DNA of 47,340 nt from Opitutales bacterium. GTDB taxonomy: Bacteria > Verrucomicrobiota > Verrucomicrobiia > Opitutales > Oceanipulchritudinaceae. The position numbers and the translations under genes were made by a program. The notes under the pieces were generated by a model that was not told the DNA's origin, made no database searches, and was given only the letters and a program-made list of their open reading frames with translations. Below are positions 1-47,340 of this stretch, in pieces (position 1 is the stretch's first letter; every line of letters starts with the position of its first letter). Location: positions 1-47,340 of the forward strand of contig JAFIGG010000023.1 of the NCBI GenBank assembly GCA_020831485.1. Reading direction: 5' to 3'.

Positions 1-184
1 CACCACCGAGAAATCCGCAAAGTTGAGCTGCATGAGCGCAATGCAACGCCAGAGCCAGAGCCGGTCAAGTCCGGTTCGCCCCGAGAGCACCCATTCTGGC
101 TTTGCAGTAAAGCAGGCACGGTCTCAGATTATTCTGGAGATTGGGTGTCTTTTCGCCTATCACTGCCATTTCTTTCGCCATGTA

Positions 185-1801
185 ATGTCCATCGCTTCCC
201 CCAACCCCAGCCGAGGCTCTCCGTTTTCAGACGAAGATCAAGTAGACCTGAAGCTCAGCACGGCGGCTCAACAGCTTCGGGAATCCGAGGCTCAGTACCG
301 CATCCTTTTCAAAGCAAACCCCCAGCCCATGTGGGTTTTTGATCTGCATTCACTGAAGTTTCTGGCAGTAAACAAAGCTGCGGTAAGGCACTACGGATAT
401 TCAGAAGAAGAATTCCTCAAGATGAGCTTGAAGGACATCCGTACCCCCGAGGGAGCCCGAAAGCTTGATGACGAATTGAGCGTTGAAAACCGCCACCTCA
501 AACGGAACACTGAATCCATCCACTTGCGCAAAGACGGCAGCTTCATTGACGTAGAAATAACCGCCAGCGATATCCCTTTCAATGGCAGGGAAGCCAGGCT
601 TGTAATGGCAAACGACATCACTGAACGCAAAAAGCTGGAACGTCAGTTCCTCCGCGCCCAGCGTATGGAAAGCGTCGGGACTCTGGCTGGCGGCATCGCA
701 CACGACCTCAATAATCTTCTTTCTCCCGTGTTGATGGGAGTCGATCTCCTCACTCACCACAATCCCGACCCTGAAAGCCGCAAACGGATTCTGGAAAGCA
801 TTGATAAAAGTGCACGCCGAGGCGCAAGCCTGATCAACCAGGTGTTGTCTTTCGCCCGTGGAGTGGAAGGCGCCCGCATTCCTTTGAAACTGGGATCCAT
901 AGTCAGGGAGGTCGAATCTATCGTCTCCAACACCTTTCCAAAAAATATTCACCTCAGCACTCAGATCGAACCAAAATTGCACCGGGTCGAGGGAGATCCC
1001 ACCCAATTGACTCAGGTGCTACTCAACCTCTGCGTCAATGCTCGGGATGCCATGCCGCGCGGAGGCCGGCTTCAGATTCAACTGCAGAACTGCGAACTGG
1101 ACTTGGCACATTCAAGGCTATTGGGACTGCAGGCCGGCAGTTTCATTGAAATCAAAGTTAGCGACAGCGGCCTGGGCATCCGGCCGGAGAACATCCAGAG
1201 AATCTTTGATCCGTTTTTCACCACCAAGGAAATGGGTAAAGGCACCGGACTTGGTCTGTCAACCGCCCTCGGAATCATCGACAGCCATGGAGGCTCGATC
1301 AACGTCAGCAGTGAACCCGGACAGGGCACGGCTTTCACGGTTTACCTACCGGCCCAGACAAGCGGCCTCTGCAACGTTGACTCGGAAAACCCAATTAACA
1401 ACGCACCCACCCCCCATGGCGATGGAGAACGAATTCTCCTTGTAGATGATGAAAGTGCTGTGCGCACCATCACAAAAAAGACTCTGGAAACCTATGGCTA
1501 TGAAGTCTTCTCAGCGAAAAACGGGGCCAAAGCAATCGAAGTTTTTGCCAAACATATTGATGAATTGGACCTTGTCATCACCGACCTGATGATGCCGGTC
1601 ATGGATGGACCCGCGCTGGCGACAGCCATCCGGCGTATCAACCCCTCAATGCCCATCATCGCTACCAGTGGCCTGAGACTTCAAACGAATTTAGAACGCA
1701 GGCAAATTGACACACCGCATTTCCTTACAAAACCCTATTCCAGTCAACAGCTCCTACAGATTGTCCATACAGCACTGACAGCCGACCGCCCGACTAGTTG
1801 A
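185..1801 (+). CDS. PAS-domain hybrid sensor histidine kinase with C-terminal receiver
   Basis: This is a probable cytoplasmic two-component sensor, since no membrane segment is visible. From the ATG at 185 it has about 538 residues: a PAS domain (about 40-150, beginning LRESEAQYRILF), a HisKA segment with the phospho-acceptor His at about 173 in GIAHDLNN, a HATPase with N-box NARDAMP and G-boxes DSGLGI and GKGTGLGLS, and a REC domain with acceptor Asp about 467 in VITDLMMP and a late Lys in LTKPYS. The frame stays open upstream to about position 23, but that 54-residue extension has no domain-like character, so 185 is preferred; no strong ribosome site supports either start. The gene abuts the next kinase, which is clearly its paralogue across the core. 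The signal and output are unknown; phosphate probably passes to the fused REC or to a partner. Confidence 0.85.
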   Translation: MSIASPNPSRGSPFSDEDQVDLKLSTAAQQLRESEAQYRILFKANPQPMWVFDLHSLKFLAVNKAAVRHYGYSEEEFLKMSLKDIRTPEGARKLDDELSVENRHLKRNTESIHLRKDGSFIDVEITASDIPFNGREARLVMANDITERKKLERQFLRAQRMESVGTLAGGIAHDLNNLLSPVLMGVDLLTHHNPDPESRKRILESIDKSARRGASLINQVLSFARGVEGARIPLKLGSIVREVESIVSNTFPKNIHLSTQIEPKLHRVEGDPTQLTQVLLNLCVNARDAMPRGGRLQIQLQNCELDLAHSRLLGLQAGSFIEIKVSDSGLGIRPENIQRIFDPFFTTKEMGKGTGLGLSTALGIIDSHGGSINVSSEPGQGTAFTVYLPAQTSGLCNVDSENPINNAPTPHGDGERILLVDDESAVRTITKKTLETYGYEVFSAKNGAKAIEVFAKHIDELDLVITDLMMPVMDGPALATAIRRINPSMPIIATSGLRLQTNLERRQIDTPHFLTKPYSSQQLLQIVHTALTADRPTS

Positions 1802-1802
1802 A

Positions 1803-2185
1803 ATGAGTGAAACGATCAGAACCTCCGACGAGACTTTGCGCCTGCAAGCACTTAAGTCCTATCAGATTCTAGACAGTGAAGCCGAGGACTCATACAATGA
1901 AATCGTACGCATGGCTGCGTAGATTTCAGGTATGCCATTCGCCAGTATAACTCTGATCGACAAGGAGCGGCAATGGTTCAAAGCATCCGTTGGACTGCCA
2001 TTCCGGGAATCCAGTCGTTCCGTTGCCTTCTGCGACTACACAATCCGCAGTGATCAAGCCTTTGTCGTTACCGACGCGAGAGAGGACGAGCGTTTTGCCT
2101 CCAACCCTTTAGTAATAAACGAGCCTTACCTCCGAGCCTATGTGGGTATCATTTAAAAACCAAGAACGGTTTACGCCTCGGAGCT
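1803..2185 (+). pseudogene. Broken GAF-domain N-terminus of the following kinase gene
   Basis: An ATG at 1803, one base after the previous stop, opens a frame with a classic GAF start (LRLQALKSYQILDSEAED). It is cut by TAG at 1920-1922, where GAF relatives commonly have a CAG-type Gln codon (AAQIxG). The same frame then resumes with a convincing GAF core (MPFASITLIDKERQWFKA, then SVAFCDYTI) and hits TAA at 2154-2156. Moving to the other frame at about 2151-2159 continues the domain without a break ([20 protein letters not shown]) into the intact kinase at 2186. Two separate lesions, a nonsense change and a net one-base loss next to a run of five A, therefore sever the sensory domain. Sequencing error is possible for the homopolymer site but less so for the TAG. 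Confidence 0.8.
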
Positions 2186-4180
2186 TTGGCAGTTATGGGC
2201 CCGGAACCAGGAGAACTTGAACCAGAACAGTTGGAAATGCTGGGCGTGCTTGCGGGGCAAACGATGACCCTCATGGAAATGCGGATCCAGCAGATCGAGC
2301 TGACTCAAACTCGACGAAGACTCGAAAACGCCCAGAGAATTGCGAAAATCGGCAGCTGGGATTATTCCGTAGAGAGCGAAAGGTTGACTTGGTCCGGCGA
2401 AACCGCGCGGATATTTGGCTTTGAATCCAAAGCCCTCGAACACAGTCGTGCAGACTTCCTGGCCCGGGTTCATCCGGACGACCGCCCAATCATTGAAACC
2501 CTGCACAAGCGATTACTCAAAGAGGGAGGTGATTTTGACTACACCCACCGCATTGTATGCCCTAAAGGTGAAGTGCGTATCGTTCATGAACAAGGCGAAG
2601 CGGTAAAAAGCAATAAAGGGGAAGTGATCAGCCTCGTAGGCACAGTACACGACATCACCGAAAGGATCCAGTCGCAGCAGCAAATTGCCGAGCAGGCTGC
2701 TCTGCTCGACCAGACCAACGACGCTGTCATCCTGCGGTCTATGGATCACAAAATTCGCTTCTGGAACCGGGGAGCGGAAAAGATTTATGGTTGGAGCAAA
2801 GACGAGGCCTTGGGCACATCGATTGAATCCCTGCTCTATGACGACTCCAGTCCCTTTTTCAGCGCGACTGAGGAAGTCATTGAAAAAGGTGAATGGACAG
2901 GCGAGTTGCAGCACCGCACCAAGTCCGGCAAACGCCTGACCATTCGAGGACGCTGGACGCTGATCCGCAACGAACTGGGCCAGCCAAAGTCAATACTGGC
3001 CATCAACACGAATGTTTCCGAACAGAAGAAATTGGAAATGCAGTTCATGCGGGCACAGCGAATGGAAAGCATAGGAACACTCGCAGGTGGCATCGCACAC
3101 GACCTGAACAATCTGCTTGCACCTATTCTCATGGGCGTCGATTTACTCAAACGATCCCAGAAAAATGACAGTAATTCCGAGATTCTAGACAATATTGAGC
3201 TCAGTGCCAAACGCGGTGCCGAACTCGTCCGTCAAGTTCTCTCCTTCGCCCGGGGAGCGGAAGGTGCAAAAATTGAAGTGAGTCCCCATCACATCATCAA
3301 AGAGGTCGGGAACATCGCCACCAATACTTTTCCAAAGGCGATCCAAACAGAAACTCTGATCGCACCAAACATCTGGCCCATCCTATCCAACCCCACCCAG
3401 TTGCACCAAGTAATTCTCAACCTATGCCTGAATGCAAGGGACGCGATGCCCGATGGCGGAGAGCTGACAATTTCAGCAGAAAACATCCAGCTGGCGGAGG
3501 GTGCCGTGTCGCTTTACGACCACGTCCGGCCAGGCCCCTTTGTCAAAATTGAAGTTTCCGACAACGGCTGTGGGATGCCCAGCGATATTGTCGAAAGGGT
3601 GTTCGAGCCCTTTTTCACCACCAAGGAACTCAGCAAGGGAACGGGCCTTGGTTTGTCGACGGTTCTCGGAATTGTCCACGGCCACGGAGGCTTTGTCAGC
3701 GTCTACAGCGAGGTTGGAAAAGGCAGTACATTCAAGGTCTACCTGCCCGCGGCAATCGAGCCAGACAACAGTCCTTCACCAGCCGAAGAAGTAAAACAGC
3801 TTCCGCGCGGAGCCCAACAAACCGTTCTGATTGTAGACGACGAATCTTCGATTCTGGAAGTCACACGCCAGATGCTCGAAGCTTTCAATTATCGGGTCAT
3901 CACGGCCGAGGATGGAGCCCAGGCCATCGGGCTCTTTGCCGTACACGCCAACAAAATCGATGTGGTTATCACGGATATGATGATGCCAATAATGGACGGT
4001 GCGGCATTGATCAAAGCGATCAAGGGCATTGCCCCTACGCTGCCAATTATCGCGACCAGCGGCCTTGCAGTCAACGGCACCTCCGCAAAAGCTTCAAATC
4101 TCGGGGTTAAGGAATTCTTGCAAAAGCCCTACTCAGCTGATTCCTTGTTAAAAACTTTAAGTAAAGTCCTCAAAAACTAG
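2186..4180 (+). CDS. Hybrid histidine kinase (2 PAS, HisKA, HATPase, REC), remnant of a GAF-PAS-PAS kinase
   Basis: The open part of 664 residues starts at TTG 2186 or an internal codon. After the tail of a GAF domain it carries PAS 1 (about 45-160, [16 protein letters not shown]), PAS 2 (about 165-285, [20 protein letters not shown]), HisKA with His 305 in GIAHDLNN, HATPase (N-box NARDAMP; G-boxes DNGCGM and GKGTGLGLS) and REC with Asp 597 in VITDMMMP. The kinase and receiver closely parallel the upstream gene, so they arose by tandem duplication. All catalytic motifs are intact although the GAF part upstream is broken, so the product may still work from an internal start if translation can begin there. 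It is probably in one transcript with its neighbours: 7 nt separate it from the next gene. Confidence 0.8.
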
Positions 4181-4187
4181 CAAAAAG

Positions 4188-5273
4188 ATGCCTCAATCCC
4201 TCAAAACCATCCTTTTGATAGACGACGATCAGGCTATTCTGTCGATGTTTGGCATGGCACTGCGGCATGATGGCTATCAAGTTTTGACTGCAGACAATGG
4301 TGAAGAGGGTATCCAACTTGCTCGCACCCATCTGCCGGACCTGATCATATCCGACATAAATATGCCGGGAACCGACGGCAAAACAGTGCTGAAAACCCTC
4401 CGCGAAGACCCGGCGATTGCCTCCCTGCAGATCGTCCTGATGACGGGCAACCCAACCGCGGTCACTCCGCGTAAAGGCATGGAGCTGGGCGCGGATGATT
4501 TCCTGATCAAACCTTTTGGCCACGATGAATTGACACGTTGTGTGGAGGCGCGACTGCGCCGGGCCCATATCCACTGGAGGCTTGAGGACAAGGCCATTAC
4601 AGAGCTGCGCTCAACCCTGCATTCAACGCTTCCACACGAGTTTTTCACCCCGCTCGCAGGGATTCTAGGTCTCACTGAATTACTCCGCAGCGACTTCCGT
4701 GAGATGGATCCGGCCGAGGTGGATGAGTTTCTGGGTGAAATCGAAGTATCAGGGTGGCGCCTCCACCGGACGCTCAAGAATTACCTTTACCTGCTCGATC
4801 TGAAATCCGGCGAAGAACAGGAGAAAGGTTTGCTTTTAGGCGGGACTGCGGCCCATGAGATTATCGAAGATCGAATCCAGACCGTGGCCAAGAGGCACAA
4901 ACGCGAGTCGGACATACAATCTGATCTGGAGCTTTCTCCCCTGTTCGCTGGCAGCGACAGCCTTGCTATCATGATAGAGGAACTGGTCGATAATGCCTGC
5001 AGCTTTTCCCGCAAAGGCACTTCAGTTCAGGTCATGATGACCAAAGACGGTGTTTTCAGCGTCCTGGATCAAGGCCGCGGAATGACCCGCGAACAGATCA
5101 AACACCTGAGCATGTTCCGCCAATTCGATCGCAACACCTACGAACAACAGGGCCTCGGACTGGGCATGGTCCTGGTAATGGGTCTGGCGGATCGTTTTGG
5201 TGCCGAACTCGACATTAGCAGCACTCCCGGTAAGGGCACCAAAGTCACGGTCAAGTTTAAGACCGAGGCCTAA
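4188..5273 (+). CDS. Receiver-histidine kinase fusion protein
   Basis: This 361-residue protein has its receiver at the N-terminus (TILLIDDDQAILSMFG; acceptor Asp 56 in IISDINMP; Lys in LIKPFG). A HisKA-like helix follows (His 150 in LPHEFFTPL) and then a HATPase (EELVDNACSFS, DQGRGM, GLGLGMVLVMG). It lacks PAS, GAF or membrane segments, so its input probably arrives by phosphotransfer, for instance from the two hybrid kinases immediately upstream. It is the last gene of that three-gene run and ends before a perfect GC-rich hairpin. The order REC then kinase is typical of CheY-like kinases acting as intermediate relays; the final output regulator is not in this window. Confidence 0.82.
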   Translation: MPQSLKTILLIDDDQAILSMFGMALRHDGYQVLTADNGEEGIQLARTHLPDLIISDINMPGTDGKTVLKTLREDPAIASLQIVLMTGNPTAVTPRKGMELGADDFLIKPFGHDELTRCVEARLRRAHIHWRLEDKAITELRSTLHSTLPHEFFTPLAGILGLTELLRSDFREMDPAEVDEFLGEIEVSGWRLHRTLKNYLYLLDLKSGEEQEKGLLLGGTAAHEIIEDRIQTVAKRHKRESDIQSDLELSPLFAGSDSLAIMIEELVDNACSFSRKGTSVQVMMTKDGVFSVLDQGRGMTREQIKHLSMFRQFDRNTYEQQGLGLGMVLVMGLADRFGAELDISSTPGKGTKVTVKFKTEA

Positions 5274-5281
5274 AGTGAGGG

Positions 5282-5304
5282 GGGACGGACGCCTCGTCCG
5301 TCCC
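5282..5304. repeat. Perfect palindrome / REP-like hairpin between convergent genes
   Basis: The arms gggacggacg and cgtccgtccc are perfectly complementary (10 bp) around the 3-nt loop cct. It lies 8 nt after the kinase stop and about 57 nt from the stop of the convergent hydrolase gene. There is no T-run, so it is more like a REP element or bidirectional transcription block than a canonical terminator. Two other gene 3' ends in the window carry hairpins of the same design (33016 and 41203). Confidence 0.6.
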
Positions 5305-5360
5305 GTCCAATCCCAAGGCTACCGGCGCGAGGGCGCGCCAGCCCCCATTTATTCAAGCCA

Positions 5361-6233
5361 TCAACTCGCCAGAAAACGCCGAATCGCTGGAATAACTTCT
5401 TCACCAACATCCTCCAGGATGTAATGCCCTGCATTCGCATAGCGGTGAACGGCGGCCTGGGGCAGGTGCCCGGGCCACTCATTAAGAATGCCTTCGTGGA
5501 AGCACCAATCCTTCATTCCCCAATGGATTTCAACCCGTTTGTCGCGCAGAAACTGGAGCCCATCGCGCACTTGGACCAGGGTCGCGTAGCTGGGATGCGT
5601 CGACTGCATCGGGATATCCTGGACAAAGCGGGCAATCGCAATGCGGTTGCCCCAGCTGTCGTAGGGATGCGTGAAGCCGGCTTTTGCTGAGGCAGACAAG
5701 GACTTCTCCGTAGTCATGAAGGTCGCCGCACGCACAAACGCGTTTAGGCCCCGCAGCATCCACTCACCTATAACCGGAGTACGGCACACCGCGATGCGCC
5801 GGGGAATGCTTGCAAAGGGGAAGGCTGCGGTATTGAGGACGACGATGCGCCGTATCCATTCGGGACGACGCCCCGCCAATCCGAGCCCAATGGCCCCACC
5901 CCAGTCGTGGACCACCAGATTGAAAGGCCCCGGCTTCAAGGCTTCCAGCCAATGCTCCAGATTGTCAACATGCTGGCGCAGGCAATACGGGTAATCCTGA
6001 GGTTTATCGGACAGCCCACAGCCTACATGATCGGGAACCAGGCAACGGTGGCTATCCTGCAGACCCGCAACCAGGCCACGGTAAAAAAACGACCAGGTCG
6101 GGTTCCCGTGAACGCAGACCACCGGCTCGCCCTCCCCTTCGTCAAGATAATGCATGCGTTGACCACCGAGCTCATGAAAATGCGAGGCGTATGGATACTC
6201 TGCTCGCCAGAATTGGGAATTGGGTTCAGTCAT
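5361..6233 (-). CDS. oleB: OleB-like alpha/beta hydrolase
   Basis: This 290-residue protein belongs to the haloalkane dehalogenase/OleB branch of the alpha/beta hydrolases. Visible features are the oxyanion-hole motif HGNPTWSFFYR, PDHVGCGLSDKP, nucleophile Asp 110 in VVHDWGG, acid candidate Asp 242 and catalytic His 270 in NAGHYILED. The stretch PYDSWGNRIAIARFVQDIP is characteristic of OleB as I remember the family. OleB decarboxylates beta-lactones to cis-olefins in head-to-head hydrocarbon synthesis. It is the last gene of a five-gene operon, 7 nt after the OleA-like gene. OleC, which makes the beta-lactone, is not in the cluster, so the substrate here is uncertain. The OleB family call is good; the function in this organism is inferred. 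Confidence 0.75.
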   Translation of the reverse strand: MTEPNSQFWRAEYPYASHFHELGGQRMHYLDEGEGEPVVCVHGNPTWSFFYRGLVAGLQDSHRCLVPDHVGCGLSDKPQDYPYCLRQHVDNLEHWLEALKPGPFNLVVHDWGGAIGLGLAGRRPEWIRRIVVLNTAAFPFASIPRRIAVCRTPVIGEWMLRGLNAFVRAATFMTTEKSLSASAKAGFTHPYDSWGNRIAIARFVQDIPMQSTHPSYATLVQVRDGLQFLRDKRVEIHWGMKDWCFHEGILNEWPGHLPQAAVHRYANAGHYILEDVGEEVIPAIRRFLAS

Positions 6234-6240
6234 TGCTCGA

Positions 6241-7275
6241 TTAAAGTTCCATGGTCGCCATACAGCAGCTCAAGCCACTGCCGATCCCCAGCAGAGCAGC
6301 CCGCTGGCCCGGTTTCAGGGCGCCCTCTTCGATCGCCCTGCACAGAGTCAGCGGCAACGACACAGAGCCCACGTTGCCCATCCACGGATAGGTGATGTAG
6401 TCCTTCGCAGGATCCAAGTCCAAAGCTTCAAACAAGCGCAACTGGTGCATTCGGCCAACCTGGTGGGTGACCACCCGGTCCGGCGTATCCACTGTCCACT
6501 GATTCTGTTCACAGAAGCGCTGCCAGGTCGATTGCGCCAGCTCGATACCCGCCTCCAGCAAGGCCTCGGCATCGGTCTGCATGTCCAATCCTCCCTCGCC
6601 AATGGAGTCCCCCTGGCACAGGACATTCGCCGTCGAGTTGGTGCCCACGCAGCCATTACCGATGCGCAGACTCGTGTCCGGCGCCAGTGATTCATCCGTC
6701 AGCATGAATGCAATATTTCCAGCCCCAATAGTGAGGTTTGCAAAATAGGGCTTAATGCTTTTGCGCGTCAACTCGGCCTCATTCAAAGTTTTGATCGTAT
6801 GTTCGAGCAGCGGTCGGCCATTCTCACCCGAGCAGATCAACGCCGTGCGGATCTGGCCGGAAGCGATCATCGCCGAGGCCATCAGGATACCGTTTAAAAA
6901 GCCAAGACAGGCGTTCGAGAGGTCAAAGATCTGAGTCCGCCCATCCAGTCCCAACAAGTGATGCACATACGCGGCCGTTGCCGGTTCCAGGCGGTCACGG
7001 CAGACGCCGCAGTGGACCAGTAAATCGATCTCTGATTTGCGAATCCGGCTCTTTTCGAGAACCACTCTGCCCGCCATTGCCGAAGCCTCCGAAGCCTTGA
7101 CCGGATCGCTCCAAAAACGTCGCTCACGGATTCCAGTCATCAACTCCAGCCGCCCCTGCGGCAGGCGCAAACGCTCGTAGACCGGAGCAAGGCGTTCCTC
7201 GATCGCGGCTGAACTCCAGACTTCCGGTGGCAATTCGTAGCCAAAAGATTCGATGCGAACGGATTCCAAACTCAT
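6241..7275 (-). CDS. oleA: OleA-like thiolase (KAS III family)
   Basis: This 344-residue thiolase-fold enzyme has the triad Cys 123 (SNACLGFLNG), His 271 (THQVGRMHQ) and Asn 301 (MGNVGSVSLP). OleA performs a non-decarboxylative Claisen condensation of two long acyl-CoAs to a 2-alkyl-3-ketoacid. Evidence for OleA rather than FabH: the N-terminal LMTGIRERRFW, the segment CRDRLEPATAAYVHH carrying a Glu (97) at the place of the OleA-specific glutamate, and linkage to an OleB-like gene. Its start overlaps the end of the FabI-like gene by 4 nt, implying translational coupling. A FabH-like enzyme that initiates a special fatty acid remains possible because the neighbours are Fab-type. Confidence 0.72.
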   Translation of the reverse strand: MSLESVRIESFGYELPPEVWSSAAIEERLAPVYERLRLPQGRLELMTGIRERRFWSDPVKASEASAMAGRVVLEKSRIRKSEIDLLVHCGVCRDRLEPATAAYVHHLLGLDGRTQIFDLSNACLGFLNGILMASAMIASGQIRTALICSGENGRPLLEHTIKTLNEAELTRKSIKPYFANLTIGAGNIAFMLTDESLAPDTSLRIGNGCVGTNSTANVLCQGDSIGEGGLDMQTDAEALLEAGIELAQSTWQRFCEQNQWTVDTPDRVVTHQVGRMHQLRLFEALDLDPAKDYITYPWMGNVGSVSLPLTLCRAIEEGALKPGQRAALLGIGSGLSCCMATMEL

Positions 7276-8081
7276 GACGGATCCGGGCGCATCGCCTTTT
7301 TCACTACTGCCTCATCGAAGTAATTCCAGTCCATGCCCGCATTGACCACGATCCCCTGTGCGTTGATTCCGCTGCTACGCGGGCTCAGGAGGAAGGCTGC
7401 GGTGTCCGCCACTTCCTGCGTCGTCAAAGCCTGTTTGCGCATCGTCAGCTGTTCGGCAAAAAGGTAATTCTCCAGGTAGCCCGGGATACCCGCCGAGGAT
7501 TTGGTTTTCAGCGGACCGGCATTGACGGAATTGAAGCGCACTTCAGTGTCCGCACTAAATGATTTCGCCAGGAAACGCACACAGCCCTCAAGGGCGTTTT
7601 TGATCGGTGACATGAAACCATAGCTGGAAGCGGTCACCGATGAAGAAATTCCAATTGTCACCACCGAGGCTTGTGGATTCAGACAGGGCTTCAAGGCCCG
7701 CGCCAGCTCCACTAGGGAAAAGGCGGATATCTGTGTGGCCTGCAGGAAGTCCTGGCGCTCGGTTTCGTGGAACGGAACCAGACGGCCCTGGCTGTATTTG
7801 GCAAATGCGATCGAGTGAACAAAGCCATCCAACTTGCCAAAGCGCTCGGCCACAGCCGGTCCCAAAGCCTTGATCGAATCCTCCTGCTCGACGTCACAAG
7901 TCAGGCAGGGCCGGTCTCCCAGCAATTTATTCAATTCTTCCCGCCGCGCCTCATTGCGTACTGCGTAAATCACTTCAGCCCCCTCGCCTTCCAGAACCTT
8001 GCCAATGTGCCAGGCCACGCTCTTACGGTTGCTAAGGCCCAGGATCAGAAAGCGTTTACCATCGAGCTGAAGAAAACTCAT
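7272..8081 (-). CDS. FabI-like enoyl-ACP reductase / SDR oxidoreductase
   Basis: A 269-residue short-chain dehydrogenase of the FabI subgroup. It has the FabI-style nucleotide-binding start (ILGLSNRKSVAWHIGKVL), the acidic stretch LTCDVEQED and the Tyr-x6-Lys pair Tyr 154 and Lys 161 (YGFMSPIK). FabI usually has a second Tyr about ten residues earlier; here that region reads GISSSVTASS and has none. The enzyme may therefore reduce an unusual enoyl substrate or even a ketone. It overlaps both neighbours by 4 nt (FabZ-like upstream, OleA-like downstream), so it is part of the same lipid pathway and may not be the housekeeping FabI. Confidence 0.75.
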   Translation of the reverse strand: MSFLQLDGKRFLILGLSNRKSVAWHIGKVLEGEGAEVIYAVRNEARREELNKLLGDRPCLTCDVEQEDSIKALGPAVAERFGKLDGFVHSIAFAKYSQGRLVPFHETERQDFLQATQISAFSLVELARALKPCLNPQASVVTIGISSSVTASSYGFMSPIKNALEGCVRFLAKSFSADTEVRFNSVNAGPLKTKSSAGIPGYLENYLFAEQLTMRKQALTTQEVADTAAFLLSPRSSGINAQGIVVNAGMDWNYFDEAVVKKAMRPDPS

Positions 8082-8530
8082 GCCTGCGTCGGTTCGGGTT
8101 TTTTATCGACCAGAGCGAGGGCAAACTCCACGGCCAACGCAACCTTGCCATTTTTCACAACCTTGCCCCTGAGAAAATGAAAGTGTGAGCGCGCCTCTTT
8201 GTAAGTGACTTCAATCGTCACCTCGTCGCCCGGCACCACCATCTGCTTGAAGCGCGCGTCGACGATGCGTGCAAGGATGGGCGTCAGCTCGCCGGCACCG
8301 AAATCACCGCCGAACTTGGTCTCGACCAGGTAGTAGGCGGCGGCCTGAAAGGTTGCCTCACAAAGCAAAACACCCGGCATAATCGGATTGCCCGGGTAGT
8401 GCCCGGCAAACTGCGGTTCTTCTTCGCGGATTTTGCGTTTGGCGACCAGACCCTCCTCGTCGATGGATTCGATGCTGTCGATAAACAGAAATGGAGGACG
8501 GTGCGGAATAACGGATTCAATCGGTCTCAT
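8078..8530 (-). CDS. FabZ-like 3-hydroxyacyl-ACP dehydratase
   Basis: A 150-residue hot-dog-fold protein, the usual FabZ length. It has the [11 protein letters not shown] start and the catalytic block [19 protein letters not shown], in which His 44 and Glu 58 are the active-site pair. It should dehydrate beta-hydroxyacyl thioesters to trans-2-enoyl thioesters, the substrate type for the FabI-like enzyme encoded next. The gene overlaps the CrtI-like gene upstream and the FabI-like gene downstream by 4 nt each. The C-terminal tail (DKKPEPTQA) is short and polar. A dedicated pathway copy seems likelier than the housekeeping fabZ, judging from context only. Confidence 0.82.
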
Positions 8531-10011
8531 GCTTCAATGCTCTGTAATACTTTGGATTCACGAAGAAATTTGTCCACCCGGTTTGACGTAATGACCCCAT
8601 AATTGATGGTGCCCAGCCAACCCGACATGATAATACCGACCGATCCGGCGTGGAACAGGCCATGCAACTCGTCCGGCAAAGCCTGCGAAACCTTCAGCCC
8701 TTCAAACTTAGTGCCAAATGAGGTGCCTCCAATGTGGCGGGTGTAGCGGTTGACCGTACGCGGTGTGGCTGCCTCGATGTGGTCCAGTTTGGAGCGGATG
8801 TCCGGAATCAGCTTTTCCAGGGCGACAATCGCGTCTTCAATCATCGCCTCCTTCTCGCGCTTATAAGTGGCGTCATCCATCTCTGCCCAGTCTTTCCATT
8901 GGGCGTTGATCGAGGCCACAATCGCGTAGCGAGCTTCCTTCAGGTGCGGACGGGTGTCCGGATAATAAACCGAAAAAGTGCGGCTGCTCGTGCGCAGACC
9001 CGTCAACTCCTTCATCGAAAAGCTTTCGGCCTCGGAGGTGAAAACCAGATCGCCGATATTCGGGATGGTCTCACCTTTGCGGATGCCCAGGTAAACCTGA
9101 CAGGAACTTGTATTGACGCGGACGGCCTCGGCTTCGCGCACGAATTCGGGCCTGAACCTGTCGGGACCCGCCAGCTTTAGAACCGTATTTTTAATGTTCG
9201 CATTCGAAACGATTGCGCGACAGCGAATGTTGCGGTCCGGATGCGCTTCACCTGTGTTCTGGCTCTGGGCGACGATTCCGGTGACCCGCTGCAAGCCATC
9301 CCCGGTCGATTCGGTTAAAATCTCCTTCACCAGAGCGCATTTGCGCAGCTCCACCCCATTGCGCTTCAACTCAGCCGTCATTTTGCGGATCAAGGTATCG
9401 GTGCCTCCTTTATATATGTAGACCCCCTTGTTCATGAAGTTGGAGAACACAATGCCATAGGTAATGGCCGGGTCTTCCATGGAGGAACCGTTGGCGTAGG
9501 AAATCGGCTCCATCAGCAGGCGGTGCACATCGTTGCGTCCCGGGAAAAACTCCTCGAACAGTTCCCCCGTGGTCTGGCGGTCGTCATCGTAGAAATTCAT
9601 CTCCGCCAGGCGCTTGAAAAAGGCCTCGACCCGTTCGCCAGCGATTCCGAAGTCTTCGGTCAGGATGCGGACAAAATCCTCGCGGTCAAAAGTCGTCCAG
9701 ACATTCATCTGCGGATTGATGAAGCGGACATCTTTTAGCTGCTCGATCGAATCGGCAATTTCCCGCGTCCAGTATTTCCGACAGGACTTGATCATGCCAA
9801 CCGGAAAGCCGTGCAGGGAAATATCAAAGGTGTGCCCGCCCGGACGTTTGAACCATGTCGCCAGCCCTCCGAACTGATAATGATGCTCCAGCAGGAGCAC
9901 CTTGTGGCCAGCCTTGGCCAGGCAGTTCGCGCTCGTCAAACCACCCAGGCCACTGCCGATTACCACCACGTCATATCCGGAATCAATACCTGCCAACCAA
10001 TCTTTTGCCAT
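8527..10011 (-). CDS. Phytoene desaturase / CrtI-like FAD-dependent oxidoreductase
   Basis: This 494-residue protein has an N-terminal Rossmann FAD motif ([22 protein letters not shown], Gly 19-24) followed by [19 protein letters not shown], typical of the CrtI, CrtISO and retinol-saturase family, and a C-terminal FAD-contact segment ([16 protein letters not shown]). Such enzymes desaturate, saturate or isomerise long hydrophobic polyene-like chains. It is the first gene of the operon, with ribosome site GGAGG (10023-10027) 11 nt before its ATG. No phytoene synthase or other carotenoid gene lies nearby, so its partner is more likely the Fab/Ole-type acyl pathway encoded directly downstream. 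The substrate is unknown. Confidence 0.75.
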
Positions 10012-10165
10012 GAGAGAAAAAACCTCCGTGTGCCGGATTTGGCAAGTCGGTGCAACCTAAATCCCCCAGTAATCTTCCTTGACGACCACCGCTGCTGCGC
10101 CTTTTTAGGACAGGAAGCCTTGCTTGGAGTTCTCCGGGTCAAGGGTTCCGATATTTTCCAAATCC

Positions 10166-11239
10166 ATGCATTACAAACTATTCATTCCCGGTCCGATCGA
10201 AGTTTCGGACAAGACTTACAAAGCAATGACCACGCCTGTTTTCGGCCACCGAAGCAAGGATTTCGTCGAGCTCTACCAGTCCGTTCAGCCGGGTCTACAG
10301 CAACTGTTCCAAACCAAGGATCCGGTCTTTATTTCGACCAGCAGCGCCTGGGGCGTGATGGAAGGAGCGGTCCGCAACTTAGTCCACAAGAAGGTCTTGA
10401 ACGTTTGCAGCGGGGCTTTTTCCGACAAATGGTATGACGTCAGCAAACGCTGCGGCAAACAGGCTGAAGCCCTGCAGTATGAGTGGGGTGAGCCCGTGCG
10501 TCCGGAAGATATCCGCGAGCGGCTGAAGACCGGCGAGTTCGATGTGGTGACACTCATTCACAACGAAACTTCAACCGGAACCATGAACCCGCTTGCCGGG
10601 ATCATGGCCGTTTTGCGCGAGTTTCCCGATGTCATCAGTGTCGTCGACACCGTCAGTTCCTTTACCGCAGTGCCAATCCCAAAAGATGCCCTCGGCATTG
10701 ACGTGGTGCTCACAGGCAGTCAGAAAGCCCTTGCCATGCCGCCGGGAATGGCGCTTTTCAGTGTTTCCGAGCGTGCCCTCAAACGGGCGGAAAGCATGCC
10801 GGACCGTGGTTACTACTTTGATTTTCTTGAATTCCTTAAAAACCACGAGAAAGGCATGACCCCTTCGACCCCGGTCATTCCCTTGATTTTTGGTCTGCGC
10901 TCCAAGCTTGAGGACATCTTTGCCGAAGGCCTCGAACAGCGCTTTGCCCGCCACGAGAAGCTCAACGGCATGGTTCACTCCTGGATAGATCGCCATGGCT
11001 TGGAAACCCTGCCCCCGCGGCAATTTGCATCAAAATCTCTCAGCTGCGTTCGCAATCTGCACGACTGGGATATCGGCAAGCTCAACAAGTTGCTGCGTGA
11101 GTCGCACAACTGCGTGATCGACGGCGGTTACGGCAAGCTTAAGGGCAAAACCTTCCGCATTTCAAATATGGGCGATGAAACCGAAGCCACCATTGGGGGC
11201 TTGCTCGAAGCCCTGGATCGGGTCATCGAAAAACTCTGA
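10166..11239 (+). CDS. Class V PLP-dependent aminotransferase (alanine/serine-glyoxylate type)
   Basis: This is a fold-type I aminotransferase of 357 residues from the ATG at 10166. The start MHYKLFIPGPIEV matches the usual beginning of serine-pyruvate or alanine-glyoxylate aminotransferases, so an upstream TTG (10124) is not preferred. Asp 161 (VVDTVSS) should contact the PLP pyridine nitrogen, and Lys 187 (TGSQKALAMPPG) should form the Schiff base. It probably moves an amino group between alanine or serine and glyoxylate or a similar keto acid, but the exact substrates cannot be read from sequence. It is transcribed divergently from the ole-like operon; a ttgacg hexamer at 10079 could be a -35 box but has only a weak -10 partner. 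Confidence 0.82.
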   Translation: MHYKLFIPGPIEVSDKTYKAMTTPVFGHRSKDFVELYQSVQPGLQQLFQTKDPVFISTSSAWGVMEGAVRNLVHKKVLNVCSGAFSDKWYDVSKRCGKQAEALQYEWGEPVRPEDIRERLKTGEFDVVTLIHNETSTGTMNPLAGIMAVLREFPDVISVVDTVSSFTAVPIPKDALGIDVVLTGSQKALAMPPGMALFSVSERALKRAESMPDRGYYFDFLEFLKNHEKGMTPSTPVIPLIFGLRSKLEDIFAEGLEQRFARHEKLNGMVHSWIDRHGLETLPPRQFASKSLSCVRNLHDWDIGKLNKLLRESHNCVIDGGYGKLKGKTFRISNMGDETEATIGGLLEALDRVIEKL

Positions 11240-11286
11240 GCCAAACCTATCGAGCCCTCACATCCCAACGGATCCAAATTAGTTCT

Positions 11287-13809
11287 ATGAAGTCATTGAT
11301 TATTGCCGAGAAACCCTCGGTGGCACAGGATATTGCCCGGGCACTCGGCCGGTTCAAGAAGGACGGCGAGCATTTTGAGAACGACGAATACGTGATTGCG
11401 GCCGCGGCCGGTCACCTTGTCGAACTCTTCATGCCGGAAGACATCGACGCCAAACAGTACAAATTCTGGCAACTCGGCAAATTGCCGATTCTGCCCGAAA
11501 AATTCCAACTGAAACCCGTCAGTGACAAACGCGGCAAGGAGCGCCTCAACAACTTGAAAAAGCTGATGAAGCGCAAGGACGTCGAAACCATCTACAACGC
11601 CTGCGACGCCGGCCGCGAAGGGGAATTGATCTTCACCTACATCTACGAAGCCTGCGGCTGTAAGAAGCCTTACAAGCGGGTCTGGATGCAGTCGATGACC
11701 AAGGCCGCGATCCAGAAAGCCTTCGACTCGCTGAAAACACCGGAGCAGATGCAGAGCCTGCAGGATGCGGCACGCAGCCGCTCCGAAGCCGACTGGCTGA
11801 TTGGCATCAACGCCACCCGTGCGGCCACCAAACGCATGTTTGGCCGGGCCAAGGGCGTTGCCACCGTAGGCCGCGTGCAAACTCCGACCCTGTCTATCGT
11901 ATTCAACCGCGAACTCGAAATCCGCGATTTCAAACCGCGTGATTACTGGCGGATCCACGGCGAATTCACCGTTGCCGAGGGCAGCTACCAGGGTCTCCTG
12001 CACAAGGCGGACAAAGCCGACAAGACGGACGCCCACGACAAGGTCGACCGCCTATGGAGCAAAGAAGAGGCGCAAACGATCCTGGAACAGTTGAAGGGTC
12101 TGCCGGCGGCAGCCGTTTCGGATGAAAAGAAACGCACCCGTCAGTCCTCCGGCCGGCTCTACGATTTGACCTCCCTCCAGCGCGAAGCGAACGGCCGTTT
12201 CGGCTTTTCTGCGGGTCGCACCCTGCAAATTGCACAGTCCCTGTATGAGCGCCACAAGGTTTTGACCTATCCGAGAACCGATTCGCGCGCCCTGCCCGAA
12301 GACTATATTCCGACCGTCAAGGACACCCTCGGCAAGCTCGACCGCGATTTCGGTGAGCACGCCAAAGCGGTGTTGCAGAACGACTGGGTGAAACCCAACA
12401 AACGGATTTTCAACAACGCCCAGGTCAAGGATCACTTTGCCATCATCCCCACCGGTGAAAGCATTGCCCGCCTGTCCGGCGATGAATTGAAGATCTTCGA
12501 CATGGTGGCGCGCCGTTTCATCGCAATTTTCTTCCCGCCGGCCGAATTCGACGTTACCACCCGCAGCTCCATAATTGCCGGGTTCCGCTTCCACACCGAG
12601 GGCAAGGTGCTGGTCAAACCAGGATACCTGCAGGTCTACGGCAAGGCAGCGGCCAGCTCAGAACTGCCGCCCTTGACCGACGCCGACCGCAATCCGGACT
12701 GGCTCGAAGCCGCCCAGCGGCCAAAGGATACCGAGCACGTGGCCAAGGCTGACGGCTGCGAACTGGAGGCCGACCAGACCAAACCACCCTCACGCTTCAC
12801 CGAAGCCACCCTTTTGTCGGCGATGGAAGGTGCCGGGAAACTGGTCGAGGACGAAGAGCTTGCGGAAGCAATGAAGGAGCTCGGCCTCGGCACTCCGGCG
12901 ACCCGGGCGTCGACCATTGACCACCTGGTTCATGAGAAATATCTGGAGCGGGATGCCAAATTCTTAGTTCCAACAACAAAGGCCGAACGCCTGCTCGAAT
13001 TTCTCCAGGCCATTAAGGCCGCGGAACTGACCCAGCCGGACCTGACCGGTGAATGGGAACACAAGCTGCGTCTGATGGAAGAAGGCAAACTCGACCGCGA
13101 AACCTTCATGAAAGGGATTCGCAAGATGACCGAACAGGTTGTCGACCGGGTGAAAAGCTTCGAAGAATCGGCGGAGGAGGCACCCGAAACCTCCATTATC
13201 TCGCCGACCGACAACAAACCGATGAAGGAGTTCCTGCAGTGCTACAAAAGCCAGGACGAGGAAATCACCATCTACAAGACCATTGCCGGGCGCAAATTCA
13301 GCGAAGAGGAAGTCCAGAACCTGATCAAGGACCGCCAGATCGGCCCGCTGGACGATTTTCGCTCCAAAGCGGGCAAGCCCTTCTCCGCCATCCTGCGTCT
13401 GGATGCAATGAACAAGGTCAGCTTCGACTTCGGCAACAACGATAGTGAAGACGGCAACGGTGAGCCGATCAACCTCGACGAGCTCAAGGTCATTGGCACC
13501 TTCCCTGAAACCGGTGAAAAGGTCTATGAAGCGCCCAGCGCCTACGCCTGCGCCCGAAGTCTGCAGGGTGAGCGCAAGGATGCCTTCCGCATCAGCCGCA
13601 CCATGCTCGGCAAAACACTGCCGGCGGAGGATATCGAGAAACTGCTTAGCGAAGGTAAAACCGGCTTGATCAAAGGATTTAAATCCAAACGCACAGGCCG
13701 CAACTTCGACGCCTTTCTGATTCTGAAAAAAGGCGGCGGAATCGGTTTCGAGTTCCCACCCCGGCCAGCGAAGAAAGCGGCAAAGAAAGCAGCTAAAAAG
13801 GAATCCTAA
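11287..13809 (+). CDS. topB: DNA topoisomerase III (type IA)
   Basis: This 840-residue enzyme cuts one DNA strand and passes the other, resolving recombination and replication intermediates. It has an N-terminal Toprim domain (LIIAEKPSVAQDIARALG with Glu 8; DAGREGEL) and the active-site Tyr 328 in LTYPRTDSR. The region from about 640 to 815 holds two C-terminal repeats of the type IA family (GRKFSEEEVQNLIKD; and the LPAEDIEKLLSEGKTGLIKGF segment) in place of zinc fingers. The tail is lysine-alanine rich (KKAAKKAAKKES), as often seen in DNA-binding tails. The length and Toprim start fit TopB rather than TopA. It stands alone on the plus strand, with a possible weak terminator before fba. Confidence 0.9.
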   Translation: MKSLIIAEKPSVAQDIARALGRFKKDGEHFENDEYVIAAAAGHLVELFMPEDIDAKQYKFWQLGKLPILPEKFQLKPVSDKRGKERLNNLKKLMKRKDVETIYNACDAGREGELIFTYIYEACGCKKPYKRVWMQSMTKAAIQKAFDSLKTPEQMQSLQDAARSRSEADWLIGINATRAATKRMFGRAKGVATVGRVQTPTLSIVFNRELEIRDFKPRDYWRIHGEFTVAEGSYQGLLHKADKADKTDAHDKVDRLWSKEEAQTILEQLKGLPAAAVSDEKKRTRQSSGRLYDLTSLQREANGRFGFSAGRTLQIAQSLYERHKVLTYPRTDSRALPEDYIPTVKDTLGKLDRDFGEHAKAVLQNDWVKPNKRIFNNAQVKDHFAIIPTGESIARLSGDELKIFDMVARRFIAIFFPPAEFDVTTRSSIIAGFRFHTEGKVLVKPGYLQVYGKAAASSELPPLTDADRNPDWLEAAQRPKDTEHVAKADGCELEADQTKPPSRFTEATLLSAMEGAGKLVEDEELAEAMKELGLGTPATRASTIDHLVHEKYLERDAKFLVPTTKAERLLEFLQAIKAAELTQPDLTGEWEHKLRLMEEGKLDRETFMKGIRKMTEQVVDRVKSFEESAEEAPETSIISPTDNKPMKEFLQCYKSQDEEITIYKTIAGRKFSEEEVQNLIKDRQIGPLDDFRSKAGKPFSAILRLDAMNKVSFDFGNNDSEDGNGEPINLDELKVIGTFPETGEKVYEAPSAYACARSLQGERKDAFRISRTMLGKTLPAEDIEKLLSEGKTGLIKGFKSKRTGRNFDAFLILKKGGGIGFEFPPRPAKKAAKKAAKKES

Positions 13810-13860
13810 TCAATTCGCCTTCACGGATTAATTTTCCTTATGAAGATGCTTGTCATTGCC

Positions 13861-13890
13861 AAGGGAGACTGACATCCCTTAGGTTTCTTT
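13861..13890 (+). terminator. Possible weak terminator between topB and fba
   Basis: The arms aaggga and tccctt enclose an 8-nt loop and are followed by aggtttcttt, an imperfect T-rich tail. It lies about 50 nt after the topB stop. The stem is only 6 bp, so this is tentative; it could also be part of the fba leader. Confidence 0.35.
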
Positions 13891-13919
13891 AAGGTAACTT
13901 ATATTATCGAAAGACTACT

Positions 13920-14948
13920 ATGCCAATAGCAACACCCAAGCAATTCGCCGCGATGCTCGATGCGGCTCAAGCAGGCAACTATGCCTATCCGGCCATCAAC
14001 TGCGCCTCCATCGTCACAATCAATGCGGCGCTGAAGGCCTTCGCGGACGCCAAGTCCGATGGCATTATCCAGTTCTCGACCGGTGCGGGTCAGTTCGCAT
14101 CCGGCCTGAACCATAAGGACGCGGCCTACGGGGTCATTGTTTTGGCTGAAGCGGCCCACCGCCTCGCCGAGCAGTATGACGTGCTGATCGCGCTGAACAC
14201 GGACCACTGCCAGCCGAAGGCGGCTGACAGTTTCCTGAAGCCCCTGATTGAGGCCACGGCTGCCCGGCGTGCGCGCGGGGAGAACAATTTGTTCCAGAAC
14301 CACATGCTGGACGCCTCCAACCTTCCGCTGGAAGAGAACATGGCGATCAGCAAGGAGTACATGAAACTCTGCGCTGAAAACGAAATCATTCTCGAAGTTG
14401 AGGCTGGCGTTGTCGGTGGCGAGGAAGACGGAGCGGCCGGCACTGAAGATACTCCCGAAGACAAGCTCTACACCACACCTGAAGACATGGTCGCCGTGTA
14501 TGAAAGTCTCAATGACCTCGGGCGCTTCACCTTTGCAGCCACCTTTGGCAATGTGCACGGGCACTACAAGCCAGGGGCCGTTAAACTGCGTCCGGAGATT
14601 CTCAAACAGGGTCAGGACGCTGTGATCGCCAAGTATGGCGAGAAGGCCAAGATGGATCTCGTTTTCCACGGCGGCAGCGGCAGCGATCTTTCACAGATCC
14701 GCGAAACTCTGGGCTACGGTGTGGTCAAGATGAACGTCGACACCGACACCCAGTATGCCTTCACCCGCCCGATCGCTGATCACATGCTGAAGAATTACGA
14801 CGGCGTGATCATGGTCGACGGCGAAATCGGCAACAAAAAGCAGTATGACCCACGCAGCTATTTGAAGAAGGCCGAAGAAAACATGGCCGCACGCATCGTT
14901 CGCTCCTGCGAAGACTTGCGTTCGGTCGGCAAGACCCTTTATAAATAA
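13920..14948 (+). CDS. fba: Class II fructose-bisphosphate aldolase
   Basis: A 342-residue zinc aldolase that splits fructose-1,6-bisphosphate to dihydroxyacetone phosphate and glyceraldehyde-3-phosphate in glycolysis and gluconeogenesis. Seen motifs are the catalytic Asp and zinc-ligand His in NTDHC (Asp 95, His 96), the acidic loop EVEAGVVGGEEDG, a further zinc-ligand His in FGNVHGHYKPG, the phosphate-binding FHGGSGS, and NVDTDTQ near the end. Length and motifs fit the class II-A (E. coli FbaA-like) branch. The ATG is preceded by only a weak gaaag. A strong intrinsic terminator follows, so the gene is probably monocistronic. Confidence 0.92.
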   Translation: MPIATPKQFAAMLDAAQAGNYAYPAINCASIVTINAALKAFADAKSDGIIQFSTGAGQFASGLNHKDAAYGVIVLAEAAHRLAEQYDVLIALNTDHCQPKAADSFLKPLIEATAARRARGENNLFQNHMLDASNLPLEENMAISKEYMKLCAENEIILEVEAGVVGGEEDGAAGTEDTPEDKLYTTPEDMVAVYESLNDLGRFTFAATFGNVHGHYKPGAVKLRPEILKQGQDAVIAKYGEKAKMDLVFHGGSGSDLSQIRETLGYGVVKMNVDTDTQYAFTRPIADHMLKNYDGVIMVDGEIGNKKQYDPRSYLKKAEENMAARIVRSCEDLRSVGKTLYK

Positions 14949-14992
14949 ATCTGATTTGTTAGCTTTGTTACCCCTACTCTGATGTATAGAGT

Positions 14993-15029
14993 GGCCGTCT
15001 TCTCCAACAGGAGGAGGCGGCCTTTTTTT
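14993..15029 (+). terminator. Rho-independent terminator of fba
   Basis: A 13-bp stem (ggccgtcttctcc with ggaggaggcggcc, two G-U pairs) around loop aaca is followed directly by seven T (15023-15029). It lies 44 nt after the fba stop. The fit to an intrinsic terminator is excellent. Confidence 0.92.
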
Positions 15030-15089
15030 AAAGAGGTGGTAGGGTGCCTTTCGCCGAAAGCGCCGCGAACGGGTTCAGACAACCGTTAG

Positions 15090-15965
15090 CTAATCCCGAC
15101 CGATCAAGTGCCAGGCATTCGTTCCGCGAATCGCGGCTTTTTCAACTGCAGTCAGACCCGACTGTTCCAATTCATTGAGAATCCCGCTAAACGAAGGCTG
15201 ATCCTTCCGTCGCGGGTAGAGCTTGAGCGGATAATCGCTGCCTAAAAGAATGCGTTCCACAGGGAAGATGGCCGGTATCTGATTCCAGATATCCGCGTTA
15301 TAAAGTAGCGGGCTGGCTGCGGTGTCGATCCAGACATTCTGCAAGGCTTTGCGAATTCGCGGATTCAGTCCGAAAAAGGGCAATCCCCCGCCCCAATGAG
15401 CTAGCACCCATTTGAGCTTTGGTTGCGCTTCGATCGCGGCGACGTAATCCATCAAAGGCGTTTCCACCCGGCCAGGGTAGTTGTGCCCCACCGGTTCCGT
15501 GACATGGAACATCACCGGCAGACCGCGCTCTGCGGCCCAGTCGGCAAATTCCTGCCAACGCGGTTCGGATAGAGAGAAACCCTGCACCTGTGGAAGCAGC
15601 TCGCCGAAACCGCAGAAACCCAGCTCCAGAGCCTGCTCAGCAGCAGGAAGAAATGAAGCGCCCGGAGCGGGACTCAGGGCCGCCCAGGCACTGAGACGAT
15701 CCGGGTGACGGCGAACGAGCTCAGCAATACGCCGGTTTTCCGCCTCGGCTGTTGTCGCCTGCTGCCAATACCAGCCCACCAGCACTGCGTGGTCCACGCC
15801 ATCCGCGTCCATCTGCCGCAGCAGTTCGGATTCGCTGCACCAGCCCTGCGGCCCATCGGTGACCAAACGGGTCCAATGCGGCTCCCGCAGAGCATCCCCC
15901 CAGGCCTGCGGTGATTGTGCGGCCGCCTCGGCAAAAAAGTGGACATGTGCATCACAGGTAAACAT
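15090..15965 (-). CDS. Amidohydrolase family 2 metal-dependent hydrolase
   Basis: A 291-residue TIM-barrel hydrolase of the ACMSD-related amidohydrolase 2 family. Metal-binding motifs are present: HxH near the start (CDAHVHFF, His 7 and His 9), a His in MFHVTEP, a His in VLAHWGG and an Asp in LLGSDYPL. Enzymes of this group hydrolyse or decarboxylate varied small cyclic or aromatic compounds; the substrate cannot be told. Its ATG lies only 16 nt from the start of the divergent transporter gene, so the two control regions must overlap the coding ends, and the pair may serve one substrate. Confidence 0.8.
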   Translation of the reverse strand: MFTCDAHVHFFAEAAAQSPQAWGDALREPHWTRLVTDGPQGWCSESELLRQMDADGVDHAVLVGWYWQQATTAEAENRRIAELVRRHPDRLSAWAALSPAPGASFLPAAEQALELGFCGFGELLPQVQGFSLSEPRWQEFADWAAERGLPVMFHVTEPVGHNYPGRVETPLMDYVAAIEAQPKLKWVLAHWGGGLPFFGLNPRIRKALQNVWIDTAASPLLYNADIWNQIPAIFPVERILLGSDYPLKLYPRRKDQPSFSGILNELEQSGLTAVEKAAIRGTNAWHLIGRD

Positions 15966-15981
15966 TGTGTCGTGTTTTGGA

Positions 15982-17379
15982 ATGAAAAGTCTTTACGCCA
16001 AATACGAGGGCAGAGGCAAGGATTCCCTACTCCACCGCAATCTTCGATTGTGTACGGAAGAAGGCGTATTCGCGACACCCTACGTCATTCTTTCGATCCC
16101 CGGGAACTTCTTCCTGGCGACTTTGATTACCCAGGTATTGGGCGTCGGAGAAGGCGCGTATGGACTGCTCGTCTCCCTGCCCGCCTGGTTCAATGCCCTG
16201 CAGGTCTTCTATGTGCCTTACATGGCCCGGTATTTTTCGTCGCGTGCACTGACCATCAGCACGGGCGTACTGAATATTCTTTTCTGGATTCTACTGATTT
16301 TCGCCCTGCCTGGGATCGAGCAACTTGGGGCCGAGGCGGGCGCGCGCTGGCTCTTCCTGCTTTTTGTGTTCATCAGCCTCAGTCAGTCCGTCGTCGGCGT
16401 GACCTGGATGTCCTGGATTCAGGAATGGATCCCCGGACGTCTGCGCGGAAAATACTTTGGCCGCCGCAACGCAATTATGGGTTTCGCTACCGTTGGGTTC
16501 ATCCTTCTCGGCGGTTGGATTCTCGACCATTTCGGGGCGACTGTTTTCGGCTTTCAAATCCTTCTCGGAGTCGTCGGGTTGCTCAGGCTGATGTCGCTCT
16601 ACCTGCAATCGCACATCTACACCCCATGGTCGGGACCGGAAAACGTCATTCATAAAGGTTGGTGGAACCGTTATGCGCAACTGGGGCAGCACCCTATGTT
16701 TTTCCGCTACCTGGTTTTTGCCAGCTTCCTTGCCTTCTGGCTCAGTTTTCTGGGTCCCTTCGTTCCAGTTTACCTCAATGAGCACCTCGATGTTCCGATG
16801 CGCAAGCTGGCGACCCTGATGCTCATCGCCAACATATCAGCCGCCTGCGTGATGCCCATCTGGGGTCGCATCAGCGACAAGCATGGCTGTAAGGTGGCCA
16901 TCGCCTGGGGTATTCTACTGTGGATGAGCTCCAATTACCTGTGGCTCATCATCACCAAGGATAACCTCTGGTTGCTATACGGACTCTGGGTATGGGGCGG
17001 ATTCGCATCCGGCGGTGTTATTCTGGGAGGCTTCAACCTCCTGCTTAAGATGGCCCCACGCGAAGCCAAGTCTGCCGGGATCAGCGTCCACCTTATGGCA
17101 ACCTCTATCTTCTCGGCGATTGCGCCCATTATTGCCGGCCTTTGCCTCGAAAACGCCCACCGTATCGGCATTGAGAGCTTCAGTGTCTATCGTTTCTATT
17201 TTATCCTCCAGCCGACGGCCATTCTGCTGAGCCTGATTCTGCTGGCCCGGGTCAAGGAACCAACCGCCGCCGGCATGGATTCGATGATGGGAGCCCTGCG
17301 CACCTTCCGCCAGATATTCATCCAGAACGGGCTGATGGTCGTGGCCAACCTAACCTCTATTCGCAGCCGCAAAAAGTGA
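15982..17379 (+). CDS. Major facilitator superfamily transporter
   Basis: About 466 residues from the ATG at 15982 (MKSLYAKYEGRGKD). The frame is open further upstream, but that part overlaps the divergent hydrolase and is not transporter-like. The protein has about 12 hydrophobic segments and an MFS-type loop between segments 2 and 3 (the segment following GLLVSLPAWFNALQVFYVPY). A second-half motif, WGRISDKHGCKVAI, is the usual MFS G-x-x-S-D-x-x-G/R pattern. The cargo is unknown. It is divergent from an amidohydrolase and followed 42 nt later by uppP. Confidence 0.8.
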   Translation: MKSLYAKYEGRGKDSLLHRNLRLCTEEGVFATPYVILSIPGNFFLATLITQVLGVGEGAYGLLVSLPAWFNALQVFYVPYMARYFSSRALTISTGVLNILFWILLIFALPGIEQLGAEAGARWLFLLFVFISLSQSVVGVTWMSWIQEWIPGRLRGKYFGRRNAIMGFATVGFILLGGWILDHFGATVFGFQILLGVVGLLRLMSLYLQSHIYTPWSGPENVIHKGWWNRYAQLGQHPMFFRYLVFASFLAFWLSFLGPFVPVYLNEHLDVPMRKLATLMLIANISAACVMPIWGRISDKHGCKVAIAWGILLWMSSNYLWLIITKDNLWLLYGLWVWGGFASGGVILGGFNLLLKMAPREAKSAGISVHLMATSIFSAIAPIIAGLCLENAHRIGIESFSVYRFYFILQPTAILLSLILLARVKEPTAAGMDSMMGALRTFRQIFIQNGLMVVANLTSIRSRKK

Positions 17380-17421
17380 TGGCTTGATCCCGAAAGGGTT
17401 GCCCGAGTAGGGTGGTCGCTT

Positions 17422-18255
17422 ATGAGTATATGGGAAGCGATTATTTTAGGCTTGGTGCAAGGATTGACGGAATTCCTGCCGATATCCAGCACGGCACACA
17501 TTATCATCGCTTCCCACTTGCTGGGAATTCATTTCCCCGGCCTGGTGCTTGAGATATTTCTCCACATTGCATCGGCCCTGGCGGTCATCATCTATTTTCG
17601 CGCAGATCTATGGCGTATTGTATTTGGCAGCATCTATTACCTGCGTTACCGCTCGCCCCACTACCGCAGCCATTTCTACATGAGTCTCTACCTGGGAGCA
17701 GCTACCGCGGTAACCGGCGTGCTCGGCCTCACCGTCAGCAAAACCGCTGGCGAATGGATTCGTTCGCCAAACTTGATGGGAGTTGGACTCTTGTTGACGG
17801 CCATTGTCCTAATTGCCCTTGAACGCTTCCACCGCTACGGAAACCGTGAGGAATCCTCAATCACATGGCTGGACTCGATTCTGGTGGGCATTGGACAGGC
17901 CATCGCTGTATTACCCGGAATTTCTCGTTCGGGGTCGACCCTGGTCACCGCCCTGTTTCTGGGACTGGAGCGTGAAACGGCTGTTCGCTTCTCCTTTCTG
18001 CTGGCAATACCTGTGATCCTTGGATCTTCCGTTCTTTCCATCCGGCATTTTTTCGACGGTGGTTTTGCCGATTTCGGTATCCTGCCCATGATGGTTTCCT
18101 TTATCGTCAGCTTTGCCGCCTCCCTGATCGGTATCACATGGTTGATCGCCTTCCTGCGCACCAGTCGACTGATCTACTTTGCGGTCTATTGCATTTTGCT
18201 GGGGATCTTCTGCCTGACAATGTTGAGTCCAGCAGATGTTCCAGCTTTGGATTGA
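17422..18255 (+). CDS. uppP: Undecaprenyl-diphosphatase (BacA family)
   Basis: A 277-residue polytopic membrane protein that dephosphorylates undecaprenyl pyrophosphate, recycling the lipid carrier for peptidoglycan and other envelope polymers; extra copies raise bacitracin resistance. Both family signatures are present: the N-terminal LVQGLTEFLPISSTAH, including Glu 17 and the Ser/Thr-rich turn, and the central PGISRSGST. The length and about eight hydrophobic segments match the family. The start of glnD may overlap its last 20 nt, suggesting cotranscription, though glnD could also start further in. Confidence 0.93.
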   Translation: MSIWEAIILGLVQGLTEFLPISSTAHIIIASHLLGIHFPGLVLEIFLHIASALAVIIYFRADLWRIVFGSIYYLRYRSPHYRSHFYMSLYLGAATAVTGVLGLTVSKTAGEWIRSPNLMGVGLLLTAIVLIALERFHRYGNREESSITWLDSILVGIGQAIAVLPGISRSGSTLVTALFLGLERETAVRFSFLLAIPVILGSSVLSIRHFFDGGFADFGILPMMVSFIVSFAASLIGITWLIAFLRTSRLIYFAVYCILLGIFCLTMLSPADVPALD

Positions 18256-21118
18256 GGATTCCGGCACAACATTTGCAACGCCAAGCAACCGACAACCACC
18301 CACCCAGATAGATTCAGTGTCGACCTCATCCTTCCGCCCGGAGAAATTCCATCAAAAGATGCGCCGACTGGCTCACGAAGCCGGACTCTTTGAACGGAGG
18401 TCAGGACTGAATCAGTACAAGGCCTACCATCAACACTACGAAAAGTGGCTGCGCCGGTATCACCGCAGCGGGGGCAGCGGACTGAGAGTGGCACACTGCC
18501 GCGCGATAGCCATGGATGCAATGCTCGAGGCGCTGTATGAGCGGGGCCAGGCAGAGGTGGAATCAAAACACGGTAAAACAAACCTCAAGGTGGCCCTGTT
18601 TGCACTGGGCGGATTTGGCCGGGCAGAACTGTCTCCATTGAGCGATGTCGACATCATGTTCCTGTATCCTGTCAAAAAGAAGCGTCCAAATGATTTCGAG
18701 GCATGCCAGGAGACCTTTAACAACAGCATCCTTTACCTGCTCTGGGACATGGGCTTCAAAGTCGGCCACAGCACCCGCACCGTCAAGGAAGCCCTGTCCG
18801 AAGCTCAGGCGGATGTCCAAAGCAAAAACGCGATGCTCGAATCCCGTCGCCTGATAGGCGACGAAGCCCTATTCCGCGAATTCGAAAAGGAATACCGAAA
18901 ACTGCTGAAAAAAGACGATGTCCGTCTGTATATCGAACAAAGGCTTCAGGATCAGGAAGCCCGGCGGCAAAAATTCGGGGGAACTATCTACCTGCAGGAA
19001 CCGGACATCAAAAACGGGGTTGGAGGATTACGAGACTACCAGAACATTCTCTGGATGGTGCGCCTGAAACTGGCCACCCGCGACATTGAAGAGCGGCTTT
19101 CGACTGAATTTCTATCCAGCCAGGAACACTCCGACTTTGTTGAGGCCTACGATTTTCTACTGAGGGTACGCAATGAACTGCACCTGCAGAGCAAGCGCGC
19201 AACCGAATTGCTGAACCTCGACCGGCAACCCAAAGTCGCCTGGAATCTGGGCTACCGGCATAAGGAAATATTCAAACGGGTCGAACAGTTCATGCGCGAC
19301 TACTATCGCGCCGCGCAAACCATTGTCCGCACTTCAAAGTACCTTGAGCAAAAGTTGCTGGTAGACTCGACAACACACGTCGCCTTCTCCGAAGTAATCC
19401 ACTCCTGGCGGAATCATCAACGCCAGTATATTGACGGGTTTCAGGTAGTGGACGGCCAATTGTATGCGCCAAACCTGTCTGTTTTCGAGCATGACCCCAA
19501 CCGGGTTGTGCGCGTATTTCGTCACCTCCAGCGCCTGCAGCTCAAGCCGGATTTTGAACTGACCCGGTTGATCCGAAGGTTCATCTCAAACATTGACCCC
19601 GAAAGCATTCGCAACACGGATTGCAGCAGCACTTTCAGGGCGATCCTGCAGGGAACTGGTAACGTCTACCCCGCCCTGCAACTGATGAATGAAACCGGCG
19701 TGCTCAGCGCTTTTATCCCGGAATGGGAAAAGCTGCACTGCCTGGTCCAACACGAGTTCTATCACCGCTACACAGCCGATGAGCACACCCTGACCACCAT
19801 CCGTGTACTCGACGGCATTTTCTGCCAGGAAAATGAAGCGGAAACTGCGAAATTCCGTGAAGCCCTGGATTCGACGGAACATCCTTCCCTGCTCTACCTT
19901 GCGCTGCTGCTGCACGACATTGGTAAAGGCGAAGGCATTGAAGACCACTCCCGTGTTGGCGAAGAATTGGCGGTCGGAATCCTCGAACGACTGGATGTTT
20001 TAAACGAATTGCGCGGAAAAATTCTGTTCTTAATCCGCAATCACCTTGAAATGGCACGATTCTGGCAACGATACGATATCGATGACCCGGATACGATACA
20101 GAGCTTCAGCGAACTTGTCGGTGACAAGGAAAGACTTCGCTACCTCTACGCCCTTACATATTGCGACAGTTGTGCCACCTCAGAGGGACTTTGGAATGGA
20201 TTCAAAGATGCTCAGCACACCCAGCTTTACCAAGCAACACTGGCCAACATTACCGGCCCGGATACTCCCGCACCGATGCAACCTGTCATGATACCGAGAG
20301 ATTCCATCTACGCAAGGGTGCCGGAAGTTCCCGGTGAGGAGGTCGAAGCCCACCTCAACTTGATGCCGGAACGGTATTTCAGCTACCACAACTCGGACGA
20401 AATTGCCCTCCACTTGCGCATGGTTCACAAGCTGCTGCAGACAATTGCCGCAGCCGAGTCCCTCGGATCGCTGGTCCCGGTCGTTGAATGGCAGGATGAT
20501 TTGAATCAGGATCTCACTGTGGTGCATATAGTCACTTGGGACCGTGCGGGACTGTTCTATAAATTGGCCGGAGCCTTCAGCCTGGCCGGACTCAATATTA
20601 TCTCCTCGAAAGCGCTAACCCGTGCCGACCATATCACCATCGACACATTCTATGTGACCGAACCGGACGGAGGTGTAGTCCAGAGCAAACAAGCCTTCGT
20701 CGATTTTCAAAAGCATCTGGAAAACGCCCTGCTGCACAATCAGGACCCACTGGATGAGATCCAGCGTCGCTCCGAAGCCCGGAGCAAGCCGTCCTATATG
20801 CGGCGCGAGACGCACTTACCGGCCCTGATACCGCCCAAGGTGGACATCTACCACGAGCTCAGCCTGCGCCGCACAATCGTTGAAGTGCAGTGCAGTGACG
20901 CAATTGGCCTGCTCTACCGCTTCGCTAAAGCGATCTACAAACACGGTTTTGACATCACCTTTGCGCGAATTTCAACCGAACGCCTGGTCGTCGCAGATAC
21001 ATTCTACATCGAACCGATCCAGCCCGGCGAAGCTGCGGAAGCGGATTCGTTGCTGGAACTCAGGGACAGCCTCGAACAGATCATCCATTCCGTCTCCGTC
21101 CAACACCAGGAAGCCTGA
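18236..21118 (+). CDS. glnD: [Protein-PII] uridylyltransferase / uridylyl-removing enzyme
   Basis: This bifunctional enzyme senses glutamine and adds or removes UMP on PII proteins. Domains in order are a nucleotidyltransferase (GGFGRAELSPLSDVD, about 125-139 in the longest form), an HD hydrolase (HDIGKGEGIEDHS with His 560 and Asp 561), and two C-terminal ACT domains (about 760-830, VVHIVTWDRAGLFYKLAG; about 878-955, VEVQCSDAIGLLYRFAK). The longest frame gives 960 residues versus roughly 890 in E. coli. The first 27-41 residues do not look conserved, so GTG 18317 or ATG 18359 may be the true start. No PII gene is in the window, and the glutamine synthetase nearby is of type II, which is not regulated by the GlnE adenylylation route. 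Confidence 0.92.
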   Translation: MFQLWIEDSGTTFATPSNRQPPTQIDSVSTSSFRPEKFHQKMRRLAHEAGLFERRSGLNQYKAYHQHYEKWLRRYHRSGGSGLRVAHCRAIAMDAMLEALYERGQAEVESKHGKTNLKVALFALGGFGRAELSPLSDVDIMFLYPVKKKRPNDFEACQETFNNSILYLLWDMGFKVGHSTRTVKEALSEAQADVQSKNAMLESRRLIGDEALFREFEKEYRKLLKKDDVRLYIEQRLQDQEARRQKFGGTIYLQEPDIKNGVGGLRDYQNILWMVRLKLATRDIEERLSTEFLSSQEHSDFVEAYDFLLRVRNELHLQSKRATELLNLDRQPKVAWNLGYRHKEIFKRVEQFMRDYYRAAQTIVRTSKYLEQKLLVDSTTHVAFSEVIHSWRNHQRQYIDGFQVVDGQLYAPNLSVFEHDPNRVVRVFRHLQRLQLKPDFELTRLIRRFISNIDPESIRNTDCSSTFRAILQGTGNVYPALQLMNETGVLSAFIPEWEKLHCLVQHEFYHRYTADEHTLTTIRVLDGIFCQENEAETAKFREALDSTEHPSLLYLALLLHDIGKGEGIEDHSRVGEELAVGILERLDVLNELRGKILFLIRNHLEMARFWQRYDIDDPDTIQSFSELVGDKERLRYLYALTYCDSCATSEGLWNGFKDAQHTQLYQATLANITGPDTPAPMQPVMIPRDSIYARVPEVPGEEVEAHLNLMPERYFSYHNSDEIALHLRMVHKLLQTIAAAESLGSLVPVVEWQDDLNQDLTVVHIVTWDRAGLFYKLAGAFSLAGLNIISSKALTRADHITIDTFYVTEPDGGVVQSKQAFVDFQKHLENALLHNQDPLDEIQRRSEARSKPSYMRRETHLPALIPPKVDIYHELSLRRTIVEVQCSDAIGLLYRFAKAIYKHGFDITFARISTERLVVADTFYIEPIQPGEAAEADSLLELRDSLEQIIHSVSVQHQEA

Positions 21119-21139
21119 GGGAAGGCGGATCGCCTGAAA

Positions 21140-22204
21140 TCAAATCCACTTCTTCTGCCGAGGCGCAAGCGCCCGCGCCACTTGCTTTGCAAGAAAGGGA
21201 CCGCGGTAAATCATGCCGGAATACAGCTGTACCAGATGGGCACCGGCATCGACCATGGCACCTGCCGATTCAGGGCTGTCAACACCGCCAACGCCTATAA
21301 TAGGCAACCGCCCTTTGGTCGAACGGCTGATATAATTGACGATTTCCAGCGAGCGACGGTGCAGGGGACGTCCACTCAGCCCACCTGATTCCTTGACCTG
21401 TGAAAAAGGTCCAGGGCGCTCAATGGTCGTGTTCGTGGCGATAATACCGTCAATTCCGTAAGCCTCAATGCGCTGAAGAATGCCTTCTATCTCGGAAAAA
21501 CTCAGATCCGGGGCGATCTTCAGAACCAGCGGCTTGGCCTTTTCACCCAACTTCCGCGCTCTGTTGCCGTTCGCCTTGGTCAGCTCCTGCAATAGCACAT
21601 CCAGGTGCTCAGCCGATTGCAACTTACGCAAATCGGGAGTGTTCGGGCTTGAAACGTTGATCGCTATGTAGTCGGCAAACTCAGCCAACATATGAAAGGA
21701 TTTCACATAATCCTCCACCGCATGGTCGAGTGATGTAATCTTACTCTTGCCGATATTGACGCCCACGGGCGTCTGCCCTCCCGGTTTACATAGGCTGGCT
21801 TTCAAACGCTTCGCCATAGCCTCGGCACCATCGTTATTGAAGCCCATTCGATTGATGATAGCGGCATTCTCTGGATAACGGAACAAACGGGGCCGTTCAT
21901 TGCCCGGTTGCCGATGCCAAGTCACCGTGCCAACTTCAACGTGGCCGAACCCAAGGGCAGCCGCAGAACGCCAGAATCGACCGTTTTTATCCATTCCGGC
22001 AGCCAGGCCAACCGCATTTGGGAACTCGATTCCCATCAGTTCAATCGGCCGACCCCCGGTTGCCTGATTCACCGATTCCATGAAACGGCAAAGAAAACGA
22101 ATCCGTCCGAGATAATCCAAAGCCGTGACGCCAAAGTCATGCGCCTTTTCTGGATCCAGCCTGAAGAGCAGGGGTCGGATCACCCTTTCATAATAAAATC
22201 CCAT
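21140..22204 (-). CDS. pyrD: Dihydroorotate dehydrogenase (quinone), class 2
   Basis: A 354-residue flavoenzyme that oxidises dihydroorotate to orotate using membrane quinone. The class 2 N-terminal helix is visible (MGFYYERVIRPLLFRLDPEKAHD). FMN and substrate segments follow: VGTVTWHRQPGNERPRLFR, NRMGFNNDG, NVSSPNTPDLR (with the class 2 catalytic Ser), ATNTT, and GVGGVDSPESAG. The ATG at 22204 is chosen over an upstream TTG (22252): it has GAGG 6 nt upstream, and the TTG form would overlap the small membrane protein gene. It converges with glnD; a short 5-bp hairpin (21123-21135) lies between the stops. Confidence 0.93.
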   Translation of the reverse strand: MGFYYERVIRPLLFRLDPEKAHDFGVTALDYLGRIRFLCRFMESVNQATGGRPIELMGIEFPNAVGLAAGMDKNGRFWRSAAALGFGHVEVGTVTWHRQPGNERPRLFRYPENAAIINRMGFNNDGAEAMAKRLKASLCKPGGQTPVGVNIGKSKITSLDHAVEDYVKSFHMLAEFADYIAINVSSPNTPDLRKLQSAEHLDVLLQELTKANGNRARKLGEKAKPLVLKIAPDLSFSEIEGILQRIEAYGIDGIIATNTTIERPGPFSQVKESGGLSGRPLHRRSLEIVNYISRSTKGRLPIIGVGGVDSPESAGAMVDAGAHLVQLYSGMIYRGPFLAKQVARALAPRQKKWI

Positions 22205-22223
22205 AGAGGGCCTCGAGGGGATA

Positions 22224-22460
22224 TCAGCGGTTGCGGCGCTGTTCACCAACAACCAGCATAAACATGTGGATGGCGATGTAGAAAACGCCCGTCAGGCACA
22301 ATGCGGTAAAACCAGACCAGATATACTGCCAGCTCAAGCTTTGAGCCGGCACAAAGGGGACCAATATACGGGTGAAAGCCACCCAGAAAATCAAAGCAAG
22401 CACCACACTGACTGCAATGTGCTTCTTGCCGATAAACTCGCGGTAATGATCCTCTGCCAT
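22224..22460 (-). CDS. Small two-helix membrane protein
   Basis: A 78-residue protein with a charged N-terminus (MAEDHYREFIGKKH), two hydrophobic segments (about 15-36 and 46-70) and a basic tail (GEQRRNR). I do not recognise a family. It starts from an ATG (22458-22460) between the tRNA and pyrD and ends 19 nt before the pyrD ATG, so the two may share a transcript. Coding status rests on clean length, plausible topology and position. Confidence 0.6.
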   Translation of the reverse strand: MAEDHYREFIGKKHIAVSVVLALIFWVAFTRILVPFVPAQSLSWQYIWSGFTALCLTGVFYIAIHMFMLVVGEQRRNR

Positions 22461-22543
22461 AATAAACGATGAATTTGAAGGTCTGCCGGCTAATGTCCAA
22501 TCTATTTTGACCGAGAAGACGGAATAATACCTTCTGCGAAAAA

Positions 22544-22620
22544 TGGTAGCAGGGGCCGGGATTGAACCGGCGACCTGAGGCTTATGAGTCCTCCGCTCTA
22601 ACCAACTGAGCTACCCTGCC
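22544..22620 (-). tRNA. tRNA with CAU anticodon (elongator Met or Ile2)
   Basis: A 77-nt cloverleaf with encoded CCA (22544-22546). The acceptor stem GGCAGGG pairs with CCCTGCT (first pair G-U). The D arm is GCTC AGTTGGTTA GAGC, the anticodon loop CTCATAA, and the T arm GCCGG TTCAATC CCGGC. The anticodon stem GAGGA/GCCTC has an A-G opposition at 31-39. CAU could be elongator methionine or the TilS-modified isoleucine tRNA; the initiator is unlikely because three G-C pairs are not seen at the base of the anticodon stem. Confidence 0.92.
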
Positions 22621-22639
22621 ACAACCAGAAAGCTCGGAA

Positions 22640-22667
22640 AGAATCAAAGCTTTCGCATGAGTGTCAA
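22640..22667 (-). promoter_or_regulatory. Probable sigma-70-type promoter of the tRNA
   Basis: On the minus strand a perfect -35 TTGACA (22662-22667) is followed 16 nt later by GATTCT (22640-22645), a weak -10. The tRNA 5' end is 20 nt beyond the -10, a sensible distance. The -10 matches only three of six positions. Confidence 0.4.
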
Positions 22668-22713
22668 GTACTCTGTACGAAAACCTGGTAGTGCAACCAC
22701 TAAATTGTTTCCA

Positions 22714-23172
22714 CTACTGAATCCGGCCTTCATCAAAATCAATCATGTCCGCAAAGGAGATCAGGTCCTTGCGGTCTCCGGCGCCCATTTTCTCCTTGGC
22801 CTCCTGCAGCGCTTCCCGGCCCATCTCACTCATGCCCTTCTGCACCAGCTCCCTGTTCCAGGCATGCACCCGCAGATCCTCGGGAAAGAGCGTCGCCAGG
22901 CTCTCATCCAGAATGGCAGGATCGTCGCCGGATGCGCGAACAGCCTCAATCACCTGATCCGGATCTATACCCAAGTGAAGGCAGAGAAAGCGGTCGAAAC
23001 CACGGCAAAAATTGCGTTGATACGACTTCGGCAGCTCGCCCCTCAGGTGCTTGCGGATCTTGGCGATGAAACGCGGCAGGTGCAGCAACCCGGTCGCTGA
23101 ATGCGGGATGTAGGCTGAAGGCAGATCCCGGCAAATTTCCCCGGTTGGGCCCAAATTTGAAGTATCATTCAT
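22714..23172 (-). CDS. DUF5069 family protein
   Basis: About 152 residues from the ATG at 23172 (MNDTSNLGPTGEICRDLPSA). The open frame runs 30 residues further upstream, but that part is unlike the rest and lies next to the glnA terminator. The pattern (DLPSAYIPHSATGLLHLPRFIAKIR, then NFCRGFDRFLCLHLGID) is what I associate with DUF5069, a small soluble family frequent in Verrucomicrobia and Planctomycetes with no established function. It lies between glnA and the tRNA and has its own start after a terminator, so it may be a separate unit. Confidence 0.65.
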   Translation of the reverse strand: MNDTSNLGPTGEICRDLPSAYIPHSATGLLHLPRFIAKIRKHLRGELPKSYQRNFCRGFDRFLCLHLGIDPDQVIEAVRASGDDPAILDESLATLFPEDLRVHAWNRELVQKGMSEMGREALQEAKEKMGAGDRKDLISFADMIDFDEGRIQ

Positions 23173-23221
23173 AATCTGGCATTCTGCCCCAATCAGGACT
23201 GCTGTAAAGTACCTGAACGGA

Positions 23222-23257
23222 AAATAATAAGGCGCCCTTCCGGAAAGGAAGGACGCC
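23222..23257 (-). terminator. Intrinsic terminator of glnA
   Basis: The minus-strand stem GGCGTCCTTCC pairs with GGAAGGGCGCC (11 positions, one mismatch) around a 5-nt loop and runs into TTATTATTTT. It lies 29 nt beyond the glnA stop and fits a rho-independent terminator. Confidence 0.8.
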
Positions 23258-23285
23258 TGCATTAAAAGTAGAACTGTTTAAAAAC

Positions 23286-24296
23286 TTAGGCAGTTGGCAC
23301 TTCGTCAATCGTCTTGAGAATGCGTGCAGCAATCTTGTACGGATCTCCCTGCGCATTCGGGCGACGGTCTTCGAGGTAGCCTTTGTGGCCGTTCTTGATG
23401 AAGGAGTGCGGCACACGAATCGATGCGCCACGGTCGGCAATACCCCAGCTGAACTTGTCGATCGACTGCGTTTCGTGCAGACCGGTCAAGCGCAGGTGAT
23501 TGTCTGGACCGTAGGCGGCAATGTGCTCATCACGATTCTTCTCAAAGGCATCCATCAGCTTGAGGAAGTATTCTTTGCCACCTTTTTCCCGCATGAACTG
23601 AGTCGAGAAGTTGGCGTGCATGCCGGAGCCATTCCAGTCGCCCTTGATCGGCTTGCAATGGTACTCAATGCTGATTTCGTATTTCTCACAGAGGCGCTCT
23701 AGCAGGTAGCGGGCGACCCAGATATCGTCAGCAGCCTTGCAGGAGCCCTTGGCGAAAATTTGAAATTCCCACTGCCCCTTGGCAACTTCGCCATTTATCC
23801 CCTCGTGATTGATGCCCGCGGTCAGGCATAGGTCGAGGTGCTCGTCGACAATTTTACGCGCGACATTACCAACATTCTGGTAACCAACGCCACAATAGTA
23901 TTTTCCTTGCGGCCCGGGAAAACCGAACTCTGGGAAGCCGAGAGGGCGCCCCCCCTGCATCATGAAATATTCTTGTTCGAAACCGAACCATGCGTCGGGA
24001 TCGTCAATGATCGTCGCACGGAAATTGGATGGGTGCGGTTCACCGCTTGGCAGCATGACTTCGCACATCACGATGAAAGCATTTTCGCGGCCGCCATCCG
24101 GATAGAGGCCAACTGGCTTCAGGACGCAGTCCGAATCGCTACCGTCCGCTTGCAAGGTGGAGCTGCCATCAAAGCCCCACTCAGGCAAATCGGCCACAGA
24201 CTTGGGCTCTTCATGGGCAATGCGGGTTTTTCCACGGAGGTTTGGCACCGGCTGGTAACCGTCGAGCCAAATGTATTCTAATTTATAACTAGGCAT
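23286..24296 (-). CDS. glnA: Glutamine synthetase, type II (GSII)
   Basis: A 336-residue enzyme that makes glutamine from glutamate, ammonia and ATP. Its length is that of eukaryote-like GSII, far shorter than the about 470 of bacterial GSI. Visible motifs are PEWGFDGSSTLQADGSDSD, FGFEQEYFM, KGDWNGSGMHANFST (metal and substrate site) and RGASIRVP. The GSI adenylylation loop is absent, so GlnE-type control should not apply. A GG-N10-GC sigma-54-like promoter lies upstream (24387-24404) and an intrinsic terminator downstream, so the gene is probably a nitrogen-controlled single-gene unit. GSII is known in rhizobia, actinomycetes, some PVC bacteria and eukaryotes. Confidence 0.93.
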   Translation of the reverse strand: MPSYKLEYIWLDGYQPVPNLRGKTRIAHEEPKSVADLPEWGFDGSSTLQADGSDSDCVLKPVGLYPDGGRENAFIVMCEVMLPSGEPHPSNFRATIIDDPDAWFGFEQEYFMMQGGRPLGFPEFGFPGPQGKYYCGVGYQNVGNVARKIVDEHLDLCLTAGINHEGINGEVAKGQWEFQIFAKGSCKAADDIWVARYLLERLCEKYEISIEYHCKPIKGDWNGSGMHANFSTQFMREKGGKEYFLKLMDAFEKNRDEHIAAYGPDNHLRLTGLHETQSIDKFSWGIADRGASIRVPHSFIKNGHKGYLEDRRPNAQGDPYKIAARILKTIDEVPTA

Positions 24297-24386
24297 AATG
24301 GTTTGATCTTCTCTTTGGGTTAATTGCGATGCAACACTCGATTCCGCCTAAGGCTAAACCGACTGTTGAAACAACTGAAAGACTTT

Positions 24387-24404
24387 AAGCATGAGACATG
24401 CCAA
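24387..24404 (-). promoter_or_regulatory. Candidate sigma-54 (RpoN) promoter of glnA
   Basis: On the minus strand TTGGCATGTCTCATGCTT has GG and GC exactly 10 nt apart, matching the -24/-12 consensus TGGCAC-N5-TTGC at most key positions. The -12 element lies about 93 nt before the glnA ATG. No enhancer-binding regulator is in the window. Confidence 0.5.
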
Positions 24405-24518
24405 AATCTCAAACTGGATAGAAATTGCAACGAATTTATCCATGTAAATCCCGATACTCGCTGAAGAAGCGTGTGAATTTGCTCGCTCATTACCGATTTC
24501 GAATTTCAGATATTTTTC

Positions 24519-25301
24519 ATGCTTTCACCGAAAGAGTCTCTGCCAGTTGGTAATTATTGCACAGAACTGACACGTCCGGGATGGTTCACCCGCAGTTTTC
24601 CTACCCTCGGGTTTTACCGCCGCGTTGCGCCGATCGTATTCTCCTCCTCCAACCGTTCGCGCAAAGGACAATTCGACGAAACGGAATTTCGCCAGGCGAG
24701 CACAGACATCATCCGTGCCATGGAAGCCTGCGGTGCCCGGTTGCAGGTTGAAGGCACCGAGCACGTGGCCAAGCTGGAGCAGCCTTGTGTTTTCATCGGC
24801 AACCACATGAGCACAGCCGAAACCTTCATCCTGCCGGCCATTCTACTGCCCTTCCGACGCATCTGTTTCGTGGTTAAACAATCGCTGGTGGAGATACCGG
24901 TTTTCAAACACATTATGATTCACCAGCAACCGATTGTGGTAGGCCGTAACAATCCACGCGAAGACCTGCGCACCGTGCTTGATGGCGGCTGCGAACAACT
25001 GGCTGCGGGGCGTTCTGTCATCGTCTTTCCCCAAACGACCCGGACGGCGCACTTCGACCCCAGCCAATTCAATTCCATTGGCGTCAAACTTGCCCGCAAG
25101 GCGAATGTCCCCGTGGTGCCCCTGGCCCTCCAGACCAACGCCTGGAGCAATGGTAAATGGATCAAGGACATCGGGCCGTTTCGCCCTGAGATCCCGGTGC
25201 ATTTCGCCTTTGGGGCTCCTCTGGAAGTTGAGGGCACAGGAAAGGCCACACACCAGAAGGTGGTGGCCTTTATCCAGGAAAAGCTGAAGAGCTGGAGCTG
25301 A
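24519..25301 (+). CDS. PlsC-like lysophospholipid acyltransferase with altered motifs
   Basis: A 260-residue protein of the glycerophosphate acyltransferase fold, expected to transfer an acyl chain to a lysolipid at the membrane. The catalytic block is NHMSTAE (His 96 to Glu 101) where PlsC has His-x4-Asp, and the second block is FPQTTRT (170-176) where PlsC has FPEGTRS. Both changes are conservative and the spacing is right, so this is a divergent subfamily rather than a dead copy. There is no clear long transmembrane helix, but the 103-112 stretch is hydrophobic. It is divergent from glnA and converges with gyrA at 11 nt. Confidence 0.75.
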   Translation: MLSPKESLPVGNYCTELTRPGWFTRSFPTLGFYRRVAPIVFSSSNRSRKGQFDETEFRQASTDIIRAMEACGARLQVEGTEHVAKLEQPCVFIGNHMSTAETFILPAILLPFRRICFVVKQSLVEIPVFKHIMIHQQPIVVGRNNPREDLRTVLDGGCEQLAAGRSVIVFPQTTRTAHFDPSQFNSIGVKLARKANVPVVPLALQTNAWSNGKWIKDIGPFRPEIPVHFAFGAPLEVEGTGKATHQKVVAFIQEKLKSWS

Positions 25302-25312
25302 ACTGCCTGCGC

Positions 25313-27739
25313 TTAGGCCTCGTCGACGGCAACTTCGACGACTTTGCTAATGCCGATCAGTTTATCGCCCTGGGCCATATTGATCAGGCGGACACCTTGA
25401 GTCGTCCGACCAATAACCCGCACCTCGGATACCGGTGTGCGAACGGCCTGGCCGCTGTGGGTCAGCAGCATGACTTCATCGTCATCCATTACGCTGAGCG
25501 CGCCGGCGACTCCGGTGGTGCGCATGGCGATAATACCACTGCCACCGCGGCCCTGCAGGCGGTACTCCTCGTATTTCGTGCGCTTGCCCTGACCGTTCTG
25601 ACCGGCAATCAACAAGGTCGCTTTCGGGTCGACGACCTCGATGGTCACCACGTAGTCGTCGGAGCCCTTGAGGGTGATGCCCTTGACACCGCGGGTCGCA
25701 CGACCCTGGTCGCGCAGGTCATTTTCGCTAAAGCGGATCGACATGCCCTTGCGGGTGATCATGACCAGCTCGTCCTCACCGTTTGTCAGGCGCACGCCAA
25801 TCAGTAAATCGCCTTCATCGACATTGATACCAATGATGCCGCCACGACGGAAATTGCGGTATTCGCTGAGGTTGGTCTTCTTAATAACGCCCTTGCGGGT
25901 GGCCATGACCAAGTGCTGGTCATCGGTGAAGTCCTTGACGGAGATCATCGTTGCAATGCGCTCGTCCTTCTGCAGCTCGAGCACATTGGCCAGACTGCGA
26001 CCCTTGGAAATCCGCGATCCTTCCGGAATGTCATAAACTTTGATTACATAGACCCGGCCGGTGGTCGTGAAGAACATCATGTAATCGTGCGTGCTGGCCG
26101 TGAAGAGATACTCCACATAATCCTCATCGTAGGAGCCGGTCCCAATCACGCCCTTGCCGCCGCGGTGTTGCGAGCGGTAGCTGCTGACAGGGGTGCGCTT
26201 GATAAAGCCCTTGTGGGACACAGTGATCATACAACCTTCGTTGACGATCAGGTCCTCCATGCGAAACTCCCCTTCGGCCTGAATAAACTGAGTGCGGCGG
26301 GGCGTTGCATACTTCTCCCGCAGCTCGCGAATTTCGTCCTTAATGACACTTAGGAGGCTGGACTCGTTTTCGATGATTTCGGTGAGTTCCTGGATAAGTT
26401 TGATCAGGGCCAGGTATTCCTCCTCGATCTTTTCGCGTTCGAGACCGGTCAACTGATACAGACGCATATCGAGAATAGCATCCGCCTGCTTCAGCGAGAG
26501 CGGATACTTGTTCATCAACTTGGTCTTCGCCTCGTCCCGGTTGGAACTGGCGCGGATAATCTTAACAAAATCGTCGAGGTTATCGAGGGCTATCTTCAGG
26601 CCTTCGAGAATGTGGGCACGGGCTTCGGCCTTGGCGCGGCGAAACTCGGTACGGCGACGGACAACCTGGCGGCGGTGCTCGACATAGACCTCGAGCATTT
26701 CCTTCAGGTTCATTTCCTTCGGCCGGCGGTCGACCAGGGCCAGCAGGATCACGCCGAAGCTGGATTCCAGAGGCGTGTGCTTGAACAGCTTGTTGACCAC
26801 GACCCGCGGGATTTCACCACGCTTCAGTTCTATGACCACGCGAGTGTTTTCATCGGATTCATCGCGCAGATCACTGATGCCCTCGATGACCTTGTTCTGC
26901 ACCAGGTCGGCGATACGGGTCACCAGGTTGGCGCGGTTCACGCCATAAGGGGTCTCCGTAATGACAACCTGCTCCTTGCCGTTCTTGATCTCCTCGGTGT
27001 GGACCGTGCCACGCATGCGGACAATGCCGCGACCCGTGCGCATGTAGCTGTCAATTCCCTCGCGACCGATGATGGAACCGCCGGTTGGAAAATCGGGGCC
27101 CTTGACGAATTTCATCAATTCATCGATCTCGATATTAGGATTGTCAACGAGCGCGCAAATACCGTCGATCAACTCGCCCAGATTGTGGGGGGGAATGTTG
27201 GTCGTCATACCGACCGCAATACCCGTCGAGCCGTTCATCAACAGGCCTGGCAAGGCCGCAGGCAAGACACTCGGCTCGGTGGTGTCTTCCTTGTAATTCG
27301 GAACAAAATCAACCGTGTCCTCATCGATCTGGCGGATCAATTCCTCGGCGGCGGCGGTGAGGCGACACTCGGTGTACCGGTAGGCTGCCGCAGGATCGCC
27401 GTCGATGGAACCGAAGTTCCCCTGCGGATCGATCAAGGGCACGCGCATAACCCAGTGCTGGGCCATGCGAACGAGGGTGTCATACACGGAGCTGTCACCG
27501 TGCGGGTGATACTTACCGAGCACTTCACCGACCACTGCGGCGCACTTATCAAAACTGCGGTTGTGCACCAAGCCCTGGCGAATCATCGAATACAGGATCC
27601 GACGTTGCACCGGCTTGAGGCCGTCCCGGGCATCCGGAAGCGCACGGCTGATAATGACCGACATCGAGTAATCGATGTAGGCACGTTCCATGATGTCCGT
27701 GATATTGGTCGGCGTCTGCTTTTCTTTTTCGGTATACAT
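25313..27739 (-). CDS. gyrA: DNA gyrase subunit A
   Basis: An 808-residue breakage-reunion subunit of gyrase, which introduces negative supercoils with GyrB. Catalytic Tyr 122 lies in AAYRYTECRL. The quinolone region GKYHPHGDSSVYDTLVRMAQ keeps Ser and Asp at the positions equal to E. coli 83 and 87, so no classical resistance change is visible. The GyrA box reads QHRGGKG instead of QRRGGKG. Six beta-propeller blades follow (for example FFTTTGRVYVIKVYDIPEG and LVMATRKGVIKKTNL). It lies 33 nt after gyrB and is cotranscribed. The acidic tail is short. Confidence 0.97.
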   Translation of the reverse strand: MYTEKEKQTPTNITDIMERAYIDYSMSVIISRALPDARDGLKPVQRRILYSMIRQGLVHNRSFDKCAAVVGEVLGKYHPHGDSSVYDTLVRMAQHWVMRVPLIDPQGNFGSIDGDPAAAYRYTECRLTAAAEELIRQIDEDTVDFVPNYKEDTTEPSVLPAALPGLLMNGSTGIAVGMTTNIPPHNLGELIDGICALVDNPNIEIDELMKFVKGPDFPTGGSIIGREGIDSYMRTGRGIVRMRGTVHTEEIKNGKEQVVITETPYGVNRANLVTRIADLVQNKVIEGISDLRDESDENTRVVIELKRGEIPRVVVNKLFKHTPLESSFGVILLALVDRRPKEMNLKEMLEVYVEHRRQVVRRRTEFRRAKAEARAHILEGLKIALDNLDDFVKIIRASSNRDEAKTKLMNKYPLSLKQADAILDMRLYQLTGLEREKIEEEYLALIKLIQELTEIIENESSLLSVIKDEIRELREKYATPRRTQFIQAEGEFRMEDLIVNEGCMITVSHKGFIKRTPVSSYRSQHRGGKGVIGTGSYDEDYVEYLFTASTHDYMMFFTTTGRVYVIKVYDIPEGSRISKGRSLANVLELQKDERIATMISVKDFTDDQHLVMATRKGVIKKTNLSEYRNFRRGGIIGINVDEGDLLIGVRLTNGEDELVMITRKGMSIRFSENDLRDQGRATRGVKGITLKGSDDYVVTIEVVDPKATLLIAGQNGQGKRTKYEEYRLQGRGGSGIIAMRTTGVAGALSVMDDDEVMLLTHSGQAVRTPVSEVRVIGRTTQGVRLINMAQGDKLIGISKVVEVAVDEA

Positions 27740-27772
27740 GCGACTGCTAAATTAAGGGGATATGGGCTGGAA

Positions 27773-30289
<2,517 letters not shown>

Positions 30290-30868
30290 TTAGGGGTTTG
30301 CCTTGAGGGCAAGAAAGTTTTCGAGCATCTGCATGCCGTGCTCGGTGGCCAGGGATTCGGGATGGAATTGCACACCCCAGACCGGAAGGTCCTTGTGTGC
30401 AACGCCCATTATTTCGCCTTCCGCGGTCTCGGCGGTGATGCGCAGGCAATCCGGGCAGCTATCGCGCTCGATCAACAGCGAATGGTAGCGGGTGGCGGCA
30501 AAACCCGACGGCAGACCAGCAAAAACCGTGCTGCCATCGTGCAGAATCGGCGAGGTCTTGCCGTGCATCAGACGGTTTGCGCGGACAATGCGCCCGCCAA
30601 AATACTGGCCAACGCACTGATGGCCCAGGCAGACGCCAAACAGCGGAACCCGCGCCTTCACGAAGGCATCGATCAATTCGAGACTGTTGCCCGCTTCATC
30701 CGGACTGCAGGGACCGGGCGAAATGAGTACCCGCGAGGGCTTCAAATCCAACGCTGAGGAGGCGTCCAATTCATCGTTGCGAAAAATGCGCTGCTCGACT
30801 CCTAATTCGCCCAAATACTGGACCAAATTATAGGTGAACGAGTCGAAATTATCGATTACGAGAAGCAT
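30290..30868 (-). CDS. Class I glutamine amidotransferase, anthranilate or aminodeoxychorismate synthase component II
   Basis: A 192-residue glutaminase subunit with the characteristic start [20 protein letters not shown]. The catalytic Cys 80 (GVCLGHQ), His 169 and Glu 171 (VQFHPES) form the triad. It supplies ammonia either to TrpE for anthranilate or to PabB for folate; the two roles cannot be separated by sequence and one protein often does both. No trpE or pabB lies nearby. It is directly upstream of gyrB (21 nt), an unusual place for a trp or pab gene. Confidence 0.88.
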
Positions 30869-30945
30869 ACCGGATAAAACCTTTCAGCCTGAAGAAATCG
30901 CGGCAGGCGTCAAGTGCTCGTTCGTCTGTTGTTGAATTCAGCGCT

Positions 30946-31341
30946 TCAACCGTGAATATCGCCTTTTTCACCCTCGGCCCGAACGCGCATTTCACGGGGT
31001 AAAATGGCATAATAAAGTCCCACCCAGACCTTTTTTGAGTAGCGATAGGTTAGAAAAGGCAAAACCACAGCACCCAGGCCACCAATAATTGCTGCCGTCT
31101 TAAGGCTGAAGCCTCCCAGAATAAAGATAATCGAGACCGGCAGCACCCAGCCGAGGCAGGTCAACGAGTAGTTTAGCGGAATCGCACCCAATGCCCAGCC
31201 GTCCTCGTGCTCAAGCGGCAATCCGCAATCCGGGCAATCCCGGTGCAGTCGATAGGCCGTCACAAACAATCCCTCACGCCCGCAGCGGGGGCAACGATTG
31301 CCGACTCCCCGTCGAAAAGCTTCCATGCGCTGATGCTCCAT
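30946..31341 (-). CDS. DUF983 family zinc-ribbon membrane protein
   Basis: About 131 residues (126 if the second ATG at 31326 is used). A zinc-ribbon-like segment with two CxxC pairs (NRCPRCGREGLF; DCPDCGLPLEHEDGW) is followed by two transmembrane helices and a basic tail. This is the DUF983 layout; the family is often linked to cytochrome oxidase or membrane biogenesis but its function is unproven. An AGGG lies before the first ATG and a GGAG before the second, so the start is uncertain. It is the first gene of the apparent DUF983-amidotransferase-gyrBA run. Confidence 0.78.
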   Translation of the reverse strand: MEHQRMEAFRRGVGNRCPRCGREGLFVTAYRLHRDCPDCGLPLEHEDGWALGAIPLNYSLTCLGWVLPVSIIFILGGFSLKTAAIIGGLGAVVLPFLTYRYSKKVWVGLYYAILPREMRVRAEGEKGDIHG

Positions 31342-31466
31342 TACCCTAATAGTAAACAGTCCATCCGGGGAATTGCAAGGGCGGCCATTGTCCGGAGCCC
31401 AAAGCGACGATGGAAAACCATTTCAGATTGCGCAAAGCTGAAAATTGAATTGTATAGATCCCTAGA

Positions 31467-32336
31467 GTGACGGAGCGGATTATCAGTGAAGCACGTGAGC
31501 GGGCCATCTGCATTTTACTGGATGACCCCTCGCCAGCCGTGCAAATTGCACTGAGTCAAGAGCTCGAGCGCCTGGGAGATGTCGGGCTCAGCCTGTTGCG
31601 AAAAGCGGCGCGCGAACAATCCGGCGGAACCCGCGAAGCCGCCTTGCGCTTTCTAAACGATTTAAAAGGTCCGGATCCGGCGGCCGCCGTGATCGCCTTT
31701 ATTCAATCCCTGCGCTATGATCTCGAAACCGGCATGTTTCTATTCAACCGGGTCCTGGAGCCAGATCTCGAACTACGGCCGATCCGGGAATACCTGGACA
31801 CAATTGCTCATCGGGTTCGGGAATTGACGGTCCAGCCGCAATCGACATGGGAACAGTGCAAGATCCTCAACCGGGTCCTGTTTCACGAGTTCGGCTTCCG
31901 CGGCAACATGGAGGATTTCGAAGACCCCCTCAACAGCTTCATGGCGCCCTTGCTGCGGCGCCGCAAGGGTTTGCCCATCAGCCTGAGTATTCTCTACCTG
32001 CTGGTTGCCGACCGGGCGGGCATGCGCCTCGACCCAGTCGCCTTGCCAGGGCATTTTCTGGTGGGCAGCTTTCAACAGGACGAACCCTTCTTCATTGATG
32101 CCTTTGACCGCGGCCGCATGCTGACGCTCGAAGAACTGCACGAGGAGCTGCACGGACAATCCCTGCAGGTGAATGCCAACTGGTTCAACCCAACGCCCGT
32201 GGGCGAGGTGCTGTGCCGGGTATGCCGCAATCTCCAGCGGCATTTCACCCACCGCAACCATCCTCGCATGGCGCGCACCTTCGCCCAGTTTATTCAGGAG
32301 TTTGAGGACACCTACCGGCGTCACAGCCAAGCTTGA
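31467..32336 (+). CDS. SirB1-like transglutaminase-fold protein
   Basis: A 289-residue protein starting at GTG 31467. The N-terminal 80 or so residues resemble HEAT-like helices ([19 protein letters not shown]). The rest is the SirB1/transglutaminase-like domain: [39 protein letters not shown], and ALPGHFLVG with FFIDAFDRG. The thiol of a true transglutaminase is not evident (the [10 protein letters not shown] block has no Cys), as usual for this family, so it is probably not proteolytic. Function is unknown. It lies 40 nt upstream of hisH on the same strand. Confidence 0.72.
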
Positions 32337-32376
32337 GCTTGCCACCGGCGCGGCAGGGGATTTGCTGGCTGTTCTG

Positions 32377-33015
32377 ATGCAATCCTCTCACAGCAATCGC
32401 CTTCTTGGAGTCCTCGATTACGGCATGGGCAACCTGCACAGCGTTCGCCGCGCCTGGGAAACCACCGGGGCCAAAGTCCAGCTACTCAACGATCCCTCCG
32501 AGGTCGACCGCCACGATGCCCTGATTTTCCCAGGACAAGGCGCCATCGTCGACACTATGCAATTGCTGAAAGCCCGTGGCTGGGACCATTTCATCCGCGA
32601 ATGGATTCAGGCCGACAAACCCTTTTTTGGCATCTGCCTGGGCATGCAGGCCCTGTTCGAGTTTTCCGAAGAAGGCGACACTCCCGGACTCGGCATTTTC
32701 CCCGGCCGCATTCGCCGTTTTAGCTTTGATCCGGCCTCGCGACTTAAAATCCCGCACATGGGATGGAATCCCGTCAACTTTGGCAAACCCACACCGCTCG
32801 CCACCGCCGGCGTCGACGGCAGCGCATTCTATTTTGTCCACAGCTATTACTGTGAGCCCACAGACCCGTCCCTCATCTGGGGCGAGACGACCTACGGCCC
32901 CCTGAGCTTCTGCAGCGCCATTGCCCGCGGCCGCGTCTACGCCACCCAGTTCCACCCGGAAAAGTCCCAGGCAAAGGGTTTGGCCTTGTACAAAGGATTC
33001 GTAGATAGTCTGTAG
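32377..33015 (+). CDS. hisH: Imidazole glycerol phosphate synthase, glutaminase subunit
   Basis: A 212-residue class I amidotransferase that feeds ammonia to HisF to form imidazole glycerol phosphate and AICAR in histidine synthesis. The ATG at 32377 ([22 protein letters not shown]) is chosen because [10 protein letters not shown] is the standard HisH start; the frame is open upstream but overlaps the preceding gene. The triad is Cys 87 (GICLGMQ), His 193 and Glu 195 (TQFHPEKS). HisF and other his genes are not adjacent. A palindrome starts directly after the stop. Confidence 0.92.
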
Positions 33016-33036
33016 CCGCACTCGTCCCGAGTGCGG
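33016..33036. repeat. Perfect palindrome / REP-like hairpin after hisH
   Basis: The arms ccgcactcg and cgagtgcgg (9 bp, perfect) enclose the loop tcc and begin at the base after the hisH stop codon. No T-run follows. It has the same architecture as the palindromes at 5282 and 41203. Confidence 0.6.
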
Positions 33037-33104
33037 AATCCAATCCAACGCACTCCATCAGGACTTAAGAATTAGCAATCAGCAATCCCGAGCGCAGCGA
33101 GGCC

Positions 33105-34745
33105 TCAGCTCACATACTTCTGCACGATCGGAATCCGCCGGCCGACGCCAAAAGCGAGGGGGGTAATTTTTAATCCGGGGGCGGCCTGTTTGCGCTTGTA
33201 TTCGTTGAGATCGACTTTGCGCACCACTTCGTCGACAACCCTGCGGTCGTAACCGACGGCGGTGATTTCGGCCCGCGAACGGCCCTCTTCGACATACATC
33301 TTTAGAATGGCGTCCAGCTCATCGTAGGGCGGCAGTGAATCCGAATCCTTCTGATCAGGGCGCAGTTCGGCTGAGGGTGGTTTGTGGATTGTATTCCAGG
33401 GGATAATCTCCTTGTCCCGGTTCAACCAGCGGCAAAGGGCAAAGACCTGCGTCTTAGCCAGGTCGGAGATCACAGCCAGACCACCCGCCATGTCGCCGTA
33501 AAGGGTGCAATAGCCGACGGCGATTTCACTCTTATTGCCGGTGGTCAGCAGCAGCGCGTGCAACTTATTCGAGACCGCCATCAACAGTAAACCGCGGGCA
33601 CGAGCCTGAATATTCTCCTCTGTGACATCCGCTTTCAGGCCCTCAAACATCGGTGCAAGCACCGCTTCGGCGGCGTCGACGATAGAAGCGATTTTCAGGG
33701 AGTGGTATTGAATGCCGAGGTGCTTCGCCAGGGCCTCCGCGTCTGCGACCGAGTGATCGCTGGAAATGGCGGACGGCAGACTGATACCAATCACGTTCTC
33801 TGGCCCAAGAGCCTGGGCCGCAATCGCTGCGGTCAGGGCTGAATCGATGCCCCCTGAGAGACCGATCAAAGCCCGGCGAAATCCGCTCTTGTGGGCGTAA
33901 TCCCGCAGGCCGAGCACCAAAGCCGCATTGATGTCCGCCATCTTCTCACGCTCAAAGCCCGGATGGGTCTGGCCGCTGCGGCCATCGGTATCGACCACCT
34001 GCAGGTCTTCGCCAAACGGAGTCAGGCCGCACAGCAACTGACCGTCCGCGCGCATCGCCATGCTATGGCCATCAAAAATCAGTTCATCATTGCCGCCTAC
34101 GGCATTCACGTAAACCACCGGTGCCTTCACCGCTGTTGCGGCGGCTTTGATAATCTGCCGGCGGGACGAATCCTTGCCCGAGTGCCAGGGACTGGCCGAG
34201 AGGTTTAGCAGAAGGTCCACCTTTTGCTCACGTAACTGGGCCAAGGGATTAGCGCGGTAATTGCGGGCCGTTTCAATCATGGAGCCCGTCCAGATATCCT
34301 CACAGATGGTAACCCCGATACGCTTGCCCTTCCACTCGACCAGCAACGGCTTTTCGCCCGGCTCAAAATAGCGGTCTTCGTCAAACACGTCGTAGGTCGG
34401 CAGCAGGCACTTGTGGCCCACCGACTGCACCGAACCCCGCTCGCACCAGGCGGCTGCGTTGAAAAATCGACGCCCCTGCTCTGCCGGATTTTGGGCGACG
34501 AAACCAACCAGAGCCGGCACCTCGCCCACTTCGGCGGCAATAAGTTCAAGGGACTTCAGATTGTCCGGGACAAAACTCGATTTGAACAGCAGGTCCCGCG
34601 GCGGATAACCCGCCACCACCATTTCGGGAAAGACGACCAACTCGGCGCCTTCGGCGACGAGTTTATGGTAGGCATCCAGAATGCGTTGACGGTTGCCGTC
34701 GAGATCTCCGACGGTCGTGTTGACTTGAGCTAGACCTATTTTCAT
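33105..34745 (-). CDS. nadE: Glutamine-dependent NAD+ synthetase
   Basis: A 546-residue two-domain enzyme that makes NAD from deamido-NAD, ATP and glutamine-derived ammonia. The N-terminal nitrilase-like glutaminase has Glu 41 ([15 protein letters not shown]), Lys 112 ([13 protein letters not shown]) and Cys 148 (TICEDIW). The C-terminal synthetase has the P-loop [16 protein letters not shown] and [20 protein letters not shown]. Its ATG overlaps the stop of the TolC-family gene by 4 nt, suggesting translational coupling of two functionally unrelated genes. Confidence 0.95.
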
Positions 34746-36082
34746 TCGATTGACTGAATTACGTCCCGGACATCACCACGCAACCGGGCCATTCGTATCC
34801 AACTCAAGTGGTAAGCATACTTCGCGTCAACCAGAACACCTTCCGCATCCGCAAGCCGTGCCATCGCCGTCACCACATCGGCATTGTCCGCAACGCCTTC
34901 CTCAAAGCGGTTGCGTGCGAGGTCATATTCGCGGCGGTTGAGGTCGACGGTTTTGGTCGCCACTTCCACCTGATTGTAGCGACTGCGCAAATCCTGTGCC
35001 GCCAAGCGTAAATCCGCCTCGATGGCCTGCTCCAGGTCACGCAGCACGTAGGACTGACTGCGAATGTTTGAATCCGCCTCCAATTGATTGGCGCGGATGC
35101 GGCCTCCTTCAAAAATCGGCACGGACACCCCTACCCCCACGCGCCACTGTTCGCGCATGTCGTCGGACAAAGTCTCCGAAGCATAACCCCAGCTCCCCGT
35201 AACGCCCACAGTCGGCAGCCGCTGCAAGTCCGCCGCCCGCCGCGAATAGCGGTTGCGATCGAGGCGCTCGACCTCGAGGCGGAACTCCGGCCGCCGTTCA
35301 AGCACTCGTGGCAGCTCCGCCAGCACGTTCAACTCATCCGGAGCGCGCTCTGGGATGTCGACGGCCTGCAATTCAAGTTCCGTGCCCAGCGGCAGGTTCA
35401 GAATTCGCTTCAGCCGCAGTCCGCTTTCCATCACCTCGGTCTCCTGCGCCAGCCGAGCCAGCTCATTCGTCGCCAGCGAAACCTCCGCACGGGTCACATC
35501 CAGCGGCGTCGCCACTCCTCCTTCGAACTGATTCCGCGCAACCCGCAGCAAAACTTCATCGCGCTCCAGATTGGCATCGATCACCTCCATCCGCTGCAGG
35601 TTCCGGTGATGAGTGAAATACGCATCCGCGATTCGGTTCAAAATCTGTTGGATCACCAGCTCAATCTCCGTCTCCACAATGCGCAGGTTGAAACGCGACA
35701 CCTCCAGCTGCGCCCGGTCCTCCAGATTCAGCAGCGACATCCGCGCCCGGATCAACGCATCGAAGCGGTTGACAAAAGTCCGGTTCAGGCTCTGCTCCGC
35801 CCCATCCGGGTCGACTCCCTGACCCGCTCCGCCCAGGGGATTTTTCGAGCGACTCTGGTCAACCTCCACGCTCAGCTGCGGCAGCAGGCTGGACCGGCTT
35901 CGCGCCACCCCCTGACGTGCCGCTTCCCGCGACTCCTCCGCTATCAACACCTCAAAATTCGCCTGCTCCGCCATCTGCAGCACATCCCGCAAACTCAGCG
36001 ACATCCGCTCCCCACGCAGATCCGCAAATCCAAGCAAAGCAACACTCAACCCAAACAGGAGACCGATTCGAAATACTCTCAT
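34742..36082 (-). CDS. TolC-family outer membrane efflux protein
   Basis: About 446 residues from the ATG at 36082 ([25 protein letters not shown]), which gives a clean signal peptide and has GGAAA just upstream; an upstream TTG at 36127 is less likely. The mature part is long helical coiled coil with the outer membrane efflux pattern repeated twice ([41 protein letters not shown]; later [19 protein letters not shown]). It should form the outer membrane channel of a tripartite pump or type I secretion system, but no inner membrane pump or adaptor gene is next to it. Confidence 0.88.
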
Positions 36083-36389
36083 AATTTCCAAAACCGGAAA
36101 CCAAACCGAAGACCCCCGGAAACGCAACCATTGAGAAAAAACAAAGCGTTAAACAGGAATCGTCGACTTCCTCGCATCAAAACGCTTCAGCAATGATTTC
36201 ATTTCCTTTCTTTTGTGGCCATACACAAGAGTATCGTAAAAAAGCAGGATATTTCAACCTGGGATTAAGGCTGATCGCTTGGGCTCAATCAACTTGGCTC
36301 AGATCTCAGCGACAACCTGAAAGTAGCGCCAGCATGCTTGAGAATTGCCTTAGATCGACCGAAAACAATGGCGCTTTCATAGCCAAACA
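36083..36389. other. Gene-free stretch upstream of the TolC-family gene
   Basis: I see no convincing gene here on either strand. It is more AT-rich than the flanks. An interrupted inverted repeat is present: aagcgtt (36144-36150) pairs with aacgctt (36181-36187), and inside it aggaa (36155) pairs with ttcct (36168). It may mark a regulatory hairpin for the TolC-nadE unit or an end of the accessory segment. Confidence 0.4.
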
Positions 36390-36554
36390 TCACTCATCTT
36401 CCTGTAAAAACTCAGCTTCCAGTAGCTTGATCATCTCAACTTCGTGTTTATTCGCCTTCAGGGAATCCCAGCTATTGCCGTTGCGATCTGCAGCTTTGAA
36501 CATGAGTAACAATTTTATGCTTTCGAGAGTTCCCCGGCTGACAAGTTGATCCAT
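36390..36554 (-). pseudogene. Short coding-like fragment, possible frameshifted tail of the next protein
   Basis: On the minus strand a frame ending at TGA (36390-36392) reads as ordinary soluble protein (MDQLVSRGTLESIKLLLMFK, then WDSLKANKHEVEMIKLLEAE), 54 residues from its first ATG. The same frame stays open back to a TGA at about 36615 (LTLPQGKDGIGTKFGRLM), overlapping the end of the 123-residue gene in another frame. A single frameshift near 36590-36615 would join it to that gene. It could instead be a separate short gene. No family is recognised. Confidence 0.4.
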
Positions 36555-36585
36555 CAGACGGCCGAACTTGGTTCCGATCCCATCT

Positions 36586-36957
36586 TTACCTTGGGGCAGA
36601 GTTAAATGAAGCCGAAATCATTGCCATATCGTGGCATGCAAGCGTGCCCTTGGGAAAAACGCCCGTGTCAGAGTTGAAACGGGATAAAATCTTCCGAGCC
36701 CAATCTCCCCTCACTTTCTTGACCACAGACATCGATCCGCCAACTTCTGTAGCCTGACTAATCCCATATGAATGAATGCCGTCTTCAACCCGATTCGGAT
36801 TGAGTGAGCGCCATCTATCCACATGAACAACATAGCGCCATTCTCTTTTCTCATCTTTGAAAACTGGACCGGTAGCGATGCCATAGGACACGACCCAGCA
36901 GTAGTTCTTAAGGAGGATGGTGTCACCCTTTTTGATAAGCCGCAAAGAGTGTTTCAC
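36586..36957 (-). CDS. Hypothetical protein, possible PUA/EVE-like fold
   Basis: A 123-residue protein I do not recognise. The first half (LIKKGDTILLKNYCWVVSYG, then WRYVVHVDRW) recalls the beta-barrel pattern of PUA/EVE/ASCH-type domains, where a GD-turn precedes a strand and a later Trp lines a base pocket; this is a weak resemblance only. The second half is basic (VVKKVRGDWARKILSRF). It starts 3 nt after the methyltransferase stop, so it is likely cotranscribed with it. The C-terminus may be truncated by a frameshift, because good coding sequence continues downstream in another frame. Confidence 0.5.
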   Translation of the reverse strand: MKHSLRLIKKGDTILLKNYCWVVSYGIATGPVFKDEKREWRYVVHVDRWRSLNPNRVEDGIHSYGISQATEVGGSMSVVKKVRGDWARKILSRFNSDTGVFPKGTLACHDMAMISASFNSAPR

Positions 36958-36960
36958 AAA

Positions 36961-37689
36961 TCATTGATATTGGATCTTTGCAAGCACCCTAAGGCGTTCA
37001 CGCTTAGAGCTTAGCTTAATTGCTTCAACACGCCTTACAGGTCCATCACTCAGGTTCTTCTCGACCACCGCTTGAAAATAATCGTTCTGACGCCAAATCG
37101 AAACATGCTGAAAATGAGTCACTTCTCCCCCGATATCATCGCCTAGACGTATCAGGTCAGCCAGTGTTACATCTTCATCAACCGGTTGTAGCCCGCCAGG
37201 GTTGTTATTTCTTAAATGCTGCTGATATCTGGGCGTAGGACAACTTAACACTAGAATAGCAGAATCACCTAGAGATTCGGACAAGGCACGGTGAAAAGAA
37301 GGACGATCACCAATTGGGATGTGTTCGTATACATCTAACATGATGCAACCGTCAAACAGTCCGCGAAAACCCTTTTGCCATGATGGTGTGGTGACATCAT
37401 CAGCCGAAAACTCTATTCGTGAATTGTCACCAAACAGTCTCTGAGCAGTCTCAATCAGGATTGGGCTCAGATCAACTCCATATACCTTCGAAGCCGTTAA
37501 ATGTCTGGCAACCTCGAAACTGCTCCAACCTATACCGCATCCGACATCAAGTATCCTGCAACAACTCCGCCTCATCAAATGAAATGAGGCGAAGTGAATC
37601 GCAGCCTCCGCCCTAGGGTTACCTTTAGCGAAGTCAACTAACAAACGCTGAACAAAGCGATCGTAAAATTCTTTTGGACTATTTTCCAT
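36961..37689 (-). CDS. Class I SAM-dependent methyltransferase
   Basis: A 242-residue Rossmann methyltransferase. Motif I is RILDVGCGIGWSSFE (Asp 48, Gly 50-54), the ribose-binding acid is Asp 73 in VYGVDLSP, and the motif II-III region reads FDGCIMLDVYEHIP, where DVYEH is typical of UbiE/Methyltransf_11 enzymes. The substrate is not evident; since it follows a glycosyltransferase gene by 20 nt in a flagellar locus, a sugar O-methyl group is a fair guess. The C-terminal part (SIWRQNDYFQAVVEKNL) is unassigned. Base composition is more AT-rich than the housekeeping genes. Confidence 0.8.
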   Translation of the reverse strand: MENSPKEFYDRFVQRLLVDFAKGNPRAEAAIHFASFHLMRRSCCRILDVGCGIGWSSFEVARHLTASKVYGVDLSPILIETAQRLFGDNSRIEFSADDVTTPSWQKGFRGLFDGCIMLDVYEHIPIGDRPSFHRALSESLGDSAILVLSCPTPRYQQHLRNNNPGGLQPVDEDVTLADLIRLGDDIGGEVTHFQHVSIWRQNDYFQAVVEKNLSDGPVRRVEAIKLSSKRERLRVLAKIQYQ

Positions 37690-37709
37690 AATTCGATTTA
37701 GTTCTATAT

Positions 37710-40310
37710 TTAGTCAAGGCGAACAAAGACACCCTCGGGTGATTTTTCACCACTATATCCCATCCTAGCAAAGAGATCAGCAAATTGCTTCTTGAACGAT
37801 GCATCCGGTATGCTGTCCATATCCGTTAACAGTATTATTTTCGGCTGAATTTGCAGCAAACAATCAATACCCCCATTAGTCTGAAGATCGCGAACTCCAA
37901 TCCCTACACAAACGCGCTCACCACTTGGCATCAAAAAAGACTTTTCACTCTGAGGACTAGCATGTGAATCAGAAATTGATACCCACCTTGTCAATTCATC
38001 ACGCCGATAAAGTTTAAGGCGAGGTAAGTCGCTCAAGGATGCGGCCAAATCAACACGAACGTTCTCAAACAAAAGCATCGCAAATGAATCCCCTAGTCGA
38101 TGCGCTTCCTGAAACCATTCGTAGATGCAGATATCAGAGAACAAGCTATCCGTTGACATCGGTCCGGATTGAACGCGAAAATCCAAATCCGCACAATATT
38201 CTGGTCGGATCTCACCCGTTTCGACCAAAGTCAGCAGTTCTTTCATTTTATGTGCGGAAGTATGTTCGCGACGAAATCGACGATACCCCGCGGCCGCAAT
38301 AGCCATCGCGGTTTCCTTCTCCGATAGATACTTTTGAATTTTCTCAACAAGTTCCTCTTCCGATTCAAAGTCGTCGAACTCCTTACCGCGTTCAAACAAC
38401 AAATCAATTCCGCTAAATTCAGGTAGACGATCCATCAGCAGGAATCCGCCTGCCTCCAGGATCTCAAATGTGCGAAGATTAAGGTCTCCATTCAGACTTA
38501 GGTTCAATGAGACTGCAGAAGTCTGATAAAATTGAGACGCTTCCCGCTGAGGCAATTGCGCAATCATCAACTGGGAAAAGTACTCTTCCAAACGCCTCAA
38601 TACGCGTCGCCGCCAAGGATGGAGATCCCCATTCTGCCCAATAAAAACAAGATCCTTATCTCTATTCCGCAAAAACCTCGTGCGCCAGTCATTCACAGCA
38701 AACCCCGGCAACCAAAAAAGGTTTCGAATACCAGCTTTGGCAAACCAGTGTAAATGATGTCGCTTATGGTCACTCAAATAGATGTCGTACGGTTCAGATC
38801 CAACGTACCCGATCATAGTCTGCAACGGTTGCACACAATGCTGCGTGTCTCCGATAATAAGTACCTTGGGAACCCTTACATTGCCAAGCCCTGAGGGAAA
38901 ATTCAGCCGCGTCGCATCGGCCTTAACGACAACCAGATCGGGCCTTTCCCCAGCTGGAATTCGAGAAATCACATCTCCAATATCGTAACACCCCTTTTCC
39001 GTCTGAAGTGACGGCATTCCATCCACATCTCCATCCGAACAGAAAGGCCCACACACATACTGCTTTGGAGAAACTCGAAACGGCTTCATATAGTTCGGGT
39101 CCGTATGAAAAGAGACGAGAACACTAGGCTCAACTCCCCGGTCAATATTAAATAATTTAACAGCAGTTTCATCTGCTGCTTCTTCAGTCCTGTAATGCAG
39201 ACCTGTAACTGCCGAACCGAGGATTGCACGAAGGCGACCAAGAGACACCTCCCGGCTGTAGTGCTGAATGATACGTCTATTAAAACTCTGTCCCATAGCC
39301 TTGGCACGAGATGTGTTCAAAGACAGCTTCAGAAGATTTTTTGTAGCTCCTTCGAGATCATACTCATTGACAAGATAGCCATCAACATTTTCGCGCACTG
39401 CATCCGGAATGCCAGCATGCCTTGTTGATAAGACTGGAAGTCCATGCGCTCCAGCCTCCAGGATCGCCAAAGGCAATCCTTCAGAATCGCCCGCCTTTGC
39501 GGTGACCGAGTGTTGAAAAAAACAATTGCTATCTGACATTCTGCGGGAAACTTCAGCCCGGTCACAGACGCCGCAAAATTCGATATAGTCGCTGACCCCA
39601 AGTCGCTCAGCCAGACTCTTGCACGCCTGGTGTAACGGGCCATCTCCTATCATCGATAAACGCAGTTCCGGATTATGAGGGAACGCGCTCGCAAAAGCTT
39701 GAATGGCGATCTGAGGTGCCTTCTTTTCCACGAACCTGCCAACGGTAAGAATCCGAAAAGGTCTTCTTTCCGGACTGGCAAGCTTCTTATGGTTTACATC
39801 CACGCCATAGGGTGCTAATATCAACCTCTCTGGATCGGCACCCAAAGACAGCACCTGACGTTGCATAGCTTTTGAAACGACAATAACAGAATGCGCCGAC
39901 GCGAACAGCTTGGGAAATTCACTTTTCGCACTTGTCAACCACGCCTTATCATAAGCATCATTCCCATGAAAATGCACGACAAGCGGAATCCCCGCTCTTT
40001 CGCAGGCCCTAAAGACACGCATAGCCGCCCAAGAAAACTCAGCAAGGACAACCCTAATCCCCTTTTCCTTAAGATAGTTTGCAAAGTCCGATGTGTATGC
40101 ATCGAACACCTTTGAAAGGGTTTTCGTCGTCTGATAAACCCTAAGCGTCCGTTTAGAAAGGATCGGACGGTCATCCATAGACATAAAGGGAAGCGGTGTT
40201 CCAAAAACCACTTCTACACTACTCGACAGTCCCGCTATGTGGTCCTCAATGAAAGTTTCTGAATACTGAAACTTATGAGGACGCACAATGCAGATGGGAT
40301 AATTTAACAT
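37710..40310 (-). CDS. Two-domain glycosyltransferase (GT4-like plus CgeB-like)
   Basis: An 866-residue protein that looks like a fusion. Residues 1-375 are a GT-B fold of the GT4 type: HFHGNDAYD (114-121), VVSKAMQRQV, TVGRFVEKKAPQIAI, and the EX7E motif Glu 277 to Glu 285 (EGLPLAILEAG). Residues about 395-720 resemble the CgeB-like glycosyltransferase group (VLIIGDTQHC, LFWLPGFAV, DLVFIGQNGDLHPWRRRVL, SLNGDLNLRTFEILEAGGFLL). The last 145 residues are unassigned. It probably adds two sugars in sequence, most plausibly in a flagellin or surface glycan pathway given its neighbours. Retaining donors of the nucleotide-sugar type are expected for the N-terminal half. Confidence 0.78.
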   Translation of the reverse strand: MLNYPICIVRPHKFQYSETFIEDHIAGLSSSVEVVFGTPLPFMSMDDRPILSKRTLRVYQTTKTLSKVFDAYTSDFANYLKEKGIRVVLAEFSWAAMRVFRACERAGIPLVVHFHGNDAYDKAWLTSAKSEFPKLFASAHSVIVVSKAMQRQVLSLGADPERLILAPYGVDVNHKKLASPERRPFRILTVGRFVEKKAPQIAIQAFASAFPHNPELRLSMIGDGPLHQACKSLAERLGVSDYIEFCGVCDRAEVSRRMSDSNCFFQHSVTAKAGDSEGLPLAILEAGAHGLPVLSTRHAGIPDAVRENVDGYLVNEYDLEGATKNLLKLSLNTSRAKAMGQSFNRRIIQHYSREVSLGRLRAILGSAVTGLHYRTEEAADETAVKLFNIDRGVEPSVLVSFHTDPNYMKPFRVSPKQYVCGPFCSDGDVDGMPSLQTEKGCYDIGDVISRIPAGERPDLVVVKADATRLNFPSGLGNVRVPKVLIIGDTQHCVQPLQTMIGYVGSEPYDIYLSDHKRHHLHWFAKAGIRNLFWLPGFAVNDWRTRFLRNRDKDLVFIGQNGDLHPWRRRVLRRLEEYFSQLMIAQLPQREASQFYQTSAVSLNLSLNGDLNLRTFEILEAGGFLLMDRLPEFSGIDLLFERGKEFDDFESEEELVEKIQKYLSEKETAMAIAAAGYRRFRREHTSAHKMKELLTLVETGEIRPEYCADLDFRVQSGPMSTDSLFSDICIYEWFQEAHRLGDSFAMLLFENVRVDLAASLSDLPRLKLYRRDELTRWVSISDSHASPQSEKSFLMPSGERVCVGIGVRDLQTNGGIDCLLQIQPKIILLTDMDSIPDASFKKQFADLFARMGYSGEKSPEGVFVRLD

Positions 40311-40437
40311 AAATCAAAATTGATCAATAGTTTAATATATGGCGTCGGGACGCTTTTATGCTCCTCAAGATTTCATCAACTTTATTTCTTGAAAGATTTC
40401 AACCCGAAGTGATCTAGCAGATACACTCACCTAAGAC

Positions 40438-41157
40438 CTAAACCATTTCCTTCGCACGCTCATGACCATTCTTTGCAGCCTTTTCGAACAACTCCCTGGC
40501 AATCGCCTCATTCTCTTCAAGTCCTCCCAATCCTGATTGAGTATATACCGCCAGATTATACAACGCACTCGGATGATCTTGATCGGCGGCTTTCTGATAC
40601 CAGCCAACAGCTTGTTCGTCGTCGAGATCGACGCCTTCACCGTTACTGTAGCAGAGGCCAAGGGCGTATTGGGCTTCGGCGACTCCGGCTTCGGCTGCCT
40701 GGAGGAAGTATTTAGTGGCTTCTTCGAAGTTGGGTTTACCCTGCAGGACGCCATTGTAATGAATGATGCCGAGATTGTAAGCTGCTTCGGATATGCCGGC
40801 CTCAGCGGCTTTTTGATAGTATTCGGCTGAGCGGTGAATATTCTCGTCGACACCAATGCCGGCGGCATAAAAGCGGCCGAGATTACAGCAGGCTTGGCCG
40901 TGGCCCTGGTTGGCAGCCAGCTCAAAGAGCTTGAAGGCCATGTCCACGTCCTGATCCATGCCTTCGCCGGTGGCGAAATAGAATCCCAGATTACATTGGG
41001 CATCGGCATGACCGTTGTTGGCAGCAAGGGAGAACCAGTGCTGGGCGGCTTTGACATTGCGGGGTATGCCCTTGCCGAGTGCATGTAAAAGTCCGATTTG
41101 ATACTGAGCGTTGGCGTCGCCGCCTTGAGCGGCTTCGATGAGTTCCTTGGTGGTCAT
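40438..41157 (-). CDS. Sel1-repeat protein
   Basis: A 239-residue soluble protein built of six Sel1-like repeats of about 36 residues (QYQIGLLHALGKGIPRNVKA, CNLGFYFATGEGMDQDVDMA, CNLGRFYAAGIGVDENIHRS, and so on). Sel1 repeats are alpha-alpha solenoids that mediate protein contacts. It lies 31 nt after the OGT-type gene and is likely in the same transcript as flagellin B, so it may help the glycosyltransferase or act as an adaptor; this is context only. There is no signal peptide. Confidence 0.85.
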   Translation of the reverse strand: MTTKELIEAAQGGDANAQYQIGLLHALGKGIPRNVKAAQHWFSLAANNGHADAQCNLGFYFATGEGMDQDVDMAFKLFELAANQGHGQACCNLGRFYAAGIGVDENIHRSAEYYQKAAEAGISEAAYNLGIIHYNGVLQGKPNFEEATKYFLQAAEAGVAEAQYALGLCYSNGEGVDLDDEQAVGWYQKAADQDHPSALYNLAVYTQSGLGGLEENEAIARELFEKAAKNGHERAKEMV

Positions 41158-41188
41158 GGTGTGTTCTCCTGTGTTTGATTAAGAAATT

Positions 41189-43495
41189 CTAAACTTCATC
41201 CCGTGCAGTGGGGACCACTGCACCTACGTCGAGGTTGCGCTGTTTGGCGTCTTGCCAGATAGAGTGAAAGGCTTCGGCAAGGACTTTGGCAAAAACCTCA
41301 GGATCGCCTAATGGAGACTCGATAAAGCGCTGCCGCAGATTCTGTCGAAGCGCTGCCAATGCCTGAAGATCGGATGCTTTTTCAACGCCAATGCGGATAT
41401 AATCCTCGACCGTCGCTGCAACCCAATCCTCCAAACCGAGTCGACGCATAAATGAAGCTGTGACACGGCTGGCATGGCGATCCCCCTCCAGCCCAATAAC
41501 CGGAACCCCCATATAGAGGGCATCACAATTGGTAGTGGTGCCGTTGTAGGGAAATGGATCAAGGGCGATATCTACCCAGCTGTAGGCAGCGACATGTTTC
41601 TGCACGTCGGCCATCCGGCCTTTAAAGTGAATACGACTCAGGTCGACCCCGTTTTCCTGAAATACCTTTGCAACCCAAACCCGGTTCTCCGGTATGGCCA
41701 GGTTTTCATGCTTCAGCAAAAGCCTCGATCCAGGCAAAGCATTTAGTAGACCTGCCCAAACTGCCAGGACATCTTCATTAATTTTATGCAGGTTGTTGTA
41801 ACAACCAAAGGTTACCACCCCTTCCTTCAGGGCTGGCAAAGGCGTGACATCCGGATACTCGAAGGGAGGCCGAAACGCATGAAAGCCTCTCGGCATACGC
41901 CATATAATCTCGCTGGAAAGTTCGTCCGCGGATCCGGGAGGTTCGACATCTGCGTCTGAAATCCTATAATCCATACGTTTAAGGCCAGTCGACGAAGGGT
42001 AACCCAGCCAGGACACCTGAACTGGCGCAGGCTTGCAGGCAAACACGGTCAGGCGGTTTCCCGTCGTGTGTCCCGCAAGGTCCACCAGTATGTCAATCTT
42101 GTCCTCACGAATCCGGTTCGCAACGTCCACGTCCGGCATTCCCTTGATGTTTCTCCAGCCGCTGCGGCTGCTAAACCGCTTTGCCAGCAGATCCCCGGCG
42201 TCGTAATTGTCATAAAAAAACGATTCAATACTTCCATCTGGAAAATGCCCGACGACGGCATCCAGAAAATAGCCAACCGGATGCGTGCGCAGATCCGGAG
42301 AAACCCAACCGACCCTCAGCGGACGTCCGTTCAGGTCACTCACAGGGAGGACCGGACCCGTCTCAACTTGGGCTTCCATTGCCGCACCCGCTGCTCTGTT
42401 ACGAGCGAACAGCTCTTCAGGGCTTAAGTCCTGATCGTAAAGAGAATAGAACAGGTAGCCTCCCTGGCGTCTCCAGGCCTCCTGGTCTTTGCTGTGGCCT
42501 GCTTCCATCGCCTTAAGGCCTTCCTGAATACGGTTGTAAAAGAACAATACATTGGCCAGGGCATAATGGACTTCCGGGTTGCTCGACTCATCCAGTGGCA
42601 GGTTTGACGCCAATCGCTGTGCCTGAGCCATCTTTTCCGGCCTCTGCCCCTTGTTGAATAATTTGCTGCAGGCATAAATCCAGTCCGGCAAAACCCTGTC
42701 AGGTGCCTCACCTCGTTCCAGTAGAATGGCAAGATAGTGCTCCCAGAGTTCGTCACATTCCAATGTCCTGCACAACGAAGCCGCTTGCCTCGAAAATTCC
42801 TTTGTTTTCCCGCATTGGGAGTCCCCTTTTTCCAATACAGTCCGAAAAGCTTCAGGGCCCTGATTCGGAAACACCAATTTTGCATAATCCATCCAAAAGC
42901 CCGAACAACTGGAGTTGGCGGCGGCACCTCTGGCAAACCATTCCAGCGCCTCGCATTCATTCGAAAGGGCCAGATGAGCCTTACCCATTCTCCAGTAATA
43001 CTCAAAGCACTCAACAACCTCCTGAGGACACGACTCAAACAATTGCAGAGCCTTTTGGGCATTTCCTGTCAGAAGCGTAGTCTCTGCGAAATAAAAGGAA
43101 CCTGGTTTGTAATCCGGAAACTGCTGATAAATATTCTCAAATCGAACCTTTGTCGCGCTAATCATATTCCGAGCACGCAGGTACAGAGCCAGCTGAAGGG
43201 CAAACAGGACCTCCTCGCTTTGCCTGGCAACGAGCCGGGTAACCAATGTGACTGCCTGGGACCGTTTCCCCGTCAGCCAAAAGTGAATGGATTTCTGAAA
43301 ATCCCCTTCAGGATCCAGCGCTGTAAGTGCGGAGTCCTTCCCAAGCCGAAAACACAGTGACCAGTACAAATTTGAACGGTCATTATTTTCTTCCAGAATC
43401 TTCAAGGCCTCCACGCAATGACCGGAGGCATCCAATTCAGTCGCACTCGGGTTCAGTCCCTCTTTCACAATACTGGATTTCGGTTCAGGCATCAC
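41189..43495 (-). CDS. OGT-type (GT41) O-linked N-acetylglucosaminyltransferase-like protein
   Basis: A 768-residue protein with a helical TPR-like N-terminal half (about 1-340) and a GT41 catalytic half. The catalytic region starts LRVGWVSPDLRTHPVGYF, where His 405 matches the OGT catalytic-loop His. It continues with DILVDLAGHTTGNRL, PVQVSWLGYPSSTG, VTFGCYNNLHKI, LLLKHENL and DIALDPFPYNGTTTNCDALYMGVPVI, all diagnostic of the OGT C-terminal domain. It should transfer a sugar from a UDP-sugar to Ser/Thr of a protein. Its ATG overlaps the stop of flagellin B (ATGA), implying coupled translation and making flagellin the obvious acceptor. The last codons lie in a REP-like palindrome. Confidence 0.88.
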   Translation of the reverse strand: MMPEPKSSIVKEGLNPSATELDASGHCVEALKILEENNDRSNLYWSLCFRLGKDSALTALDPEGDFQKSIHFWLTGKRSQAVTLVTRLVARQSEEVLFALQLALYLRARNMISATKVRFENIYQQFPDYKPGSFYFAETTLLTGNAQKALQLFESCPQEVVECFEYYWRMGKAHLALSNECEALEWFARGAAANSSCSGFWMDYAKLVFPNQGPEAFRTVLEKGDSQCGKTKEFSRQAASLCRTLECDELWEHYLAILLERGEAPDRVLPDWIYACSKLFNKGQRPEKMAQAQRLASNLPLDESSNPEVHYALANVLFFYNRIQEGLKAMEAGHSKDQEAWRRQGGYLFYSLYDQDLSPEELFARNRAAGAAMEAQVETGPVLPVSDLNGRPLRVGWVSPDLRTHPVGYFLDAVVGHFPDGSIESFFYDNYDAGDLLAKRFSSRSGWRNIKGMPDVDVANRIREDKIDILVDLAGHTTGNRLTVFACKPAPVQVSWLGYPSSTGLKRMDYRISDADVEPPGSADELSSEIIWRMPRGFHAFRPPFEYPDVTPLPALKEGVVTFGCYNNLHKINEDVLAVWAGLLNALPGSRLLLKHENLAIPENRVWVAKVFQENGVDLSRIHFKGRMADVQKHVAAYSWVDIALDPFPYNGTTTNCDALYMGVPVIGLEGDRHASRVTASFMRRLGLEDWVAATVEDYIRIGVEKASDLQALAALRQNLRQRFIESPLGDPEVFAKVLAEAFHSIWQDAKQRNLDVGAVVPTARDEV
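41203..41223. repeat. Perfect palindrome / REP-like hairpin within the 3' end of the OGT gene
   Basis: The arms gtgcagtgg and ccactgcac (9 bp, perfect) enclose the loop gga. It falls inside the last codons of the OGT-type gene and encodes part of its tail VGAVVPTARDEV. It has the same form as the palindromes at 5282 and 33016 and suggests insertion of a dispersed element at a gene end. Confidence 0.6.
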
Positions 43496-44556
43496 CCCAG
43501 AAGCTGTAGGATCGATTGAGATTGTTGATTTGCCAGGGAAAGGGACTGCGTCCCCAACTGGTTGGCCGTTTGCAAAGCAAGTAGATTCGCAGCCTCCTCG
43601 TTCAAATCTGCCAGGACCAAGCGGTCACCACCGGTCTCCAGCACGTTGACCAGGTCCGCTGTGAAATTCTCCCGATTGGTAATCACCGCCAGACTATTGG
43701 CCATCGCGCTGGCCTGAGCTTTCAGAACATCATCAAATTTCTCGAGATCTGCAACCAGACTGCGCAAGTGTACCTGAAAGTCATCGGCAGCCCAGTCAAT
43801 GTTGTGTCCACCAATGGATTCGCCCTGAGCACCATAGGCCGTAGCAGGTCCACCGGGATCGACCGCACCAAAAGAACGGATCCCCGCAGCCGCACTCTGA
43901 ATTCCCGAATACGGTGAAGAAATATAGATTGCATAATTAGTCCCATCCGCGAGGTCATACACATCAAAATTGCCGTCCGAACTCACGGCTCCTTCCGAAG
44001 GACTGGCCGCTTTAAGAAAACCGTTCGAATCCAAACGAAATTCCCGCGCCGGTGCCGATCCGTTGCGCTGAATATTGAAGCCCAGCACATCGAGGCTGGA
44101 ATCGTCAAAGCTCTCGCTGAACTGCACACTGTCGCGCTCATTGCCCGAGACCAGATTCACTCCAGCATAGCCGGAATCCTTGACCAGTTCCGACATCTGC
44201 ACAATGAGCGAATTGAACTGCTTGCCCAGAGAGGCACGCAGGTCCGGATTGGTCTGTCCCAAGGCATCGTTGACCACGCCCTTCATTTGAGTAATGACCG
44301 TGCGCACCCGGCTGATACCCGTATCCGCCGCCTGAATCCTTTGAATCGACTGCCCCATTGAATCCAGACGTGCCCGAAGACCCATTGCCCGGTCCTTCAG
44401 GTTCACATCCGCAAAGTAACTGGTCGGGTTGTCGACTGGGGAATTGACCTTCTTCCCTGAAGCCAGGCGCTCGTTAACCCGGTCGAAGAGCTTGGAGTTC
44501 TTCTGCAGGGCCAACAGATTGCTGCGAATACCGGAACTGAGGGAAAAATCGGACAT
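43492..44556 (-). CDS. Flagellin B
   Basis: A 354-residue flagellin. The conserved N-terminal D0/D1 helices (SSGIRSNLLALQKNSKLFDR, VNERLASGKKVNSPVDNP, DRAMGLRARLDSMGQSIQRI) and C-terminal helix (ANLLALQTANQLGTQSLSLA) frame a variable centre (about 150-250) rich in Gly, Ser and Ala, a normal site for surface exposure and O-glycans. It is a clear paralogue of flagellin A (44794-45819), nearly identical at both ends and divergent in the centre. A sigma-54-like promoter lies 31-48 nt upstream, and the OGT-type gene overlaps its stop. It is exported by the flagellar type III system. Confidence 0.93.
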   Translation of the reverse strand: MSDFSLSSGIRSNLLALQKNSKLFDRVNERLASGKKVNSPVDNPTSYFADVNLKDRAMGLRARLDSMGQSIQRIQAADTGISRVRTVITQMKGVVNDALGQTNPDLRASLGKQFNSLIVQMSELVKDSGYAGVNLVSGNERDSVQFSESFDDSSLDVLGFNIQRNGSAPAREFRLDSNGFLKAASPSEGAVSSDGNFDVYDLADGTNYAIYISSPYSGIQSAAAGIRSFGAVDPGGPATAYGAQGESIGGHNIDWAADDFQVHLRSLVADLEKFDDVLKAQASAMANSLAVITNRENFTADLVNVLETGGDRLVLADLNEEAANLLALQTANQLGTQSLSLANQQSQSILQLLG

Positions 44557-44586
44557 ATAGGTGGAAAGTTTCTTTGGCGCACAGAC

Positions 44587-44604
44587 AAAGCAACATCAAT
44601 GCCA
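44587..44604 (-). promoter_or_regulatory. Candidate sigma-54 promoter of flagellin B
   Basis: On the minus strand TGGCATTGATGTTGCTTT matches TGGCAC-N5-TTGC with GG and GC exactly 10 nt apart. The -12 GC lies 33 nt before the ATG, so a leader of about 20 nt follows. Many bacteria use RpoN for flagellin or class III genes. Confidence 0.6.
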
Positions 44605-44659
44605 CCTCCACGATACAGAATCTTATCCTCCTAATTACCAACAATTTAAAGAACCACAA

Positions 44660-44703
44660 TCCACCAACCCACCCCTCCGTCCATCCACTCCTCCACTCTT
44701 CCA
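44660..44703 (-). other. G-rich tract on the flagellin coding strand (possible quadruplex)
   Basis: The minus strand holds at least eight closely spaced GG-GGGG runs (GGAGG, GGATGG, GGAGGGG, GGGTTGG). It sits between the flagellin A terminator and the flagellin B sigma-54 site. It could form a two-tier G-quadruplex or act as a purine-rich regulatory stretch. Confidence 0.35.
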
Positions 44704-44729
44704 GCGACCCATTCTTCCCCTGCGTACGG

Positions 44730-44758
44730 AAAAAAAGGACGCCCCTCGCGGGACGCCC
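44730..44758 (-). terminator. Rho-independent terminator of flagellin A
   Basis: The minus-strand stem GGGCGTCCC pairs with GGGGCGTCC (9 bp, two G-U pairs) around GCGA and is followed by seven T. It lies 35 nt beyond the flagellin A stop and separates the two flagellin genes. Confidence 0.85.
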
Positions 44759-44793
44759 TTGCTCCAAGTGAAAACCTGGTTGAAGCAGTTGAA

Positions 44794-45819
44794 TTATCCG
44801 AGCAGCTGCAGCACCGACTGGCTCTGCTGATTCGCCAGCGACAGGGCCTGGGTGCCCAACTGGTTGGCGGTCTGCAGGGCGAGCAGGTTGGCAGCCTCTT
44901 CATTGAGGTCGGCCAGAACCAGCTTGTCACCACCTTCTTCGAGGGTGTTGACCATGTCGTTGGTGAACTCTTCACGATTGGTGATGATCGCGAGGTTATT
45001 GGCGAGTGCACCGGCTTCGGCCTTGAGGACATTGTCGAAGTCTTCGATGTCCTTGATCAGGTTGGCAAGGTCATCTTTGTAAGTCGAGCCTGTCCAGTCG
45101 ATTTCGTGTGCACCAGCACCGTCACCGGCAGATCTAATGCCCGCAATATCGCCAGCACCAGCGCCCGTACCTGTGTACTGGGTGGTGATGAAGATAGCGA
45201 ACCCGCTGCCAGCGGCAAGATCGGTAACACTGCCGTTACCATCCAGGACAGCACCTTCAGTACTTGCAGCGGTCAAGTTACCGTCTGCATCCATACGGAA
45301 AGCCGAAGCATCCCCGTCGGCACCAGCCCGCTGGATGTTGAAACCAAGCACGTCGAGTTTCGAATCGTCGAAGGATTCGCTGAACTGAACGCTGTCAGTC
45401 TCCAGTCCACTCAGCAGGTTGGAACCTGCGTAGCTGGAGTCCTTGACGAGTTCACCCATCTGTACGATAAGGGAGTTGAACTGACGTCCGAGAGCTTCGC
45501 GCTGGTCAGCGTCGGTTTGACCGATAGCGTCGTTAACAACACCCTTCATCTGGGAGATGACGGAGCGAACACGGGTGATACCGGCGTCGGCAGCCTGAAT
45601 ACGCTGAATGGATTGACCCATGGCATCCAAACGGTCGCGCAGCCCGGACGCACGGTCCTTCAGATTGACGTCCGCGAAGTAGTTGGTTGGATTGTCTACA
45701 GCGGAGTTGACGCTGCGTCCAGTGGACAGACGTGAGTTGACCGTATTGAACGCGTTCGTGTTCTGCTGCAAAGTGAGCAAGTTACTACGGATTCCTGCAC
45801 CAAGTGATATATTAGACAT
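44794..45819 (-). CDS. Flagellin A
   Basis: A 341-residue flagellin with standard D0/D1 ends (LGAGIRSNLLTLQQNTNAFN; ANLLALQTANQLGTQALSLA) and a variable Gly/Ala/Asp-rich centre (about 150-230). Ribosome site AAGG lies 9 nt before the ATG. A sigma-28-like promoter is upstream and a strong terminator downstream, so it is probably the main independently regulated filament gene. Its paralogue (43492-44556) is under a different sigma-factor signature. It lies directly downstream of the FliS-like chaperone gene. Confidence 0.94.
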   Translation of the reverse strand: MSNISLGAGIRSNLLTLQQNTNAFNTVNSRLSTGRSVNSAVDNPTNYFADVNLKDRASGLRDRLDAMGQSIQRIQAADAGITRVRSVISQMKGVVNDAIGQTDADQREALGRQFNSLIVQMGELVKDSSYAGSNLLSGLETDSVQFSESFDDSKLDVLGFNIQRAGADGDASAFRMDADGNLTAASTEGAVLDGNGSVTDLAAGSGFAIFITTQYTGTGAGAGDIAGIRSAGDGAGAHEIDWTGSTYKDDLANLIKDIEDFDNVLKAEAGALANNLAIITNREEFTNDMVNTLEEGGDKLVLADLNEEAANLLALQTANQLGTQALSLANQQSQSVLQLLG

Positions 45820-45864
45820 AACGATTTACCTTTCTAGTAATTTTGAATTATATTTGTTTATTTA

Positions 45865-45881
45865 ACAACCATTCTGGTTGT
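45865..45881. other. Hairpin in the flagellin A leader
   Basis: The arms acaacca and tggttgt (7 bp, perfect) enclose a 3-nt loop in the predicted 5' leader of flagellin A, between the sigma-28-like site and the ATG. It could stabilise the mRNA or affect translation. No CsrA-type GGA is in the loop. Confidence 0.4.
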
Positions 45882-45888
45882 ATCCAAA

Positions 45889-45915
45889 CTTACGGAATCC
45901 CTGAGACCAACTTTA
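45889..45915 (-). promoter_or_regulatory. Candidate sigma-28 (FliA) promoter of flagellin A
   Basis: On the minus strand TAAAGTTG (45908-45915), 11 nt, then TCCGTAAG (45889-45896) matches the FliA consensus TAAAGTTT-N11-GCCGATAA in seven of eight and four of eight positions with exact spacing. The -10 lies 70 nt before the ATG. Confidence 0.5.
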
Positions 45916-45932
45916 GGCCTAAATCGCAAAAA

Positions 45933-46244
45933 CTACTTATTCTTCGACAGGGCCAATTCCCAAACGGACTTCAGATGCTCCAGAACACGAACAACTTCCG
46001 ACTTGTAATTGCCTTCCTGAATCAAAACAATGCAATGGCGGTAAATACGCTCCATACCTAAAACAAAGGCTGGATTCTTCGACATATCCATCGAGCACCT
46101 CATACCATTAATAATTTCAACAGCTTCAGTTCTTTGCTCATCTTTTACAGCCTCAACAAGACGCTCGTATGTAGCTAAAATTGCAGTACGTGCAGCAATT
46201 TCCGAATAACCACTGGAGCGGCGTTGATAAACATTCGAAATCAT
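45933..46244 (-). CDS. fliS: FliS-like flagellar export chaperone
   Basis: A 103-residue all-helical protein beginning MISNVYQRRSSGYSEIAART. FliS proteins are about this size, start with a Y-Q motif, and form a helical bundle (here LATYERLVEAVKDEQRTEAV and ILMERIYRHC-like helices) that holds flagellin subunits before export. It lacks the exact LVLMLYDG signature, so the call relies partly on position between a flagellin gene and a flagellar repeat protein. Its ATG overlaps the upstream stop by 4 nt, so the two are translationally coupled. Confidence 0.6.
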   Translation of the reverse strand: MISNVYQRRSSGYSEIAARTAILATYERLVEAVKDEQRTEAVEIINGMRCSMDMSKNPAFVLGMERIYRHCIVLIQEGNYKSEVVRVLEHLKSVWELALSKNK

Positions 46245-47340
46245 CCGAACAAACCTCCACCGCCCTGCTGTGCGGTACCCAGCATTTCAAACATGGAAAC
46301 CGGCCCCTGATTGCCGCCCGTCTGAGCCGACAGCGCACCGGAAGTGTGGTTAAAAATTTGACTGCTCACCGCGCCCAGTTGGGCATCCATGCCGCCGCCA
46401 AGACCACCAAAGAGATTGAATTGGCCGGTAACGCTCGACGCCAACATCCCGGTAGCTCCCCCAGCCATCAATGCAGCGGACGGCATTGTCAGACCCGAGG
46501 CCATTGCATTCTTCAATGTGTTCTGGTCTTCGATGGCAAAGGCTGCTTCTTCGAGAAGTTCCATTTGCGCATCAATCAATTTCAAGGCCTCTTCGACCGA
46601 CTCCGAATAGGCGCGGAAATTAAAATCATCGGTCGCGCTTTGCGCACGTTCGACCTCGACAATTGCGCTGGCCCGGCCACTGACGCCGTCGGCGAGACCG
46701 GTATTGCGCAGATCCACACGCAATCCGTTTTCAAAGGTGACCGAGCGACTCTGGGACAGGTCAACGCCGCGAACCTCTCCGCGAACCCGACCCGAAAGGT
46801 CAGTCAATTGAACTCTGGAGTCAGCCCCATTGTAACGCACCTCTAGCAGGTAATTTCCGGAATCCAAGCCCTCCATCCCGTCGGCAGCGCCGGTCATCCG
46901 CACTCCGTTGATCTGGAGGGAAGCACCGTCCCGGTTCAGGCTCAAGTTGCTCATCAGGTCAACCTTGTCGTGCAGTGTGCGACCCGTATCGCCGGCGAAC
47001 AGCTCCTGCCCGTTGAGCCGCTCATAGCCAAAGGAGAAATGGTGAATTCCCGGACCGAAATTTTCGTAATCATACTTATCGATAGCCCCGAAGAAACTTT
47101 CCTTATCAACATGCAGCTGAAGACCATTGTCAAAAGTGACCCACTCCCGGCCGCTGCCGCTGAGGTCGACGCCGTTCTGACGGATCATCTCCAGTCCACT
47201 CTGGTCCCGGATAATGACGGTCGAGTTGGCACCCTCATAGCGAATCTCTCCACTGTAAATACCATCAGCCAGTTCTGGATAGCCTTCCTTCGGCGGCACC
47301 AGCTCCCCGCCACTGACTTCAAGACCAAACAGCCCACTGG
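46241..47340 (-). CDS. Flagellar-locus repeat protein, 5' end outside window
   Basis: The frame is open to the window edge (reading SGLFGLEVSGGELVPPKEG at the edge), so only the C-terminal part, about 366 residues, is seen. It contains two diverged copies of a beta-rich repeat of about 58 residues. Counted from the GTG at 47299, these lie at about 11-67 (SGEIRYEGANSTVIIRDQSG, VTFDNGLQLHVD) and 143-200 (YLLEVRYNGADSRVQLTDLS, VTFENGLRVDLR). After them comes a helical stretch (SESVEEALKLIDAQMELLEE) and a Gly/Ala/Met-rich tail. FliD often sits beside fliS, but this sequence does not match FliD; it might be a hook-IN-type or cap-associated protein. It is coupled to the FliS-like gene by ATGA. Confidence 0.6.
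   Translation of the reverse strand, partial: SGLFGLEVSGGELVPPKEGYPELADGIYSGEIRYEGANSTVIIRDQSGLEMIRQNGVDLSGSGREWVTFDNGLQLHVDKESFFGAIDKYDYENFGPGIHHFSFGYERLNGQELFAGDTGRTLHDKVDLMSNLSLNRDGASLQINGVRMTGAADGMEGLDSGNYLLEVRYNGADSRVQLTDLSGRVRGEVRGVDLSQSRSVTFENGLRVDLRNTGLADGVSGRASAIVEVERAQSATDDFNFRAYSESVEEALKLIDAQMELLEEAAFAIEDQNTLKNAMASGLTMPSAALMAGGATGMLASSVTGQFNLFGGLGGGMDAQLGAVSSQIFNHTSGALSAQTGGNQGPVSMFEMLGTAQQGGGGLFG

Follow-up and report, generated by a model that had tools for sequence, protein, structure and literature searches.

Glycosylation of flagellin in the cytoplasm is known from Caulobacter crescentus, where FlmG, a protein of 596 residues with an N-terminal TPR part and a C-terminal GT-B domain, modifies all six flagellins of the organism and requires pseudaminic acid (PMC7591256). 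SPINDLY-domain GT41 genes (COG3914) are furthermore present in the flagellin glycosylation islands of enterobacteria (PMC4875605). Plant SPINDLY (SPY) is a protein O-fucosyltransferase (PMC9715652, PMC10027727), very few SPY-like genes are characterized according to the latter paper, and the Thermobaculum terrenum OGT, a bacterial GT41 enzyme, was reported to be without O-GlcNAc activity in vitro (PMC9715652).

The window analysed here, a stretch of 47,340 nucleotides from an Opitutales bacterium, contains a flagellin locus in which a GT41 gene overlaps the gene of its likely acceptor, making the two a ready-made test pair. To our knowledge, the function so far associated with SPINDLY-like enzymes is O-fucosylation of regulatory proteins in plants and protists, and for most bacterial SPY-like genes acceptor and sugar have yet to be established. 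All genes of the locus are on the minus strand. It starts with a FliD-like protein (46241..47338, open at the window end), which has no match in Pfam or NCBIfam and was named from its position ahead of fliS, with which it overlaps by 4 nt; its relatives adjoin flagellins in the loci L066, L071/L123, L073, L074 and L108. A FliS-like flagellin chaperone follows (45933..46244; PF02561 23.3 bits, E 8.3e-5, below the cut-off of 26.7), then flagellin A (flaA, 44794..45819, 341 aa; PF00669 57.5 bits, PF00700 30.5 bits), flagellin B (flaB, 43492..44556, 354 aa; PF00669 52.7 bits, PF00700 25 bits, both above cut-off) and a SPINDLY-like protein glycosyltransferase of family GT41 (41189..43495, 768 aa), which has helical repeats in its N-terminal part. 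Downstream are a Sel1-repeat protein (40438..41157; PF08238 189.3 bits) with the ribosome site AGGAG at 41166-41170, a two-domain glycosyltransferase (GT4 + Glyco_trans_1_2, 37710..40310; PF13524, PF00534) and a SAM methyltransferase (36961..37689; PF13649 47.4 bits). In an NCBIfam search with ten proteins, none of the matches listed reached its cut-off and two proteins were without any match.

With the GT41 protein, the two-domain glycosyltransferase and the methyltransferase, the region 36961-43495 has the glycosyltransferase and sugar-modification genes that mark a flagellin glycosylation island, and all three enzymes may act on flagellin. As in the enterobacterial islands, a SPINDLY-type GT41 gene lies in a flagellin locus with a methyltransferase and other sugar genes; those islands, however, appear from their low G+C to be recent acquisitions, and their GT41 proteins mostly carry methyltransferase domains, whereas here the link recurs across a set of Opitutales GT41s and the methyltransferase has a gene of its own. 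The resemblance to FlmG, compared by its published description, lies in the layout of TPR and GT-B parts and in a host genome (96.8% complete) that also encodes flbT, flaF and neuB. The enzyme is longer than FlmG, its gene overlaps a flagellin gene and it has a Sel1 neighbour.

Membership in GT41, with its GT-B fold, follows from the PF13844 match (164.5 bits, cut-off 25) and from a predicted structure (mean pLDDT 84.5) that aligns to GT41 structures. PF13844 also matches an unnamed protein of Caulobacter vibrioides, which served as control. Plant SPINDLY is the best solved structure by sequence (7y4i, E 4.5e-82) and by fold, and the structural alignment extends over its repeats (7y4i_B with Z 50.0 over 663 aligned residues at an rmsd of 23.8, model residues 52-754; 8dti with Z 46.2 over 579 at 4.8, residues 128-752). 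The T. terrenum OGT (5djs) aligns with Z 45.3 over 516 residues at an rmsd of 2.6 and 31% identity. The TPR part named by the first-pass annotation is at threshold in Pfam (PF14559 24.9 bits, cut-off 25), and the predicted structure bears out an N-terminal half of helical repeats. The domain order is thus that of FlmG, with the TPR part seen by Pfam at threshold only, and linkage suggests that the enzyme may, like FlmG, bind and modify flagellin.

The active site speaks against the earlier identification as an OGT that attaches O-HexNAc. In the sequence alignment K571, K595, A637 and Y650 correspond to K665, K689, A731 and Y744 of SPY, and all of SPY K665, K689, H728, A731 and Y744 have kept equivalents. 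PMC10027727 gives a lysine at K689, the absence of arginine at A731 and a tyrosine at Y744 as the signature of the SPINDLY-like clan. The three reported donor-choice residues K595, A637 and Y650 are therefore of SPINDLY type, in place of the leucine, arginine and cysteine of the OGT/SEC clan (human OGT L866, R904, C917). This signature is broad, since the lysine is shared by 33 of the 35 Opitutales GT41 domains and by 145 of the 154 others. Because of these residues O-GlcNAc is not the first expectation; the prediction from the active site is clearly against it, and UDP-GlcNAc is probably not the donor. Among the remaining GDP-fucose contacts two differ, with P406 for SPY S496 and D658 for SPY E752; the SPY mutant S496A retains 30% activity and E752A none (PMC10027727). 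Thus the pocket differs from that of SPINDLY, and we did not class the enzyme as a protein O-fucosyltransferase.

At the junction of flaB and the GT41 gene the minus strand reads CTT CTG GGG TGA TG. Instead of the shared ATGA proposed before, stop and start overlap in GTGATG (43490..43495): the TGA of flaB (43494-43492) has one base in common with an in-frame ATG (43492-43490) and four bases (GTGA) with an earlier in-frame GTG (43495-43493), and either codon could start the GT41 gene. That flaB runs straight into this gene is borne out, and as the overlap leaves no room for a terminator, the two probably form a single transcription unit. A stop-start overlap by itself does not impose a one-to-one protein ratio, and in a gene list hand-picked from the open reading frames of the window, 6 of the 27 pairs of neighbours on the same strand overlap by 4 nt, fliD-fliS included; the fixed stoichiometry once read from the overlap does not follow, and at this base rate we do not regard the overlap as something special. 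The junction has no special fold (z 1.12), and no good ribosome site was found for the GT41 gene at normal spacing. A direct overlap of flagellin and GT41 genes was seen in none of 18 fetched kin loci, in which other genes lie between them or the flagellins are on the opposite strand (L066). Between flaA and flaB, a terminator-like hairpin at 44735..44760 on the minus strand (11 pairs, loop of 4, followed by T7; -20.1 kcal/mol, z -3.18) agrees with the earlier reading that a terminator separates the two flagellins; the scan that lists it first gave 12 sites in all, the same number as the mean for shuffled sequence (12.0).

The link between flagellin and the TPR-GT41 enzyme, also part of the first-pass annotation, is upheld by the comparison of 133 genomes, our own included. 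A GT41 gene is present in 12 of 15 genomes with a like flagellin and in 9 of 118 without (Fisher p=2.8e-9); for high-quality genomes only, the numbers are 11 of 11 and 7 of 93. In all 12 co-occurring genomes both genes are on one contig within 20 kb, with distances of about 14 kb in G003 and G010 and shorter ones in the others. The window enzyme falls into an Opitutales set of nine rows in the GT41 tree, eight of them flagellin-linked (SH-aLRT 94), and its own position has no starred support. On the whole tree the flagellin-link label changes 9 times, compared to a shuffled mean of 19.6, and none of 500 shuffles was as low. In some kin flbT and/or flaF lie beside the GT41 gene (by Pfam in L067, L068, L069 and L072). 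A contig search with the single protein found no relative; with alignment A1 it returned at least 563, and 77 loci from these were retained. In twelve of the 77 named loci the fetched flanks include a flagellin, and eight of the twelve lie outside Opitutales (Geobacteraceae 5, Desulfobacteraceae 1, Nitrospirae 1, unplaced Proteobacteria 1).

The downstream Sel1-repeat gene, which adjoins the GT41 gene in eight kin loci, is a steadier partner than a directly overlapping flagellin. A comparison of 96 loci showed relatives of the two-domain glycosyltransferase in eight (L067, L076, L077, L078, L118, L142, L146, L174), and it is perhaps a second enzyme of the cluster; the SAM methyltransferase, without a relative in these 96 loci, possibly belongs to it as well. 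Neither an overlap of flagellin and GT41 genes nor a Sel1 protein as partner of a flagellin glycosyltransferase was the subject of any paper among the titles and abstract beginnings searched, which covered few subscription journals.

Taken together, the locus is probably a cytoplasmic flagellin glycosylation operon, similar in its mode of action to Caulobacter FlmG and the enterobacterial GT41 islands, and probably serves both flagellins. This reading is based on gene order, overlap, the terminator-like hairpin, predicted fold, active-site residues and cross-genome linkage. A promoter between flaA and flaB, perhaps one dependent on sigma-54, would serve the joint transcription of flaB, the GT41 gene and the Sel1 gene, and ribosomes ending flaB would restart on the GT41 frame, so that the enzyme is made alongside flagellin in smaller amount. 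By analogy with FlmG and SPINDLY, the helical-repeat arm would hold flagellin in the cytoplasm and the GT-B domain would move a sugar onto its Ser/Thr residues before export. The Sel1 protein might be a conserved helper, and elongation or capping of the glycan may fall to the glycosyltransferase and the methyltransferase encoded further downstream. The clustering of flagellin and GT41 genes is in itself of a known kind, here in a local variant. If the reading is true, flagellin glycosylation of the FlmG/GT41 kind extends to Verrucomicrobiota, for which the titles and abstract beginnings searched held nothing of this kind.

More likely donors are a CMP-nonulosonate, the type used by FlmG, or some GDP-sugar that is not GDP-fucose made de novo. 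The best gmd match of the nearly complete genome stays far below cut-off (47.9 bits vs 415) and the genome has no match to PF07959, the fucose pyrophosphorylase family; O-fucose is thus unsupported, whether its GDP-fucose were to come from de novo synthesis or from salvage, and the lack of any GDP-fucose route found and the flagellar setting distinguish the enzyme further from plant SPINDLY. It is conceivable, if rather doubtful, that the same flagellin-modifying operon uses CMP-nonulosonic acid and not a GDP-sugar. Apart from the lack of a fucose route, this would fit with pseudaminic acid being the sugar of FlmG, with a NeuB above cut-off (229.7 bits, contig C1) and with a CMP-sugar synthetase motif, judged by eye, in the reading frame directly before neuB; however, the neuB locus sits on a different contig, and K595 corresponds to the lysine that reads guanine in SPINDLY. 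It might also be that the target of GT41 is a different protein, perhaps Sel1, and that its place next to flagellin is operon packing only. GT41 genes in genomes without like flagellin indicate that the family has other roles, or that the flagellins there are too distant for detection, and Sel1 is the closer conserved neighbour, but the strong co-occurrence and the recurrence of the linkage in other phyla make this explanation improbable.

The model first proposed, in which a genuine O-GlcNAc transferase and flagellin B form a dedicated pair, the overlap fixes their stoichiometry and flagellin A stays unmodified, is in our view very improbable. The direct overlap and the terminator 3' of flaA would suit such a pair, as would the different composition of residues 141-270 (18 S and 2 T in flagellin B, 10 S and 10 T in flagellin A), but the total of 20 is the same in both, the donor residues are of SPINDLY type and overlaps are common in the window. 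The flagellins are 68% identical and each other's sisters in the flagellin tree (100/100), and the genome holds one GT41, so that an enzyme for B only is unlikely; the FlmG precedent of six modified flagellins likewise argues against a dedicated pair. Unless gene conversion hides an older split, the link in kin looks older than the separation of A and B. Flagellin A has indeed no partner gene of its own, but it does not follow that it escapes GT41, and given its resemblance to B it is probably modified too. The tree gives no support for flagellin B as an old dedicated substrate; a special flagellin beside the GT41 operon, branching away from the bulk flagellins, exists in G007, G008, G012 and G015.

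Upstream of flaA there is a weak sigma-28-like site, TAAAGTTG-N11-TCCGTAAG (45889..45915, minus strand, 11/16), which is suggestive only, as 226 of 2000 random 260-nt stretches of the window score at least 11. A sigma-54-like -24/-12 site, TGGCATTGATGTTGCT (44589..44604, minus strand), begins 48 nt before the flaB ATG; it is the sole exact match in the window to a pattern of our choice, TGGCANNNNNNTTGCW, and reaches 10 of 12 to a fuller consensus, with 122 of 2000 random stretches scoring 9 or more; the genome encodes rpoN. flaB also has a 12/16 sigma-28-like match 92 nt upstream. Among 28 flagellin or flagellin-like starts scored, six of seven GT41-side flagellins with the window's GT41 type reach at least 9 (window B 10, L067 9, L068 10, L069 9, L070 11, L071 12; L108 only 7), compared to 2 of 15 other typical flagellins (L082, L083) after correction of two starts. 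The contrast (p 0.0023; 0.014 and 0.023 with same-genus rows collapsed) rests on a cut-off and groups picked after the scores were known, and a sigma-54 rule for GT41-side flagellins is a lead only. In an unlikely elaboration, the SPINDLY-like enzyme would transfer a non-fucose GDP-sugar to flagellins with Sel1 as fixed partner, and would be switched on a tier ahead, at the sigma-54 stage, because its translation is coupled to that of an early flagellin; the enzyme would then be ready when the bulk flagellin of the sigma-28 tier is made. Outside the count are three divergent flagellin-like genes beside flbT-flaF (9, 10, 11) and three flagellins directly downstream of GT41 in family f4 (8, 11, 6, the 11 inside the GT41 frame). 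In this family the pattern is reversed, and the distal flagellins L082 and L083 bear the site.

On the minus strand of the window, a FliD-like and a FliS-like gene are followed by flagellin A (flaA, 44794..45819), flagellin B (flaB, 43492..44556), the GT41 glycosyltransferase (41189..43495), a Sel1-repeat protein (40438..41157), a two-domain glycosyltransferase and a methyltransferase. The window is the complete contig C78 (47,340 bases) of a draft genome of 3.86 Mb that is 96.82% complete. We judge the system to be of a known kind, in which a cytoplasmic TPR-GT41 enzyme glycosylates flagellin; its gene junction is unusually direct. For the comparison with FlmG and its flagellin we drew on PMC7591256, for flagellin glycosylation islands on PMC4875605, and for SPINDLY and GT41 on PMC9715652 and PMC10027727. 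No earlier report of flagellin glycosylation by a TPR-GT41 enzyme in the host's lineage, probably the order Opitutales/Puniceicoccales of Verrucomicrobiota, was found in the literature searched.

The first-pass annotation had described the flaB stop and the GT41 start as sharing ATGA. The overlap and the tandem order stand, but the shared bases had to be corrected: flaB is read as ending in CTT CTG GGG TGA, an ATG in the GT41 frame begins at the A of this stop codon, and a GTG in the same frame lies one codon ahead of the ATG. The ribosome site of GT41 is GGGG only, very near the start, whereas the Sel1 gene has AGGAG with a spacing of 8 nt, a difference that would suit, without proving it, a reliance of GT41 on ribosomes coming from flaB. 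Overlaps of 4 nt are common (6/27 same-strand neighbour pairs in the window), and GT41 genes of relatives overlap other upstream genes: a methyltransferase gene by 7 nt in locus L066, and TPR genes by 4 nt in L067 and by 1 nt in L069. The overlap alone says operon and not special pair.

Linkage was followed across 133 genomes (own included), with match thresholds of E 1e-10 for GT41 and E 1e-5 for flagellin B. GT41 was present in 21 genomes, a flagellin B relative in 15 and both in 12 (p 2.8e-9); "without flagellin" means no flagellin B relative at E 1e-5. In all 12 genomes having both, GT41 and flagellin lie on one contig, at most 20 kb apart. The spacing is no more than a few kb in the own genome (G000), G008 and G012 of the same family, G084 of the same order, G007, G015 and G068, and about 14 kb in G003 and G010. 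In G019, G045 (again of the window's order) and G075 a GT41 lies directly upstream of flagellin on the same strand, and the copy closest to the window's is a different one, remote from flagellin (L080, L079 and L081, respectively). Flagellin with no GT41 match was found in G060, G088 and G117; the last, a genome of the window's order, carries four consecutive distant flagellin-like matches (~28-33% identity) at C15:2414-7060. Among 77 named GT41 loci, the best-scoring of at least 563, a home-made profile found flagellin within the fetched flanks (up to 9 kb) in 12, of which 4 are Opitutales and 8 belong to other groups; 3 of the 4 repeat contigs already counted above, those of G008, G012 and G084.

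A GT41 tree of 71 domains was built by a quick method, with the half domains L011 and L012 dropped and named rows taken from 20 chosen loci of the 77. The window protein falls into a set of nine Opitutales rows (SH-aLRT 94), eight of them flagellin-linked; the ninth is the G120 locus, whose GT41 is truncated by the end of its contig. The G120 genome, 75% complete, gave no match to a like flagellin. No starred-support set in this tree contains the window protein. Flagellins A and B are sisters (support 100/100), through recent duplication or gene conversion.

A stable hairpin with a T-run lies 3' of flaA. The sole exact match in the window to our home-made sigma-54 pattern is located 48 nt upstream of flaB, in a scan that is overall not enriched (10 sites with at most one mismatch, 8.27 expected); promoter scoring found no sigma-54-like site upstream of flaA. 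Sigma-28-like matches precede both flaB (12/16, 92 nt upstream) and flaA (11/16, 96 nt upstream), and RpoN as well as FliA are encoded in the genome. The sigma-54 pattern recurs at the GT41-side flagellin in 6/7 cases of the window's GT41 type, is reversed in family f4, and is treated as a lead only. In G120, about 6 kb from GT41, L174:432-1946 encodes a response regulator that carries a sigma-54 activator domain.

By sequence, SPINDLY is the nearest solved structure to the GT41 protein, with TtOGT and XcOGT next. The AlphaFold model (41 sequences) has a mean pLDDT of 84.5. Ten-residue means run from 80 to 98 across the GT-B half, from 65 to 93 over residues 61-390 and from 29 to 63 over residues 1-60. 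PMC10027727 names residues that select GDP-fucose over UDP-GlcNAc, and in the alignment those of the window protein are SPY-type. K595 occurs in 33/35 Opitutales and 145/154 other GT41 domains, Y650 in 27/35 and 150/154, and Arg at 637 in 1/35 and 18/154; the SPY-type residues are the mark of the wide bacterial family and not of this locus. Position 406 (~42278-42280) is Pro in 8/8 aligned rows of the nine-row set and in 4/27 other Opitutales rows, 20 of which have Ser, the fucose-contact residue of SPINDLY. Judged from the alignment, Pro406 is a possible marker of sugar choice in the flagellin-linked set. In the genome, Gmd stayed below its cut-off, nothing matched the fucose pyrophosphorylase family, and a GDP-mannose pyrophosphorylase-like protein reached 313.1 bits, below the model cut-off of 372.95; NeuB is encoded.

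All 8 fetched loci of relatives that share the window's GT41 type (L066-L072, L075) have a Sel1 gene 3' of GT41, and none follows GT41 in the f4-type loci L076-L078. Chains with two GT41 domains occur at L072:4010-8008 (1332 aa, G003) and L075:2562-6578 (1338 aa, G010), each with a Sel1 gene next. Methyltransferase genes lie directly upstream of GT41 (L066:7427-9061, L174:6676-8259) or between two flagellins (L071:5892-7511); those of L066 and L071 have weak TPR matches below the cut-off. Between GT41-Sel1 and two flagellins, L067:9676-13790 encodes a DegT aminotransferase, a hexapeptide acyltransferase, a Gfo/Idh oxidoreductase and a Glyco_trans_1_2 protein (Pfam), which we take to look like a diacetamido-sugar pathway within the cluster.

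Elsewhere in the window's genome, contig C75 (L163:6567-8211) carries a trio of a divergent flagellin-like gene, flbT and flaF, in this order. The first gene encodes 278 aa, scores 20.0 bits against PF00669 (below the cut-off of 26.6) and has a sigma-54-like site (9/12) 27 nt upstream; similar trios are found in L108 and L123. The flagellin-like gene with flbT is reminiscent of Caulobacter, where FljJ is a regulatory flagellin that stands with FlbT (PMC7591256).
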